The translations under genes and the position numbers were made by a program. The notes below the pieces were generated by a model that was given only the letters and a program-made list of their open reading frames with translations, was not told the DNA's origin and did not search any database. Of a stretch of DNA of 64,000 nt, positions 1-64,000 are shown one piece after another. Source of the DNA: an uncultured Acidimicrobiales bacterium (GTDB taxonomy: Bacteria > Actinomycetota > Acidimicrobiia > Acidimicrobiales > SHLQ01); contig CALLQB010000010.1 in NCBI GenBank assembly GCA_938015295.1, positions 26,544-90,543 on the forward strand. Reading direction: 5' to 3'. Every line of letters begins with the position of its first letter. The stretch's first letter is position 1.

Positions 1-992
1 GCCTGGTCTGCGTCGGTAGCAGCAGGAGCCTCGGCGGCGGGCGCTTCGGCAACCGGAGCAGCGGGTGCTTCAGCAACTGGTGCAGCAGGTACTTCAGCAA
101 CTGGTGCAGCAGGTGCAGGCGCAACAGGCGCCTCAGCAACCGGAGCAGGAGCAGGAGCAGCAGCAGCGTCGGCTGCGATGCGTGCTTCGCGTTCGGCGGC
201 AGCGGCGGTAGCGGCGGCGCGGGCTTCGACCTGAGCAGCATCCTTCGCAGCTTGCTGTTCGGCGGTGAGCGTGACCGGTGCGTCGGCGATCTGGGGGTTC
301 TTCTTCGAGGCGATGAAGCGCCCCTCGATCACTGCTTCGCTGATGATTCGAGCCATCAGGTCACCCGAGCGAATCGCATCGTCGTTACCGGGGATGACGT
401 ACTTCACCAGGTCCGGGTCGCAGTTGGTATCGACAACCGCAATGATTGGAATACCGAGCTTGTTCGCTTCGGTCACCGCAATGCTTTCCTTCTTGGTGTC
501 AAGAATAAACACCGCTTGTGGAAGCTTTTCCATGTTGCGGATACCAAAGAGGTTCTTTTCGAGCTTCGTCAGCTCGCGGTTGATGAGGAGGGCTTCTTTC
601 TTTGGCATGGCCTCGAACTCACCCGAGTCGCGCATGCGCTGATATTCCTTCATCTTGGCGACGCGCTTGTTCATCGTTTCGTAGTTGGTGAGCATTCCAC
701 CCAACCAGCGTTCGTTGATGTACGGCATGTTCGAGCGTTCGGCGTAGCTCTGGACACTGTCTTGCGCCTGCTTCTTGGTGCCGACAAACAGCACCGTGCC
801 GCCATCAGCAACGAGGTCGCGCACGAACTCATAAGCCACAGCAAGACGCTGCAGCGTCTGGTGCAGGTCGATGATGTAGATGCCGTTGCGTTCTCCGTGC
901 AGGAAACGCTTCATTTTCGGGTTCCAACGACGAGTTTGGTGTCCGAAGTGCACGCCTGCGTCAAGCAGGTCTTTGATGGTTACAACAGCCAT
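1..992 (-). CDS. rpsB: 30S ribosomal protein S2, C-terminus truncated by left window edge; long Ala/Pro-rich C-terminal tail
   Basis: Reverse-strand reading from ATG at 992: [50 protein letters not shown]..., a classic S2 N-terminus. The frame stays open to position 1, so it is absent from the ORF track. Confidence 0.96.
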
Positions 993-1230
993 AGCTGTGT
1001 CCTTCCCAGCGGTTGTTGACGATGCGGGTGGCGCCTTCGGCGACCGTGGGTTACCGCAACGTAGTGAGTGAAGTAGACGAATGCCCGAACGCGGGCAGCG
1101 GCCAACGTTTGACCAGCATGTGAGTCTAACCCCCACAACGCCGGGTGCCCTCTTGGGGGCGGGTTTTCCTTGCCAAGTTTCCCGGGTCTCCACACGTGCG
1201 TGCGTGCGGCATCGCAGCCGGGTCCCGCCG

Positions 1231-1746
1231 TCAGTTCGCGCTCACCAAGCGCACCTCGGTGCGCAGTTCTCCGAACAAGGTGTTCGGGTCGAGGTACACA
1301 CCGTTGCGCTTGGCCCCGAAATGGAACCGCTCGCCAGCAAAGCCGACCACGTCACCCTGGCGAACCGCTTCTCCCCTGCTGACGACTCGAGAGGAAAGAA
1401 ACGAGTACGTCGTTCGAAGACCTGCGCCTCCCGAACTCTCACCGTGATCAATGCTGACGTACTGCGACGAGCCGATAGTGCCGGAGAACGCAACAATACC
1501 GTCGGCGGAGGCTCGCACGGGCTCGCCCGAAGCCGTGTCGTACTCGATACCACGATTGCCTGTGCCATACGCCGAAGCCGGGGGCCGGTACGGATCGCTT
1601 ACCGGCGACCCGACAGGAGGCAGATGCGGCATCGACAGGGCACCAACAACCAGCAAAAGACCAAGCAACTTCATCATCAAGAACAACTTTCCAGAACTAG
1701 CCAGAACCAGCCTGCACTGGCCCAACAGGTACAACGACGAAGACAT
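1231..1746 (-). CDS. M23-family metallopeptidase-like secreted protein (start may be the internal ATG near 1677)
   Basis: Signal-like N-terminus followed by [26 protein letters not shown]...YVSIDHG...[26 protein letters not shown]...HFG, the M23/LytM pattern. Lies next to rpsB as in other actinobacteria. Confidence 0.75.
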
Positions 1747-1831
1747 CGACCAGCTGTGACGCGTACGCCAAGTCTTGGCAGTGCTTCGTTACCTTCGACG
1801 GGAAAGTCGGTGAGTTACCCCGTAGAGCGTA

Positions 1832-3889
1832 CTACAGAGGAGCGGGAAGTTCTGCCGAGTGCACGATCGTCAATCGCTGCACGGCGCGAGTGAGGGCCAC
1901 GTACAACAGCCGAAGTCCGTTTGGCAGCTCGCTCAAAGCCGCCGGCTCAACCACAACCACCGAGTCGAACTCGAGGCCCTTGGCAGCCGTGGCGTCCACA
2001 ACCGAAATGGTCGCACCCAACGCCTCTGACGTTCTGGTGTCGACCGCCTCAAGGCCCGCCTCGCGCAGTGCCTCGAGTAGCGCATCGAGTTCGCTCGCCG
2101 CAGCGATCACTCCAGTAGTACGAAACGCTTCGGCGCTTGACGCAACAGCCTCGGCCACTACCGCAGCCCGTTCGTCAACCTTTGCGAACGCAATCGTGGG
2201 CCCCGGCCCCGCATGGCGCACCGATGTCGAAGGTGTGATGTCTGGCGCCGTGATCGGCAAGAGCGCGTTTGCATAGTCGAGAATTGGTCCAGGAACACGG
2301 TATCCAACCGTGAGCTCGGCTCGACGCACCGCTGTTTCGGCGACGTCGATCCCCAAAGCCGTCACCACGTCGTCCCAACTTTCCTGAGCGCCGGGTGCGG
2401 TGGCTTGTGCGATATCGCCGAGGATCGTTATCGACCCCTTGCGCGCTCGGCGCCCCACAACGCGCAGGGCCATCGCACTGAGATCCTGAGCTTCGTCGAC
2501 CACCACATGGCCATACTGGGTTGCCACTCCCCCACAAAGTTCCTGCGCCTCGTCAAGCAAGGCAAGGTCAGCGACAGTCCACTTGTCGGGCTCGCCCTTC
2601 CTCGCTGCCGATCGGTGCAAAAGACGCCGCTCTTCATCATCGAGAAGCCCCGAAGACGCACGCGCCAACAATGCTTTATTGCTCAACACCGATTGCACCA
2701 GCGTCACCGCCCCAAGCGTCGGCCACGTTCGTGCCACCAGTTTCTTGAAATCGGCACTCGATCGAACCGCGCCAACTGTCTCATCCACCTGCAACTCGCC
2801 CAACTCGCGGGCGACGAGTTCTTGCTTGACCTCGCGGAGCAGAAGTTGACTGAAGATCCGGCGGGCGTCGTTGAGGGCCATATCTCTACTCGCCGCATCT
2901 TGCTGAGCCTCCGCTATCTGCTCGGGACGAAGGGTCACGGTGCGCGCCCCCACCGGCAATCGCACGTCTTCGGTAGGTGCTCTCAATTTGTCGAGCGCCG
3001 CTCTACGCAACACCTGCGACATTCGAAGATCGCCCTTCAGCACATGACAGGCAAGCGAATCTTTGCCCCGCAGTCGGTACTTCACGTCGAGCAACGATTG
3101 CACCGTCGACTGGGTTACCGCGGTCTCACCCAGCGACGGCAAGACATTGCCCACGTAGTTCAGAAACATGCGGTTGGGTCCAACAACAAGCACCCGACTC
3201 GAGCTGAGCTCCTCACGGTGTTCAAACAGCAAGAAGGCCGCTCTATGCAAGCCAACGGCAGTCTTGCCAGTTCCAGGGCCGCCCTGCACGATCAAACACT
3301 CGGCCAGCGGTGCACGAATGATCTCGTCTTGTTCCGCAGCAATCGTAGCGACGATGTCGGCCATCTCTCCCGTGCGAGACCTTTCGATCTCGGCCAGAAG
3401 CGGATCCGGGAGTCCGGCGCCAACGACCGATTCGGGATCATCGAGGTGCTCGTCGAAAATCGCGAGCAAGGTGTCGGCCTCGCAGGTGAACCTGCGTCGG
3501 AGCGCCAAGCCCTGCGCGTCAGCAGCGGTAGCTCGGTAAAACGGGATAGCTACTGGCACGCGCCAGTCGACAACCACCGGTTCGGTGTCGGCGTTCTCGA
3601 TGTGGCGACGACCGACGTACCAACAATCACCATCGGAAACAAGTGGGTCTTCGTCGATACGCCCGAAACACAGGGTCGCCGCACCAAGTTCGAGCGAAGC
3701 GGCGCGATCGGCTAGGTGCGCTCGAGCGATTCTGGCCTCGGCGGTGTTCTCTTCGCGAACCGCTCGCTCGCCAAACTCAAGCGTCTCTTCGGCCCGCTGC
3801 TGCATCGACTCGAGCGACCGGCGCGCTGCGTGGAGGTACGCCTGCTCGATCTCAAAATCTGGATGGGCCGCCGCTTCAGACATGGCCAT
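1832..3889 (-). CDS. HelD/HelR-like UvrD-superfamily ATPase (RNA polymerase-associated helicase-like)
   Basis: Walker A QGGPGTGKTAVGLHRAAFLL; VVVDEAQDLSAMALRVVGRR; C-terminal GLEFDSVVVVEP...LYVALTRAVQRL; N-terminal coiled-coil start and YVGRRHIENADTEPVVVDWRVPVAIPFYRAT, typical of the actinobacterial HelD family. Confidence 0.88.
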   Translation of the reverse strand: MAMSEAAAHPDFEIEQAYLHAARRSLESMQQRAEETLEFGERAVREENTAEARIARAHLADRAASLELGAATLCFGRIDEDPLVSDGDCWYVGRRHIENADTEPVVVDWRVPVAIPFYRATAADAQGLALRRRFTCEADTLLAIFDEHLDDPESVVGAGLPDPLLAEIERSRTGEMADIVATIAAEQDEIIRAPLAECLIVQGGPGTGKTAVGLHRAAFLLFEHREELSSSRVLVVGPNRMFLNYVGNVLPSLGETAVTQSTVQSLLDVKYRLRGKDSLACHVLKGDLRMSQVLRRAALDKLRAPTEDVRLPVGARTVTLRPEQIAEAQQDAASRDMALNDARRIFSQLLLREVKQELVARELGELQVDETVGAVRSSADFKKLVARTWPTLGAVTLVQSVLSNKALLARASSGLLDDEERRLLHRSAARKGEPDKWTVADLALLDEAQELCGGVATQYGHVVVDEAQDLSAMALRVVGRRARKGSITILGDIAQATAPGAQESWDDVVTALGIDVAETAVRRAELTVGYRVPGPILDYANALLPITAPDITPSTSVRHAGPGPTIAFAKVDERAAVVAEAVASSAEAFRTTGVIAAASELDALLEALREAGLEAVDTRTSEALGATISVVDATAAKGLEFDSVVVVEPAALSELPNGLRLLYVALTRAVQRLTIVHSAELPAPL

Positions 3890-3941
3890 CGATGCTACTC
3901 CGGCGCGGAGTCAGCTTTAGAGAATTTCTTTGCCAGGCCTA

Positions 3942-4772
3942 TTAGCGAACCGGTTCGCGATCGGTTGCCGTCATTCTCGACCGCAGCTGCAGGACAGCCT
4001 TGGTGTGAATCTGGCAGACCCGACTCTCGGTCACGCCCAACACATCGCCAATCTCTGCGAGCGTAAGACCTTCATAGTAATAGAGGGTCAGCACCATCTT
4101 TTCGCGCTCGTTCATACGGTTGATCGACTCCGCAAGAAGTGAACGCATCTCTTCTACTTCGTACTGGCCTACTGGCCCTGCGTCGGCATCGGCGATGGTG
4201 TCGCCCAAGGTAAGCGTTTCTCCGCGGTCGCCGCTTGACGACAACATTTCATCCAAGGCCACGATTCCGACGAAAGAAATCTGCCCCATGATCGTCTGGA
4301 GCTGGTCAAGGGTTATCCGCAAATCGGCGGCGAGTTCTTCTTCGGTCGGAGCCCGGTGCAGTTTGGCTTCAAGTCGGCTAAACGACTTCTCTAGGTTGCG
4401 CGCCTTCGCACGCACCGATCGCGGCACCCAGTCGATCGAGCGGAGCTCATCAAGAATTGCACCCTTGATCCGCGAGATGGCATAGGTCTCAAACTTGTAG
4501 CCACGTTCAAGGTCGAACTTTTCGATCGCGTCGATAAGCCCGAACATGCCATAGCTGACCAAATCAGACTGTTCGACGTTCTGCGGAAGACCAACAGCCA
4601 CGCGGCCCGCGACATACTTGACCAACGGCGAGTAGTGCACGATCAGTTGATCTCGTGCCTTGGGTTGTTCTTTGACCTTGTAGGCATCCCAGAGGGGCTG
4701 CACATCGGGGCGTTCGTCTGCCACGTTCGTCCTTGTCGTATCTTCGTCGTGTCGTATCTTCGTCGTATTCAA
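3942..4772 (-). CDS. RNA polymerase sigma factor, FliA/WhiG family (sigma-28-like)
   Basis: [45 protein letters not shown]...[30 protein letters not shown]...[43 protein letters not shown]. Confidence 0.93.
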
Positions 4773-5698
4773 GCTCTCGGGTGGGTGGCCCGATGAACCC
4801 GTTGTAAGTGCTCTTTGCTGACATGGGTGTAGATCTGTGTAGTGCTCAGGTCAGCGTGTCCGAGCAACTCCTGCACAGCTCTTAGATCGGCACCGCCATC
4901 CAAGAGATGAGTCGCGAAGGTATGTCGGAGCGCATGAGGGTGCGTTGGACCTAGAGAACGCCTATCGATAATTCTTCGTACATCTCGGGGTGTTATGGGA
5001 TTTCCTCGCAAGTTCACGAAGACCCTGTCGCCCGAGCTGGAGCCCGACAGTTCCCTAGCCGGTCCCTGCTTTGACGGCTCTTCGGATTCACCACCCGCAA
5101 TGAATGGCCCGCGATGTTCGAGCCAAAGCAACAGTGCATCGCGTGCCGCATCAGATACTGGGCAAACCCGCTCCTTTTGCCCCTTACCCCACACGCGTAT
5201 GCGGTGCCGATCGAGTTCGAGTTGGCCGAGCGCGAGCCCGCACAGCTCACTCACCCGAAGTCCGCTGCCATACAGCAGCTCGAGGATTGCCAGGTCGCGT
5301 GCCTTGCGGCCAGCAGCATCGTCAGCAACGCGAGCAGGCGGCTCATCGAGAAGCGCCGCAACCTCATTGTCGGGCAAGATGCGCGGAAGTCGCGCCGCCC
5401 CCTTTGGCGCACTGAGGCCAATGGTGGGGTCACTCTCGACGATGCCGTTCTTTCGTGCCCAATCAAAGTACCGGCGGATCGATGACGCCTTGCGAGCAAT
5501 AGTTCGTTTCGCGTACTTCTGCTGGTCGAGAAAGGCGAGATATCGCCGAAGCGTGCGGCGCCGCACCTGTGATGGACGGTCGACCTGCACCGCCTCAAGC
5601 CAGGAAATAAAGGCGCGAAGATCTCGACAGTAGACGGCATTCGTGGCATCAGAAACAGAAACCAGCGATGCCGAGAAACGATCAATGCTCCAACTCAC
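4769..5698 (-). CDS. xerC: Tyrosine recombinase XerC/XerD
   Basis: [15 protein letters not shown]...[14 protein letters not shown]...[50 protein letters not shown] overlap with the sigma factor gene. Confidence 0.9.
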
Positions 5699-5756
5699 GA
5701 CCCCTAGAGCGTACCGGCATTCTCACAAATACGGCACAAATGGCCACTCTGTGTGG

Positions 5757-6929
5757 TCAATGGTCGCAGGAGCTCTCACCTCTCGCCACTCGCTCAAACC
5801 ATCCCTCGCTTTCGATCACCCATCCGGTGGAACGCAGCACGTCGAGGGCACCGGCAAGCTCTGCCGGTGAACAGCGCACGCCAACCAAGAGCTGCTCGGC
5901 GGCAGCCGGTTGCCACCCCATTGTGGCCAACACGTCGCCTGCTAATCCTCCTGGCTCCAACCGCAGCTCGCTGCTCGAGCGTTGCGCGGCCGCCGTGAGG
6001 CCAAGCTCGATAAGCACATCATCGACACCACATGCTGGCGCACAGCCGTCGCGAAGGAGCGCATTTGTGCCCTCGGCAGACGGGCTATGTATTGGACCGG
6101 GCACCGCCATCACCGGCACACCCCGGCGTTCGGCCTCAGCCACGGTGTGCATCGATCCGCCACGAACGTGTGACTCGACCACTAGAACCACATCGGACAA
6201 TGCCGCGACTATTCGGTTCCGGGCGGGGAAACGCCACCGCTCGGGCTGCGTACCGATCGGCCCTTCCGACAACACGACACCGGTTCGCGCAACGTCCTCC
6301 CAAAGCAAGCGGTTGCTGGCCGGATAGACCGAGTCGAGGCCGTTGGCTACTACCGCAATGGGCGGTGCACCCCCAGAATCGATTGCCCCATGATGCGCGG
6401 CCGCGTCGATGCCCAGCGCAAGCCCCGAAACGACGCCGACCCCGGCCAGCGAAAGATCGCGTGCGAAGGCCCTCGCAATGTCGTGGCCGTACCTCGTACA
6501 TTTTCGAGTGCCGACGATCGCAACACGCGGACCTGCGATCACATCGGGGTCGCCCCGATGAAAGAGTATGGCCGGGGGCTCGGGATCGTGTACCAAGGCT
6601 TCCGGAAATGCCGCCGAGCCAAACCAGAACGCGCCGATTCCGCGTTGCATCGTGTCGTCCCAGAAAGCCGCCACATCAAACTCCTGCGCATCGGCAGCCC
6701 ACCGCGAAAGCATCTCGGCGCCACCGCGACCGAGCGCATGCGCTTGACCCTTCGTGCCACCCCGCATCACAAGCTCCCAAGCGGCGCGCGGCTGCCGGTC
6801 GGCAAGGAGAACTCGCAACCTACGGGGCCCAGCGCCAGCAAGAGCTGCGAGAGCGGCCAACCATGCAGCGGTCGGCAAAGCCACGTTCTGCTCATCGGGG
6901 TTTCGCTTCTCGGTGCTTCGACTATCCAT
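5757..6929 (-). CDS. dprA: DNA-processing protein DprA
   Basis: PRVAIVGTRKCTRYGHDIARAFARDLSLAGVGVVSGLALGIDAAAHHGAI...VLSEGPIGTQPERWRFPARNRIVAALSDVVLVVES...VMAVPGPI. Confidence 0.94.
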   Translation of the reverse strand: MDSRSTEKRNPDEQNVALPTAAWLAALAALAGAGPRRLRVLLADRQPRAAWELVMRGGTKGQAHALGRGGAEMLSRWAADAQEFDVAAFWDDTMQRGIGAFWFGSAAFPEALVHDPEPPAILFHRGDPDVIAGPRVAIVGTRKCTRYGHDIARAFARDLSLAGVGVVSGLALGIDAAAHHGAIDSGGAPPIAVVANGLDSVYPASNRLLWEDVARTGVVLSEGPIGTQPERWRFPARNRIVAALSDVVLVVESHVRGGSMHTVAEAERRGVPVMAVPGPIHSPSAEGTNALLRDGCAPACGVDDVLIELGLTAAAQRSSSELRLEPGGLAGDVLATMGWQPAAAEQLLVGVRCSPAELAGALDVLRSTGWVIESEGWFERVARGESSCDH

Positions 6930-8463
6930 GTGACGCCTTCCGGTAGAGGCGAGCGCCGGGTCGACCCGCTGCGAGCGGCTGGGTACGCAACATCAACGCC
7001 GTTTGTACGTGTTCGGCGGTGAGTTCGGCCAGGTCGCCAGCGAGGTCAGCAATCGTTCTTGCTACCGACCGCACGCGGTGAAGGCCGCGGGCGCTGAGCT
7101 GCTGGTCGGACAATGCTCGCTCAAGGACCGACCGAGCGCCTGCACTAAGCGGTGCAAATTCCTCGAGCTGGGTCGGCGAAAGTTTGCCGTTCGCCCGCAC
7201 TCCCCTGCTGGCCGCCAAACTTCGCGCCGCTGCGACCCGCGTAAAAACGTCGCCGCTACTTTCGCCAGGATCAACACCGAGCAGTTCAAGGGCGCTTGGC
7301 CGCTGGACAGTGACTCGAATATCGAACCGGTCGAGAAGAGGACCGGACACCCGCTGGTGGTAACGATGTCTCGCGCTTTGCGAGCATCGGCAACCTCCCG
7401 GAGACCCGGCGCCCCCGCAGGGGCAGGGATTCATGGCACCAACCAACAACACCTCGGCCGGGAACGTCGCCGCACCGTGGGCGCGGGCGACTCGAACCAC
7501 CCCGTCTTCCAAGGGTTGCCGAAGGGCATCGAGAGCGCTCGGCGCGAACTCGCCCATTTCGTCGAGGAAGAGCACGCCACCCGAAGCCAAACTTAATTCA
7601 CCGGGCCGCATCGAAGCGGTGCCACCGCCAATGAGCGACACCGACGACGCTCCGTGATGAGGCGACCGGAACGGTGGCCGTTGAATAAAGCCGTTTCGGG
7701 GCAAGAGCTCACCTGCGGCCGAATGAATACGACTGACCTCGAGCGATTGGCGAGCATCAAGCTCTGGGAGCAAACCCGGCAGCCGCCTAGCCAACATCGA
7801 CTTGCCCCCTCCCGGAGGGCCGACAAAGAGCAGATGATGCGAACCGGCGGCCGCCACTTCAAGAGCAAATCTCGCAAAGTGCTGACCTCGCACATCGGCA
7901 AGGTCGGGGTACTGAGGTTCGTCGCCGGCCTCGGGAGGCGGCGGCGGGGCAGGCCATGGCTGATCGTTGACCAGAACGTCGATGAGTTCGCGCAGACTCC
8001 GTACCGCCCGCACCTGGCCATCGGCGACAAGATCAGCCTCGAGGAAGTTGGGACGAGCGACGACCACGGTGTCGGTTGCGATGACATCGACCAGCGGAAG
8101 CACCCCAGGCACCGGCCGAAGTGTGCCGTCGAGCCCCAACTCGGCCAGTGCCCCAATGCCTTCGATGCACCGGGGTTTCAACTGGTCACTGGCGACGAGA
8201 ATTCCCAGAGCGATGGCCAGATCGAGACCAGCTCCGCCGGCTGGAACACCCGTCGGAGACAGGTTGACAGTGATGCGTTGCATCGGCCAGTCGGCATCGC
8301 AACTCAAGAGCGCGGCGCGCACTCTGTCGCGTGCCTCTCGACACGAGGTGTCGGGCAAACCAACGATGCTGAACGATGGGATACCACCCGAAACGTGCAC
8401 TTCTACGCCAACGGGCCAACCCTGGGCTCCCGATAACGAAGCAGAGGAAACTGTCGCTAACAC
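6922..8463 (-). CDS. comM: YifB/ComM family Mg-chelatase-like AAA ATPase
   Basis: MLATVSSASLSGAQGWPVGVEVHVSGGIPSFSIVGLPDTSCREARDRVRAAL...LLFVGPPGGGKSMLARRLPGLLP...FRSPHHGASSVSLIGGG...GAMNPCPCG. Confidence 0.95.
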   Translation of the reverse strand: MLATVSSASLSGAQGWPVGVEVHVSGGIPSFSIVGLPDTSCREARDRVRAALLSCDADWPMQRITVNLSPTGVPAGGAGLDLAIALGILVASDQLKPRCIEGIGALAELGLDGTLRPVPGVLPLVDVIATDTVVVARPNFLEADLVADGQVRAVRSLRELIDVLVNDQPWPAPPPPPEAGDEPQYPDLADVRGQHFARFALEVAAAGSHHLLFVGPPGGGKSMLARRLPGLLPELDARQSLEVSRIHSAAGELLPRNGFIQRPPFRSPHHGASSVSLIGGGTASMRPGELSLASGGVLFLDEMGEFAPSALDALRQPLEDGVVRVARAHGAATFPAEVLLVGAMNPCPCGGAGSPGGCRCSQSARHRYHQRVSGPLLDRFDIRVTVQRPSALELLGVDPGESSGDVFTRVAAARSLAASRGVRANGKLSPTQLEEFAPLSAGARSVLERALSDQQLSARGLHRVRSVARTIADLAGDLAELTAEHVQTALMLRTQPLAAGRPGARLYRKASHG

Positions 8464-8574
8464 GCGACCTCCAAAACAAATCGAACTGTTTGGAGGAAGA
8501 ACTACGCGGCTTCCCGAAGCGTTAGAAAGAATCTAGCGAGGGGCGGTGACACGTTCGCCAGATTGCTTGTTGGT

Positions 8575-8910
8575 TCAGTTGAGAACCTCTCGGCTATACC
8601 GCACCACCGCAAGGATTTCTTCGTCAGAAAGCACGCTGGAAAACGACGGCATGTTGTTGCGCCCTTGCACCACAACGGTCGTCTGATCTTCAGCGTCAGG
8701 GAAGTTTTCGAGAACCTGCCCGTTGTTCAAACGAGGTCCAGTTCCGCCACCGCCATCTGGGCCGTGGCAGGTCGCACATCGGGCAGACCAGACGTCGCGG
8801 CCCTGCGTTAACGCTGCGTCAGCGCCCTCCGGAACTGCGGGGGCCTGTGCACAAGCCCCCGCAAACAACGAAAGCGCCGCGACGGTCATCAACAGATACA
8901 CAAGCCTCAC
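8575..8910 (-). CDS. Secreted/lipid-anchored c-type cytochrome
   Basis: Lipobox-like SLFAGAC, then WSARCATCHGPDGGGGTGPRLNNG (CxxCH) and MPSFSSVLSDEEILAVVRYSR (distal Met). Confidence 0.85.
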   Translation of the reverse strand: MRLVYLLMTVAALSLFAGACAQAPAVPEGADAALTQGRDVWSARCATCHGPDGGGGTGPRLNNGQVLENFPDAEDQTTVVVQGRNNMPSFSSVLSDEEILAVVRYSREVLN

Positions 8911-8985
8911 GGCCCTACGTTCACACCACGCCCGCGGCTATGCACAACCGAGCGGAAGAGGCCTCGGTCACGTATCCTCCAAGAC

Positions 8986-9096
8986 ATGGGATTCGACCCC
9001 AACCGCCCGCACAAGAAGCGGCCCACGGACCTGTTGTATGTGGGAGCCGCAACCGTCGTCTTTGTCGCGCTGGCCCTGTGGATGTTTCTCGGCTGA
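8986..9096 (+). CDS. 36-aa single-TM small protein
   Basis: ATG...TGA encodes MGFDPNRPHKKRPTDLLYVGAATVVFVALALWMFLG; its stop overlaps the next ORF start (TGATG). Below the ORF-track size cut-off. Confidence 0.6.
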   Translation: MGFDPNRPHKKRPTDLLYVGAATVVFVALALWMFLG

Positions 9097-9305
9097 TGAT
9101 CGATCCCGAGAGTTTGGGCGATGTCGAGACCCGCTTTATCCAGCCGTATCAGGCAAACAAGTTTTACGTGTGCCCCGGATGCAACCGTGACATCCCCCCG
9201 GGCATGGGCCACATGGTCGCGGTGCCTGTCGACGCACCCGACCTTCGCCGACACTGGCACCGAGGTTGCTGGAACAATCGCAAAAACCGAAAACGTCGCC
9301 GCTAG
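9096..9305 (+). CDS. Conserved actinobacterial small Cys-motif protein (commonly auto-annotated ATP/GTP-binding protein)
   Basis: MIDPESLGDVETRFIQPYQANKFYVCPGCNRDIPPGMGHMVAVPVDAPDLRRHWHRGCWNNRKNRKRRR; C-terminal part of the 8847..9305 track ORF; translationally coupled to the upstream 36-aa ORF. Confidence 0.7.
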   Translation: MIDPESLGDVETRFIQPYQANKFYVCPGCNRDIPPGMGHMVAVPVDAPDLRRHWHRGCWNNRKNRKRRR

Positions 9306-9321
9306 CTGGATCCAGATCGAT

Positions 9322-9759
9322 CTAGGCGAAGAGCCAAAGAACGATCGGAATCGATACGAAGAACTCGGACACGACGACCATCGCCACCGGTAGCAGCCAA
9401 GAAGCGCTCGTCTGCGGCGCTCCAGCAGGCATTCTGTGGTCGTACACAACTAGGGCGACAACGCTGCCAACGACTGCGTAAACGACAAACGGCACCGCGA
9501 ACAACAACCCGAACCAATCCGAGCACGACTGAAACAGGCAGTGGGAAACCAACAGGAAAAAGACGCCTATCGCGGACACCACGCCGGCGATCAGCGCAGC
9601 GATCACTCCGAAGAATCCAGCCACCAAACCGGGGCTATCATCGACCGCTGGCTGTGGACCTTGACCGTCGGCGAACCCAGTTTGTGGCCTGGCATTCGAC
9701 AGTGAGGTGTGCGACCTCAAGGTTTTTTGCGACGGGGTGTGCTGCGACGAGGTGTTCAT
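9322..9759 (-). CDS. Hypothetical multi-TM membrane protein
   Basis: 145-aa ORF with hydrophobic segments (VAGFFGVIAALIAGVVSAIGVFFLL; LLFAVPFVVYAVVGSVVALVVY). Confidence 0.55.
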   Translation of the reverse strand: MNTSSQHTPSQKTLRSHTSLSNARPQTGFADGQGPQPAVDDSPGLVAGFFGVIAALIAGVVSAIGVFFLLVSHCLFQSCSDWFGLLFAVPFVVYAVVGSVVALVVYDHRMPAGAPQTSASWLLPVAMVVVSEFFVSIPIVLWLFA

Positions 9760-9863
9760 ACCTCAAGTGTGACCCGAGCAAACCAGGCATCGACTAGGGG
9801 TTCACCCCCATTACCGCGTGGGGCACGCCGATCGTGTCACACCGCCATCGTAGGTTTTGGTCA

Positions 9864-10205
9864 ATGGCACGACATATACAACTTGGTGCGTGGGGCGAAG
9901 AAGTCGCCGCCAGGCATTACCAGCGCAACGGGTATGAAATTCTCGACCGCAATTGGCGCTGCGCCGCTGGCGAACTCGACCTCATTGTGCGCAAGGGCCG
10001 CCAAATTGCGATCGTCGAAGTCAAAACTCGACGCACCACAAACTACGGCCATCCACTTGAGGCAGTCACCGAAGACAAGCAGCGCCGAATCCACCGACTC
10101 GCTGCGCAGTGGCGAGCCGCAACGGGCACAAAAGCACGGCGGTTTCGCTACGACGTAGCGGCCGTGGTGGGGAACCGAGTTGAGATTCACCCCGGCGTGT
10201 TCTAG
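9864..10205 (+). CDS. UPF0102/YraN family predicted endonuclease-like protein
   Basis: MARHIQLGAWGEEVAARHYQRNGYEILDRNWRCAAGELDLIVRKGRQIAIVEVKTRRTTNYGHPLEAVTEDKQRRI. Confidence 0.92.
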   Translation: MARHIQLGAWGEEVAARHYQRNGYEILDRNWRCAAGELDLIVRKGRQIAIVEVKTRRTTNYGHPLEAVTEDKQRRIHRLAAQWRAATGTKARRFRYDVAAVVGNRVEIHPGVF

Positions 10206-10259
10206 TCCAGCCCTTGCGAACCCGTCCTTGAAGGCCGGTTCTCGAGGTCGTTCTCCAAA

Positions 10260-10287
10260 GGTCGGGTGCAGCGAGCACCCGTCGACC
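10260..10287. terminator. Hairpin between convergent yraN-like and rplS genes (candidate bidirectional terminator, no U-tract)
   Basis: GGTC-GGGTGC-AGCGA-GCACCC-gtc-GACC: 6-bp perfect core stem plus outer pairs with a 3-nt bulge, in the convergent gap. Confidence 0.4.
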
Positions 10288-10637
10288 TAGTAGTTGTCGC
10301 GCTTTTCTTTGACCTTGGCTCGCTTACCAACACGATCACGCAGGTAATACAGCTTCGCTCGACGAACATCGCCTCGCACCGCTACTTCGATCTTTTCGAT
10401 GATCGGCGAGTGGACCGGCAGCGTACGCTCGACGCCGACACCAAAGCTGACCTTGCGCACCGTAAACGTTTCGCGGACTCCGCCACCTTGGCGACGAATC
10501 ACCACGCCTTCGAAGAGCTGCGTACGCTCACGGGTACCTTCGACAACGCGAACATGCACCTTCAGTGTGTCGCCGGGCGCAAAGTCGGGTACGTCGTCCC
10601 GCAAGCTCTGCTGGTCGATTGCATCGGTGAGGTTCAT
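10287..10637 (-). CDS. rplS: 50S ribosomal protein L19
   Basis: [78 protein letters not shown]. Start set at the internal ATG at 10637 rather than the longer track start. Confidence 0.96.
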
Positions 10638-10767
10638 GACACGCTCCGTGAACGGCGAGTGGTAGGCCAGACATTGGCCAGCAGCCCAGCATAGGCTGCA
10701 CAAACACCGCTGCCATGACTCGGCCAACCAGAAAATGGCCGAAATTGTGGAAAATTGGTCACGTCAT

Positions 10768-11523
10768 TCAACGAGTGACCCCTTGGCCGCGGTCGCCCAA
10801 GAGCCCAAACTCGGCCAAAACCGCCCGATCTTGCTCGCTGAGCCCACCTCGGGCTTCGACAAGGTCGGGCCGTTGCTGTTGCGTTCGCACCAGCGATTGG
10901 GCAAGACGCCATCGCTCGATCAGCGCGTGGTTTCCCGAGCGCAGCACCGCCGGCACTTCAAGACCCCGAAACTCAGCGGGGCGTGTGTACTGCGGATATT
11001 CCAACAACCCGTTTGCGAAGCTTTCTTCGTCAATCGACGCATCGTTGCCAAGAACCCCAGGCAGCAGGCGTGCCGTCGCCTCGATCACCACAAGCGCAGC
11101 GGCCTCGCCGCCAGCAAGCACGACATCGCCAACAGAAATCTCACCGTCGCAAAGTTCGCTCCGAATCCGCTCATCGACTCCCTCGTACCGGCCGCAAAGT
11201 AACGAGAATCCGTCGGTCGCTGCGAGTTCGTGCGCTAGATCCTGATCGAACGTTCGCCCCGCAGGCCCCAGATAATACAGCGGGCGCTTCGGCTCGACAG
11301 CCTCGACCGCCGCAAAGACTGGCCCGGGCATCATCACCATCCCGGCGCCGCCGCCGAAGGGCGCGTCGTCGATTGTGCGGTGCACGTTTGTGGTTTGCGC
11401 ACGAAGGTCGTGAGCCCGCACATCGAGCAACTCGTTGCGAGCGGCCCGACCGAGGATGCTCTCGTTGGTAAAGGTGGTAATCAGCTCCGGAAAGATGCTG
11501 AACACATCAATCTGAAAACTCAC
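10768..11523 (-). CDS. trmD: tRNA (guanine-N1)-methyltransferase
   Basis: MSFQIDVFSIFPELI...DDAPFGGGAGMVMMPGP...LLCGRYEGVDERI...EISVGDVVLAGGEAAALVVIEA. Confidence 0.95.
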   Translation of the reverse strand: MSFQIDVFSIFPELITTFTNESILGRAARNELLDVRAHDLRAQTTNVHRTIDDAPFGGGAGMVMMPGPVFAAVEAVEPKRPLYYLGPAGRTFDQDLAHELAATDGFSLLCGRYEGVDERIRSELCDGEISVGDVVLAGGEAAALVVIEATARLLPGVLGNDASIDEESFANGLLEYPQYTRPAEFRGLEVPAVLRSGNHALIERWRLAQSLVRTQQQRPDLVEARGGLSEQDRAVLAEFGLLGDRGQGVTR

Positions 11524-12014
11524 TGATCAAAAAGTCCTTCGGGCACGTCGACGACGATGCTTGTTCCCGGCACAAACTCGACGATGAACCGCGCCGGAAT
11601 GAAACCGCCAGCGCTGGTCACGAGAAGATCGCTGGCCGGGTTTTGCTCTACCGATTCGACCACGCCGCGGTTGGTGCCGTCGATTGTGGTGACGGTGCAC
11701 CCAATCAGTTCGTGGACCCAAATCTCGTCTGGGTCGTCAATGGCCTCGGCATACAGCAGCCGCCCCCGCAATTCGTCGGCGTCCTCACGAGAGTTGACTT
11801 CAGCAAACTTCACAATGAAGCGGTCCTGATGGGGTCGAGACGATTCGACAATCAAGGTGTCATCGTCGGCAAACAGCACCGCACCAGCCGCAACCCGTTC
11901 GTCGCGCGACGTCGTTAAAACCACAAGAAGGTCGCCCCGAAGCCCATGGGGCTTCGTGATGCGACCAACTTCGAGTAGCTGTGTGGACTCAGGCCCGCTC
12001 ATCTGGGAGCCCAA
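11520..12014 (-). CDS. rimM: 16S rRNA processing protein RimM
   Basis: VGRITKPHGLRGDLLVVLTT...WVHELIGCTVTTIDGTNRGVVESVEQNPASDLLVT...FVPGTSIVVDVPEGLF; 4-nt overlap with trmD. Confidence 0.92.
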   Translation of the reverse strand: MGSQMSGPESTQLLEVGRITKPHGLRGDLLVVLTTSRDERVAAGAVLFADDDTLIVESSRPHQDRFIVKFAEVNSREDADELRGRLLYAEAIDDPDEIWVHELIGCTVTTIDGTNRGVVESVEQNPASDLLVTSAGGFIPARFIVEFVPGTSIVVDVPEGLFDQ

Positions 12015-12020
12015 GATGCT

Positions 12021-12317
12021 TTAGTCGAGGAATTCGACGTCGACCTCGGCGCCATCGCGCACGGCGGCCGCACGAACGACAGTACGGATTGCGTTGGCGA
12101 CGCGTCCGCGTTTTCCGATTACTCGCCCCATGTCGCCAGGAGCAACGCTCACCTCGAGGGTCGAACGCTCGCCGGAGTTGTTGACGCCAACTTCGACAGC
12201 ATCAGGATCTTCGACGATCGATTTGGTGAGATAGGTCAGCACACTCTGGGCCGTTGCGGCACCAGCAAAATCGTCGGCTACGTCTTCACCGTTGTCTTCT
12301 ACGTTTGCGTCGCTCAT
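12021..12317 (-). CDS. KH-domain RNA-binding protein (KhpA-like)
   Basis: [45 protein letters not shown]; located between rimM and rpsP. Confidence 0.9.
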
Positions 12318-12727
12318 TCTTCTTCACCTGCAGCTTCGGCGGCCGGCGCGGCGGCGGTAGTTTCTTCGGCCGCATCATCTTCAGCAGCCTCAGCTGCTTC
12401 CTCGGCCTTCGCTTGCGCTTTCTTGCTTGGCTTGCTGTCGCCAGCGATGGTGATCGCAGCGGGTGCTGCCTCGCCCGTGTGTGCCTCCCACGCACCGCTA
12501 ATTTTGAGAAGCTTCTCGACGCGTTCGGTGGGCTGGGCGCCGTCGGCGAGCCACTTCACTGCTTTGTCGTTGTCGATCTTGATGACCGAAGGATCTTGAC
12601 GAGGTTCGTAGGTGCCGATGATCTCGATGAACCTTCCATCGCGCGGCGAGCGACCATCGGCCGCTACTACACGGTAGGTCGGTTGTTTCTTCTTGCCCAT
12701 CCGCATGAGTCGGAGCTTGACTGCCAA
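12314..12727 (-). CDS. rpsP: 30S ribosomal protein S16 with Ala/Glu-rich C-terminal extension (TTG start)
   Basis: From TTG at 12727: (M)[73 protein letters not shown]... Confidence 0.95.
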
Positions 12728-12910
12728 GGTTTTCTTCCTTCGTTTGGTGCGACCGAGGTACGAGGTTGGCCACAACCGAGATTGTTTCTGGGGTTTGCCT
12801 GCACACGAATACGACTGCGCGCGTGCACGTTCGTCTAGTGCAACGAAGCTAACAGTCTGCCCGAAGTTGCGCTGAAACCAAGCAACGGGAGCAATAATTT
12901 GTAACGACGA

Positions 12911-14395
12911 CTACTCGTCGGACGCATCCGCAAGGCCAGGTAGGTCAGGAATGCCTGGAAACCCTGGCATGCCTTCGAACTCTTCGAGCCCGGGAAGCGC
13001 AAGTGCCTCCTTGGGGATCTTTGCACCACCCTTGGCAGTGACGCGACCGCCACTCGATCGACCCTTCTTGCCCTTCTTGCCCGACTTTCGCTTACCGCCA
13101 CGCTTCTTGGTGCCAAAGCCACCCATCTGCTTCATCATTTTGCGCATCTGTTTGAACTGGTCGATGAGCTGACTGACTTCCGCTGGCGATGACCCCGACC
13201 CCAGCGCGATGCGGGTGCGGCGCGACCCGTCAATGATTTCGGGCTTGGCCCGTTCCTCAGAGGTCATCGAGTGGATGATGCCCTCGACCTTGCCCACCTC
13301 CTTGTCGCCGATTTCGACGTCGCGTACCTCTTTGGGAACGCCAGGCATCATGCCTAGGAGGTTGCCGATTGGGCCCATCTTCTTGATTTGTTGCATCTGG
13401 TCAAGAAAGTCATCGAGGGTAAATTGGCCATCGAGGAGTTTGGCCGCTGCCTTTTCGGCTTCATCGGCTTCGAAGACCTCTTCAGCCTTTTCGATGAGCG
13501 TGAGCATGTCGCCCATTCCGAGGATGCGCTGGGCAAGCCGGTCGGGATGGAACTGGTCGAAGTCTTCGAGCTTTTCGCCAGTTGAGGCAAAGGCAATCGG
13601 TCGACCGACGACCTCTTTCACCGACAGCGCCGCACCACCACGAGCGTCGCCGTCGAGTTTAGTGAGGATGACACCATCGAGCTCGAGGGTCTGGTGGAAG
13701 CTCTCGGCGACGGTTACTGCGTCCTGGCCAGTCATTGCGTCGACAACTAGGAAGGTATACGTGGGGTTGATGGCCTCGCTGATCTGGCGAACCTCGTCCA
13801 TGAGTTCGGCGTCGATCGCCAACCGACCAGCGGTGTCGCAAATGATCACGTCGCGTCCAAGGGCCTTTGCTTCGATCATGCCTGCGGCGGCGACAGCCAC
13901 CGGATCGCTAGCTTCAGAAAAGACCGGGACGTCGATTTGGCGCCCGAGGGTTCGAAGCTGCTCGACAGCGGCCGGACGCTGGAGGTCGGCACCGACCATG
14001 ATCGGGTTGCGACCCTGCTTCTTGAACCACATGGCCAGCTTTGCCGAGTTGGTGGTTTTTCCCGAGCCCTGAAGCCCGGCCATGAGGATGACGGTCGGCC
14101 CCTTTTGCGCGGGAACAACCTTCATTGTTTCGCCGCCGAGGCTGGCCGTGAGCTCCTCCATCACGATCTTGACGATCTGCTGTGCCGGGTTGAGTGCGCC
14201 GGAAAGCTCTTCGCCAACGGCCCGTTCGCGGATGCGGCTCTGCAGGCTTTTGACTACCTCGAAGTTGACGTCGGCTTCGAGTAGCGCAAGTCGGATCTCG
14301 CGAAGGACTTCGTCGACATCGGCTTCAGAGAGTCGCCCCTTCCCGCGAACCCGCGCAAAAATGCCTTCAAATCGATCAGAGAGCGTCTCGAACAT
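12911..14395 (-). CDS. ffh: Signal recognition particle protein Ffh
   Basis: MFETLSDRFEGIFARVRGKGRLSEADVDEVLREIRLALLEADV...GLQGSGKTTNSAKLA...DTAGRL...TKLDGDARGGAALS; Met-rich M domain. Confidence 0.97.
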   Translation of the reverse strand: MFETLSDRFEGIFARVRGKGRLSEADVDEVLREIRLALLEADVNFEVVKSLQSRIRERAVGEELSGALNPAQQIVKIVMEELTASLGGETMKVVPAQKGPTVILMAGLQGSGKTTNSAKLAMWFKKQGRNPIMVGADLQRPAAVEQLRTLGRQIDVPVFSEASDPVAVAAAGMIEAKALGRDVIICDTAGRLAIDAELMDEVRQISEAINPTYTFLVVDAMTGQDAVTVAESFHQTLELDGVILTKLDGDARGGAALSVKEVVGRPIAFASTGEKLEDFDQFHPDRLAQRILGMGDMLTLIEKAEEVFEADEAEKAAAKLLDGQFTLDDFLDQMQQIKKMGPIGNLLGMMPGVPKEVRDVEIGDKEVGKVEGIIHSMTSEERAKPEIIDGSRRTRIALGSGSSPAEVSQLIDQFKQMRKMMKQMGGFGTKKRGGKRKSGKKGKKGRSSGGRVTAKGGAKIPKEALALPGLEEFEGMPGFPGIPDLPGLADASDE

Positions 14396-14503
14396 AGAAC
14401 GTCCAGACTACTGCGATTCGCACAGATCGCTATCCCGGCACCCAAGAAGGGTCAGGCAGCGTCGGATTGGCCTACACCAGACGGCCTGAGAGGGGCAGTT
14501 GAG

Positions 14504-15163
14504 CTAGCGGCCTTCGAGCTTGGCAACAAGCGACGCGAGGTGGTCGACACGACGAGCCAATGCATCGACCCGAGCCTCAAGGGGATCGGCGGCAACATGG
14601 CCTGCGTCGGCGACGGCGTCGGACATCAGCGACCGCTGTCTCCCCGGCTGCGGCGCTGACGAACCTGGCTGGATCGGCGCCAGCCCCGTCGTAGCTGTGG
14701 CAGCTGCCTGACCGCGCTCCTGCGGCTCGGCCGGGGAGCTACCGGGCGAGGCTAAGCCCGCACGTTCACTGCGCATGTTCGCCAGCACATGCTGCACGGT
14801 GGGCCCCTGGTTGCGGAGGAGCGCAAATAACAAATGGATACTGTCGATCTGCGCGCTACCGGCCGCATCGGCCTCGCTAGCCGAATGCCCGATGGCAGCT
14901 TTTGCGTTGTCGGAGAACGAAAGCGAGCCGTCGCCAGCGCCAGCACGGTTGACTTCGCCGCGGCCAGTAGCCGCCGCGACTGCCCGACGGGCGCCATCAA
15001 GGGTCACGCCCTGTCGGCCTAGCGCCTCAGCGCTTGGGCCATCGTCGCGCAACAGACCGAGGAGCAGGTGTTCACTTCGGCACGAACTCTGACCGAAGAA
15101 ACGAGCTTCTTCCTGAGCAAAAGCCAAAACCTGGCGCGTGTTTGGGGTGAACCGCTCGAACAT
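14504..15163 (-). CDS. Standalone Clp N-terminal (double Clp-repeat) domain protein, no AAA module
   Basis: MFERFTPNTRQVLAFAQEEARFFGQSSCRSEHLLLGLLRDDGPSAEALGRQGV...AQIDSIHLLFALLRNQGPTVQHVL, then a low-complexity linker and C-terminal coiled coil; ends without Walker motifs. Confidence 0.85.
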   Translation of the reverse strand: MFERFTPNTRQVLAFAQEEARFFGQSSCRSEHLLLGLLRDDGPSAEALGRQGVTLDGARRAVAAATGRGEVNRAGAGDGSLSFSDNAKAAIGHSASEADAAGSAQIDSIHLLFALLRNQGPTVQHVLANMRSERAGLASPGSSPAEPQERGQAAATATTGLAPIQPGSSAPQPGRQRSLMSDAVADAGHVAADPLEARVDALARRVDHLASLVAKLEGR

Positions 15164-15270
15164 ACTTCCCGAGAGTACATCGAAAACTTGAGAAATATCG
15201 AATTGTATTGAAAGTTAACGAAGGTTGCCTTGGTGGTCGCTACGAGGCGTTGATCGTCGGAGAAGCCTGG

Positions 15271-16431
15271 CTATTCGACAGCAAGAAGCGCATCGACGAA
15301 TGCATCCGGGTCGAACTCGATCAGATCGTCGGCACCTTCGCCAAGACCCACCAGCTTTACCGGAATGCCGAGCTGCTGGTGAATAGCGACCACGATGCCA
15401 CCCTTGGCCGAGCCATCGAGCTTCGAAAGCACAACTCCGGTGACCTCGACTGCCTCGGTGAACTGCGCCGCCTGGGTCAGCCCGTTTTGGCCGGTCGTGG
15501 CATCGAGTACCAGGAGAACCTCGCTCACTGTGCCCGCACCCTTTTCGGCCACTCGGCGAACCTTGGTGAGCTCTTCCATCAAGTTCGACTTGTTGTGCAG
15601 CCGGCCAGCGGTATCGGCCAGAACAAGGTCTGCACCCCGAGATGCCGCAGACTCGACCGCATCAAAGACAACCGAGCTTGGATCTGCACCTTCGGCGCCT
15701 CGAATAATCGACGCTCCGGCACGGTCCGCCCACATCTCGAGCTGCTCGGCAGCAGCCGCACGAAAGGTGTCGCCAGCAGCGAGCACGAGCGACCGTCCGT
15801 CGGCCATCTCGCGTTTCGCCAGCTTGCCGATGGTGGTCGTCTTTCCCACACCGTTCACGCCAACGAACAACCAGATGCTCGGACTGGTGTCGGCCAACTT
15901 GAGTGTGCGATCGAAACCGGAGAGCCGCGACTTGAGTTCAGCTCGAAGGATCTCAATGACCTCAGCACCCTCGGTGACCTTGTCGGCAGTGGCTTTTTCG
16001 CGCACGGCTGCGAGGACGTCTTGGGTTGTCTGCACACCAACGTCGGCCCGGATCAATGCTTCTTCGAGCTCTTCCCACGTCTGTGCGTCGACACTTCGGC
16101 CGACAATCGAGGTGAGATACCCCGTGAAAGCGCTGCGAGCCTTGGCGAGTCGCTCGCGAAACGTCGGCTTGACGACGGGTTCGTCGACTACCTCGACCTC
16201 TTCGACCTCCGGCTCACCGGGCACGTCAGCCGAAGGGCGCTCGAGTAGGTCGGTTCCGGCCGAAGAACCAGCCGTCTTGTTGTCGCCGACATCAAGAACA
16301 CTTGTTCCCGGCTTTGGTCGTGGTGTTCCCTGAAGAGGTGGCGTAGCTCCGGAGCCACCTCCACGGAAGAAGAAGAGGCCAGCGCCCAAAAGGACGACGG
16401 CGGCGACAGCGATAACGATTATCCAGATCAT
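15271..16431 (-). CDS. ftsY: Signal recognition particle receptor FtsY
   Basis: N-terminal TM; WLFVGVNGVGKTTTIGKLA...AAGDTFRAAAAEQL...LADTAGRLHNKSNLMEEL...LSKLDGSAKGGIVVAI. Confidence 0.96.
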   Translation of the reverse strand: MIWIIVIAVAAVVLLGAGLFFFRGGGSGATPPLQGTPRPKPGTSVLDVGDNKTAGSSAGTDLLERPSADVPGEPEVEEVEVVDEPVVKPTFRERLAKARSAFTGYLTSIVGRSVDAQTWEELEEALIRADVGVQTTQDVLAAVREKATADKVTEGAEVIEILRAELKSRLSGFDRTLKLADTSPSIWLFVGVNGVGKTTTIGKLAKREMADGRSLVLAAGDTFRAAAAEQLEMWADRAGASIIRGAEGADPSSVVFDAVESAASRGADLVLADTAGRLHNKSNLMEELTKVRRVAEKGAGTVSEVLLVLDATTGQNGLTQAAQFTEAVEVTGVVLSKLDGSAKGGIVVAIHQQLGIPVKLVGLGEGADDLIEFDPDAFVDALLAVE

Positions 16432-16489
16432 GAGTGGCCGAGTCTACCGACCGCCCCTGCGCGTGCGGCCTTCAGCAGCCGCAACGCCG

Positions 16490-17848
16490 CTAGTTCGAGC
16501 CCAACTCCGCTACGAACGTTTGCAGATCGCCGTTTCGGGAGACCACGATCTCCACGCTTTCGCCCGGATTACGGATCTGGATTGCGGCCGCAAGGGCAAA
16601 CGTGCCGTCGACCGGACGTCCGCCAACCTCAACGATGATGTCATCGACCTCGATGCCCGCCAGGTCTGCAGCGCTCTCGGGGTTCACGTCGGTTACCTGC
16701 GCACCAACTGGGTCGGTTACCGAATCGCGCAACACAACCCCGAGAAACCCGGTTTCAAGCGATTCGCCATTCACGATCCGTTCGGCGATCAGCAACATGG
16801 TGTCGCTGGGGACAGCAAAGCCGATACCGACACTGGCGTTCACTCCCCCGGCGGTCCGAATCGACGTGTTCATGCCTATGACGCGGCCCTGGCGGTCGGC
16901 CAGCGCTCCACCCGAGTTGCCCGGGTTGATCGGCGCATCGGTCTGCACCATTGCGACAAGTTTGACCACGCCGCTCAGATTGTTTTCGACCACTCGATCA
17001 ACAGCGGAAACAATTCCGGCCGTGACACTTTGTTCGAGGCCAAAGGGGCTACCGACCGCAACGGCTAGTTGCCCGACCTGCACCGAAGACGATGGTGCGA
17101 AAGTTGCAGGCACGAGAACTGGTTGATCGACTTCGACCACTGCCACGTCGCGGCTCTCGTCGGTGCCAAGGACCGTGCCCGCTACCTCGCGGCCGTCCGA
17201 CAACAACACCGTCACATCAGTAAAATCGCCGACGACGTGAGCGTTGGTTATGAGGCGCGTGCTGGTATACGCCACGCCGGAACCCTCACCAAGGTCGTTC
17301 TGGAGGCCGACAACAGACTGGGCTAGCACTTGAGCAACCGCAGCAACAGGCTCTTCTTGGTCGCCGTCGAGCACAAGGGGCGCAGGAGCCGAAGCCGCAG
17401 GTTCTTCGTCTCGTTCATCATCATCGTCATCAACGAGAACGGCTCCGGTAGACCCGTTCGCCGTGGCAGGTTCGTCGTTTGTTGACTGCTGGCCCAGCCA
17501 ATAACCACCGGCAGTAAGTAGCCCACCGAGGAGAAGTCCGAGCAACAGCGGAAACACCCAACGTCCCCGGCGACGAGGCTCGTGTGGCGCACCGGCCGGC
17601 GTTTGGCTGTCGGGCGAAAAAGCGGCGCCGGGAGCTTGGCCCAGCGGCTGTGGTTGGGGTGATACTGGCGGCGGAGCGGCGGGAAAGGCACCGGGCGCCC
17701 CATACGGCTGACCTACCTGGCCCGGACCTGCTTGTCCCGGCTGGCTGGGCGGGGCGGGCGGCGGTGGCTGCGCCGGGGTCCAGTTTGGACCCGCGGGAGT
17801 CGGTGATCCGCTTCCTGGATTCGGACTGTAAGGGGACGGGTAATCCAT
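16490..17848 (-). CDS. HtrA/DegP-like trypsin-PDZ serine protease with Pro-rich cytosolic N-terminus and TM anchor
   Basis: TNAHVVGDFTDVTVLLSDGREVAGTVLGTDESRDVAVVEV...INPGNSGGALADRQGRVIGMNTSI; C-terminal PDZ. Confidence 0.92.
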   Translation of the reverse strand: MDYPSPYSPNPGSGSPTPAGPNWTPAQPPPPAPPSQPGQAGPGQVGQPYGAPGAFPAAPPPVSPQPQPLGQAPGAAFSPDSQTPAGAPHEPRRRGRWVFPLLLGLLLGGLLTAGGYWLGQQSTNDEPATANGSTGAVLVDDDDDERDEEPAASAPAPLVLDGDQEEPVAAVAQVLAQSVVGLQNDLGEGSGVAYTSTRLITNAHVVGDFTDVTVLLSDGREVAGTVLGTDESRDVAVVEVDQPVLVPATFAPSSSVQVGQLAVAVGSPFGLEQSVTAGIVSAVDRVVENNLSGVVKLVAMVQTDAPINPGNSGGALADRQGRVIGMNTSIRTAGGVNASVGIGFAVPSDTMLLIAERIVNGESLETGFLGVVLRDSVTDPVGAQVTDVNPESAADLAGIEVDDIIVEVGGRPVDGTFALAAAIQIRNPGESVEIVVSRNGDLQTFVAELGSN

Positions 17849-17931
17849 GAGACCAACTCTACGCAGCTATTGCTAAAGGATCGGTAAGGAATGGCAAGTA
17901 CTGAGTCAAGATTGCAAAGAGAAACTTGCGA

Positions 17932-19299
17932 CTACCAGCTATGCAGAGAGGAGTGCACCGTCGAAGGCGGCGCCGACCCGGCCGCAGTTTCGGCTGTCGG
18001 TAACCACAGGGTGAAAACCGAACCCTCGCCGACTTTCGAAGCCAGATGCACCGAACCACTGTGCGACTCGGCTATCTGGCGCACGATGGTAAGGCCGAGG
18101 CCCGTTCGCCGGTCGCGTCCAGTCGATGGTCCATCGCCGCGCCAAAACCGGCCGAAAATTCGCTCCTGGTCTCCCGCGGCGATGCCGACCCCTTGGTCCT
18201 CGACAGCTAACCATCGCCACGAACCCTCGCTGCCAGCGGCCAAAGAGATGGTGTCGCCGTCGGAAGAGTGCCGCATCGCGTTGACCACCAGATTGGCTAC
18301 AGCTCGACGCAGTGCTTGAGCGTCGGCCGAGACCTCGACGGGTCCGGTGCCAGCAGCAGTGCCGCCCGTGTCGCCAGTGCCTCCAGTGCCGCCGTGACTC
18401 TCGTTGCGATGAACAATGGCAACTCCGGTTTCACCAGCAGCAGCTGCGAACTCCGCCGCGGCAGCACGTGCCAACTCGTCAAGGTTGACGACTTCCCTGC
18501 GAAGTTCAGGCGACTCGTAACGGGCGGACAACAACAAATCGTCCACCAGCACCGACATGCGCTCGGCGGCGTTGAGTACCACGTTGTGCACTTGCCGGTG
18601 ATCGGCAATATCGGCGGCAGGATCGTCGATGACGACATCAACGTTGGTCCGAATAACGGCGAGCGGGTTCCGCAACTCGTGCGACGCTTCCTGAATGAAG
18701 TGACGTTGGCCCTCGAAAGATTCGTCGAGTCGACCAATCATGTCGTCGAACGTGTCGGCCAACTGTCGGAGCTCATCGTTTGGCCCGCGAAGATTTATTC
18801 GACGTTTGAGACCAGTGGCCTGGATATCGCGGGCGACGCCGGTAATTCGACCGATAGGCCGCAACACCATATCGGCGACAAACCAGCCCACGGCCAAGCT
18901 TCCAATGAACAGCAACACCAGCGCCGCAAACGAATACTGACGCAGTTTGTCGAGCGCCCGGGTGTTGACCTCACGTTCGAACGCCGCGAGCGGATCGATG
19001 CGAGAGACTTCTTGACTGGTCATCACCAGGCCGTCATCGACCCCGACAATGGTGTATTGACGCTCTAGCCGCGAGATGGGCTGGTCGTTGAGCGTTCTAG
19101 CAAACCCCGCATAGATTCCGCCGACCACGACCGCCGCTAAGCCGAACAAGAGCAACGAGTACAGCAAGGTCAGGCGAACCCGGATGGAACCAAGCCAAGG
19201 TGGCACGCGCTCGGCCATCCGCTGACCGAACCGCAACGACCGGGTGACGTCACCTTCATCGGCGCCGCGCAGGTCGCGAAGCGACGGATCGTCTGTCAT
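17932..19299 (-). CDS. HAMP-containing sensor histidine kinase
   Basis: FIQEASHELRNPLAVIRTNVDVVIDD...LVVNAMRHSSDGDTI...VEDQGVGIAAGDQERIFGRFWRGD...TGLGLTIVRQIAESHSGSV. Confidence 0.93.
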   Translation of the reverse strand: MTDDPSLRDLRGADEGDVTRSLRFGQRMAERVPPWLGSIRVRLTLLYSLLLFGLAAVVVGGIYAGFARTLNDQPISRLERQYTIVGVDDGLVMTSQEVSRIDPLAAFEREVNTRALDKLRQYSFAALVLLFIGSLAVGWFVADMVLRPIGRITGVARDIQATGLKRRINLRGPNDELRQLADTFDDMIGRLDESFEGQRHFIQEASHELRNPLAVIRTNVDVVIDDPAADIADHRQVHNVVLNAAERMSVLVDDLLLSARYESPELRREVVNLDELARAAAAEFAAAAGETGVAIVHRNESHGGTGGTGDTGGTAAGTGPVEVSADAQALRRAVANLVVNAMRHSSDGDTISLAAGSEGSWRWLAVEDQGVGIAAGDQERIFGRFWRGDGPSTGRDRRTGLGLTIVRQIAESHSGSVHLASKVGEGSVFTLWLPTAETAAGSAPPSTVHSSLHSW

Positions 19300-20045
19300 T
19301 GGCTCGGCGAACCGGGGAGAAGCCGGTAGCCCTTTCCGATCACCGTCTCGATGAGGTTAGGCAACGACGCTCCCGCAACCGGTTCGCGAATGTTGTCTGG
19401 ACTCTGCAGCTTTTTGCGCAAGGTACCAACCGTAACCCGCACCGTGTTGGTAAAGGGGTCGGCGAACTCGTCCCACACATGCTCAAGCAACTCCTCCTGG
19501 GAGATCACCAGGTCGGGGTGCGCCATGAAATACCGAAGCAACGCAAATTCCTTTGCCGTCAACGACAGTTCTTGCCCCGACCGGGTCGCACGGTGCCGGC
19601 TGGTGTCCAACTCAAGCTCGCCCACAACAAGAATCGCGCTCGACTGGCTTGCCTCACGACGCATCAGCGTTCGTACCCGAGCCGCAAGCTCCGCGAACGC
19701 AAACGGCTTGACCAGGTAATCATCGGCGCCCTGGTCGAGACCGGTCACTCGATCATCGACACCGTCGCGGGCCGTGAGCATAAGCACTCTGGGCTGAGAG
19801 GTCAGCTCGGTCGAGTTGCGGATCTGGCGACAAACTTCGAGACCGTCGATTCCCGGCATAGTGAGGTCGAGGCACACAAGGTCGTAACCGTTCAGACGAA
19901 TCTTGTCGAACGCCTCGACACCATCGTGAGCGACATCAACTGCATACCCCTCGCGGCGAAGGCCCCGAGCAACAGCATCAGCAAGATCAACTTCATCGTC
20001 TACCACCAAAATTCGCACACTTGGCACGCTACCGGCTCCCTTCAC
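19296..20045 (-). CDS. OmpR/PhoB-family response regulator
   Basis: RILVVDDEVDLADAVARGLRREGYAVDVAHDG...LDLTMPGIDGLEVCRQIR...DQGADDYLVKPFAFAELAARVRTLMRR; C-terminal winged helix. 4-nt overlap with the kinase gene. Confidence 0.95.
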   Translation of the reverse strand: MKGAGSVPSVRILVVDDEVDLADAVARGLRREGYAVDVAHDGVEAFDKIRLNGYDLVCLDLTMPGIDGLEVCRQIRNSTELTSQPRVLMLTARDGVDDRVTGLDQGADDYLVKPFAFAELAARVRTLMRREASQSSAILVVGELELDTSRHRATRSGQELSLTAKEFALLRYFMAHPDLVISQEELLEHVWDEFADPFTNTVRVTVGTLRKKLQSPDNIREPVAGASLPNLIETVIGKGYRLLPGSPSQ

Positions 20046-20243
20046 TTCAAGACATCACGACAAGGTTCGTGAAACTGAGTCAGATATAACCCTCGATATC
20101 GGGCCTTGCGACGCCGATTAGGTTGGAGAGTCGGCCATCATGGGTGAAACACCTTTATCCTCACCAGTAGTCCTGTTGGCCCTCAGCTGCAGTTGCTTCT
20201 GTAACGATGGTGCCGCCCCCGATATAAGGAACGCCGAAAATTC

Positions 20244-21416
20244 ATGGCATTCGACGATGACACAACCGAACAAGAGATTGACCCGGAGCATGCCGAGACC
20301 CCGACGCTCGATCAGTTCGACACCGGCGACCCGGGCCACACCGATGAGTCATTCGCAACCGCATGGAACGATGACGACACGGCCAGCGCGTTTGAAGCAG
20401 TCGAGGCCGATGTAGCCAACCAGCCGTCTGTCAGTGTCGACCCAGCGATCCTCGAGACGGCATTGTTTGAAATCAAGAAGGTCATCGTCGGCCAAGAACG
20501 TATGCTCGAACGACTTCTCGTTTGTGTGCTTGCCCGCGGGCATTGCCTGCTCGAAGGTGTCCCCGGCGTGGCGAAAACCCTCGCCGTCGAAACATTGGCC
20601 AAGGTCACCGGCGGCTCGTTCGCCCGCCTGCAATTCACCCCCGACCTGCTCCCCGCCGACATCGTCGGCACCCGAATTTACCGGGCCTCAAACGAAACAT
20701 TCGATGTCGAGCTGGGCCCGGTATTTGCGAACTACGTCCTTGCCGACGAGATCAACAGGGCGCCCGCCAAGGTGCAATCGGCGCTCCTTGAGATCATGGC
20801 CGAAAAACAGGTCTCCATCGGCGGCACGACCTACCCCGCTCCCCTGCCCTTCCTCGTGTTGGCCACGCAAAACCCCATCGAGTCAGAAGGTGTTTACACC
20901 CTTCCCGAGGCCCAACGAGACCGTTTCCTCATGAAGGTCCTCGTCGAATACCCAAGCCCTGCCGAAGAGGTCGACATCGTGTACCGGATGGGTGTTGCTT
21001 CCCCTGAGCCCGTGCAAATCCTCGAACCCGAACGCATCATGGCGTTGCAAGCTGGCGCAGACGCAACCTATATCGACCGATCGGTGGTCGACTACGCCGT
21101 CAATCTTGTGCTCACCACCCGCAACCCAGAAATGATGGGACTACCCGACCTCAGTGAACTACTCACCTATGGGGCCAGTCCGCGTGCCAGCCTCGGGCTC
21201 GTCCGCGCCGGACGGGCGCTGGCGTTCATGCGCGGCCGCAGCTACGTCGTTCCTCAAGACGTCTTCGACGTCGCTCCGGAGATCCTTCGTCACCGACTCG
21301 TCTTAAGCTACGAAGCTCTCGCCCGCGACATCAGCGCCGATCAAATTCTGTCGCGCATTCTCAGCACTATTCCGGCACCCCAAGTTTCACCACAGCAGGA
21401 TCCAGCGACCTTCTAA
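20244..21416 (+). CDS. MoxR-family AAA ATPase
   Basis: LLEGVPGVAKTLAVETLAKVTGGSFARLQFTPDLLPADIVGTRIY...VLADEINRAPAKVQSALLEIMAEKQVSIGG...VLATQNPIESEGVYTLPEAQRDRFLMK. Confidence 0.95.
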   Translation: MAFDDDTTEQEIDPEHAETPTLDQFDTGDPGHTDESFATAWNDDDTASAFEAVEADVANQPSVSVDPAILETALFEIKKVIVGQERMLERLLVCVLARGHCLLEGVPGVAKTLAVETLAKVTGGSFARLQFTPDLLPADIVGTRIYRASNETFDVELGPVFANYVLADEINRAPAKVQSALLEIMAEKQVSIGGTTYPAPLPFLVLATQNPIESEGVYTLPEAQRDRFLMKVLVEYPSPAEEVDIVYRMGVASPEPVQILEPERIMALQAGADATYIDRSVVDYAVNLVLTTRNPEMMGLPDLSELLTYGASPRASLGLVRAGRALAFMRGRSYVVPQDVFDVAPEILRHRLVLSYEALARDISADQILSRILSTIPAPQVSPQQDPATF

Positions 21417-22342
21417 TGGCCACCGGTTCTGCTGAGAAGCCATCAAATCGAGAGGTGTTGCGTCGACTTGAACTCGACGTCTCGCGACGCCTCGACGGCC
21501 TGTTGCACGGCGACTACCGAGGCTTGTCGACAGGCCACGGATCCGAACCCGGAGAAACCCGTCAGTACGCACCCGGCGACGACGTGCGTCGTATCGACTG
21601 GAACGTCACCGCTCGGTCCCAAGAAACCCATATCCGCGAGGCAATCGCCGATCGCGAACTCGAAACCCGGGTCTTGCTCGACCTGTCACCCAGCCTTGAC
21701 TTCGGAACGGTGCAGTGGGAGAAGCGCGAACTCGCTCTGGCGGTCACGCAGGCACTCGGCGTTATCACCGGCAAGGTCGGCAACCGCTTCGGCGCCTTGG
21801 CGCTGCATGCACATGGCGCACTCGACGTTCCCTCGCGTGGCGGTCGAAACCATTTGATGTCGCTGCTCCACCAGGTCCGCAATCTCGACCGCGGCGCCGA
21901 AGGGCCGGTCAGCCTCTCAAACGGCATCGAGCGGCTCAGCTCAACCGCTCGACGAAGTGCACTCATGGTGGTCGTTTCCGACTTCCTCGGTCACGACCCG
22001 TGGGACGAGGCGCTCAAACGCCTGGCAGTGCGCCATGAGGTCGTCTGTGTTGAGGTTGTCGACCCTCGTGAGCTCGAGCTACCCGATATTGGCTTGGTCG
22101 ACCTGATCGACCCCGAGTCGGGCCGAACGCTCGAAATTCAAACCAGCAACAGCGAAGTTCGAGAGAAGTTTGCCGCGTTGGCCTTGGCTCAGCGGGCAGA
22201 ACATGCTTCAGCGATTCGTGGCGCTGGCGCCGACCATGTGTTGCTGCGTACCGATCAGGATTGGCTGCTCGAACTCGCCAAGTTCATCGGCCTTCGAAAA
22301 CGCCGCAAAGGCGCAAATCCAACAGTGGGCGCCGCCCTATGA
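21416..22342 (+). CDS. DUF58 domain-containing protein
   Basis: DYRGLSTGHGSEPGETRQYAPGDDVRRIDWNVTARSQETHIREAIADRELETRVLLDLSPSLDFG; 1-nt overlap with the moxR-like stop. Confidence 0.92.
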   Translation: MATGSAEKPSNREVLRRLELDVSRRLDGLLHGDYRGLSTGHGSEPGETRQYAPGDDVRRIDWNVTARSQETHIREAIADRELETRVLLDLSPSLDFGTVQWEKRELALAVTQALGVITGKVGNRFGALALHAHGALDVPSRGGRNHLMSLLHQVRNLDRGAEGPVSLSNGIERLSSTARRSALMVVVSDFLGHDPWDEALKRLAVRHEVVCVEVVDPRELELPDIGLVDLIDPESGRTLEIQTSNSEVREKFAALALAQRAEHASAIRGAGADHVLLRTDQDWLLELAKFIGLRKRRKGANPTVGAAL

Positions 22343-23298
22343 GCTTTTTCCATCCCTGGCGGCTCATCTTTCTTCTGGCGGTTGCCGCACTAGCAGTCGC
22401 CTACGTGGTGGTTCAATCGCGCCGCAAACAGTACGCACTCCGCTTCACCAACCTTGAGCTACTCGCCGAAGTAGCGCCCTCAAGTCCTGGTTGGCGCCGA
22501 CACGTTCCGGCCGTCGGTTTTCTCACGATGCTTGCCGTGCTTGTGGTCGCCTTCGCTGATCCAGCCACCGAACGCAAAGTGCCGCGCGAACGCGCCACCA
22601 TCGTGCTCGCAATCGATACGTCGCTCTCGATGTTGGCCGACGATGTCGACCCCAGTCGGATTGAGGCGGCAAAGACCGCCGCCAAGACCTTCGTCGCACA
22701 AGTCCCTGAATCGATCAACATCGGCTTAGTCGGATTCCACGGCTCCGCGACGATCTGGGTACCGCCGACCACCGACCGCCTCAAGGTCGAAAACGCAATC
22801 GATCGTCTCGAATTGAATGAGCGAACCGCTATTGGCGACGCGCTCTTTGCCAGCCTCGAGGCGCTCGAGTTGGCTCCCGAGGCCGAGAACGAACTCGAAG
22901 CCGTCCCAGGCGCAATCGTCCTCATGTCCGATGGCGAAACTACGGCGGGGCGACCGAACGCACAGGGTATCGAGGCTGCGATCAATGCTGAGGTGCCGGT
23001 AGCAACCATTGCGTTCGGCACACCAAACGGTCAGATTCTTCTGCCCGAATTCGGCCCCGACCCCATCGATGTTCCGGTGCGGACCGCAGACCTGCGTGAG
23101 ATAGCCGATCAAACCGGCGGTGAGTTCTTTGCCGCTGAAAGTGCCGAGGAACTCGAGCGGGTCTATGCCGATATTGGCTCGTCGGAGGGCTTTGAGGTCG
23201 AGCTCTCAAGCATCTCGGACTGGTTTGTTGGTGCCGCATTGCTGCTCGCGTCGATTACCGGCCTGCTATCGCTGCTTTGGTTTTCGAGACTTCCGTAG
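22339..23298 (+). CDS. VWA (BatA-like) membrane protein
   Basis: From ATG at 22339 (ATGA overlap): MSFFHPWRLIFLLAVAALAVAYVVV...TIVLAIDTSLSMLADDVDPSRIEAAK...IVLMSDGETTAGR. Confidence 0.92.
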   Translation: MSFFHPWRLIFLLAVAALAVAYVVVQSRRKQYALRFTNLELLAEVAPSSPGWRRHVPAVGFLTMLAVLVVAFADPATERKVPRERATIVLAIDTSLSMLADDVDPSRIEAAKTAAKTFVAQVPESINIGLVGFHGSATIWVPPTTDRLKVENAIDRLELNERTAIGDALFASLEALELAPEAENELEAVPGAIVLMSDGETTAGRPNAQGIEAAINAEVPVATIAFGTPNGQILLPEFGPDPIDVPVRTADLREIADQTGGEFFAAESAEELERVYADIGSSEGFEVELSSISDWFVGAALLLASITGLLSLLWFSRLP

Positions 23299-23321
23299 GT
23301 CTGCGAACACACGTGCCCTTG

Positions 23322-23954
23322 ATGGCAGAGACATCCACGCTGATCGGACCGTTTCGGCTGCTTGCGTTTCGCGAGCCGCGAGTCCGCCGGATGGGCCAAC
23401 TCGTCCCAGGCCTTGTGCTTTTTGGCCTCGCGCTTGCGCTCGCCATCGAGGCGAACTTCGGGACGAACCCGTGGACGGTGTTTCATCAGGGCGCCGCCAC
23501 CAAGCTCGGATTGTCGATCGGCACTCTGGTGATACTTACCGGCGTCGTCATTGTTGTGTTGTTCGCTCCGCTCCACGAACCACTGGGACTGGGCACACTC
23601 TTGAACGTGATGGTGATCGGCCCTGTGGTCGATCTGGCACTGGCCATCATTCCCGATCTGGAGTCACTGGCTCCCCGGCTTCTTGCGATAGGTGTTGCGC
23701 CGGTGTTGTTGGGCCTTGCCTCGGGTCTGTATATCGGCGCTGGTCTCGGGCCTGGCCCGCGTGATGGGCTGATGACCGCACTCGAACGGCGCGGGGTCAA
23801 AGTGTCGATCGCTCGAACGCTGATCGAAGTCAGCGCCCTAAGCGCTGGCTGGCTCCTCGGGGGTCAAGTAGGCCTTGGAACGTTGTATATGGGGTTGACG
23901 GTCGGCTTTTGGGTTCAGACCTTCCGCGAGCCGTTTCGCCTTGACACCAGCTAG
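23322..23954 (+). CDS. YczE/YitT-like integral membrane protein
   Basis: MAETSTLIGPFRLLAFREPRVRRMGQLVPGLVLFGLALALAIEANFGTNPWTVFHQG...GLYIGAGLGPGPRDGLMTAL. Confidence 0.8.
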   Translation: MAETSTLIGPFRLLAFREPRVRRMGQLVPGLVLFGLALALAIEANFGTNPWTVFHQGAATKLGLSIGTLVILTGVVIVVLFAPLHEPLGLGTLLNVMVIGPVVDLALAIIPDLESLAPRLLAIGVAPVLLGLASGLYIGAGLGPGPRDGLMTALERRGVKVSIARTLIEVSALSAGWLLGGQVGLGTLYMGLTVGFWVQTFREPFRLDTS

Positions 23955-23957
23955 GCG

Positions 23958-26900
23958 TCAGGCCACCGGCACCGCGGCTGCCGGTGCGCCCACCCGGTCG
24001 TCGCTCGTGACCTTCTCGCTGACAACACGTGAGGAACCGCCCGGCTGCATGCTGACGCCGTAGAGGATGTCGCCGGCCTCCATCGTGCGCTTTTGGTGGC
24101 TGACGATAAGCAACTGCGCTTCGTCGCGGAACTCTTTCACCAGTTCGAGGAATCGGTGCAGGTTCACATCATCGAGTGCGGCCTCGACCTCGTCCATGAC
24201 ATAGAACGGCGAAGGCCGAGAGCGGAACACGGCAAACAGGAAGCCCATCGCTACGAGCGTGCGCTCGCCACCACTCAGCAACGAGAGTTTCTTCACGTTC
24301 TTGCCTGATGGTTTGGCCTCGATCTCGATTCCGGTGTTGAGCGGATCGTTCGGCATCGTGAGTCGAATCCGACCAACGCCACCGGGGAACAACTTGCCGA
24401 AGAGATGTTCGAAGTTCTGTGAGACGTCAGCGAACGCCGACGCGAACACGTTGACGATTTCTTCATCGATCGATCGAATGACCTTTGCGAGGTCGCGCCG
24501 GGTGCCACGCACATCATCGAGCTGACTCTGCAGAAATTCGTGACGCTCCTGCAGCTGCTCGAACTCTTGCAACGCCAGTGGGTTGATGGGCCCCATGACC
24601 TTGAGTTCGCGTTCGAGGTCGCGAACCCGGGCCGCTGGTTTCACGCCCTCGGCGAGTTCTGGACACTGGGCTTCGAGCGCTGCACCAGGTTCGATGTCGA
24701 GGTCACGTCGAAGAGATTCAACCGCCGCCTCGACACGGAGCTTTACTTCGGTTTGCTCAAGCTCGACCCGGCCGGTGAGCTCACGTAGCTGCTCGAGACG
24801 TCGTTCAAGCTGATTGCGTTGCTTGCGCAACGAATCGAGGTTGGTGGCGATTGCCTGTTGGGTCTCGCTTTGCTTGCGGCGACGTTCACGAATGTCGTCT
24901 AGTTCGAACTCGATGGTGCCGAGTCGGTTCTCAACGACCGACGCAAGTTTCTTGACGATGGCTTCACGGCGGTCGAGCTTGAGACGCGTCGCTTCTACCT
25001 CGGCAAGCGACTCGGCGTGCTCAACGAGCTTGGCATCGACATCGGTAAGTCGGCTGCGAAGTACCGAGCGGCGCTCCTCAACCGCGGCAGCCCGAACTTC
25101 AAGGTCGGTCCGGAGCGACGACACCGCTGCGGCCCGCTCGTCGAGACTCATACGCTCGACATTCATCGCTTTACCTTTTTCGACAACCGCCTGCTCGGCC
25201 GCCTCAAATTCCGGCAACGATGACTGGAGTTCGGCAACCCGTTGCTGATCGCGGTCGGACCGGTCGGTCAACTCGGCGACACGTACCTGCAGCGACTCGA
25301 GTTCGACGGTAGCTTCGCGCTGGTCGCGAGCCAGTCGCTCGAGACGCTCGGTGGCCGCGACCATACGAGAATCGGTGGCATCGAGCTGTTGACCAACCCG
25401 GTTGTGCTCGGCTTTGGCCTCGCCAACCTTGGTCTTGGCTTGGGCTTGGCGGTCCCGCAGCTCGGTCAGTCGCTCCATAAGCACGGCGACGGCTGCCTCG
25501 GCGTCATCGAGCGCGCCCTTGGTCGCTCCGGCGCCGCCAGCGCCGAGGCGCCAGCCTCCGGGGCCGAATCGGTCGCCTTCACGGGTAACGACAACCCGGC
25601 CAGGCGAAGCGATGGCCTGATCGAGTGCGGCAGTCCACTCACCGTCGACGACGTCGACGTTGAGTAAAAGGCGGTCGAGGAGTTCGTCGAGGCCGGGCCG
25701 CAACGCACGCACCCGGGCTCGGAGGCCACCATTGCTCGCCCCAGAGGCTGCTGCTGGTGCTGCGGCGATGAGGACCTCACCGCCAAGATCTTCTTCGCTG
25801 AGCTTCGACAGGGCTCGACGGGCAGCGACATCGCCCTCGACGACGATGCCAGCAAGCGCTGGCCCCACCGCTGCTTCAAACGCTGCTTCGAAACCGTTGT
25901 CTACATCGACGAGTTCGACGAGTGTGCCAAGCACGCCGTCGATACCGGCAAGCGATTCAATACCGGCTGCGGTTCGGGCTTCGTCGAGGGCTAGTTGCAG
26001 TGCTTCGATACGCGCCTGGCCAGCGTTGAGTTCGCGTTCGGCTAGCGCGGCTTCTTCGTTGACAGCTTCGGCGGCCTCGGTCGCGCTAGCAAGTTGCGCT
26101 TCGAGCGCCGTGATGGCCTCGACCAGTGGTTCTTCGTCGGACTCGGCCGACTGCATCGTGGTAACGAGCTCAGTGCGTTTGCCGTCGAGTTCGCCGAGCA
26201 CCTGCTCGAGTTGGGTGATGCGTTCGGAGAGGCGGCTCCGCTCGGCAACCGCTCGCTCGACTGAAGCGCTGAGCGCACCAAGCTCGCCGCGGACCTCAGC
26301 GGCACGACCCGTGGGTGGCTCGACACCTTCGGCCCAATCTTTTTCGAAAGACTCGCGTAGCCCTGCGAGTTCGGCGTCGGCGAGCCGAACCCGTTCGGCG
26401 TCGGGTTTCAGGCCGAGTGCTTCACGCTCGACCTCATCAAGGTCGGACCGCAGGCGGGCGGACTCGGATTCGAGAGTCGCCACGACAGCCTGATCGACAA
26501 ACGCGTCGCGGTCGCGGGAAATGCCCTGCCGCCGCTGCTCGAGCACCGCAACAAGGCCTCGCGAGCGTTCGCGGATCGACTCATAGCGCACGAGTGCATC
26601 GCCGATATCGGCGCCGCCCTGGGTCGACAGCTGCGATTCGGCGGTAGCGACGGCGGTATCGAGTCGTGCCAGTTCGTCTTTGACCTGGCGAGTTTCGACA
26701 ACAAGCTCGTTACGTTTTTCTCGTTGCGATTGTGTCTGAGTGTGCAGACGAGCAAGCTGTTGACCAGCGACAAAAACCTGCAACGCGTGAAGCTCGTCGA
26801 CCAGATCGCCGTGTCGGCGTGCGGCGTCGGCCTGGCGTTCGAGAGGACGAAGTTGTCGCCGAACCTCGCGCAACAGATCTTGTACTCGGGTGAGGTTCGC

Positions 26901-27455
26901 CTCGGTTGAGTTGAGGCGACGTTCCGCCTTTTCTTTGCGCTTGCGGTATTTGAGGACGCCAGCCGCTTCCTCGATAATCATGCGCCGGTCTTCAGGGCGA
27001 GCGTTGAGCACCTGGTCGATCTGTCCCTGCGACACGATGACGTGCTGCTGACGGCCGACGCCAGCGTCGCTAAGCAATTCTTGGATGTCGAGCAGGCGGC
27101 AGGGTGCCCCGTTGATCATGTATTCGCTGTCGCCGCTGCGGAACAGCACGCGCGTGACCGTTACTTCGGTGAACTCAATCGGCAGAACACCGTCGCTGTT
27201 GTCGATGGTGAGTGAAACCTCGGCGCGGCCAAGGGCAGGGCGCTTTGCGGTACCAGCGAAGATGACATCGTCCATCTTCTGACTTCGGACCGCACTGGGC
27301 GCTTGGGCACCAAGTACCCAGGCGACGGCATCGACAACATTGGACTTACCCGACCCATTTGGACCCACCACAACGGTGACTCCCGGCTCAAGATCGAGCT
27401 GGGTTGCGTCGGCGAAAGACTTGAAGCCCTTCATGGTTAACGACTTCAGGAACAT
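23958..27455 (-). CDS. smc: Chromosome segregation protein SMC
   Basis: MFLKSLTMKGFKSFADATQLDLEPGVTVVVGPNGSGKSNVVDAVAWVLGAQAPSAVRSQKMDDVIF...; hinge; LLSGGERTLVAMGFLFAVF...FYVMDEVEAALDDVNLHRFL. Confidence 0.97.
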   Translation of the reverse strand: MFLKSLTMKGFKSFADATQLDLEPGVTVVVGPNGSGKSNVVDAVAWVLGAQAPSAVRSQKMDDVIFAGTAKRPALGRAEVSLTIDNSDGVLPIEFTEVTVTRVLFRSGDSEYMINGAPCRLLDIQELLSDAGVGRQQHVIVSQGQIDQVLNARPEDRRMIIEEAAGVLKYRKRKEKAERRLNSTEANLTRVQDLLREVRRQLRPLERQADAARRHGDLVDELHALQVFVAGQQLARLHTQTQSQREKRNELVVETRQVKDELARLDTAVATAESQLSTQGGADIGDALVRYESIRERSRGLVAVLEQRRQGISRDRDAFVDQAVVATLESESARLRSDLDEVEREALGLKPDAERVRLADAELAGLRESFEKDWAEGVEPPTGRAAEVRGELGALSASVERAVAERSRLSERITQLEQVLGELDGKRTELVTTMQSAESDEEPLVEAITALEAQLASATEAAEAVNEEAALAERELNAGQARIEALQLALDEARTAAGIESLAGIDGVLGTLVELVDVDNGFEAAFEAAVGPALAGIVVEGDVAARRALSKLSEEDLGGEVLIAAAPAAASGASNGGLRARVRALRPGLDELLDRLLLNVDVVDGEWTAALDQAIASPGRVVVTREGDRFGPGGWRLGAGGAGATKGALDDAEAAVAVLMERLTELRDRQAQAKTKVGEAKAEHNRVGQQLDATDSRMVAATERLERLARDQREATVELESLQVRVAELTDRSDRDQQRVAELQSSLPEFEAAEQAVVEKGKAMNVERMSLDERAAAVSSLRTDLEVRAAAVEERRSVLRSRLTDVDAKLVEHAESLAEVEATRLKLDRREAIVKKLASVVENRLGTIEFELDDIRERRRKQSETQQAIATNLDSLRKQRNQLERRLEQLRELTGRVELEQTEVKLRVEAAVESLRRDLDIEPGAALEAQCPELAEGVKPAARVRDLERELKVMGPINPLALQEFEQLQERHEFLQSQLDDVRGTRRDLAKVIRSIDEEIVNVFASAFADVSQNFEHLFGKLFPGGVGRIRLTMPNDPLNTGIEIEAKPSGKNVKKLSLLSGGERTLVAMGFLFAVFRSRPSPFYVMDEVEAALDDVNLHRFLELVKEFRDEAQLLIVSHQKRTMEAGDILYGVSMQPGGSSRVVSEKVTSDDRVGAPAAAVPVA

Positions 27456-27499
27456 GGCGCGCGAACGTAGCAGGAAATTACAACGAAGTAATTACGGGA

Positions 27500-27581
27500 A
27501 CGAGATTTCGCGTGGCAGCCCCCACAACCCCAAATCTCGTGACACAGAGCGACAAAGTTTGTCGCCTGGTGTCACGAGATT
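27500..27581. repeat. Nested inverted repeats between the mutM-like gene and smc
   Basis: AATCTCGTGACAC(27533-27545)-AGA-GCGACAAA-G-TTTGTCGC-CTG-GTGTCACGAGATT(27569-27581). ACGAGATTT (27500-27508) is also complementary to AAATCTCGT (27532-27540). Confidence 0.85.
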
Positions 27582-27584
27582 CCG

Positions 27585-28418
27585 CTAGACCTGGGTTTCG
27601 CAGTAGTAGGTGACCGAGCCGTTGAACTTGGTTTTCATGATCGGGGCTCGCGAGCGAGGGCTCAATTCACCCTCACGCTCAAACACCTGCAGGTGCTCCT
27701 GGTACGTGCCAGGCTCGCTAAAGAGGTCGAGATAGTTGTTCTTGTCGGTGCTGGTTCCGCGGTACTTCATGGCGTCGTGCAGGGTCTCGACCAGTGCCCG
27801 GTACAACCGCCGTACTTCCTGGCTTGAAAGCGAGCTGCTGCTGCGGTCGTATTTCAGCCCGGAGGTGAAAAGGATCTCATCGGTATACATCGTGCCAATA
27901 CCGATAATGATCCGCTCGTCGGTGAGGAAGGTCTTGAGTGCCGTGTCGTGGTGCCGAAGCAACTCGCCAAAATGGGTCCATGACAACGGTTCTGCCACCG
28001 GATCGAGTCCAAGCACCGCCATGTCAGCCGTGGCCTCTTCAACGTCCTCGGCGGCAATGATCCGCAAATCGCCCTTGCCCTTGGGGTCGACGAAACGCAA
28101 TTGGCCGTGCTGGGTGAACGTGATGACAACTTCGGTGCCGTCGGCAACCGCTTCCTTATTGGTTGCTCGCTGAGGACGCATCGACTTCGCCATGTCGATC
28201 ACCAAGACGTCTTCGGTATCGAGCGTAATGAGGATACGAAGACCAATCCGTTCGACGCCGGTCATCTTTACGCCGTCGAGAGGCGCGGTGAAACCTTTGC
28301 GGTTCTTATACGAGCTGAGCAGCGACATGCTCTCGGCGTCGACTGACTTCACCTTCTTGCCAATAACTTCGCGCTCGAGATCGCGACGGAAGGTTTCTAC
28401 CTCGGGAAGCTCAAACAT
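27585..28418 (-). CDS. MutM/Fpg-family protein, predicted catalytically inactive (degenerate active site and zinc finger)
   Basis: MFELPEVETFRRDLEREVIGKKVKSVD... GIGTMYTDEILFTSGLKYDRSSSSLSSQEVRRLYRALVETL... REGELSPRSRAPIMKTKFNGSVTYYCETQV; clear MutM fold signature with active-site substitutions. Confidence 0.88.
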   Translation of the reverse strand: MFELPEVETFRRDLEREVIGKKVKSVDAESMSLLSSYKNRKGFTAPLDGVKMTGVERIGLRILITLDTEDVLVIDMAKSMRPQRATNKEAVADGTEVVITFTQHGQLRFVDPKGKGDLRIIAAEDVEEATADMAVLGLDPVAEPLSWTHFGELLRHHDTALKTFLTDERIIIGIGTMYTDEILFTSGLKYDRSSSSLSSQEVRRLYRALVETLHDAMKYRGTSTDKNNYLDLFSEPGTYQEHLQVFEREGELSPRSRAPIMKTKFNGSVTYYCETQV

Positions 28419-29202
28419 CGGCTTGTGCCCTCTCGTCGAGTGTCGGCCGGGATTCGGGACGTTCTGTCATCGTCTCATTCGTTGTGTTGTCGGAGGGCGG
28501 CGAAAGCGCCGCCCATGCTTCTTCGGCCGCGTGTTGCTCGGCCTGCTTTTTGGAGGTTCCGGTACCGCTCCCGCGAGCGATTTGGTCGATCACGACCGTC
28601 GCCAGGAAACGTTTGTTGTGATCGGGGCCAGACTCTTCGACTGTGTACCCCGGTGGCGCATGCCCAAGGTGGGCTACCAGCTCTTGAAGTCTGGTCTTGT
28701 AATCACCTGCACCTGGGCCGGCGGCAGTGACATCTTCAATTTGTTCGCCGAGTAGTCGGATAACAAGCGCCTTGGCTGGTTCCCACCCACCGTCGAGGTA
28801 CACCGCCCCGATCAGCGCTTCTACCGCGTCGGCAAGAATGGAGGACTTGGTGCGACCACCGGACGCATCCTCCCCTCGCCCAAGCCGCAGATGCGGACCG
28901 ACCTGAATCCGTCGAGCGACGTGCGCCAACGAGGGCGCGCTCACGACCGCGGCCCGCACTTTGGCAAGCTCTCCCTCGGAGTGATCGGGAAACAGCCGGT
29001 AAAGCTGATCGGTTACCGCAAGTCCGAGAACGGCGTCACCAAGAAATTCCAGCCGTTCATTTGGCTCATCGTCGGTGACCTCGGCGACCCAGCTTCGATG
29101 CGTCAAGGCAAGACGAAGCAGTTCGGGGTCGCCAAAATTGTGGCTGAGTCGTTCGCTGAGTTCGAGAGCGCCGGCCGGCTCAGCCGGTGCGGGCAACGAC
29201 AT
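28411..29202 (-). CDS. rnc: Ribonuclease III
   Basis: LALTHRSWVAEVTDDEPNERLEFLGDAVLGLAVTDQLY...ILADAVEALIGAVYLDGGW...DYKTRLQELVAHLG...ARGSGTGTSKKQAEQHAAEEAW; start at ATG 29202 overlapping the acpP 3' end. Confidence 0.95.
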   Translation of the reverse strand: MSLPAPAEPAGALELSERLSHNFGDPELLRLALTHRSWVAEVTDDEPNERLEFLGDAVLGLAVTDQLYRLFPDHSEGELAKVRAAVVSAPSLAHVARRIQVGPHLRLGRGEDASGGRTKSSILADAVEALIGAVYLDGGWEPAKALVIRLLGEQIEDVTAAGPGAGDYKTRLQELVAHLGHAPPGYTVEESGPDHNKRFLATVVIDQIARGSGTGTSKKQAEQHAAEEAWAALSPPSDNTTNETMTERPESRPTLDERAQADV

Positions 29203-29437
29203 AATCCACTGCGTCCCGCACAGTTTTGAGATCCTCAAGATCTTCGTCTTCGATCCGGAAACCAACGGTTCGTTCGCCGACTTCTTCTTCGAGCGCTTCT
29301 ACGAGCTCAATGAGAGCGAGGGAATCGGCTTCAAGGTCGTCCTGGAAGGAATCGCCCTCACCGATGGTGTCGGGCTCGATCTCAAGAATGTCGGCCAAAC
29401 GGTCACGGATGAGCGCTAGTACTTCTTCGCGATTCAT
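29180..29437 (-). CDS. acpP: Acyl carrier protein
   Basis: MNREEVLALIRDRLADILEIEPDTIGEGDSFQDDLEADSLALIELVEALEEEVGERTVGFRIEDEDLEDLKTVRDAVDYVVARTG (DSL phosphopantetheine site). Confidence 0.93.
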   Translation of the reverse strand: MNREEVLALIRDRLADILEIEPDTIGEGDSFQDDLEADSLALIELVEALEEEVGERTVGFRIEDEDLEDLKTVRDAVDYVVARTG

Positions 29438-29658
29438 CGGGGTTCCTTCCACGTGGGTTTCTGCCGGCATCAGCGGTACCTCTGTCTTGTTCAGTCGTAT
29501 TTCATGCTTGGAATACAGATATCGTCGAGCGTTGACTTCAAGCAACAGTCAAGCCTCTGACCTGCGGAAACGATAGCTTTTCGCAAGCGTCCGCCAGCAT
29601 AGCACAAACCCCTTTTTGACCACCTAGAGAGAGTCTACTCCCACGTAAAGTGGCTGAT

Positions 29659-29741
29659 GGGCAGGCTCTTTCACACGAAGGGGTTTTTCAAGCGAAGAGG
29701 GCTTTCAGGAAAGGGGTCTTTCAAGCAAAGAGACCTTTCAG
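29659..29741 (-). repeat. Five ~16-17 nt tandem imperfect repeats between plsX and acpP
   Basis: Minus strand: CTGAAAGGTCTCTTTG / CTTGAAAGACCCCTTTC / CTGAAAGCCCTCTTCG / CTTGAAAAACCCCTTCG / TGTGAAAGAGCCTGCCC; on the plus strand also a 33-nt repeat, 29678-29710 vs 29711-29743. Confidence 0.85.
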
Positions 29742-30727
29742 CGGTGAATGGCCTCGTGCAAATGGTCGACCACATTGGTTTCCAATAACTCAGCGGTGGT
29801 CACCAGCGCATTGGTCATTGCCGACGCAGACGACGACCCGTGACTAATCATGCAGAGTCCGTTGACGCCGAGCAGCACAGCGCTGCCGTAGGTATCGGGG
29901 TTGAACCTGCGATACAGCGGTTCGAGAGCCGGAGCTAGCGCTCCAGCGGCCGCTTCGGCTTCGGGAGACGAACCAAAAGCATCGAACAGGCCGGCGATGA
30001 GCGTCTTCATTCCGCCCTCTAACGTTTTGAGCGCCACGTTTCCGGTGAAACCATCGGTAACGATGACGTCAGCCTCATCGGTCATCAGATCGCGCCCCTC
30101 AACGTTGCCCACAAAGGTTGCGCCAAGGTCAGCCCACGGTTCTTCGACGAGTGCCTTGTGGGTTTCTTTGACGAGAGCGTTGCCCTTGCTGTCTTCTTCG
30201 CCGATTGACAACAGCGCAACCTTTGGTACCTCAACGCCATACATGTCTCGGCTAAAGACCGCTCCCATCCGAGCGAACTGGCACAACATCTCCGGAGTGC
30301 AATCGGCGTTCGCTCCGGCATCGAGTAGCAACGTCGGTGACCCAACGAGTCGGGGAATCGGCGTCGCTATCGCTGGCCGACTCACGCCCTTTATACGCCC
30401 CATCCGAAGCAACGCACTGGCCATAGTTGCACCGGTGTTACCCGCCGAGATCATCGCAGAGGCGTTCCCATCACGAACCGCCTCTGCTGCGCGAACGAGC
30501 GAGGAGTCTTTCATTCGCCGAACGCTGGAACCCGGTTCGGCGTCCATGGCGATGACCTCCGAAGCAGCGAGGATCTCAAGGTCGCCCGTGTCGCCCAACT
30601 CGTCGGGTCGACCCACGAGCAAAATCGGAATGCCATGTTGCTCGGCGGCGACTCGAGCGCCAGCAACGATGTCGGCGGGCGCGTTGTCACCACCCATGGC
30701 ATCAAGAGCAATGGGTAACAGAGACAT
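29738..30727 (-). CDS. plsX: Phosphate acyltransferase PlsX
   Basis: LPIALDAMGGDNAPADIVAGARVAAEQHGIPILLVGRPDEL...SAGNTGATMASALLRMGRIKGVSRPAIATPIP...LLDAGANADCTPEMLCQFA. Confidence 0.96.
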   Translation of the reverse strand: MSLLPIALDAMGGDNAPADIVAGARVAAEQHGIPILLVGRPDELGDTGDLEILAASEVIAMDAEPGSSVRRMKDSSLVRAAEAVRDGNASAMISAGNTGATMASALLRMGRIKGVSRPAIATPIPRLVGSPTLLLDAGANADCTPEMLCQFARMGAVFSRDMYGVEVPKVALLSIGEEDSKGNALVKETHKALVEEPWADLGATFVGNVEGRDLMTDEADVIVTDGFTGNVALKTLEGGMKTLIAGLFDAFGSSPEAEAAAGALAPALEPLYRRFNPDTYGSAVLLGVNGLCMISHGSSSASAMTNALVTTAELLETNVVDHLHEAIHR

Positions 30728-30781
30728 AGAAACGACCCCTTGTGATCGTGCGATTATTTGGCGGCAGCCAGACGGGCTGTG

Positions 30782-30961
30782 CTACTCGACGTCGATAGCT
30801 TGGCGACCGTTGTACCAACCGCAGTTGCCGCACACACGGTGGGGCAACTTGGTGGAGTTACAACGAGGGCACACACTCTTCGAGGGCGCGTCGAGCTTCC
30901 AGGCCGACGCACGTCGACTCCGGCTCTTGGCTTTAGAGGTCTTCTTTTTTGGGACGGCCAT
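30782..30961 (-). CDS. rpmF: 50S ribosomal protein L32
   Basis: MAVPKKKTSKAKSRSRRASAWKLDAPSKSVCPRCNSTKLPHRVCGNCGWYNGRQAIDVE. Confidence 0.95.
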   Translation of the reverse strand: MAVPKKKTSKAKSRSRRASAWKLDAPSKSVCPRCNSTKLPHRVCGNCGWYNGRQAIDVE

Positions 30962-31081
30962 GGTTGCTCCTGTGACTCTCGGGTCAGCTAGGCACGAACG
31001 GTGAATCTTACCGGCAAGAACACGCAATGGTGAAGTCCTGCTCTGATGATCCGCAGAACTTCTGCCCGGCGGCCTCGCGCT

Positions 31082-31648
31082 CTACCGGTCGCTGGCGGCG
31101 TCGGGGCCGTCAAATGTCACATCAGACAGCGCCGCCCACCGCGGATCGATCGAACGGGCTGGCTCAGCTTCGGGCTCGAGGCTGGCACCGGGTTCGGAAC
31201 TTGTGGGGAAACGTTCGGGATCGGGGCCGACGCAGTTCTCTTGACAAAGCGGAGTCATCGGCAGATTCAACGCGAGGGTGTCGCGAACCGCTGGCTCGAT
31301 GTCGACCGTGTCGTAGCCCAACCGATAGGTCTCGCCTTCAGAATGACGAACTTCAAAGATTTCGTCGATGGTAGCCACGAGGTTTCCGGACACGACTTCG
31401 AGGCACCGACGACACTCGCCGGTCCAACCTGCACCAACCGTGCCAGTCATTGCCAGGCCGTCAGCGAGCACCTCAAGGTCGACGTCGAGATCGACCATCG
31501 TGCTCGATCGAACGTGTGCCGATTCGAGCACGATTTCGCCCATCTCGACTTGTTCGACGATGGCCCGGTGGGCCCCGACCTTGCCCCGAATGTCGGAGAT
31601 ACCAATGACGAATCGGCCGTCGGGACGTTGTGGATCTTCAGCTTTCAT
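31082..31648 (-). CDS. DUF177/YceD family protein
   Basis: From ATG 31648: MKAEDPQRPDGRFVIGISDIRGKVG...GWTGECRRCLEVVSGNLVATIDEIFEV...LALNLPMTPLCQENCVG; upstream of rpmF. The longer track ORF to 32107 is read-through. Confidence 0.9.
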   Translation of the reverse strand: MKAEDPQRPDGRFVIGISDIRGKVGAHRAIVEQVEMGEIVLESAHVRSSTMVDLDVDLEVLADGLAMTGTVGAGWTGECRRCLEVVSGNLVATIDEIFEVRHSEGETYRLGYDTVDIEPAVRDTLALNLPMTPLCQENCVGPDPERFPTSSEPGASLEPEAEPARSIDPRWAALSDVTFDGPDAASDR

Positions 31649-31661
31649 AGTTGACCGGACC

Positions 31662-32300
31662 CTACGAGCCGTCCTGGTCGAAGAACCCTCCGACGTCGCC
31701 GGTGTCGGGGTCGGGCAACGCAAGCGGGTCGACGCCAGCATCGGCGGCGCCACTCTCGGCCAACGGATTGCGCTGCAACTTGGCTCTACCCTGCTGCACG
31801 ACCTGCATCGTGCGCTCAAGCACATTCTCGAAACTCCCCAACTTCTGATCGCAGAAGTCCTCGGTTTCAAGTCGCATTCGGCGAGCGTCGGTCTCGGCCG
31901 CCTCAACGATCTCGCGAGCCCGCTTTTCTGCCGCTCGCACCACTTCAGTGCGCTCGACCATACGGCCAGCCTGCGTTTGCGCCTGCTCAAGGATGTCGTC
32001 GCCCTCGCGACGAACCTTGGCCAAAAAGTCTTCACGTTCTTTGAGTAACCAACGAGCCGCCCGAAGCTCATCGGGCATGAGGTCGACAGCCTTTTGAAGC
32101 AGCTCAAGGACCTCGTCCTTATTGATCATCGACGAGGTCGACAGTGGCATCGGCCGCGCCTGTTCGATCACGGTGATCGTGCGACGGATAAACGCCTCGG
32201 CTTCAGGAGCCTGATACGCAGGAGCACTGCTGGACGAAAGGGGTTCGACCTCATAGTCGGCAAGGTCGGATGCGAAATCGTTGGTGAGGTCGTCGCTCAC
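31662..32300 (-). CDS. DivIVA-like coiled-coil protein
   Basis: KVRREGDDILEQAQTQAGRMVERTEVVRAAEKRAREIVEAAETDARRMRLETEDFCDQKLGSFENVLERTMQVVQQGRAKLQ. Confidence 0.75.
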   Translation of the reverse strand: MSDDLTNDFASDLADYEVEPLSSSSAPAYQAPEAEAFIRRTITVIEQARPMPLSTSSMINKDEVLELLQKAVDLMPDELRAARWLLKEREDFLAKVRREGDDILEQAQTQAGRMVERTEVVRAAEKRAREIVEAAETDARRMRLETEDFCDQKLGSFENVLERTMQVVQQGRAKLQRNPLAESGAADAGVDPLALPDPDTGDVGGFFDQDGS

Positions 32301-32797
32301 TACGTCGTGCCTTTCGAGTCGTCGGGGAAGCGCTCGTTGAGCCGTTCGAGAACGGGCAGCGGGACCATCGATGATACATCACCGCCGTAACTTGCGATCT
32401 CTCGGATCAATTTCGAAGCCAGAAATGAGCGACGTGAGGCGGTGGGCAGAAACAACGTCTCGACGCCAGCGATCTCCTTGTTCATCTGCGCCATCTGCAA
32501 CTCGCTCTCGAAGTCCTGAACGACACGCAGGCCCTTCACAATGAAATCGGCTTCGACGTCACGGGCGACGTCGACCACCAACGTCGAGAAGCTCATCACT
32601 TCGACATTCGACAGGTGAGCAAAGCTCGCATTTAGCATCTCTTTTCGCTCGTCGAGCGAAAAGAGGCCACTGCCCTTCTGCGGGTTACCTACCGCAGCCA
32701 CGACAACCGATTCGAATAGTCCTGCGGCACTTTCGACGATCTCGAGGTGCCCAAGGTGCACTGGATCGAACGAACCCGGATAGAGAACCCTTGTCAC
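32300..32797 (-). CDS. coaD: Phosphopantetheine adenylyltransferase (GTG start)
   Basis: (M)TRVLYPGSFDPVHLGHLEIVESAAGLFESVVVAAVGNPQKGSGLFSLDERKEML...FLPTASRRSFLASKLIREIASYGGDVSSMVP. Confidence 0.96.
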   Translation of the reverse strand: MTRVLYPGSFDPVHLGHLEIVESAAGLFESVVVAAVGNPQKGSGLFSLDERKEMLNASFAHLSNVEVMSFSTLVVDVARDVEADFIVKGLRVVQDFESELQMAQMNKEIAGVETLFLPTASRRSFLASKLIREIASYGGDVSSMVPLPVLERLNERFPDDSKGTT

Positions 32798-32800
32798 TGA

Positions 32801-32866
32801 CTACCCCTTATTCCCTTATTCGGTCTTGAATTCGGTCTTGAACTCTGGCTTGATGCAGTCTTGCGG
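32801..32866. repeat. Tandem short repeats in the coaD leader
   Basis: Plus strand CCCTTATT x2, then TTCGGTCTTGAA (32819-32830) + TTCGGTCTTGAA (32831-32842), followed by degenerate CTCTGGCTTGAT and GCAGTCTTGCGG. Confidence 0.8.
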
Positions 32867-32920
32867 CGCTGTTGGCGGTGTGTATTGGTGTTGGTGGTGT
32901 TACTCGCGAAAGACCTGTGT

Positions 32921-33466
32921 TCAGGACGCTTGCTTTGGCTCCATGAACATCACCACGCTACCCCCGTACTTGCGCGTCCTAAGTATCGACCACGCATCAC
33001 CCGGGTCAACGGGACGGCCCGACTCGACAACAACCATGGTTTTGGGCAGTGCGTCGAAGAGTTCCTGCCACTGATCAAACGCGTACGGCGGGTCGACGAT
33101 AAACAGGTCGATGCCCGCCGTTGGATCGCCGTCGCGAACGAGCGTCTCGAGATAGGTAAAGGCGTCGCGGCGATGCACGGTCGCTTCGCCTGTCAGCCCG
33201 GTGGTCTCAAGATTCTCTTCAATCGATCCAATAGCCGGTGCCGTCGTATCAACAATGTGAGCGTGTGCTGCGCCGCGGCTGAGCGCTTCGATCGCCATCG
33301 CCCCGGTGCCACCAAAGAGATCACACACCACCGCATCGTCAAGAACACCCATGCTGAACAGCGCATTAAAAGTCGCTTCTCGAACTCTGTCGGTGGTTGG
33401 GCGCACGTCTCGACCCGCCGGAGCAACCAGACGCAGTCCTTTTGCCGATCCGGCTACAACTCGCAT
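32921..33466 (-). CDS. rsmD: 16S rRNA (guanine966-N2)-methyltransferase RsmD
   Basis: MRVVAGSAKGLRLVAPAGRDVRPTTDRVREATFNALFSMGVLDDAVVCDLFGGTGAMAIEALSRGAAHAHIVD...FIVDPPYAF. Confidence 0.95.
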   Translation of the reverse strand: MRVVAGSAKGLRLVAPAGRDVRPTTDRVREATFNALFSMGVLDDAVVCDLFGGTGAMAIEALSRGAAHAHIVDTTAPAIGSIEENLETTGLTGEATVHRRDAFTYLETLVRDGDPTAGIDLFIVDPPYAFDQWQELFDALPKTMVVVESGRPVDPGDAWSILRTRKYGGSVVMFMEPKQAS

Positions 33467-33480
33467 TCCACCAGAATAGA

Positions 33481-33645
33481 GTGCGAAACGTGGAAGTTCC
33501 TGATCAGATCATTTGTGTCGACTGTGGTGGGGACTGCTTTCTTCTCTCGTACCCACCTGAAGAAGGCTTTCAGCCCGGAGACATCATCGCGTTTCGTTGC
33601 CGCGATTGTCTCGACCGATGGGACATCGAGTTCAACGACGACTGA
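33481..33645 (+). CDS. Small zinc-ribbon-like protein (GTG start at 33481 or 33490)
   Basis: VRNVEVPDQIICVDCGGDCFLLSYPPEEGFQPGDIIAFRCRDCLDRWDIEFNDD; two CxxC knuckles; divergent from rsmD. Confidence 0.65.
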   Translation: MRNVEVPDQIICVDCGGDCFLLSYPPEEGFQPGDIIAFRCRDCLDRWDIEFNDD

Positions 33646-33695
33646 GCCTGCCGGTTGCGGCGACGCGAACAACAAACGTTGCGTCCGCTAAAGAA

Positions 33696-35870
33696 TCAGC
33701 CCTTCAGCAGGAAATCCGACTCGGTTTCGCCGAGGAACAGGCGAAGTTCGTCGGCCAACTCCGGGTAGTCGGCGAGATCGGCCTGGGGATCGACCAACTC
33801 GAACGCAACGCCGCGCGCCCGCTCGACCCACTCACGATCGCTACGAAGCGATGCCAGCTTCAAGTCGTTCTGGCCCTTTTGCCGCTCACCCATGATCGTG
33901 CCTTCGCCGCGAAGTTCAAGATCGACCTCGGCCAACTCGAATCCATCGGTTGTGCGGACCAACGCAGAGAGGCGCTCATCGCCATCGTTGGAAACCTCGT
34001 CAGCGAGTAGATGACAATACGATTTGTGCTGCCCTCGACCGACGCGGCCACGCAACTGATGCAACTGAGCTATACCGAAGCGGTCGGCGTCGATGATGAC
34101 CATCACGGTCGCGTTCGGCACATCGACACCTACTTCAATCACCGTTGTTGCGACAAGCACATCAACATCGCCCGCCCTGAAGGCGCTCATCGTCGCCTCC
34201 TTCTCCGCCGGCGTGACCCTTCCGTGCAACAACCCGAGTCGAAGGTCACGCAGTTCGCCAGAGCTCAGTTCGTCGTAGGTTTCCTCGGCCGACCGAACCT
34301 CGAGCTTGTCGCTTATTTCGATAAGCGGGCACACGACGTATGCCTGACGTCCGGCGGCGACCTCGGTACGAATCTGGTCCCAAACAAGAGCGTCGTCGAG
34401 CGGGCCTTTGGCCCACGAGGTCACGATCGGCGTTCGCCCGGGCGGGAGTTCATCAAGGATCGAGACATCAAGATCGCCGTAGACTGTCATCGCCGCTGTG
34501 CGGGGAATCGGTGTGGCGGTCATCACCAGTACGTCGGGCACGAGTCCTGAGGTGTTTTTGTCGCGTAGCGCTGCCCGTTGTTCGACGCCGAACCGGTGTT
34601 GCTCGTCGATGACCACGACACCGAGCGACTTGAAGTCGACCTTCTCTTGGATAAGCGCATGAGTACCAATGACGATGTCGACCTGGCCCGATGCAAGGTC
34701 GGCCAGAACCTTCGTTCGGTCAGAACCACTGACCCGGTTCGTAAGCAGTTCGACCCGCAGCGGACGGTCGCCGAAAATTGTCGACTCGTCGGTGACCGAG
34801 AAGTCCTTGAGCAATTCGGTCACACCGAGATAGTGCTGCTCGGCGAGCACCTCGGTCGGCGCCATGAACGCACCTTGATGCTGTCCCTGCACCGCGACAA
34901 GCAAGGCGCTGACCGCGACGAGCGTCTTGCCCGAGCCAACATCGCCCTGAAGCAGCCGATGCATCGGCTTCGGCGACTGTAGATCACGTTCGATCTCGTC
35001 GATGGCCCGGTGCTGCGCTGCGGTCAGCTCGAAGGGAAGCTGGCGATGAAACTCGCCGACAAGCGTTCCCTCGAGGAGGTGCTCGATTCCGGCGGACGTA
35101 CGCTCGATGTGCAACTTTCGCTGCACAAGTTCAAGCTGCACTCGGAGAAGCTCGTCAAAAACCAGACGGTCTCGGGCCATCACCGCGTCATCCATCGTCT
35201 CTGGATTATGGATGTTGTTAAAGGCGTGCTCGCGCGACAACAGGTTCCACCGATCGAGGATCTCGACCGGCACCGGGTCGGAGAAGCCACGGGGTGCACA
35301 CTTTGCGAGCGCACTAGTGTTCCAGCGCCCGAGCTCGCCGGTGCTGACCCCCGACTTCTCCGATTGCGGGTACACCGGCACAATCTTTCCGGTCTGATCG
35401 CCAACCATGTCAACGACCGGGTTACTCATCTGTTTTCCGCCCTGGTACGTATCGACCTTGCCGTACACGACGGCCTGGGTGCCGACGACGAGCTGACGTT
35501 CGCGCCAAGGCTGATTGAAGAAGGTGAGTGAGATTCGCCCCGTAGCGTCGACCAGCGTCGCGGTGACCATCGTTCGATTGCCCCGGATGCGCCGGCTGCT
35601 CACGCGGTCGACCTCGGCGAGGATCATGCCCTCTTCGCCAACCGCAAGGTCAGCGATAGCTGCCTGCCGGGTTCGGTCGATATATCGGCGGGGATAGTGC
35701 GTTAAGAGGTCGAGAACCGACGTGATGTCGACCTTCGCGAGCGCCTTCGCCCGCTTGGGCCCAACAGATTTGATCGACGTAACCGGAAAACTCGCGAGCT
35801 CGGCCAGCGTCAACGGAGGTTTCGGCTGGTGCGTCGATGGAGTGCTGGCAGCGGCGTCGCTCACACCCAC
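33696..35870 (-). CDS. recG: ATP-dependent DNA helicase RecG
   Basis: MHRLLQGDVGSGKTLVAVSALL...GAFMAPTEVLAEQHY...VVIDEQHRFGVEQRAAL...VLVMTATPIPRTAAMTVYGDLD...QLHQLRGRVGRG. Confidence 0.96.
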   Translation of the reverse strand: MGVSDAAASTPSTHQPKPPLTLAELASFPVTSIKSVGPKRAKALAKVDITSVLDLLTHYPRRYIDRTRQAAIADLAVGEEGMILAEVDRVSSRRIRGNRTMVTATLVDATGRISLTFFNQPWRERQLVVGTQAVVYGKVDTYQGGKQMSNPVVDMVGDQTGKIVPVYPQSEKSGVSTGELGRWNTSALAKCAPRGFSDPVPVEILDRWNLLSREHAFNNIHNPETMDDAVMARDRLVFDELLRVQLELVQRKLHIERTSAGIEHLLEGTLVGEFHRQLPFELTAAQHRAIDEIERDLQSPKPMHRLLQGDVGSGKTLVAVSALLVAVQGQHQGAFMAPTEVLAEQHYLGVTELLKDFSVTDESTIFGDRPLRVELLTNRVSGSDRTKVLADLASGQVDIVIGTHALIQEKVDFKSLGVVVIDEQHRFGVEQRAALRDKNTSGLVPDVLVMTATPIPRTAAMTVYGDLDVSILDELPPGRTPIVTSWAKGPLDDALVWDQIRTEVAAGRQAYVVCPLIEISDKLEVRSAEETYDELSSGELRDLRLGLLHGRVTPAEKEATMSAFRAGDVDVLVATTVIEVGVDVPNATVMVIIDADRFGIAQLHQLRGRVGRGQHKSYCHLLADEVSNDGDERLSALVRTTDGFELAEVDLELRGEGTIMGERQKGQNDLKLASLRSDREWVERARGVAFELVDPQADLADYPELADELRLFLGETESDFLLKG

Positions 35871-35937
35871 AACCTACTAAGACCCCCCGACAGCGACGGA
35901 GCCGAGCAACCGCCATCGCCGGCCCGACGCCATTGGC

Positions 35938-37605
35938 TTATTCGATGCCAACGTAGAACGGGTAGAGCGGCTGTCCGCCAACGTGTGCTTCGACCTCGAT
36001 ATCGGGATGGTTCGCCTCAAGCCACGCTTGGATGGCGACAACATCGGCCTCGGTCGAATCGGCTCCAGCGATAAGTGTCACGATTTCGTGAGTGTCATCG
36101 ATCAGATCGGCGAGCAACCCAGTGGTTGCTTCGATCATCGTCGCGGCGATCGACCGAATCCCCGAAGGCCCGATGCCGATGAAGTCCCCGGTGGTGACCG
36201 GTCCAACATCGGTTGTCGAGTCGCGGACTGCCTGGGTGATCTCGCCGGCTGTCACCGCATCGCAAGCCTCGGCCATACCCTCGACGTTCTCCTCCGCGGT
36301 GGCTTCAGGGTCATAGGCGAGCAGCGAGGCAAATCCTTCGGCGATGCTGCGGGTCGGCAAGACTCTGACGGTCTTGGTTTCCGATTGCTCGTCGACCTGC
36401 TGGGCAACAGGAATAATGTTCTTGTTGTTGGGAAGAATAACCACTTCAGATGCCGCAACTGCTTCGACTGCGGCCAGCAAGTCGGCTGTCGACGGGTTCA
36501 TTGTCTGGCCACCAACGACCAGCTTGGCGACACCAAGCGACCGGAAGATATTGACTACGCCATCGCCGACTGCCACAGCGACCACCGCCGAGGTTCGGCC
36601 GTCGGCCGGAACAGAAGATTGCCCCATGGCTTCCTGGACCCAAGCATTTTCCTCGAGCTCTTCGAGTAGATCGGTGACCCGGATGCCGTGCGGTCGGCCG
36701 ACCGCGATACCGGCCTCGATAGCTGCGCCGATGTCGTCGCAGTGCACATGACAGTTCCAGAGGCCTTCGCCACCGACCACGACGATCGAGTCACCAATGC
36801 TGGCCCAAGCCGCCTTGAATTCTTCGATGGTGTCGTCGGGAGCATCGAGGAAAAACATGACTTCATATTTAAGGTCGGCAATCGATTTCTCGCCTGCGTC
36901 GCCCTGCGCAGGCGCTGACGAGATCGCCGAGAAGTCGAGTTCCTCGACGACTGCAGGCTCGGGAATTGCCCGACTATCGACCACGTTCAGCATCGCGTCG
37001 AGGAACAACACAAAGCCGCTCCCGCCCGCATCGACGACTCCGGCGTCCTTGAGCACCTGCAGCATCTCGGGAGTTCGCGCAAGCGCGTCGGCGGCGCCGT
37101 CACGTGCCGAGTCGAGCACGGTGACGAGGTCGGTCGATGCCGAAGCGACCGCCGATTCGGCCGCTTCGCGTGCCACCGTCAGAATTGTGCCTTCAACCGG
37201 GTTGCCGACCGCGCCATATGCAGCGGTGGCCGCAGCGGTGAGCGAGGCGGCAAGTTGGCTGCCATCGATGGCGTCGAGGTCGCCGACGTCCGCGACCAGT
37301 CCACGCAGAAGCTGCGAGAGGATGACACCCGAGTTGCCGCGAGCACCCATCAACGAACCTTTGGCGATCGCTCCGCACACGGCCTGCATGTCCTGACCAG
37401 CAGCATCGAGTGCCTCGACGACCGATCGTAAGGTGAGCGCCATGTTGGTGCCGGTATCGCCGTCGGGCACCGGATACACATTGAGCGCGTTGATGGTGGG
37501 CCGGTGCGCGTCGAGCGCTTTGGCAAACACTTGCATCGTCTCGCGCAATTTTGCAGCGTCGAGTAATCCCCCGGAAGTCACGTGCTCAGCGTACCGACCG
37601 GTCAC
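35938..37605 (-). CDS. DAK2/DhaL-domain protein (FakA/YloV-like)
   Basis: INALNVYPVPDGDTGTNMALTLRSV...IAKGSLMGARGNSGVILSQLLRG...DAGGSGFVLFLDAML; upstream neighbour of recG and divergent from rpmB. Confidence 0.92.
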   Translation of the reverse strand: MTGRYAEHVTSGGLLDAAKLRETMQVFAKALDAHRPTINALNVYPVPDGDTGTNMALTLRSVVEALDAAGQDMQAVCGAIAKGSLMGARGNSGVILSQLLRGLVADVGDLDAIDGSQLAASLTAAATAAYGAVGNPVEGTILTVAREAAESAVASASTDLVTVLDSARDGAADALARTPEMLQVLKDAGVVDAGGSGFVLFLDAMLNVVDSRAIPEPAVVEELDFSAISSAPAQGDAGEKSIADLKYEVMFFLDAPDDTIEEFKAAWASIGDSIVVVGGEGLWNCHVHCDDIGAAIEAGIAVGRPHGIRVTDLLEELEENAWVQEAMGQSSVPADGRTSAVVAVAVGDGVVNIFRSLGVAKLVVGGQTMNPSTADLLAAVEAVAASEVVILPNNKNIIPVAQQVDEQSETKTVRVLPTRSIAEGFASLLAYDPEATAEENVEGMAEACDAVTAGEITQAVRDSTTDVGPVTTGDFIGIGPSGIRSIAATMIEATTGLLADLIDDTHEIVTLIAGADSTEADVVAIQAWLEANHPDIEVEAHVGGQPLYPFYVGIE

Positions 37606-37737
37606 GTCAGGCTAGAACTCCGGTGAGCTGGTTCTCGCCCGAGGTGGGTACCACTGCTGCGAATGGCTAAGCTGGTCAGCTGTTCGCAATGTGAGTGCCA
37701 CTACTGTCGCACCTTCACGGTCCCGAGGAATGTATCG

Positions 37738-37932
37738 ATGTCAGCTATTTGTGAAATCTGCGGCAAGAAGCCCCAGTTCGGCATGAACGTCAGCCACTCT
37801 CACCGTCGCACCAAGCGCCGCTGGAACCCCAACATCCAGCAGGTTCGCGCCAAGGTCAACGGCGGAACCAAGCGCATGCGCGTGTGCACGGGTTGCCTCA
37901 AGGCCGGCAAGGTCGAAAAAGCGGTTCGCTAG
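37738..37932 (+). CDS. rpmB: 50S ribosomal protein L28
   Basis: [64 protein letters not shown]. Confidence 0.96.
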
Positions 37933-37935
37933 ATT

Positions 37936-38160
37936 ATGCAGGGCGTCATTAAGTCCTACGATCCAGGAACCGGCGACGGCGTCATTATGTGCGACACCGG
38001 TGACTTCACCGAGTACGACCTCGCAGTAAATGCGCTTGAAGGTTCCGTGTTTCGGATGCTGCGCCAAGGTCAACGCGTCAACTTCTTCGTCGACGAAGAC
38101 GGCCGCGCAACCGGACTCGGTCTCGGCTCCGAAGTCGACTTGGGAACCCCCGACCGCTAG
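37936..38160 (+). CDS. Cold-shock-domain-like small protein
   Basis: MQGVIKSYDPGTGDGVIMCDTGDFTEYDLAVNALEGSVFRMLRQGQRVNFFVDEDGRATGLGLGSEVDLGTPDR. Confidence 0.7.
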   Translation: MQGVIKSYDPGTGDGVIMCDTGDFTEYDLAVNALEGSVFRMLRQGQRVNFFVDEDGRATGLGLGSEVDLGTPDR

Positions 38161-38219
38161 TCGGGTTTCGAACAAGGCACCGTGGAGCTCGAACAATAAC
38201 GTGGGGTGCGAACAATAAC

Positions 38220-39008
38220 GTGGCGTTCGAGCAGTTCAAGCTTACCGATCACGTCGCGATCGTCACCGCCGCCGGACGCGGCATCGGCGCAGGCATAGCC
38301 ACGACGTTCGCCGAAGCAGGCGCCGATATTGTTATCGCTGCCCGGTCAGCCGAACAACTGGCCGAGACCGCAGCGGCGGTCGAACGGTTCGGACGGCGCT
38401 GCCTGGTAGTACAAGCAAACTTGGCCGAACCAGGAGCCCTCGAAGATCTCGCGGCGGCTGCGGTGGCCGAGTTTGGCCGGATCGACTCGGTCGTCAACAA
38501 CCTTGGCGGCACCTTCCCCGCCGCATTTGCCGATGTCTCACGCGCGAAATTTGAACGAGCGATCTCTTTCAACGTCGGCACAGCCTACGAATTAACCCAA
38601 GCCTCGCTCCCCCATCTGCTCGAGTCACCGAACGGATCGGTCATCAACATCGCGTCGGTCGCCGGCAGTATGGCCGGGCGGGCCATGAGCTCCTATGGCA
38701 CCGCAAAGGCCGCCATGATTTCGCTCACCCGGCAGCTGGCGCAAGAACTTGCGCCCAAGGTTCGCGTGAATGCAATCGCCCCGGGATTTATCGAGACACA
38801 GGCCACCGAACTCGTCACCACCAGCGATGAGATGCGCGAAACCGCGATCAGCAATACGCCGATGAGAAGATTCGGGCTACCGAGCGACATAGGAAATGCC
38901 GCTTTGTACTTGGCATCACCAGCAGCAAGCTTCGTCACCGGAGTACTGCTGCCGGTTCACGGCGGTGCCGAAGGTCCGGTCCTCGACTTCGGAACACCGG
39001 ACCTCTGA
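38220..39008 (+). CDS. SDR-family oxidoreductase
   Basis: VAIVTAAGRGIGAGIATTFAEAGADIVIAAR...VVNNLGGTFP...SVAGSMAGRAMSSYGTAKAAMISLTRQLA; GTG-type start. Confidence 0.92.
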   Translation: MAFEQFKLTDHVAIVTAAGRGIGAGIATTFAEAGADIVIAARSAEQLAETAAAVERFGRRCLVVQANLAEPGALEDLAAAAVAEFGRIDSVVNNLGGTFPAAFADVSRAKFERAISFNVGTAYELTQASLPHLLESPNGSVINIASVAGSMAGRAMSSYGTAKAAMISLTRQLAQELAPKVRVNAIAPGFIETQATELVTTSDEMRETAISNTPMRRFGLPSDIGNAALYLASPAASFVTGVLLPVHGGAEGPVLDFGTPDL

Positions 39009-39017
39009 CCGGTCGGA

Positions 39018-40670
39018 CTACATAACCGCTTCGATACCCAGCTTGTCGTAGCCGTTCTTGTCGTAGTTGGCCTGGAACATGTCACGCAATGAGGTTGCGA
39101 CCCGGTCGTATTCTTCCGGGTCATCCCAGGTGTTACGAGGGTTCAAGATGTCGGCCGGCACACCGGGGCAGCTCGTGGGCATACTGAGGTTGAAGATGGG
39201 GTGCTCTTGGGTCTCGACATCGTCGAGATCGCCGTTGAGCGCAGCGTTGAGGAGCGCACGGGTGTACTTGAGCGACATACGCTCGCCCTTGCCGTAGGAG
39301 CCACCGCTCCAACCGGTGTTGAGCAACACACAACGGGTCTTGTGTTCGCCCATTCGTTTGGCGAGCAACTCGGCGTAGACCGAGGGCTTCTGAGACATGA
39401 ACGGTGCACCGAAACACGAACTGAACGTAGCTTCGGGCTCGGTAATGCCGACCTCGGTGCCCGCCAGCTTCGAAGTGAACCCGGTAACAAAGTGGTACAT
39501 CACTTCGGACTCATCAAGAATTGACACCGGCGGCAAGACGCCGAACGCGTCGGCGGTGAGAAGCACGATCGTCTGTGGATGTGGGCCTTTCGCTCCCTCG
39601 GCAACGCCAGGGTTGCAGGTGAGCGGGTAGGCAAAACGGGTGTTCTCGGTGACCGAGCCATCGGTGAGGTCGAGATCCTGGGGATCGGTGTCCTGCATCG
39701 CCTTACCCGGAATCGGCGGCACATTTTCGATGAGCGTGCCCTTCATCGACAAAGCGGCTGCGATGACCGGCTCATTTTCTTTGCTGAGATCGATGAGCTT
39801 TGCGTAGCAACCGTCTTCGAAGTTCGAGACACCAGCATCGGTCCAGACATGCTCATCGTCACCAATGAGTTCACGATCAGGGTCGGCAGAGAGCGTGGTT
39901 TTTCCTGTGCCTGAAAGCCCGAACAGGATCGCACTGTCGTCGTCGTCGCCAATATTGGCCGAGCAGTGCATCGACAATTGGCCTTTGGCCGGAAGCACAT
40001 AGTTCATGATGGTGAACATCGTTTTCTTGTTCACACCGCAGTAGTCGGCTTTGCCAAGAACAAGCCCAACGCGCTTCTCGACATCCATAATGACGGCGCG
40101 TTGCGACTTTGTGCCGTCGCGGGCTGGATCACAAACAAACGACGGAACGTTGATCAGGGTCCAGCCAGACTCGGCGCGGTCGGCGTCGTCGCGAACGTTC
40201 TTTGGGAACATGATGTTGCAAAAATACGCGTGCGTCGCATATTCGCCGATGAATCGGTAGGGCTCGGCAAACTCTGGGTCCCAGCCACAAAAGACGTCGG
40301 TTGTATAGAGCGTTCCGGCCTTCGCATTGAGATGGTCGATAACGCGCGGAAGCAACGCGTCGAACGCGGCAGGGTCGAACTGCTGGAAATCAGGCTTCCA
40401 CCAAATCGAGTCGACCACGCCGGGGCGGGCAACAGCGAAGGTGTCCTTGGTTGGCCGCCCGGTGCAGGTTGGGTCGGTGTAGTAGACCAACGGACCATCA
40501 AGACCAAGAGCGGTAGGCATGGCCTTGTGCTCGTCGTTGGGTCCGTCGGGCCGAATCTGTCCCTTGTCGTTGGCGATCGCAGCCTCAAAGAGTTCGTCCT
40601 GAGACAAACCTGAGCGGATGGTTACATCAGAAATCCCAAACTGGGCTTCAAGCTGATCGGCAACTGACAT
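39018..40670 (-). CDS. pckA: ATP-dependent phosphoenolpyruvate carboxykinase
   Basis: MHCSANIGDDDDSAILFGLSGTGKTTLSADPDRELIGDDEHVWTDAGVSNFEDGCYAKLIDLS (ATP-type P-loop GLSGTGKTTLS). Confidence 0.95.
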   Translation of the reverse strand: MSVADQLEAQFGISDVTIRSGLSQDELFEAAIANDKGQIRPDGPNDEHKAMPTALGLDGPLVYYTDPTCTGRPTKDTFAVARPGVVDSIWWKPDFQQFDPAAFDALLPRVIDHLNAKAGTLYTTDVFCGWDPEFAEPYRFIGEYATHAYFCNIMFPKNVRDDADRAESGWTLINVPSFVCDPARDGTKSQRAVIMDVEKRVGLVLGKADYCGVNKKTMFTIMNYVLPAKGQLSMHCSANIGDDDDSAILFGLSGTGKTTLSADPDRELIGDDEHVWTDAGVSNFEDGCYAKLIDLSKENEPVIAAALSMKGTLIENVPPIPGKAMQDTDPQDLDLTDGSVTENTRFAYPLTCNPGVAEGAKGPHPQTIVLLTADAFGVLPPVSILDESEVMYHFVTGFTSKLAGTEVGITEPEATFSSCFGAPFMSQKPSVYAELLAKRMGEHKTRCVLLNTGWSGGSYGKGERMSLKYTRALLNAALNGDLDDVETQEHPIFNLSMPTSCPGVPADILNPRNTWDDPEEYDRVATSLRDMFQANYDKNGYDKLGIEAVM

Positions 40671-40986
40671 TGGCGCTCCTTGGGGGCAACAGCGGGTCGC
40701 GTTTCACGACCCATATGACGCACTTGATCTTCGATTTTTGCGACGAATTCTGATGTTTCCTGTCGGACAATTGAGCCGTGACCCAATACGTGCGGGAGAA
40801 AAATCTCTGAAAACCTACGCCAACGGAGTACTGGCATGAACCGTGCCCGGCGCAGCAGGCACAAAACTGACCATAGAACAACTTCAATACAAGTCAAAGT
40901 ATTCATCGAACATTCAGACAGATTTCACACGAGGTGAACAGTCATCACTCTTGGCCGGATCGAGCCATCGCCGACACATCTCGGCC

Positions 40987-41691
40987 ATGGGCGCACTTCT
41001 GCGGACTGGCGCAATACGATGGGTGTCCGATGATCCCAAGTTGCCCCACCCTCTTCGCGAGCTGCCTGAGCTCCCAGATCTCACCGGTGCGCCGATGATT
41101 CTGGCCGAAATGCGAGGCCTTGTTGCTGTTGTCGTCGTCGGCATCCTTATCGCCGTTTTGTTCGTCCGCATCTCTGAATACGGCCAGGATGAAGAGGTTT
41201 CTGCTGCCACAGGGCCAACGACAACCACGTCAACGTCTTCCACCACTAGTACCAGCGCACCTCCGTCGGCCATCGTTAGTGCGCTAAGCGGCGTCCGGAC
41301 TCTCTGTGAATCCGCTACCGAATTCATTGAGGCCTCGAACACCGATATCGAATACCCTGGCAAGACCCAACAGCTCGCCGAAGAGTTCTACGTCAAGGTC
41401 AACGAGTCGGTCGGTGCGCAGGTTCAGCTCGAATTCGACGCCGCTCTTCGGTACTACACCGAGTACAACGACCTTGCCGAACCCTATGTGTACAACGGGC
41501 TCGATATTCTTCGAAGCGACGGCGGACAGCGATGGGCACTCCTTGCCGCTGGTGAACCGCCAGGCGTTGAAGCCACCCGTGCCAACGTCGCCTTCCTTTG
41601 CGACGGTATTGAGATCCCCGAACCGCCGCTCATGAGCACCCGCGAGCTCGATCGGCTCACCGATATTGTTCGCAAAGAGCAGGGAAACTAG
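40987..41691 (+). CDS. Hypothetical membrane-anchored extracytoplasmic protein
   Basis: From ATG 40987: single TM LVAVVVVGILIAVLFV, Thr/Ser linker (TGPTTTTSTSSTTSTSAPPS) and a C-terminal globular region. Confidence 0.6.
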   Translation: MGALLRTGAIRWVSDDPKLPHPLRELPELPDLTGAPMILAEMRGLVAVVVVGILIAVLFVRISEYGQDEEVSAATGPTTTTSTSSTTSTSAPPSAIVSALSGVRTLCESATEFIEASNTDIEYPGKTQQLAEEFYVKVNESVGAQVQLEFDAALRYYTEYNDLAEPYVYNGLDILRSDGGQRWALLAAGEPPGVEATRANVAFLCDGIEIPEPPLMSTRELDRLTDIVRKEQGN

Positions 41692-41818
41692 CCCGTCCCC
41701 CTGCCGCGGATACCGCTTGAAGCTGGCGGACGCAGACTTGTGCAGATGTTGTGAAGAACCGTCGCAGAGGCTGGTCGCGACCCCTGTTTGGCCCCCTTTT
41801 GCACGTACCCTCAAAGCT

Positions 41819-42301
41819 ATGCCCCATTCCGTCGCAGGCCGCCGTGCCATCTTCGGCCTTTTCCTTTTCGGGTTCGCGCTAAGCGCTACCGTGCTGAGCC
41901 TCTCCGACGCCGCACCCGGAATGGTTCGCCCCCTCAAGGGTGTGGGCATCGCCATTGGCCGAGTCATCGAGCGAGTTCTCAACATCAACGTCGAGCGCGA
42001 GTCCGTGCCCGTCGAGTTCGATCAGCTTGGCCATGCAGTGCTTTGGGGTAGCGGCATGCTCGGCATCGGGTTCGGACTTCGCAAACGAGTCTGGCTTCCC
42101 GTCACCGCGGTAGTCATGGTTGCTATCAGCCTGGGCTTTGAGTTTCTGCAGGGGGCGTACACGTCGAGCCGCACCTTGTCGATCGCCGATGGCTGGGGCA
42201 ACATTGCCGGCATCGCCACCGCGACCGTAATCGTGGCAATCGTTGCGCCGATCTACGACTGGTGGGCGGTGCGGTCGAACCGCTACGCCGGCACCCTCTA
42301 G
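41819..42301 (+). CDS. VanZ-like membrane protein
   Basis: From ATG 41819: MPHSVAGRRAIFGLFLFGFALSATVLSL...EFDQLGHAVLWGSGMLGIGFG...GFEFLQGAYTSSRTLSIADGWGNIAGI. Confidence 0.7.
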   Translation: MPHSVAGRRAIFGLFLFGFALSATVLSLSDAAPGMVRPLKGVGIAIGRVIERVLNINVERESVPVEFDQLGHAVLWGSGMLGIGFGLRKRVWLPVTAVVMVAISLGFEFLQGAYTSSRTLSIADGWGNIAGIATATVIVAIVAPIYDWWAVRSNRYAGTL

Positions 42302-42355
42302 CAGGCCCCTTGCTGCCGGCGGCTACCGCCACAAAGTCGGGTTCGCCAAACGGCG

Positions 42356-42709
42356 TTAACCAAAGTGTGCCGCGAGTGGCGTCTGCATACGGCGAAAGAA
42401 CTGCTCAGCGCCAAGAACCAGGGCCAGCAGCGCTAACGGAGCTACAGGGATAGCCGCCATCGCCAGCAAGGCGTTCACTGTCCAGAGGTACACGATTCCT
42501 GCAGCGATAACAGTAAGTCCCACGAGCGCCACAAGACGCAGGCTACGCAGAAGTCGAACCTCGTTGCGATTGAACCATTCAGAGACCCGATGGCCTTCGA
42601 GCGCGAGCCGGTGCTTGTTTGCGGCGATCAACTCGCGTTCAAGTCCAACAATCAGATCACGAACATCGTTGTCGATCTGTGACTCCTGTGAGTCTGCGCC
42701 CATATCCAA
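42356..42709 (-). CDS. Hypothetical small membrane protein
   Basis: 117-aa ORF with two TM segments; acidic N-terminal helix. Confidence 0.5.
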   Translation of the reverse strand: MDMGADSQESQIDNDVRDLIVGLERELIAANKHRLALEGHRVSEWFNRNEVRLLRSLRLVALVGLTVIAAGIVYLWTVNALLAMAAIPVAPLALLALVLGAEQFFRRMQTPLAAHFG

Positions 42710-42875
42710 CTCCCTAACTTCCCTACTCCAGATAGCGGCCGCCCAGCCACTGAGCCAACGATTGCGAGTCCTGCAAATCGGGCTGTATAGGCCGAAGGTA
42801 CCAGTAGTCCATCTGAACTAAAAGGGGATGTTTCTGACGACATTTCCCTGCAAGCCCTTGGCACACTGGAGACCA

Positions 42876-43775
42876 ATGATTCGTTTGATTGCTGCCCTTG
42901 TCGTGAGCCTTGCTGTGTTGGCCGGCGCATGCCAATCCGAGGAGGACATCGCACCAACGCGCGAATCCACGCTGCCGACTGTTGCACCAATCGACTCGCT
43001 GCCGCCCTCAGTACGGCGAACCCCCACGACGGCTCCGGTCGATGAGGTCGCCGATCCCACGCCTCGCGGCAACCTCGGACTCGAGCTCGTGAGGAGCTTC
43101 CCGCACGACGCGAATGCGTGGACTCAGGGTTATGTCATCGAAGATGGACGGATCTTTGAAAGCACGGGCGACTGGGAAGCTTCAGAGAGCACCCTGCGAG
43201 AGATCGACCCAATCAGCGGCGAGACCCTTCGCAGCGTGGCCATCGGCGAGCCCTACTTCAGCGAAGGCATCGAGATCGTGGGCGATGAGATCATCATGAT
43301 CACCTGGCAAGACAACACAGCTTTCGTCTTCGACAAAGACACCTTCGAAGTTCAGCGAACCTACACCTACGACGGCGAAGGCTGGGGCCTCTGTCTCGAC
43401 GACGCTACTGGCCCCAACCGCCTTGTGATGTCCGACGGCTCCGCAACACTGACTTTCCGCGACCCGGCGACCTTTGAGATCACCGGCACGCTAGAGGTCG
43501 CGCACAACAATCAAGACGAGTTGCGCCTCAACGAGCTCGAATGTGTCGATGGCTTCGTGTACGCCAACGTGTGGACCACCAACACGATCGTTCGCATCGA
43601 TCTCGCCACGGGCAACATCGTATCCGCCATCGATGCCTCGGTCCTTAAAGATCGAGAGCTTGGCGGGGCCGGCAATATCCTCAACGGCATCGCCTATGAC
43701 GAACGCAAGGGAACCTTTCTACTCACCGGAAAGTTTTGGCCTGCCGTGTTTGAGGTTCGCTTCGTTTCGCAGTGA
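42876..43775 (+). CDS. Glutaminyl-peptide cyclotransferase (glutamine cyclotransferase, beta-propeller type), lipoprotein
   Basis: Lipobox VLAGAC; SFPHDANAWTQGYVIEDGRIFESTGDWEASESTLREIDPISGETLRSV...LNELECVDGFVYANVWTTNTIVRIDLATGNI...GGAGNILNGIAYDE. Confidence 0.88.
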   Translation: MIRLIAALVVSLAVLAGACQSEEDIAPTRESTLPTVAPIDSLPPSVRRTPTTAPVDEVADPTPRGNLGLELVRSFPHDANAWTQGYVIEDGRIFESTGDWEASESTLREIDPISGETLRSVAIGEPYFSEGIEIVGDEIIMITWQDNTAFVFDKDTFEVQRTYTYDGEGWGLCLDDATGPNRLVMSDGSATLTFRDPATFEITGTLEVAHNNQDELRLNELECVDGFVYANVWTTNTIVRIDLATGNIVSAIDASVLKDRELGGAGNILNGIAYDERKGTFLLTGKFWPAVFEVRFVSQ

Positions 43776-43942
43776 CGCTGCGTGCTGAACTAGCGCTTGT
43801 TATGACCTTCACTCGAGTACTTGCCGTCGCCGCTATTCTCGGGCTGCTGATTCCCGCAGCCCTGCTCGGCGAATGGGTCTTTTTCACTCTTGGGTTAGTC
43901 GGCGTCGGCGCCTTTCTTGTGCCGTTTCTGTCTCGCCGGTAG
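43772..43942 (+). CDS. Small TM protein, translationally coupled (GTGA) to the upstream gene
   Basis: VTLRAELALVMTFTRVLAVAAILGLLIPAALLGEWVFFTLGLVGVGAFLVPFLSRR; alternative ATG at 43802. Confidence 0.45.
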   Translation: MTLRAELALVMTFTRVLAVAAILGLLIPAALLGEWVFFTLGLVGVGAFLVPFLSRR

Positions 43943-43951
43943 GACGCAGAC

Positions 43952-44707
43952 CTAGGTCCAGTGCTCGGAAATCCCGTAGCTGTGCCCGGCGACGTAGCCG
44001 CCGTCCACCGGCAGGGCCACGCCGGTCACAAACGACGAGTCGTCACTGGCCAAAAAGAATGCAGCGCCCGCAATTTCTGATGCCTCACCGAAGCGACCAA
44101 GCTTGTGCTGGTCACGAATCTTGTCGGCCCATGGCATGTGGTCGACCACCGCGTGGAACATCGGCGTTTGGATGAACCCTGGGCAGATGCAATTGGCCCG
44201 AATGCCGGCCCGCCCATAATCGTTGGCCAAGTTTTTGGTGAGGAGCACAACACCGCCTTTGGCAGCGTTGTAGCTGCTACCGCCTTCACAACCCTCGAGG
44301 CCTTCGACGCTCGCCACCGTAATGATGCTGCCTGAGCGCTGCTCGAGCATCGGACCCAACGCGTATTTTGCCGACAGCATCGTCCCGGTGAGGTTGATGT
44401 CTTGACAACGCTGCCACTCGTCGAGGTCGAGAAGATGTACGGGCCCGCCAGAGGCGACCCCGGCAGCAGTGACCACCGCATCGAGGCGGCCATGTTCGTC
44501 GACGATCCGCTCGACGACTTCGCGTTGGCGGCCTTCGTCCCGCACGTCGAGTTCGACAAATGAGGCACAAGCGCCGTCCACTGGAGCATCGACGACATCG
44601 CTGCCAATCACCACCGCTCCTTCGTCGGTGAACCGCTTCGCGCACGCTGCACCGATTCCTGATGCGGCACCGGTTACGTGCATCACTTTCCCTGCTAACC
44701 GTGTCAT
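43952..44707 (-). CDS. SDR-family oxidoreductase
   Basis: KVMHVTGAASGIGAACAKRFTDEGAVVIGSDV...VVTAAGVASGG...SSYNAAKGGVVLLTKNLANDYGRAGIRANCICPGFIQTPM. Confidence 0.93.
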   Translation of the reverse strand: MTRLAGKVMHVTGAASGIGAACAKRFTDEGAVVIGSDVVDAPVDGACASFVELDVRDEGRQREVVERIVDEHGRLDAVVTAAGVASGGPVHLLDLDEWQRCQDINLTGTMLSAKYALGPMLEQRSGSIITVASVEGLEGCEGGSSYNAAKGGVVLLTKNLANDYGRAGIRANCICPGFIQTPMFHAVVDHMPWADKIRDQHKLGRFGEASEIAGAAFFLASDDSSFVTGVALPVDGGYVAGHSYGISEHWT

Positions 44708-45141
44708 TTTTCTCGCTCCTCGGGCGGTTGTGTGTTCCAGGCGTTGGCGAGCAGCGCGGCCGTCTGTGCCGCGTGCTCATCTGAGTCGTAGGGGTTGCGC
44801 GGCCAAAAGAACCCGCGAAGCCCGTCCCTTTTCCGTCGCGGCACGATATGCACATGCAGATGCGGAACGCTCTGGCTCACCGTGTTGTTCATCGCAACAA
44901 ATGACCCCTCGGCACCAAGCACACCAACCATGAGAGCCGACAGCCTCTGCGCCCGCGCAAACATCGGACCGACTTCCGCATGCGGCAGATCGGCCAAGGT
45001 TTCGTGATGCGAACGTGGCACGAGGAGCACATGGCCAGGAAACAACGGCGTGCTATCGAGAAAGGCCACGGTCGACTCGTCGCTGAACACCACATGGGCC
45101 GGTGCCTCACCGGCGATGATCTGGCAGAAAATACAGGCCAC
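44704..45141 (-). CDS. HIT-family (histidine triad) hydrolase
   Basis: ACIFCQIIAGEAPAHVVFSDESTVAFLDSTPLFPGHVLLVPRSHHETLADL...NTVSQSVPHLHVHIVPR. Confidence 0.94.
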   Translation of the reverse strand: MACIFCQIIAGEAPAHVVFSDESTVAFLDSTPLFPGHVLLVPRSHHETLADLPHAEVGPMFARAQRLSALMVGVLGAEGSFVAMNNTVSQSVPHLHVHIVPRRKRDGLRGFFWPRNPYDSDEHAAQTAALLANAWNTQPPEEREK

Positions 45142-45180
45142 GAGGGCACGTTAGCCACCGCCAAGCACCCGCGTGTCCCA

Positions 45181-45834
45181 GTGGCCATCTATGGTTTGCA
45201 CATCGCTACACCCGACCCCTCCTCCACGCCGCTTTACGGCCTCGACATCGAGACCGACACCACCGTCGACGGTCTTGACCCAGCGGTGTCTCCTATCGTG
45301 TCGGTCGCGATCGTCAGCGCCGATCAAGAGTTTGTCATCGAGGGCGATGAATCAAGCTTGCTCACACAGCTCGATGCCACCATTCGAGCGCTACCAAATG
45401 GGGTGCTTGTTACCTGGAATGGCGCGGCCTTCGACCTGCCATTTCTTGCCCAAAGGGCCGAGACCTGCGGCATAGAAACCGGTCTGCGTCTCTGGCACGA
45501 TCAGTCGATTCTGAGTCGCAACGAGCCACTCCCGGGGCACCCCGGTTCGTACCTGGCTAGCTGGTACGACCATCAACATCTCGACGGCTACCGGGTTTTC
45601 CGGTCCGATGCTGGAGCGGTGCTTCATCTGTCGTGCGGGCTCAAACCAATGGCAAAGTTCGTCGGGCTCGACCCCATCGAGGTCAACCGCGAGCAGATTC
45701 ATTTACTTTCCGACGCTGAACGACAAGCCTACGTGGCCAGCGACGCCGAGGTCACCCGCGAACTCATCATCAGGCGGTGGGCTACAGCACGTCTTTCGAT
45801 CGATAAGATGCCGCAAACTCAAACGATCGGGTAA
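45181..45834 (+). CDS. RNase H-like 3'-5' exonuclease family protein (YprB-like)
   Basis: From GTG 45181: VAIYGLHIATPDPSSTPLYGLDIETDTTVDG...VLVTWNGAAFDLPFLAQRAE...LHLSCGLKPMAKFVGLDPIEV...YVASDAEVTRELI (ExoI/ExoII/ExoIII-like acidic residues). Confidence 0.75.
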   Translation: MAIYGLHIATPDPSSTPLYGLDIETDTTVDGLDPAVSPIVSVAIVSADQEFVIEGDESSLLTQLDATIRALPNGVLVTWNGAAFDLPFLAQRAETCGIETGLRLWHDQSILSRNEPLPGHPGSYLASWYDHQHLDGYRVFRSDAGAVLHLSCGLKPMAKFVGLDPIEVNREQIHLLSDAERQAYVASDAEVTRELIIRRWATARLSIDKMPQTQTIG

Positions 45835-46829
45835 TACCCAGCGACCTGATGGTGCGGGGTATCGAGGTACACCTTTGCTTCGGGTGCGCCGCCAAAACGT
45901 CCGTGACTCCAGCGAACTTCAACGTGCCCTTCAACGTTCAGCGCATCGTCAGCGAGCGTGTCGACGACATCGGCTCGCCAGCGAACCAATGGCTGGCCGA
46001 CCGAGTCACCCCACACATCGAACTTTTTGATGTCGTATCGGTCGCGAAAGTCCCACGGCGTGCCGACCCGGTACCGGAGCGGATCGCCTTCCATCGATGC
46101 GCCAAGAACAAAGTACGGCGAGGCCTGCAACCGAAGCAGACGCCACAACATATCTTCGCGGGCGGCCTTGGTCGTCAGCTGAGATTTCCAGCGCTCGGCA
46201 GATTGCTGCGAAACCGTATTAACGAACCACCGGTAGGGCTCGATGAGTTCATCAGGCCACGAGCGCCCCTTCGGTAGCGCGTTCTTTAGTTGCGTCCGTT
46301 GATCGGGCTGAAGATCCTCGACCCGTTCAGGCAACAGCCACAGCCCGGTGAGTCGTCGGCTCTGGGCATAGAGGTCCTGAAACTCCGCGGCCGCGACCTC
46401 GCCGAACCAATCGGTTCGATCGACGCGCTTTTCGGCGAGTCGCCGATCGAAGAGATGGCTCGGCGACACGTTGTGCAGAATGTTCGAGCCGTACTTGCAG
46501 CTGATGAGATACACGTGGTCGATACGAAGATCTGCGGGAATCTGCTCGTAGCCGGGCGGTTTGTGTGGACCCTTCCACTCGACCAGCCACGGAACCCGGC
46601 CCCGAAGGCCGTCTTCTGCTCGTGCGAAGGCAAGACCATTCGCCCAGGCCGTCTCGAACTCGGCGTCATAGTCGCCGCCTTCCCTGGCCCGGTCGAGCCG
46701 ATCGAAGTGCTCCTCGGTGACGTGGCTGACAAGGCGCGGCCGCACACCGAGCGCATGATCGAGCTCGCGGTACCCAAGAAGGGCCAGGCCGGTAATGATC
46801 TCGGTGATCTCTGTGCGGAGCGATGACAC
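45819..46829 (-). CDS. Uncharacterised protein, candidate PD-(D/E)XK-like nuclease partner of the adjacent methyltransferase
   Basis: 336 aa; WLVEWKGPHKPPGYEQIPADLRIDHVYLISCKYGSNILHNVSPSHLFDRRLA; third gene of the methyltransferase operon. Confidence 0.55.
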   Translation of the reverse strand: MSSLRTEITEIITGLALLGYRELDHALGVRPRLVSHVTEEHFDRLDRAREGGDYDAEFETAWANGLAFARAEDGLRGRVPWLVEWKGPHKPPGYEQIPADLRIDHVYLISCKYGSNILHNVSPSHLFDRRLAEKRVDRTDWFGEVAAAEFQDLYAQSRRLTGLWLLPERVEDLQPDQRTQLKNALPKGRSWPDELIEPYRWFVNTVSQQSAERWKSQLTTKAAREDMLWRLLRLQASPYFVLGASMEGDPLRYRVGTPWDFRDRYDIKKFDVWGDSVGQPLVRWRADVVDTLADDALNVEGHVEVRWSHGRFGGAPEAKVYLDTPHHQVAGYYPIV

Positions 46830-46841
46830 GAAACGGCAGGA

Positions 46842-47162
46842 CTACTCGCGGAACAGGCGGCTGAACTGGAGTTGTGCGCCCAACAGGTCGGGAGGAAGAT
46901 GATGATCGGTATACACCGGCAGGTGCGTGTAGACGTCGACCGCAATATCGGTCAGCCGTATCCACCGCGACAGCGAGTCTGCCCACCGTTCTTCGAAGAG
47001 TGCTTCTCGAAGTTCGTCGCGTTCATCGGGCTTCAGCGCCATAGGGTCGGTGCGAGCCACAACTTCGAGGGCGAGCACGCGTTGCAAAACCGCAATGTCA
47101 TCAGCGACAAACACACGCGGCGGATCGTCGTGCACGACGGCGTACGCAACGCTGGCGCCCAC
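46842..47162 (-). CDS. 106-aa uncharacterised protein in the methyltransferase operon (GTG start)
   Basis: MGASVAYAVVHDDPPRVFVADDIAVLQRVLALEVVARTDPMALKPDERDELREALFEERWADSLSRWIRLTDIAVDVYTHLPVYTDHHLPPDLLGAQLQFSRLFRE; 3 nt after the methyltransferase stop. Confidence 0.7.
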   Translation of the reverse strand: MGASVAYAVVHDDPPRVFVADDIAVLQRVLALEVVARTDPMALKPDERDELREALFEERWADSLSRWIRLTDIAVDVYTHLPVYTDHHLPPDLLGAQLQFSRLFRE

Positions 47163-47165
47163 GAA

Positions 47166-48659
47166 TCAGACCAGGTCCTTGTCTGACCAGAATCCTGGCA
47201 GGGCGATATCGGGACCGACCGAGGCGTAGTGGCGCAGCCGTTCGACGCCGGCGGGGTCGAACATTTCGACCGCGTCGAACACCGACTTTGGCCCCACTGC
47301 TCGAAGGGCTTTGAACCCTTCGCTGCCGGGGCGAGGAAGGTTCGACGTGAGGATCAGCACGCGCGCTTCGGGATCGAAGCTTTGTAATACATGTATGCGT
47401 CCCAACATCTTCCAGAGCGTGTCGGTGCGCATGAGACCTGGGCGGGCCGTCGTGAACGCCCCAGCGACATCGACGTAATATTCGCGGCCCTCAGCATCGT
47501 CGGTGACCAGGAAGTTGAACTGGATACCGAGCTTGGTGATCTTTGGTTTGTCGGTGACGACGGTGAAGCCAGCTTCGGTGAGCACCATCTCGGCCAGATC
47601 GTGCGCCTTCTTGCCTTCCTGGGTGGCACGAGCTTGGAAGTTATCGGCAGAGATCTCAGGTTCAGGTCGCTCAAAGAGACCATCGGCGCCCTCGACCTGC
47701 ACCGGGGCAAATCGCGGATGAGCACGCTCGGCTTCGAGTCGTCCACGGGCAATGTCGATGTACGCCGGGTCGAGGTCAAAACCGACGCCGCGTCGACCGG
47801 TTCGGGTGGCGGCCACCAACGTAGTGCCTGAGCCCAGAAACGGATCGAGGACAAGGTCGCCCTTGTAGGTGTAGAGGTCGATCAATTTGCGGGGAAGTTC
47901 GACCGGGAAGGGCGCCGGGTGGTTCACCCGTTTCGCGCTCTCTGGATCGATACGCCACACATCGAGCGTGGCTTCCATAAATTCGTCGGCACTAAGCGTG
48001 CTTTCGAACGGCAGGCCCTTTTCTTCGCGGATTTTTTTGCTCGGCGCTCGATCAAAACGGCCCTTGCTCGCGATAATGACCCGTTCGGTGAGGTCGCGCA
48101 GCACCGGATTGGATGCCGAACGGTACGAACCCCAGGCCAGCGAGCCTGTGGCGCCATCAGCTTTATGCCAAATGACTTCGCCGCGAAGTAGCAGACCAAG
48201 GTCGTCCTGCAAGATGCTGATGATGTCGGCCGATAGGCTTCGGTAGGGTTTGCGGCCCAAGTTCGCGACGTTGACCGCTATGCGACCGCCGGGCTCGAGC
48301 ACTCGAGAGCACTCGCTGAACACGTTGCGCAACATCTCGAGGTATTCGAGGTAAGACGTGGGCACACCGGCCCGAGGATCGCTCGGATCTTTGTCGTCAT
48401 TGAGCACTGCATGTTCGTACTCCTTACCGACGAAGTAGGGCGGTGAGGTGACCACGAGTGCTACACACTTGTCGGGCAGCATCGACATGTTCGTGGCGTC
48501 GCCCAAAATGCACGGATCGTCGAGTTCGGGGCGGGGTCCTAGCTCTTCGTCGTCGGACAACAACGGCGGCGTGAACCGCGCATAGAACGCAGAGGCATCG
48601 TGACTCTCGCGTTTCCCGACTCCAAACGCTTGAGTCTGTGTTGATTTTCGTTCAGCCAC
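47166..48659 (-). CDS. Site-specific DNA methyltransferase (beta-class, N4-cytosine/N6-adenine type) with extra C-terminal domain
   Basis: ALVVTSPPYFVGKEYEH (motif IV TSPPY) precedes LVLDPFLGSGTTLVAATRTGRRGVGFDLDPAYIDIARGRL (motif I FxGxG). Confidence 0.93.
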   Translation of the reverse strand: MAERKSTQTQAFGVGKRESHDASAFYARFTPPLLSDDEELGPRPELDDPCILGDATNMSMLPDKCVALVVTSPPYFVGKEYEHAVLNDDKDPSDPRAGVPTSYLEYLEMLRNVFSECSRVLEPGGRIAVNVANLGRKPYRSLSADIISILQDDLGLLLRGEVIWHKADGATGSLAWGSYRSASNPVLRDLTERVIIASKGRFDRAPSKKIREEKGLPFESTLSADEFMEATLDVWRIDPESAKRVNHPAPFPVELPRKLIDLYTYKGDLVLDPFLGSGTTLVAATRTGRRGVGFDLDPAYIDIARGRLEAERAHPRFAPVQVEGADGLFERPEPEISADNFQARATQEGKKAHDLAEMVLTEAGFTVVTDKPKITKLGIQFNFLVTDDAEGREYYVDVAGAFTTARPGLMRTDTLWKMLGRIHVLQSFDPEARVLILTSNLPRPGSEGFKALRAVGPKSVFDAVEMFDPAGVERLRHYASVGPDIALPGFWSDKDLV

Positions 48660-48711
48660 AGCGGCACAACCTTTCCTCGCCCTCTGAGTCTACGGAGCGA
48701 CAACCAAGACC

Positions 48712-49710
48712 CTATGGAAGGGGTGTGACAGTTTTGGGTTTCGTGGGGTGATCGGACACCGACGAGGTATCGCCCCTCGCAGGTCCGGTTGCACTTCCGC
48801 GTGCGATTACGGCGACGGCAAGAACAATCAAAAGGCCGCCAAAGGCGAGCGACGTTGTGAACAGATCACCAAAGAAGACTAACCCTCCGACGACGCCAAA
48901 TACCGGGATGCAATACCCGATGACCGACACCTGTCCGGTCGTGCCGATTTCGTTGGCCTTGAGCATCGAAAGGAACCCCAGGTAGGTCGTGAGACCAAAC
49001 AGCAACAACACGGCGAGATGCCAGGCGGCAAACCCCTGCGGCGGCGCGAACGGGCGGCGGAGCGCCACCGAAAGCGCCACAACGATCAGTCCCGACAGCA
49101 GCAGTTGTGGTCCGATGAGTGCGGGCGCCCCAAACCGCGTCGCGTAGAGCCGCGAAAGCAGCGCCGACCCGCCAGCGACGATCGAACCAACCAGCACCAT
49201 GGTCAAGGCGGCGCCCGAACCCTCGCCTTCAAGGGAACCACTGGCGAGGATCGATACTCCGGCCACCGCCATCGCCAAACCGAGGCTCTTGATGCGGTTG
49301 AAGGACTCATCGTCAAACATGAAATGTGCACCGACAGCTGTGAAAACCGGGCCCAACGAGATGAGCAGCGTGACGATGCCGGCGGGAAGTCGGTCGAACC
49401 CCATGTTGAACAGCAGCGGAGGGATTGTTGAGACGGTTACGGCGAGAATGACTGCCGGCACCAACGCATCGCGCCGCAGCGTTGAGCGCGACATACCGAT
49501 AGCGGTGGCGAGGATGCCTGCTGTGAGGAACGGAATCCACGTCACGGTGAACGGGTCTACACCGTCGTCGACCAGCGCTTTTGCCGGAAGACCGCCGCCA
49601 CCAAAGACCACGCCCGTAAAGGCGATAAAGGGCCACGGGGAGGGGTCTCGGCGGGGGTCTGAAGAGCGGCGTTGCACCCGCGAACTGTACAGACTGTCAC
49701 GAGGGGTCAC
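48712..49710 (-). CDS. EamA/DMT-family transporter
   Basis: About 10 TM segments; GGGGLPAKALVDDGVDPFTVTWIPFLTAGILA...; second EamA repeat ...LGLAMAVAGVSILASG. Confidence 0.85.
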   Translation of the reverse strand: MTPRDSLYSSRVQRRSSDPRRDPSPWPFIAFTGVVFGGGGLPAKALVDDGVDPFTVTWIPFLTAGILATAIGMSRSTLRRDALVPAVILAVTVSTIPPLLFNMGFDRLPAGIVTLLISLGPVFTAVGAHFMFDDESFNRIKSLGLAMAVAGVSILASGSLEGEGSGAALTMVLVGSIVAGGSALLSRLYATRFGAPALIGPQLLLSGLIVVALSVALRRPFAPPQGFAAWHLAVLLLFGLTTYLGFLSMLKANEIGTTGQVSVIGYCIPVFGVVGGLVFFGDLFTTSLAFGGLLIVLAVAVIARGSATGPARGDTSSVSDHPTKPKTVTPLP

Positions 49711-49779
49711 TACCTTGTAGGCGAAGCCTTGCTGCTGAGCTGATCGGCGGTCTCAACCTCACGTTTTTGGAGACCCAGC

Positions 49780-50613
49780 ATGGCCACACGCGACCCCGCG
49801 TCACCCGCCCTACCCGACCTCCTCGCCCTCCTTGTCGGCGATGGCCCCGATTCGACTTTTGCCTTTGGCGTTTCGCTTTGCGACGGCACCGAGACGGTCG
49901 AACTTTCGGTGTGCGACTTACCCGCGTCGATCGATCCGGTCTCGTCACTTGTCGGCATGGTTGCGCCGGCCTCGTGGGACGCGTTCGGCGTGGTGTCGGG
50001 AGCCATCGCACACGCATCTGGCAAACACGAACAGGTGTGGCTCGGCGCACTCGTCGATCGCAACGGCGAGGTCTTTGCCTCGATACGCAACCTCGACGGG
50101 AACGTCGACGCCGTGCCACAAGGCTGCGAGGGGCAACTCGTCGATCTGTGTCGGCGGGTGCTGAAGCTTCCCTGTGCGCCGCCTGACGAAACCGCTGTCC
50201 CCAGCGTGCTTGCGGCGCTCTGGTGCGCGGCCATCGATGACTTTCTCCAAACACACCCCGCCGGCGCAAGCGTGGGGTGGGATGACCTCGCGGTCATTCA
50301 CCCAGCCAACATTTTGCTACCCGACTCGTTGGCACCGCTGAGCGAACGAGCACGCCACGTCGCAAGCGAGGTGTGCTGGGCGGATCTTCGCCGGGCATGC
50401 GTCGACCGAAGGTTAACCATCGGCGACATTTTGCCCGAAGACGCCGCATGGTTCGACGACGGGTCGTTTAGCGGGTGGGTGCTTCGCCAACTTCCCCGTT
50501 GGCAAGAGCTGTATCCGTTCGTAATCGAAGGCGTCGATTACGAGGTGGGCAGCACCCTGCTCGACCACATCGTCGACATGCTGTCAGGGACCAGAAAGTC
50601 CCGGCAGAGCTGA
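49780..50613 (+). CDS. Uncharacterised soluble protein (277 aa)
   Basis: Long ORF with coherent coding character; no family recognised. Confidence 0.7.
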   Translation: MATRDPASPALPDLLALLVGDGPDSTFAFGVSLCDGTETVELSVCDLPASIDPVSSLVGMVAPASWDAFGVVSGAIAHASGKHEQVWLGALVDRNGEVFASIRNLDGNVDAVPQGCEGQLVDLCRRVLKLPCAPPDETAVPSVLAALWCAAIDDFLQTHPAGASVGWDDLAVIHPANILLPDSLAPLSERARHVASEVCWADLRRACVDRRLTIGDILPEDAAWFDDGSFSGWVLRQLPRWQELYPFVIEGVDYEVGSTLLDHIVDMLSGTRKSRQS

Positions 50614-51858
50614 TGCCGCACCAGAGGCAAAGAGTTCAGACAGCACCCGGCGCGCACCAGCGTCAAGAGTCACCCAGTCATACATCGAGCCTCCGATCGA
50701 CCCGGTATCACGGAGACTTTCTGCAAAGCCTTGCAAATCGCCCACGGTGGCGAGCGGTTCGCTGCCTGCCGCGCCACCTTCGCTCGCGTCAGCAGCGCCA
50801 ATACCTCCGATGCCGTGCACCAATGCGTCGTCGTCACCTATCAGCTCGCGTAGTAGACGGGTGCTCTCGGTGTTGTAGGTGTATCCGTCGTTGTATCCCG
50901 ACGACTCCGACCGAAACGACCAATAACTCATCGGCATCCAGACGTCATAGAGCGGCGCAAGCTGTCGCCACGGGAACTGCGGCCAGAAATCGGGGTTCAC
51001 CTCTTCGGTAAGCACGGGGGGAAGCACGATCGCTGCAAGTGGGTCATCGCCAACATGGCGGTGCACCCGTCGACTCAGTTGCACCAACCGCTGGCTACGT
51101 TCGAGTGGTTCGAGCCCGTCTTGGTTGTACTCGATGTCGATGCCAATGCCGTCGAAGCGGTGCCCGAGGAACGAGAAGTCGGCCATGGCTTTGATCTTGC
51201 CAAGATCCTCAGATTCCCACTTCGGCAGGTACCAAGCGACCACCGCCATGTCGTGCTGATGGGCCGCAAGGAGAAATTCCGCGAGCACCCAAGGGTCCTC
51301 GGTAAGCCCCGGCGAACGGTCGGCCCGGTGCGAAGCCTGGAGGTAGAGCGTTCGCACTCCCTGGCTGTTCATCTCTGCAACATCGGCGGGTTGCACCGGA
51401 GGGTTATCGCCGGTGTACGGAGGCGAGAAGTCGAATCGGTCGATCCAGGTGCCCAGTCCAACATAGGGCTCAAGCGTGCGGGGTGTGGGCGCGACGGGTA
51501 CCACCTCGCCCACCACCATCGACGGAGCACCGGCAACGACGACCGGGTCGACGGTGCGATCGCGCTTGATAGCGACAACGAGCAATGCGAGTGCGACCAC
51601 ACCGACCAGTAGGGCTGCGGTGGTAGCGAGCAACCATTTCGATTGCCACGCGCCAACTGCGAAGCGGCCGGCAGCTTGATCGGCGCTCGTTTCGCCAGCG
51701 GTTGCTTCGCCAGCTGGGGGATCGGAACTTGGCGACACGAGTTCTGACGGTAGGCCACCGCCGCTCGCTACCGGTGGAGCGCTGGCAACAATCAAAAGTG
51801 CCCTGCGCGAGACGTCGTGTGCCAACGAGCCCGAAAGAGGTATTCGCGGCGGATGCAT
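50584..51858 (-). CDS. Membrane-anchored TIM-barrel glycoside-hydrolase-like protein
   Basis: TM LLATTAALLVGVVALALLVVA; VGLGTWIDRFDFS...MNSQGVRTLYLQASHR...DGIGIDIEYNQDGLEP (GH18-like DGxxxDxE)...YDVWMPMSYWSFR. Confidence 0.7.
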   Translation of the reverse strand: MHPPRIPLSGSLAHDVSRRALLIVASAPPVASGGGLPSELVSPSSDPPAGEATAGETSADQAAGRFAVGAWQSKWLLATTAALLVGVVALALLVVAIKRDRTVDPVVVAGAPSMVVGEVVPVAPTPRTLEPYVGLGTWIDRFDFSPPYTGDNPPVQPADVAEMNSQGVRTLYLQASHRADRSPGLTEDPWVLAEFLLAAHQHDMAVVAWYLPKWESEDLGKIKAMADFSFLGHRFDGIGIDIEYNQDGLEPLERSQRLVQLSRRVHRHVGDDPLAAIVLPPVLTEEVNPDFWPQFPWRQLAPLYDVWMPMSYWSFRSESSGYNDGYTYNTESTRLLRELIGDDDALVHGIGGIGAADASEGGAAGSEPLATVGDLQGFAESLRDTGSIGGSMYDWVTLDAGARRVLSELFASGAASALPGLSGP

Positions 51859-51893
51859 CAAGTAGTAGGTGTACGAGCGGTAACTTGAAACCA

Positions 51894-53495
51894 GTGGAAC
51901 AGCCGCGCCCACCGGGGCAACCTTCAGTCGACCGCCGAAAGGTCCTTTTTGGCCTTGGGTTCGGGGCGGCAAATGCCGCACTTTTGCGTCAGCTAGGAAC
52001 CGGCAGCGGCGAAACAGTTATCGCCTCCGGCGGGGCCGGAACCTCTGCCGAGGGGGGCGATCGGGTAGCGACAACCCTAGGCCCACCAGTGGTGACCGAC
52101 CCGCCTTCGCTCACCGACGAGACTCCCCCGGCTGACACGCATGTCTACGACAGGGTCATTTCGGGCGGTCGTGTCATCGACCCGGAAAGCGGCTTCGACG
52201 CCATCGCCGACGTGGGAATCGATGGCAAAACCATCACGGCGATCAGCTTGGCACCCCTGCAAAGCAGCGGTGCCAGGATCGATGCCACCGGCATGGTGGT
52301 TGCCCCCGGTTTCATCGACATCCTCAGCTATAACCCGAACGGCTATGGCGAGTGGTTCAAGATTCAAGACGGCGTGACCACCAACCTCTGCATGCACGGC
52401 GTCGATGTGAGCGGCGAGTCGTTCTTCCGCCAGGTAGAGCAGCTCGGCGGGTCGCCGGTGCACTATGGCGGCGCCTCCGACAACGACAAAGTTCGCAACA
52501 CCATCGCGGGGCTCGGGGTGTTCGACGAGCCCACAGCCGGACAAATCGGCGAAGTGGTTCGGGGCGCCCGAGCCGACATCGAAGCCGGACTTATCGGCAT
52601 TCACATGCAGCCCGAATACGCTCCTGGCGCAACCGAATCCGAGGTGCTTGCCCACGCCGAATTGGCTCGAGAGTTCGGGGTGCCCCTGTGTGTGCACGCC
52701 CGGTACTCCGACGATCTCGAACCCGGCACGCAGGCTGAGGCGATGAACGAAGTAGTGCGCGTGGCCGAAGCTACGGGTGTTCGCCTCCATGTTGAACACA
52801 TCAACAGCACCGGTGGAACGGGGAGAATGACCGAAGCCCTCGCAACGCTCGAAGCCGGTCGCAATAGCGGCCTCGACCTTTCGGCCTGCATCTACCCGTA
52901 CCGATTCTGGGCCACGTACCTCCGCTCGCCCCGCTATGACAACTGGCAAGAGAAATACGGGATCGACTACGGACAGCTCCAGGTGGCTGGGTCCTCAGAA
53001 CGACTAAATGCGTCGACCTTTCCCGCGGCGTTCGAGGAGAACAAACTCACCGCAGCGTTCACGATGACCGAAGAAGACATCGCCACGGCGCTTCGGTCGC
53101 CATGGGTCATGGTCGGAAGCGATGCAATTCTTGAACCGGCGCACAACAATCACCCTCGAAGCACAGGGTGTTTCTCTCGAATCGTCGGAAAGTATGTGCG
53201 AGATCTTCAGGTCATCGACCTCCGGTCGGGTCTCGCCAAACTCACGATCCTGCCCGCCAAACTTGTTGAGGTCGGCGCGCCAGCTATGCGTCGAAAGGGC
53301 CGCATGCAGATGGGCGCCGACGCCGATATCGCAATCTTTGACCCCACAACCATTATCGACCGTTCGACCATTGCCAAGCCTCAGCGGCCATCGGAGGGCA
53401 TGAAGTGGGTCTTGGTTGATGGCACTGTCGTGCTCAGCCCCGAGGGCCTCGACCGCGATGTGCGGCCCGGTACCCCGATTCGGTCAGCCGTCTAG
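51894..53495 (+). CDS. Amidohydrolase / N-acyl-D-amino-acid deacylase-like protein with Tat-like leader
   Basis: From GTG 51894: SVDRRKVLFGLGFGAANAALL...YDRVISGGRVIDPESGFDAIADVGIDGKTI...MVVAPGFIDIL...VHARYSDD...LHVEHINSTGG...DADIAIFDPTTI. Confidence 0.87.
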   Translation: MEQPRPPGQPSVDRRKVLFGLGFGAANAALLRQLGTGSGETVIASGGAGTSAEGGDRVATTLGPPVVTDPPSLTDETPPADTHVYDRVISGGRVIDPESGFDAIADVGIDGKTITAISLAPLQSSGARIDATGMVVAPGFIDILSYNPNGYGEWFKIQDGVTTNLCMHGVDVSGESFFRQVEQLGGSPVHYGGASDNDKVRNTIAGLGVFDEPTAGQIGEVVRGARADIEAGLIGIHMQPEYAPGATESEVLAHAELAREFGVPLCVHARYSDDLEPGTQAEAMNEVVRVAEATGVRLHVEHINSTGGTGRMTEALATLEAGRNSGLDLSACIYPYRFWATYLRSPRYDNWQEKYGIDYGQLQVAGSSERLNASTFPAAFEENKLTAAFTMTEEDIATALRSPWVMVGSDAILEPAHNNHPRSTGCFSRIVGKYVRDLQVIDLRSGLAKLTILPAKLVEVGAPAMRRKGRMQMGADADIAIFDPTTIIDRSTIAKPQRPSEGMKWVLVDGTVVLSPEGLDRDVRPGTPIRSAV

Positions 53496-53509
53496 CTAAC
53501 TTCAACCCT

Positions 53510-54886
53510 ATGCATGACGGCCATGACTCGGATCTCGAAGAGTTCCGCGAAGCGAGAAACCAGCGACAGGCCAGCGGCAGGCGGTTGCCGACGAACCCAG
53601 CGCCGATTCGCTACGACCGCCTCGCCGGTTGGATTGCGTTCTTTGTGGTTCTCGGGTTGTGTGCCGTAGCGCTCACCACCGACCCGACCGCCGGTTCGAT
53701 TCCTGGCGTCACCGCCCGCGATATCGGCGGCGACACCGAAGGTGAACCAACCGCGGGGCCAACCGAAGCCTCGACCGAAGCTGATGCCGACAGCGAATCG
53801 GTTTCGGAGAACAACGACGGCGAAGCTAACAGCGAGACCGGTGAAACCGAGGCAGGCGGTGGAGTTACCGACGCTACCGACGTGAGCGATGGGGGAACCG
53901 TTACCTTGGCGTTCACCGGCGACGTCTTGGTACACGAATCGGTTGCGGGAAATGCAGCGACAAACCCGGGCTACGACTTCTCGCCACAATTCCGAGACGT
54001 TGCTCCCATTTTGCAACGTGCAGACTTGGCAATTTGTCACCTCGAGACCCCAATCTCGTCAGACAACACCTCGTTGTCGTACTACCCAGCGTTTCTTGTG
54101 CCCACCGAACTTGCAGCCGGCCTCAGTGGTGCGGGGTTCAATGGCTGTTCGGTGGCATCAAATCACGCGCTTGACGCGGGAGAAAGCGGTCTGCAAAGTA
54201 CTTTCGAGCAACTCGAACGTGCCGGCCTCGGCATCTCAGGCATTGCGGGGCCCGCCGATCAGCGAGCGCGCTCTACGGCCTACCGGGTTCGAGAGGCAAC
54301 TATTGGCCACTTGTCGTACACCTATGGCCTCAATGGCTTGGAACCATCGGGCCGCAACGCTCAGCTGACCAACCTCATCGATGAATCGGTAATCGAAGCC
54401 GACGCGGCGTCGCTCAAGAGTCAGGGCGCCGATTTTGTTGTCGTCAGCATGCATTGGGGCACCGAGTACACGACCGGGCTGAACGAGCAGCAGGCGGCGC
54501 TGGGTCCACAACTGATCGCGTCCGACAACATCGATTTGTTGGTGGGACACCACGCTCACGTCGTACAACAGGTAAGCGAATACGACGGAGAATTTGTGGC
54601 GTATGGGTTGGGGAACTTTTTGTCGAACCAGTCCGGTGAGACCTGCAGCCCGTGTCCGGATTCGACGCAGGACGGCGTGATTCTCCTGGTCGACATTGCT
54701 CCTGGATCGTCGGGGTCCTACGAGGTCACCGACCTGCGAGCCGTCGCCACCTGGGTCGATCGAACGAACGGACACGTCATCCGAGTTGTTGATGCAACAG
54801 CCACGGGCGAGGGTGCGACATCGGCACAGCGCACCGCTGAAGCAATCGGCGGCGACAGCGTCTCGGTGGCATTCACTACGCAGTGA
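53510..54886 (+). CDS. CapA-family (poly-gamma-glutamate biosynthesis-like) membrane-anchored metallophosphatase-fold protein
   Basis: LAFTGDVLVHESVAGNA...SNHALDAGESGLQSTFEQLERAGLGISGI...VVVSMHWGTEYTTGLNEQQAALGPQL...LLVGHHAHVVQQV...YGLGNFL. Confidence 0.9.
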   Translation: MHDGHDSDLEEFREARNQRQASGRRLPTNPAPIRYDRLAGWIAFFVVLGLCAVALTTDPTAGSIPGVTARDIGGDTEGEPTAGPTEASTEADADSESVSENNDGEANSETGETEAGGGVTDATDVSDGGTVTLAFTGDVLVHESVAGNAATNPGYDFSPQFRDVAPILQRADLAICHLETPISSDNTSLSYYPAFLVPTELAAGLSGAGFNGCSVASNHALDAGESGLQSTFEQLERAGLGISGIAGPADQRARSTAYRVREATIGHLSYTYGLNGLEPSGRNAQLTNLIDESVIEADAASLKSQGADFVVVSMHWGTEYTTGLNEQQAALGPQLIASDNIDLLVGHHAHVVQQVSEYDGEFVAYGLGNFLSNQSGETCSPCPDSTQDGVILLVDIAPGSSGSYEVTDLRAVATWVDRTNGHVIRVVDATATGEGATSAQRTAEAIGGDSVSVAFTTQ

Positions 54887-55067
54887 CACCTCTTTCGGTG
54901 CAAGAACGGCTACGTTGAGACGGCAATCACCCTTACTCCCCCCCTCACTGGAGCGCTACGAACCTCGTGATGCTCCAAAGAAGTCTCTCTGTCACTTTGT
55001 CGTATGGCGCCCATGAGTGTCACGATAGAGAACTGGCTTCTAGTTCGATTTCTGCCCTGGAGATACA

Positions 55068-55547
55068 TTGACGTTCAAAGCAGGCGACCGCGTGGTCTAT
55101 CCGCACCATGGTGCGGCGATTGTCGAAAAGAAAGAAAAGAAGAAGGCATTCGGCGAGGAGAAGGAATACCTTGTCCTTCGCATGGCCCACGGCGAGATGG
55201 TTCTGTCCGTCCCGGTCGACAAGGCAGAAGAGGTCGGCATGCGCTGGCCTATCAGCACCGAAGATGTCGAAGACCTCTTTGAAGTGTTGCAAAAACGCGA
55301 CGTGCGCGAGCCAGCTAACTGGAGCCGACGGTTCAAGAACCATCAGGAAAAGCTCAAGTCTGGCGATGTGTATCAGGTTGCAGAAGTTGTTCGTAACCTT
55401 GCGCTTCGCGACGCCGAAAAGGGCCTGTCGGCTGGCGAGAAATCGCTGTTCACCAAAGCCCGCAGTGTGCTCGTTTCCGAACTCAGCTTTGCGCTCGACG
55501 TAAGCGAAGAAGACGCTCTCAACAAAGTCGAAGGCGCACTTACCTAA
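55068..55547 (+). CDS. carD: CarD-family transcriptional regulator (TTG start)
   Basis: (M)TFKAGDRVVYPHHGAAIVEKKEKKKAFGEEKEYLVLRMAHGEMVLSVPVDKAEEVGMRWPIS...NWSRRFKNHQEKLKSGDVYQVAEVVRNL. Confidence 0.95.
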   Translation: MTFKAGDRVVYPHHGAAIVEKKEKKKAFGEEKEYLVLRMAHGEMVLSVPVDKAEEVGMRWPISTEDVEDLFEVLQKRDVREPANWSRRFKNHQEKLKSGDVYQVAEVVRNLALRDAEKGLSAGEKSLFTKARSVLVSELSFALDVSEEDALNKVEGALT

Positions 55548-55556
55548 CGGCACTCG

Positions 55557-55587
55557 AAAAGCGAACTGGTATCACCAGTTCGCTTTT
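55557..55587 (+). terminator. Rho-independent terminator downstream of carD
   Basis: AAAAGCGAACTGGT-ATC-ACCAGTTCGCTTTT(T): perfect 14-bp stem, 3-nt loop, short T-run. Confidence 0.9.
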
Positions 55588-55616
55588 TGTCGTTCTGCCC
55601 TTCCCTACGAGCTTTC

Positions 55617-55661
55617 CACACTCTACGCTGAGTGTGACCACCGTCACCGAAGACGGTGGTC
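55617..55661. promoter_or_regulatory. Two back-to-back perfect inverted repeats upstream of uspA-like gene
   Basis: CACACTC-TACGCT-GAGTGTG (55617-55636) then GACCACCGTC-ACCGAA-GACGGTGGTC (55636-55661), sharing one base; GTG start at 55690. Confidence 0.75.
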
Positions 55662-55689
55662 GCGGTACAAAGTCGAAGGGAGTCGCATC

Positions 55690-56223
55690 GTGAACGAAGA
55701 TCGTCAACATCGCATCGTCGTCGGGGTCGAAGGATCTGGTGGAGCCCGCAAAGCACTCCGCTGGGCAATCTGTGAGGCGAAATATCGAAACGCTCACATT
55801 GAGGTTGTGACCGCGTACGCACCTACGTACGTTCCCGCTGCTCCCGATGTGGGCTTTGTGCCCTTAGACGCCGGCGATATCCAGCGCGAAGTACAGCGGC
55901 TGCAAGACAGCGTCGTCGCCTCGGTACAGGATCGAATCGACGCCGCGGGTATCAGCCTGTCGCAAACAATCGTCCGTGGCCGCGCCGCCGATGTGCTGGT
56001 CAGGGTGGCCGACGGCGCCGACATGTTGGTAGTGGGCAACCGTGGTCGAGGCGGGTTCCGAGGGCTACGCCTTGGCTCGGTCAGTCAACAAATCGCCCAA
56101 CATGCGTCCTGCCCGGTGATGATTGTCCGCACCGACCTTGAACCCGAGGATTGGGACGAAATTGATCTGTTAGAGAAATCTGCAGAGGCGACCGACGCCA
56201 CGAACGTCGCTACGACGCCATAG
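55690..56223 (+). CDS. Universal stress protein (UspA family; GTG start)
   Basis: HRIVVGVEGSGGARKALRWAICEAKYRNAHIEVVTAY...GRAADVLVRVADGADMLVVGNRGRGGFRGLRLGSVSQQIAQHASCPVMIVR. Confidence 0.94.
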   Translation: MNEDRQHRIVVGVEGSGGARKALRWAICEAKYRNAHIEVVTAYAPTYVPAAPDVGFVPLDAGDIQREVQRLQDSVVASVQDRIDAAGISLSQTIVRGRAADVLVRVADGADMLVVGNRGRGGFRGLRLGSVSQQIAQHASCPVMIVRTDLEPEDWDEIDLLEKSAEATDATNVATTP

Positions 56224-56955
56224 TTAGCCGCTGCACCGCAGGCGCCCGATCTTCACCGGCACCCCGTCGCTGTAGTGCACAAGTGGTTCTGTTGAAGGCG
56301 CTGGCAGTCCAGCCGCAACGACGAGTCCATCGTCGAGTTCTGTCAGGCTCGCCCGTTGAAGCGGCCAAGCCGGATGATCGACGCTGCCGTGATAGAGGCG
56401 GCCGCGCCACGATGTCGACATCCCCCATCGTGCGGTCAGGAACAGCTCGAGAGAGGTCTCCTCGCCAGAAGCAATAGCCGCACCAGGGGTGATAGCGAAG
56501 CGGGTCCGTTCCCGTTTCGGTGATCGTCTGCGAGCCTCATAGACCCAGCTCTCGCCGGATTTCGTTACCGAACACTTTCCCCATCTGTAGGGCAAACCAA
56601 ACAGTTTCTGGGCGACGAGCACTGGCGCATAGCGATTGATGTCGAGCGAGAAGAACCAGACGTCGCGCCGCCCGTCGGGATCAATGACATAGGTTCGGAC
56701 GTTGATTTCTGGAAAGTTCGAGAGGTAACCGGCACCATGGCCACCTGTGGTTCGAACGTTCTGCATCGAAAAGCCAATAAGGCCAACCCAGGCATGGCCA
56801 CCAAAAACATCGACAGTAAGACCGTGCGGCAGCAGAGCTTGGACAACTTCGGCGTCGTACCGCCAGTGGACGAAGCCCAGATGTTTCCACTCCTGGAGCA
56901 TCACCGGGCGCGCAACAGATCCTCGGGATTCAGCGGAAATTGGTTCGGCGGACAC
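56224..56955 (-). CDS. DUF2071 (YqjF-like) family protein
   Basis: WKHLGFVHWRYDAEVVQALLPHGLTVDVFGGHAWVGLIGFSMQNVR...FPEINVRTYVIDPDGRRDVWFFSLDINRYAPVLVAQKLFGLPYRWGKC. Confidence 0.9.
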   Translation of the reverse strand: MSAEPISAESRGSVARPVMLQEWKHLGFVHWRYDAEVVQALLPHGLTVDVFGGHAWVGLIGFSMQNVRTTGGHGAGYLSNFPEINVRTYVIDPDGRRDVWFFSLDINRYAPVLVAQKLFGLPYRWGKCSVTKSGESWVYEARRRSPKRERTRFAITPGAAIASGEETSLELFLTARWGMSTSWRGRLYHGSVDHPAWPLQRASLTELDDGLVVAAGLPAPSTEPLVHYSDGVPVKIGRLRCSG

Positions 56956-56981
56956 AGTAGGAGGAGTGTAGGGACTACAGC

Positions 56982-57413
56982 TCAGGCAGCGTGAAGCTCG
57001 GCGATGCCATCTGCAGCGCGTTTCGACATGTTTTCGAAGGCTACTTGCAGTCCACCGTCGAGCAATCGCAGCGGTCCGGTGAAGTTGAACTGTGCCGATC
57101 GGTGCACCAGGGACCCGCCACCGTTCTGTTTCACCACGATTTCATCGCGGGCGTTCACACGTCTGCTCGTTGCCTCAAGGACAAGTCGCGACTTGGGTTC
57201 GAACTCGACCACCTCGTACTCGAGATCGAACTGTCGCCCATAAAACGTGAAGATCACGGCGTACTTCGCTCCGAGTCCGGGGCCAATGCCGCCGACCTGC
57301 TCGACTGATACGTAGGCGGGGTTCCACTTGGCTGCGAGCGTGTAGTCAGCAACCTCGGCAAACACGAGGTCAGCACGCGCCGCGATTTCTGTCGTCGTCT
57401 CGAAAGCTGCCAT
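56982..57413 (-). CDS. SRPBCC/START-like family protein
   Basis: MAAFETTTEIAARADLVFAEVADYTLAAKWNPAYVSVEQ...YEVVEFEPKSRLVLEATS... Confidence 0.8.
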   Translation of the reverse strand: MAAFETTTEIAARADLVFAEVADYTLAAKWNPAYVSVEQVGGIGPGLGAKYAVIFTFYGRQFDLEYEVVEFEPKSRLVLEATSRRVNARDEIVVKQNGGGSLVHRSAQFNFTGPLRLLDGGLQVAFENMSKRAADGIAELHAA

Positions 57414-57486
57414 AACGGACCCATCGGCACCGTTCGGCAGGGTTCAAGGCTGTCGACGCCCACAATCGCAGCGACCAAGGGGACGG

Positions 57487-58989
57487 CTACGGCCAAACAG
57501 GTTCACCGAACGGCGACCGTAAGCCCATCTTGCCGGGGTTGAGGATGCCCGAGGGGTCGAGAGCATCCTTCATCGATTGGTACACACCAAAGCCAGAGCC
57601 AAGAGCGTCGGCGACGAAGCGCGAACGGTTGAGGCCAACACCATGGTGGTGACTGAGTGCTCCACCATTTGCAAGGACCGCACGGGTGCCGGCTTCCCAC
57701 ATCGCGGTGTAGTACTGCTCGGGTGTGTCGCCGCCAGTTGGCTTTCCGCCAAAGGTGAAGTAGAGACAGGCGCCATCGCTGTACGCGTGCGACTGATGCG
57801 CCGAGACTGCATAGGTCTTGCCGATAGGCGACATGGCAGCGATGGTGTCTCGGTAGATTGCGTCGAGTCGGCTCCAGGGTCCGGCGACCTCCATCGTGTC
57901 GACCACGAGCCCGCCCCCGATCAGCGATTCAAGGGCACTCACATCGTTCCGGTGCCCCATCCACGAATCAACAAGGTCGTCGCTCAGCCGCTCGACCGAG
58001 GCGCACTCCTCGACAACCACAGCCAACGTGGCATCGGCAATCAGCGGATCGGCCTCATCAAAAACCAACAACACGTTGCGGCCTTCGCCGGTTTTGTAGC
58101 CACGGTCGCTTTCGATTTCGTCGTACAATCGAAGCACCGCGGGCCGGGCGCCGCGTCGGAGAATGCGACGACAGGCGTCGAGTCCCTCAGAAAACGTCGA
58201 GAACGCCCATGCCCCCTGCACCGTATGTGTTGGACGCACACTGGCCTTGAGGGTGACTTCGGTGATGATGCCAAGCGTGCCCTCGCTACCAACAAAGGTC
58301 TGGGTTAGATCCGGCCCCGCAGCCTGCCGCGGTTGGCCGCCCGTGCGTACCACTTCGCCGCTGGCCAGAACTACCTCGAGGCCGGCCACGAGGTCCTCGA
58401 TCTTTCCGTACCTCGTCGAGAACTGCCCTGCGCCGCGGCATGCTACCCAACCACCAACGGTCGCAAGCGACATCGACTGTGGCCAATGCCCAATCGTGAG
58501 GCCGTAGTCGGAGCCGAGCTCTGCCTCAAGGTGATCGCCATAGGTTCCGGCGCCGACACGAACAAGAAGCGACGTGTCGTCAACATCGACGATGCCGGCA
58601 AGCGCATTGGTGTCGAGCGTTACCCCGCCATGTACGGGCACCACTCCCCCGCAGACGCCACTGCGCCCGCCCGCTGCGGTAACGGCAATACCGTGAGCGT
58701 TGCACAAGGCGAGCACGCTCGACACCTGCTCGGTCGATGTTGGCGACACAACTGCGGCGGCCCGGGCCGGAACCTGTGCTTCGGTCGCCCAGATCATCGC
58801 AAGCGGCCACCAGTCGCGTCCGAATTCGGCGGTGAGTTCGTCGGACGTGACAACCTCGCAGATCTCCGAAAGCGCAGCCACTAGGTCGTCGCTAAGCGGC
58901 GGCGATGCGGCAAATCTCGACGAGGCCGATGCGGCACCTCCTGCGATAGCGATTGCCGGGGTGGGCGAAGCCGGTCCGAGGGCGGTCAT
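57487..58989 (-). CDS. FAD-binding (PCMH-type) oxidase, alkyldihydroxyacetonephosphate synthase-like
   Basis: VVSPTSTEQVSSVLALCNAHGIAVTAAGGRSGVCGG...GLTIGHWPQSMSLATVGGWVACRGAGQFSTRYGKIEDLVAGLEVVLASGEVV. Start set near ATG 58989; the track ORF extension to 59541 overlaps glpD. Confidence 0.88.
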   Translation of the reverse strand: MTALGPASPTPAIAIAGGAASASSRFAASPPLSDDLVAALSEICEVVTSDELTAEFGRDWWPLAMIWATEAQVPARAAAVVSPTSTEQVSSVLALCNAHGIAVTAAGGRSGVCGGVVPVHGGVTLDTNALAGIVDVDDTSLLVRVGAGTYGDHLEAELGSDYGLTIGHWPQSMSLATVGGWVACRGAGQFSTRYGKIEDLVAGLEVVLASGEVVRTGGQPRQAAGPDLTQTFVGSEGTLGIITEVTLKASVRPTHTVQGAWAFSTFSEGLDACRRILRRGARPAVLRLYDEIESDRGYKTGEGRNVLLVFDEADPLIADATLAVVVEECASVERLSDDLVDSWMGHRNDVSALESLIGGGLVVDTMEVAGPWSRLDAIYRDTIAAMSPIGKTYAVSAHQSHAYSDGACLYFTFGGKPTGGDTPEQYYTAMWEAGTRAVLANGGALSHHHGVGLNRSRFVADALGSGFGVYQSMKDALDPSGILNPGKMGLRSPFGEPVWP

Positions 58990-59053
58990 ACAGAACTCCG
59001 TAGGTCGATCGATGGGTGACATGGTGATTGATGAGCGGCACGTAGCGAGTACA

Positions 59054-60667
59054 TCAGCGAACAAGCGCGAGAGCTGATGCGGCCCGTTCGGCGGCAACCG
59101 AGGCGAGGTAAGCCGAAACATTGGCCGATGTCTCGGCGGGCGACCAACCGAGTTCGTCACGGAGGAGTTCGGCAACACGGGGTGCGGCTTCGGCCGATGC
59201 GGCGAGGGTTCGGAAGCGCATCTGGGTTCGTCTTTCGAGGACATCGTCAAGACTGCGAGCCATTTCGTTGCGGACCGCGTGGACGACCTCAGCCTGCAGA
59301 TAACGAGAGCCAGACGCCAAAGGTTCGGCCAACGCTGCATCACCCGACATGAGGCGTTCAACCGCTGCTGCTTCGCTGCCGTAGCGTTGGGCAAGGTGGC
59401 TCTGTGCGAGGTCGGGCGCAGCGCCGAGCAACGCGACCTTCTTCGTTCGACATGGTCGCGGACGTTCGCCCAACACCTCAAGCGCCACGTCGACGGTATC
59501 GGAAGCCATCGCCCGATACGTGGTGAGTTTTCCGCCGGCAACGGTGATCATTGATTGCACCGAAACCGACACCGCGTGGCGGCGCGACAGGTCGGCGGTG
59601 CGCTTGGTTTTTGCACCCGCAGGCGCTGCCCCCTGCACCAGTGGCCGCAACCCGGCCCAGGTACCCGTGACATCAGCGGGAGTCAGGTGCGTGGTGAACC
59701 ACCGGTTGAAGCCATCGAGCAGGTACTCGACGTCGGCAGGGGTGCACGTCGGATGATCGGCGTCGCCATCGAAGTCGGTATCGGTAGTGCCGATGTATGC
59801 CTGGTCACCCCAGGGAACCACGAACACCGATCGCTTATCGCGGGTTGCTAGGCCCGAAACCGCCACGGTGTTGCCGACCAACGAAAGCGGAACCGTCAGA
59901 TGCACGCCCTTTGCCGGCCTCATGGTGTTGGAGGCTTCGCCGCTGGCGAACCCAAGCAGATCGTCGGCCCAGATGCCGGTGGCGTTGATGACCGAGCCAG
60001 TCGAGATGGTGAAGGCGTCGCCGTCGCACGAAACGTCGACGCCTCGGATCCGTCCGTCGATGTTCCGTTGGAAGCCGGTGACGCCGACATAGTTCGCAAC
60101 CGCTGCCCCTCGCGACGCAGCAGTTCGCGCCAACGTAAGGGTGAGTCGAGCATCGTCGGTCAACGCGTCGTAGTAGAGGTAAGCGCCCCCAAGCTTCTCG
60201 GCGTTGAGGGTTGGGGCTCGCTCGAGCGCTTCGTCAGCGCTGATTCGTTGATGCAGCTTGCCGATTCGAGCACCACCGGTGAGATCGTAGGTCCACAAGG
60301 CAGACCCGAACGCCTTCGACAACTTCTTCGGGATGACACCACCAGAACCGAACAACGGAATCAGGTGAGGCATGATCCGTACAAGATGTGGGGCATTGCG
60401 AAGCAGCCTCTGGCGTTCGGCTAGAGCTTCGTACACGAGCCCGATCTCGCCCTGCTGCAGGTAGCGCAGGCCACCGTGCACCATCTTCGACGATTTCGAG
60501 CTGGTACCCGAAGCAAAGTCGCCCCGATCGATCAGGGCGACTCGCAGCCCGCGGGTTGCGGCGTCGAGTGCACAACCAGCACCGGTGATGCCAGCGCCAA
60601 CTACCACGACGTCGAAATATTCGTCACTGAGGCGTGAAAGGTTCGTTGATCGATCGAAAGCCAGCAC
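59054..60667 (-). CDS. glpD: Glycerol-3-phosphate dehydrogenase (FAD-dependent)
   Basis: FDVVVVGAGITGAGCALDAATRGLRVALIDRGDFASGTSSKSSKMVHGGLRYLQQGEIGLVYEALAERQRLLRNAPHLVRIMPHLIPLF. Confidence 0.95.
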   Translation of the reverse strand: MLAFDRSTNLSRLSDEYFDVVVVGAGITGAGCALDAATRGLRVALIDRGDFASGTSSKSSKMVHGGLRYLQQGEIGLVYEALAERQRLLRNAPHLVRIMPHLIPLFGSGGVIPKKLSKAFGSALWTYDLTGGARIGKLHQRISADEALERAPTLNAEKLGGAYLYYDALTDDARLTLTLARTAASRGAAVANYVGVTGFQRNIDGRIRGVDVSCDGDAFTISTGSVINATGIWADDLLGFASGEASNTMRPAKGVHLTVPLSLVGNTVAVSGLATRDKRSVFVVPWGDQAYIGTTDTDFDGDADHPTCTPADVEYLLDGFNRWFTTHLTPADVTGTWAGLRPLVQGAAPAGAKTKRTADLSRRHAVSVSVQSMITVAGGKLTTYRAMASDTVDVALEVLGERPRPCRTKKVALLGAAPDLAQSHLAQRYGSEAAAVERLMSGDAALAEPLASGSRYLQAEVVHAVRNEMARSLDDVLERRTQMRFRTLAASAEAAPRVAELLRDELGWSPAETSANVSAYLASVAAERAASALALVR

Positions 60668-60722
60668 CGCGACAATCTAGCCATCTTCACCAACGACCGA
60701 GTCACCAACTAGAAACAACGGA

Positions 60723-61571
60723 GTGACCACATCTTTTCGTAGCGTTCTCTTTGCGCCCGGCAACAAGGGCGACATCCTCAAAAAACTCCCGCGGTCAGCA
60801 CCCGATGTTGCCGTGCTCGATCTCGAAGACGCCGTGCCGGCTGCCAACAAGGAAGAGGCTCGCCTGATCACCGCGGAAGTTGGTGCTGAACTAACGGCCA
60901 TCGACGGCGGTCCAGCCGTTTTCGTACGGATCAATGCGGTGGCTAGCGAGTTCTTTCTCGACGACTTCGCTGGGGTCCCAGTCGGTGCGACCGGTGTTGC
61001 GGTGCCCAAGATCGAATCGCTCGCCGACGTCGACGCAGTTGCCGAGCAGCTCCAGGCCCGCGGCAGAGATGACGTAGCTATCATGGCGGGACTCGAGACA
61101 GCACTCGGTGTCCACCGTGCGGCCGATATTCTCAACCACCCGGCGGTGTCGTCGGTCTACTTTGGTGCCGAAGATTTCATCGCCGATATGGGAGGCGTGC
61201 GCACGGCGGCGAACACCGAGGTGCTGTACGCCCGCAGCGCCGTAGCGCTCGCGGCCCGGATCAACGGGGTGGCATCGATTGACCAGATCGTTGCCGACTT
61301 CGGCGACGGAGAGCGGTTCACCGGTGAAGCTGCTGTCGCAAAGTCGCTCGGCTTCGCGGGAAAGCTCTGTATCCATCCTTCGCAGGTGGCTCTCGCCAAC
61401 GAGGTGTTTACCCCAAGCGCAGCCGAGATCGAACAGGCAAGACTTCTCGTTGCTGCCTACGATCAGGCATTGTCTGAGGGCAACGCCTCGATCGCGTACG
61501 AGGGACAGATGATCGACGAGGCGTTGGTGCGCCGAGCCCGTGCGATTTCTTCACGTAGTCGCAGAATCTGA
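60723..61571 (+). CDS. HpcH/HpaI aldolase / CitE-like CoA ester lyase (GTG start)
   Basis: RSVLFAPGNKGDILKKLPRSAPDVAVLDLEDAVPAANKEEAR...VGATGVAVPKIESLADVDAV...VYFGAEDFIADMGG...GFAGKLCIHPSQVALANEVFTPS. Confidence 0.93.
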   Translation: MTTSFRSVLFAPGNKGDILKKLPRSAPDVAVLDLEDAVPAANKEEARLITAEVGAELTAIDGGPAVFVRINAVASEFFLDDFAGVPVGATGVAVPKIESLADVDAVAEQLQARGRDDVAIMAGLETALGVHRAADILNHPAVSSVYFGAEDFIADMGGVRTAANTEVLYARSAVALAARINGVASIDQIVADFGDGERFTGEAAVAKSLGFAGKLCIHPSQVALANEVFTPSAAEIEQARLLVAAYDQALSEGNASIAYEGQMIDEALVRRARAISSRSRRI

Positions 61572-61637
61572 ATTCACCGCCAGCAGTCACCATAACTTTG
61601 CCACCATACGTTAGCCACGACGCACGAAGGATCGATC

Positions 61638-62102
61638 TTGATGCAAGCGCCCCACACCGGACGATGGTTTGAACAACTCGAGGTTGGGCTCGTGGTTGAG
61701 CACGCCATACGGCGCACCGTGACCGAAACCGACAACTTGTTGTTCACGACGATGACCCACAACCCGCAACCGCTCCACCTCGACGCCGAGTTCGCAGGCC
61801 AAACCGAGTTCGGTCAGATTCTCGTCAATAGCATGTTCACGATCTCGCTACTTGTGGGCATGACGGTTCCCGAACTCACCCACGGGACAACTGTGGCAAA
61901 TCTCGGGTTCGCGGAAACCGTGTTCCCGAAGCCGGTGTTCATCGGCGACACCATCCGGGCACAGACCGAAGTCATTGGTTCGCGTGCTTCTTCGTCGCGT
62001 CCGAGAGCGGGCATCGTGACCTTCGAACATCGGGCCATCAACCAACGCGACGAAGTGGTGTGTCGGGCACAGCGCTCTGCGTTGATGCATCGCGAACCCT
62101 GA
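61638..62102 (+). CDS. MaoC-like (R-specific hydratase) dehydratase
   Basis: [84 protein letters not shown]. Confidence 0.92.
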
Positions 62103-62132
62103 AGCTCAAGCTACCGAGCGCCGCACCCGCGG

Positions 62133-63698
62133 TTAGGGCCAAGCCTTGGGTTCAAGGTCCCTTCGCAGCTCGTGCTTGAGGATCTTGAGCGTTGCGTTGC
62201 GGGGCAAGACATCGATGACTTCGAGTTGCTCGGGGATCTTTTGTTTCATGAGCCCAGCGGCGGTGCATGCCGCGACCATTTCGTCAAAGGTCGGAGCGTC
62301 TTGCCCGGGCGCTGGTTCGACAACTGCGCACACCCGCTCCCCTCGTTCTTTATCTGCGATGCCGATCACAGCCACCGCGCTCACCGACGCCAGACCATAG
62401 AGCACATCTTCGACCTCTTTGGCAGAGATGTTCTCGCCCTTGCGAATGATGACATCTTTGAGCCGACCGGTCAGCGTGATGTGACCATCGACGGTCTTCA
62501 CACCCAAATCTCCGGTGCGGAACCGGCCCTGATCGTCAAAGGCATCGGCCATGAGCGACTCATCGGTGTACCCCCGAAACAACATGTCGCCCGTTACCCG
62601 TACCTCGCCCTCCTCGCCATCCTCGAGGTCTTTGTTGTCGGGTCCGACAATAGAGACCGTGCAGCCGACCACCGCATGTCCTTCGGTGTTGGCGAGCTGC
62701 TCATCGGTGTCGTGCGGGGAGCCCTGGGCGATCATGGGACACTCGGTCATCCCGTAACCGTGCGACACTGGGATGCCCATTTCGTTCTTGACCTCGTAAT
62801 ACACCTCCGGCGGCTTCGGAGCGCCGCCCCCCGAAAGCAGACGCAGCGAGGGCACCAACGGTTCGCCGGGGTTCTTACGCTGCTCGTTGAGGAACATCGT
62901 GTAGAACGCTGTGCTGCCGCCAGCCATGGTGCCGCCGTGCTCGCGCAGCGCTGCCAGAACATCATCGAGCACAAACTTTTCAATCAGAATCGCCGGGAAA
63001 CCCGACACCAACATGGTCACCAAGTAGTCGGGACCGCCGATGTGCGCGTAGGGAAAGGCAATCGAACCAACATCATCGCCAGACATGTCCAACGCCTGGG
63101 CCAGCCCAATGCCGCCCGCAATGAGCGTGGCGTCGGTGTGTTGCACTCCTTTCGGGTCACTCGTCGTTCCGGAGGTGTAGTAGATCCACCGGACCGGAGC
63201 GTCGGCCGCAGCGACATCGGTCGCGACAGGCGGAAGTGTTGAGGGGTCACCGTCCGGAAGAAGGTCGTACACCTCAACAATTTTCGGGGTATTCGCTGCA
63301 TCGGCGGTGCAGTTTTTCACCATCTCGGTGTAGTCGAAGCCGGCCCAGGTACCTGGCACCAGCACGAGTTCGGCCGCTGTCTGGCGAATACAGAAGCCGA
63401 CCTCCTTTTCACGATAGATGTGAATGATTGGATTCTGCACCGCACCGAGGCGGCTCAGTGCGAAAGACGCGACCACCGTTTCGATGCGTGTGGGTAGCAC
63501 CCATGTGACTGGCGTGCCCTCGCGCACACCCATTGCGGCGAACCCCGCAGCCACCCGCTCGGCCTGATCTCGGAACTCGGCAAAGGTGACGATGCGCCCG
63601 TCGGCAGAGTCAATCAGCATCGGCCGATCGGGAGTCTGTGCGATTCGGTGTTCGAGCAGGGACCAAAAGCTGGTTGGAGAAGGGGTTTCGACGGTCAT
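62133..63698 (-). CDS. AMP-dependent acyl-CoA synthetase/ligase
   Basis: VRWIYYTSGTTSDPKGVQHT...VSHGYGMTECPMIAQ...RFRTGDLGVKTVDGHITLTGRLKDVIIRKGENISAKEVEDVLY. Confidence 0.94.
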   Translation of the reverse strand: MTVETPSPTSFWSLLEHRIAQTPDRPMLIDSADGRIVTFAEFRDQAERVAAGFAAMGVREGTPVTWVLPTRIETVVASFALSRLGAVQNPIIHIYREKEVGFCIRQTAAELVLVPGTWAGFDYTEMVKNCTADAANTPKIVEVYDLLPDGDPSTLPPVATDVAAADAPVRWIYYTSGTTSDPKGVQHTDATLIAGGIGLAQALDMSGDDVGSIAFPYAHIGGPDYLVTMLVSGFPAILIEKFVLDDVLAALREHGGTMAGGSTAFYTMFLNEQRKNPGEPLVPSLRLLSGGGAPKPPEVYYEVKNEMGIPVSHGYGMTECPMIAQGSPHDTDEQLANTEGHAVVGCTVSIVGPDNKDLEDGEEGEVRVTGDMLFRGYTDESLMADAFDDQGRFRTGDLGVKTVDGHITLTGRLKDVIIRKGENISAKEVEDVLYGLASVSAVAVIGIADKERGERVCAVVEPAPGQDAPTFDEMVAACTAAGLMKQKIPEQLEVIDVLPRNATLKILKHELRRDLEPKAWP

Positions 63699-63731
63699 AG
63701 GCAGGACTTTAGGCCGGACGGCTCATGCGGT

Positions 63732-63756
63732 CGAACAGACGTTAATTAGTCGTTCG
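63732..63756. promoter_or_regulatory. Interrupted palindrome upstream of the acyl-CoA synthetase gene (candidate operator)
   Basis: CGAAC-a-GAC-gttaatta-GTC-GTTCG in the divergent intergenic region. Confidence 0.5.
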
Positions 63757-63812
63757 GATTGTTGAATTTTCTGGCTAAAGAAAGGCGGGGCAACGCGTCG
63801 ATAGCAGGTGAT

Positions 63813-64000
63813 ATGCCTCGCCCCGGTGGTCCAACCCAAATGGACTACAAAAAAGCTGCCAAGGACGCAGAGGGACAGTCGTGGAACGGCCGTCCCGGAC
63901 TCGCGCGCCTCATCCGCTTCATCTTGTGGATCCTGCCCCTCGCCGGATCACTCACCTTCGGCTTCTGGGCATCACAAGAACTCCCCCCAGAAAAACTCGG
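63813..64000 (+). CDS. Membrane protein, truncated at right window edge
   Basis: MPRPGGPTQMDYKKAAKDAEGQSWNGRPGLARLIRFILWILPLAGSLTFGFWASQELPPEKL...; open frame to the window end. Confidence 0.55.
   Translation, partial: MPRPGGPTQMDYKKAAKDAEGQSWNGRPGLARLIRFILWILPLAGSLTFGFWASQELPPEKL

Follow-up and report, generated by a model that had tools for sequence, protein, structure and literature searches.

What does a gene do in the position of mutM when its product keeps the fold of this DNA-repair enzyme and has lost catalytic residues? The question is raised by an open reading frame of 277 amino acids on the minus strand of a 64,000-nucleotide stretch of DNA from an uncultured Acidimicrobiales bacterium (hereafter the window). 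The reading frame is real and lies in the following surroundings:

27585..28418, minus strand: MutM-fold pseudoenzyme gene (MFELPEVET...YYCETQV; domain searches, alignment and AlphaFold2 model)
28411..29265, minus strand: rnc (RNase III), the upstream neighbour, overlapping the pseudoenzyme start by 8 nt (Pfam)
23958..27455, minus strand: smc, the downstream neighbour (Pfam)
27525..27590, minus strand: long near-perfect hairpin in the gap separating the pseudoenzyme stop and smc (MFE -36.1 kcal/mol, z -6.4)

The ATG overlaps the stop codon of rnc (ATGTTTGA), and the 129 nt that separate the gene from smc contain the strong hairpin, which is not followed by a T-run on its 3′ side. Pfam searches, which identified RNase III and SMC, also placed an acyl carrier protein and PlsX among the further neighbours. 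A conserved smc-mutM-rnc locus had been proposed from the letters alone (the sequence-only reading), and the neighbours confirm it: sitting between rnc and smc, the window gene is orthologous by position to the mutM of actinobacteria (rnc-mutM-smc).

Membership of the MutM/Fpg superfamily is equally clear at the level of the fold. Both the N-terminal Fapy and the H2TH domains are recognised by Pfam (Fapy_DNA_glyco, 1.6e-15; H2TH, 1.5e-17) and appear in an AlphaFold2 model built from 61 sequences (pLDDT 93.1, pTM 0.88). Bst MutM aligns with the protein over its full length (7.6e-36), and the top matches of the model in the PDB are all MutM (1r2y, TM 0.85), so that the fold likeness called obvious by the sequence-only reading is borne out. 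With 163.1 bits, the protein nonetheless scores under the TIGR00577 equivalog cut-off of 203.3. In MutM, Pro1 and Glu2 catalyse, and Met75, Arg109 and Phe111 are inserted into the DNA (PMC5422863); mutations of Arg108, Asn168 and Arg258 in E. coli Fpg impair base eversion (PMC4737139). Alignment to characterised MutM residues located the following changes:

28413..28415, minus strand: codon 2, Phe for the catalytic N-terminal Pro (MFELPEVET), overlapping the rnc stop codon
28239..28241, minus strand: codon 60, Leu for the phosphate-contacting Lys of RRxKYL (RIGLRIL)
28185..28196, minus strand: codons 75-78, DMAK for HLGM with its lesion-probing His and Met (DMAKSM for HLGMSG)
28074..28082, minus strand: codons 113-115, KGK for the Arg/Phe wedge of DPRxFG (DPKGKG)
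27891..27893, minus strand: codon 176, Thr for the Asn of GxGNIYxDE, N168 in E. coli (GIGTMYTDE)
27600..27662, minus strand: zincless finger, residues 253-273 (S253 P R255 S256 R257...S268...C273 for CxRC...R...CxxC)

Every motif quoted by the sequence-only reading, which named no strand, is present in the translated frame and in the alignment, and each substitution that it listed is correct. The nucleophile (Phe2), the Lys, Asn and finger Arg (L60, T176, S268) and the Met/Arg/Phe wedge (K78, K113, K115) are thus gone, and the Cys4 finger, here SPRS...GSVTYYCETQ, has lost three cysteines and retains only the third, C273. Also kept, and passed over in that reading, are the catalytic glutamate (E3; E2 in mature numbering), the LPE helix cap, and the LK and YxDE motifs of the H2TH domain.

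Lost catalytic residues, and an ATG that overlaps the rnc stop, could be taken to mean that the gene is a decaying pseudogene, or a frame kept solely for translational coupling of rnc and smc. The distribution and the evolution of the gene contradict this. Of the family's 19 genomes, 18 carry it, and it adjoins rnc and smc wherever the contig permits a check. All 18 copies are degenerate; canonical residues were looked for at this locus in these close relatives and occur in 0/18. The best 80 matches in named GTDB genomes comprise 71 degenerate copies, some of them from Candidatus Microthrix and from single-cell genomes, and none of these 71 contains an internal stop. Sequencing or assembly noise is ruled out by the same two counts, and the presence of canonical MutM at the locus in distant families points to repeated loss with retention, not to noise. 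Pairwise dN/dS ranges from 0.018 to 0.14 in unsaturated pairs, the same as for rnc and smc in the same genome pairs and not above that of canonical locus copies; two more divergent pairs gave 0.27 and 0.35, again like their own rnc and smc. Selection is therefore strongly purifying at the amino-acid level; certain residues are invariant across classes, and the strong hairpin intervenes between the gene and smc. Decay or mere coupling can be dismissed with near certainty, and the protein, with its catalytic residues lost, its fold kept and dN/dS well below 1, is a pseudoenzyme under selection, as the sequence-only reading had supposed.

A search of the same genome found a second MutM: a fully canonical gene, here called MutM2 (G000:C60:22110-22910), is one of six genes with Fpg/Nei domains. 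A contaminant origin of MutM2 was discarded, as congeners carry it as well (74% identical in G003). Across the order and the class, the locus holds either a fully canonical MutM (C) or a degenerate one (D), with few intermediates. In other families of the class, the canonical locus MutM (for example in L051, L060 and L102) resembles the window protein in its neighbours, in 45-53% identity and in the RRxxR helix, D139 and R255, but keeps every catalytic residue, and a MutM2-type second MutM was not found in such genomes. Among 130 genomes scored in the order, mostly MAGs in which incomplete assembly may account for a ‘missing’ MutM2, a canonical locus copy occurs without MutM2 in 73 and with it in 0, and a degenerate copy occurs with MutM2 in 51 and without it in 5, one intermediate also being without it (Fisher p=1e-30 for locus state against MutM2, ignoring relatedness). 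The pattern recurs in other classes of the phylum: f85, f93, f97, f108, f115, f122 and f142 are degenerate, nearly all with a second canonical MutM, and f90, f91, f117, f120 and f125 have one MutM.

Individual genomes add detail to this picture. No canonical MutM2 was found in G072/G144, G035 or G298, though the degenerate copy is kept; the first two are congeneric (L045/L047), with genomes of 1.9-2.0 Mb at 95-96% completeness and no canonical MutM found. The intermediate copy (L044 in G023, f6) retains Pro, Glu, Lys, His, Arg and Cys4 and has lost the wedge Met and Phe, the Asn and the finger Arg; MutM2 was not found in this genome. An apparent exception in f90, a canonical locus with a second match, was set aside, the second matches belonging to a different Fpg/Nei subfamily. 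A tandem MutM duplication in f97 was likewise rejected: at the rnc-smc locus of L416 and L417, the gene directly adjoining the degenerate copy is an Fpg/Nei paralogue of another subfamily, ending LADRRRSRFLR. Two MutM2 genes are themselves unusual, that of L457 (G470) carrying an in-frame repeat insertion in its N-terminal domain (GGADEIPEGLRSTHGVGAA repeated) and that of L455 (G337) being split over two frames by a frameshift or an assembly error. Lastly, the locus MutM of f91, f125 and f128 in other classes (L361-L368, L370, L371, L373-L379, L381 and L382) has all active-site residues but Pro1. It starts (A/G)TG-GAG, placing Met1-Glu2 in register with Pro1-Glu2; in L361 a stop codon immediately precedes the GTG start, and in the five such genomes searched it is the sole strong MutM match. 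To judge from these starts, the nucleophile would be the alpha-amine of the retained initiator Met.

The residue pattern of the two states was compared over 110 degenerate and 121 canonical locus copies. In the degenerate set, the wedge Met and Phe are present in 0%, Asn in 5%, R108 in 6% and Lys in 8%; Asn is frequently replaced by Asp, and the finger Arg by Lys. The zinc ligands, too, are often missing. E3 persists in 74% and Pro1 in 26%. This frequent retention of E3, seen in the window protein too, is a point against a non-catalytic reading, and would be expected of a glycosylase or AP lyase that is still active through altered chemistry, with another N-terminal amine or with E3 alone; zincless fingers also occur in relatives that are active, NEIL1 among them (PMC9266487). 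However, the N-terminal residue is free to vary (P, L, A, I, T or F), the wedge, Asn and Lys are almost always lost together, and Pro1 is described as needed for activity (PMC4737139). We therefore regard residual enzyme activity as very improbable.

How often, then, was catalysis lost? Had an ancient inactive paralogue spread or been sorted among lineages at the same locus, no repeated loss in place would be needed. The degenerate copies of the class do group on some gene trees, and on the gene tree computed without active-site columns a single clade for the class alone is not rejected (p 0.18). The same tree requires three changes and rejects one clade of all degenerate copies (p 0.006), and the rnc+smc tree of the class rejects a single degenerate clade (p-AU 9.3e-6). 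Moreover, family f72 (100/100 support) holds both states on the rnc+smc tree, canonical copies without MutM2 being sister to degenerate copies with it. Apart from the class-only gene tree, a single origin is thus rejected by neighbour-gene and gene trees; an ancient paralogue is an improbable account, and the repeated origin of degenerate copies is well supported. The rows of the phylum tree comprise 55 canonical copies without MutM2, 0 with it, 49 degenerate copies with MutM2 and 8 without. The phylum-wide neighbour tree gives 5 independent contrasts on well-supported branches and 10 on all branches; over the 5 supported contrasts, MutM2 changes in the same direction in 4.3 on average and in the opposite direction in none (median p 0.125). 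With relatedness allowed for, the association with MutM2 hence points one way throughout but is statistically limited, as some five supported contrasts do not reach p<0.05 alone.

Other residues have been kept in the degenerate copies. R57, D139, Y178, E181, R203, R204 and R207 are present in 98-100% (R203, R204 and R207 in 98-99%), and K24, K218, R255 and R257 in 95-96%. Three of these are more conserved in degenerate than in canonical copies: K218 (95 against 59%), K24 (95 against 66%) and R257 (95 against 74%). R203, R204, R207, R255 and R257 occur together in 14/14 copies of f85, 21/21 of other classes, 3/3 of f72 and 2/2 of f65. Several lie in one element of the predicted structure:

27765..27824, minus strand: predicted long helix, residues 199-218, with R203, R204, R207 and K218 kept in all independent degenerate lineages (AlphaFold2, conservation)

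A helical wheel would place R203, R207 and K218 on one face of this helix. The overall charge has moved the other way: degenerate copies have a median pI of 6.0 and a charge of -3.7, canonical locus copies one of 9.3 and a charge of +7.6, and MutM2 a pI of 9.2; the window protein itself is acidic (pI 5.4, net charge about -8.5).

These observations bear on the suggestion of the sequence-only reading that the protein is a repurposed DNA-binding or RNA-related protein, that is, a dead enzyme still acting on nucleic acid as a reader of lesions, junctions or structured RNA. The retained H2TH domain, the invariant R203, R204, R207, K218, R255 and R257 and the adjoining rnc and smc would suit such a reader. 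However, the backbone contacts (Lys, Asn and finger Arg) and the Met/Arg/Phe wedge are lost, and the Asn to Asp and Arg to Lys changes common here are damaging in E. coli Fpg, where N168D is the worst change at its position and R258K is no better than loss (PMC4737139). Nucleic-acid binding is disfavoured because of these lost contacts together with the charge shift, and we consider this part of the earlier suggestion unlikely.

We favour instead, as the probable reading, a pseudoenzyme with a pre-existing non-catalytic role, presumably in protein interaction, in a genome where repair is left to MutM2. The ancestral MutM of the locus would have combined two jobs. In lineages with MutM2, the excision of 8-oxoguanine would have passed to that enzyme, leaving the locus copy with only its second, non-catalytic job, which would be older than the loss of catalysis. 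Protein-protein interaction, as a scaffold or regulator, appears the likeliest such job, since the copies are acidic and yet hold K24, R203, R204, R207, K218, R255 and R257 invariant, although these basic residues could instead form structural salt bridges. Possible partners are products of the gene's own neighbourhood, RNase III and SMC, or proteins of repair or replication.

Compared with MutM/Fpg (TIGR00577, PF01149+PF06831; Bst MutM 1R2Y/1L1T), the window protein shares the whole fold, the H2TH domain, the locus and about 31% identity, and differs in lacking the nucleophile, Lys, His/Met, Arg/Phe wedge, Asn, finger Arg and three zinc cysteines, in its acidity and in its sub-cut-off score. 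Pseudoenzymes of known families are already known, and two kinds of Fpg/Nei protein are the nearest precedents. Human NEIL1 and Arabidopsis FPG also have a finger without zinc ligands, but these are active enzymes in which the finger Arg is retained (PMC9266487). Mycobacterium tuberculosis Fpg2 (Rv0944) is an Fpg family member that lacks the catalytic N-terminus and coexists with an active Fpg1; it is truncated and encoded elsewhere in the genome, whereas the window copy is full-length and at the mutM locus (PMC2734929). In the open literature, to which the search extended, we found no description of a full-length, conserved and repeatedly derived pseudo-MutM at this locus.

The wider meaning of these copies is that of a repeated natural separation of function, in which catalysis was deleted several times and the rest of MutM was kept. 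As a tentative generalisation, which we hold to be possible and somewhat short of probable, the rnc-smc MutM of actinobacteria may be bifunctional, combining 8-oxoguanine excision with a conserved non-catalytic role through K24, R203, R204, R207, K218, R255 and R257 that is selected even in the presence of a second MutM, while catalysis is repeatedly removed. From the degenerate copies, a textbook DNA-repair enzyme is predicted to have a non-catalytic role as well, and particular residues are marked out as candidates for it. Many Fpg/MutM annotations at the rnc-smc locus are probably not glycosylases, and some degenerate copies (f59; G455, G337 and G327 of f85; f122) exceed the TIGR00577 equivalog cut-off, so that automatic genome annotation overestimates the capacity for repair.
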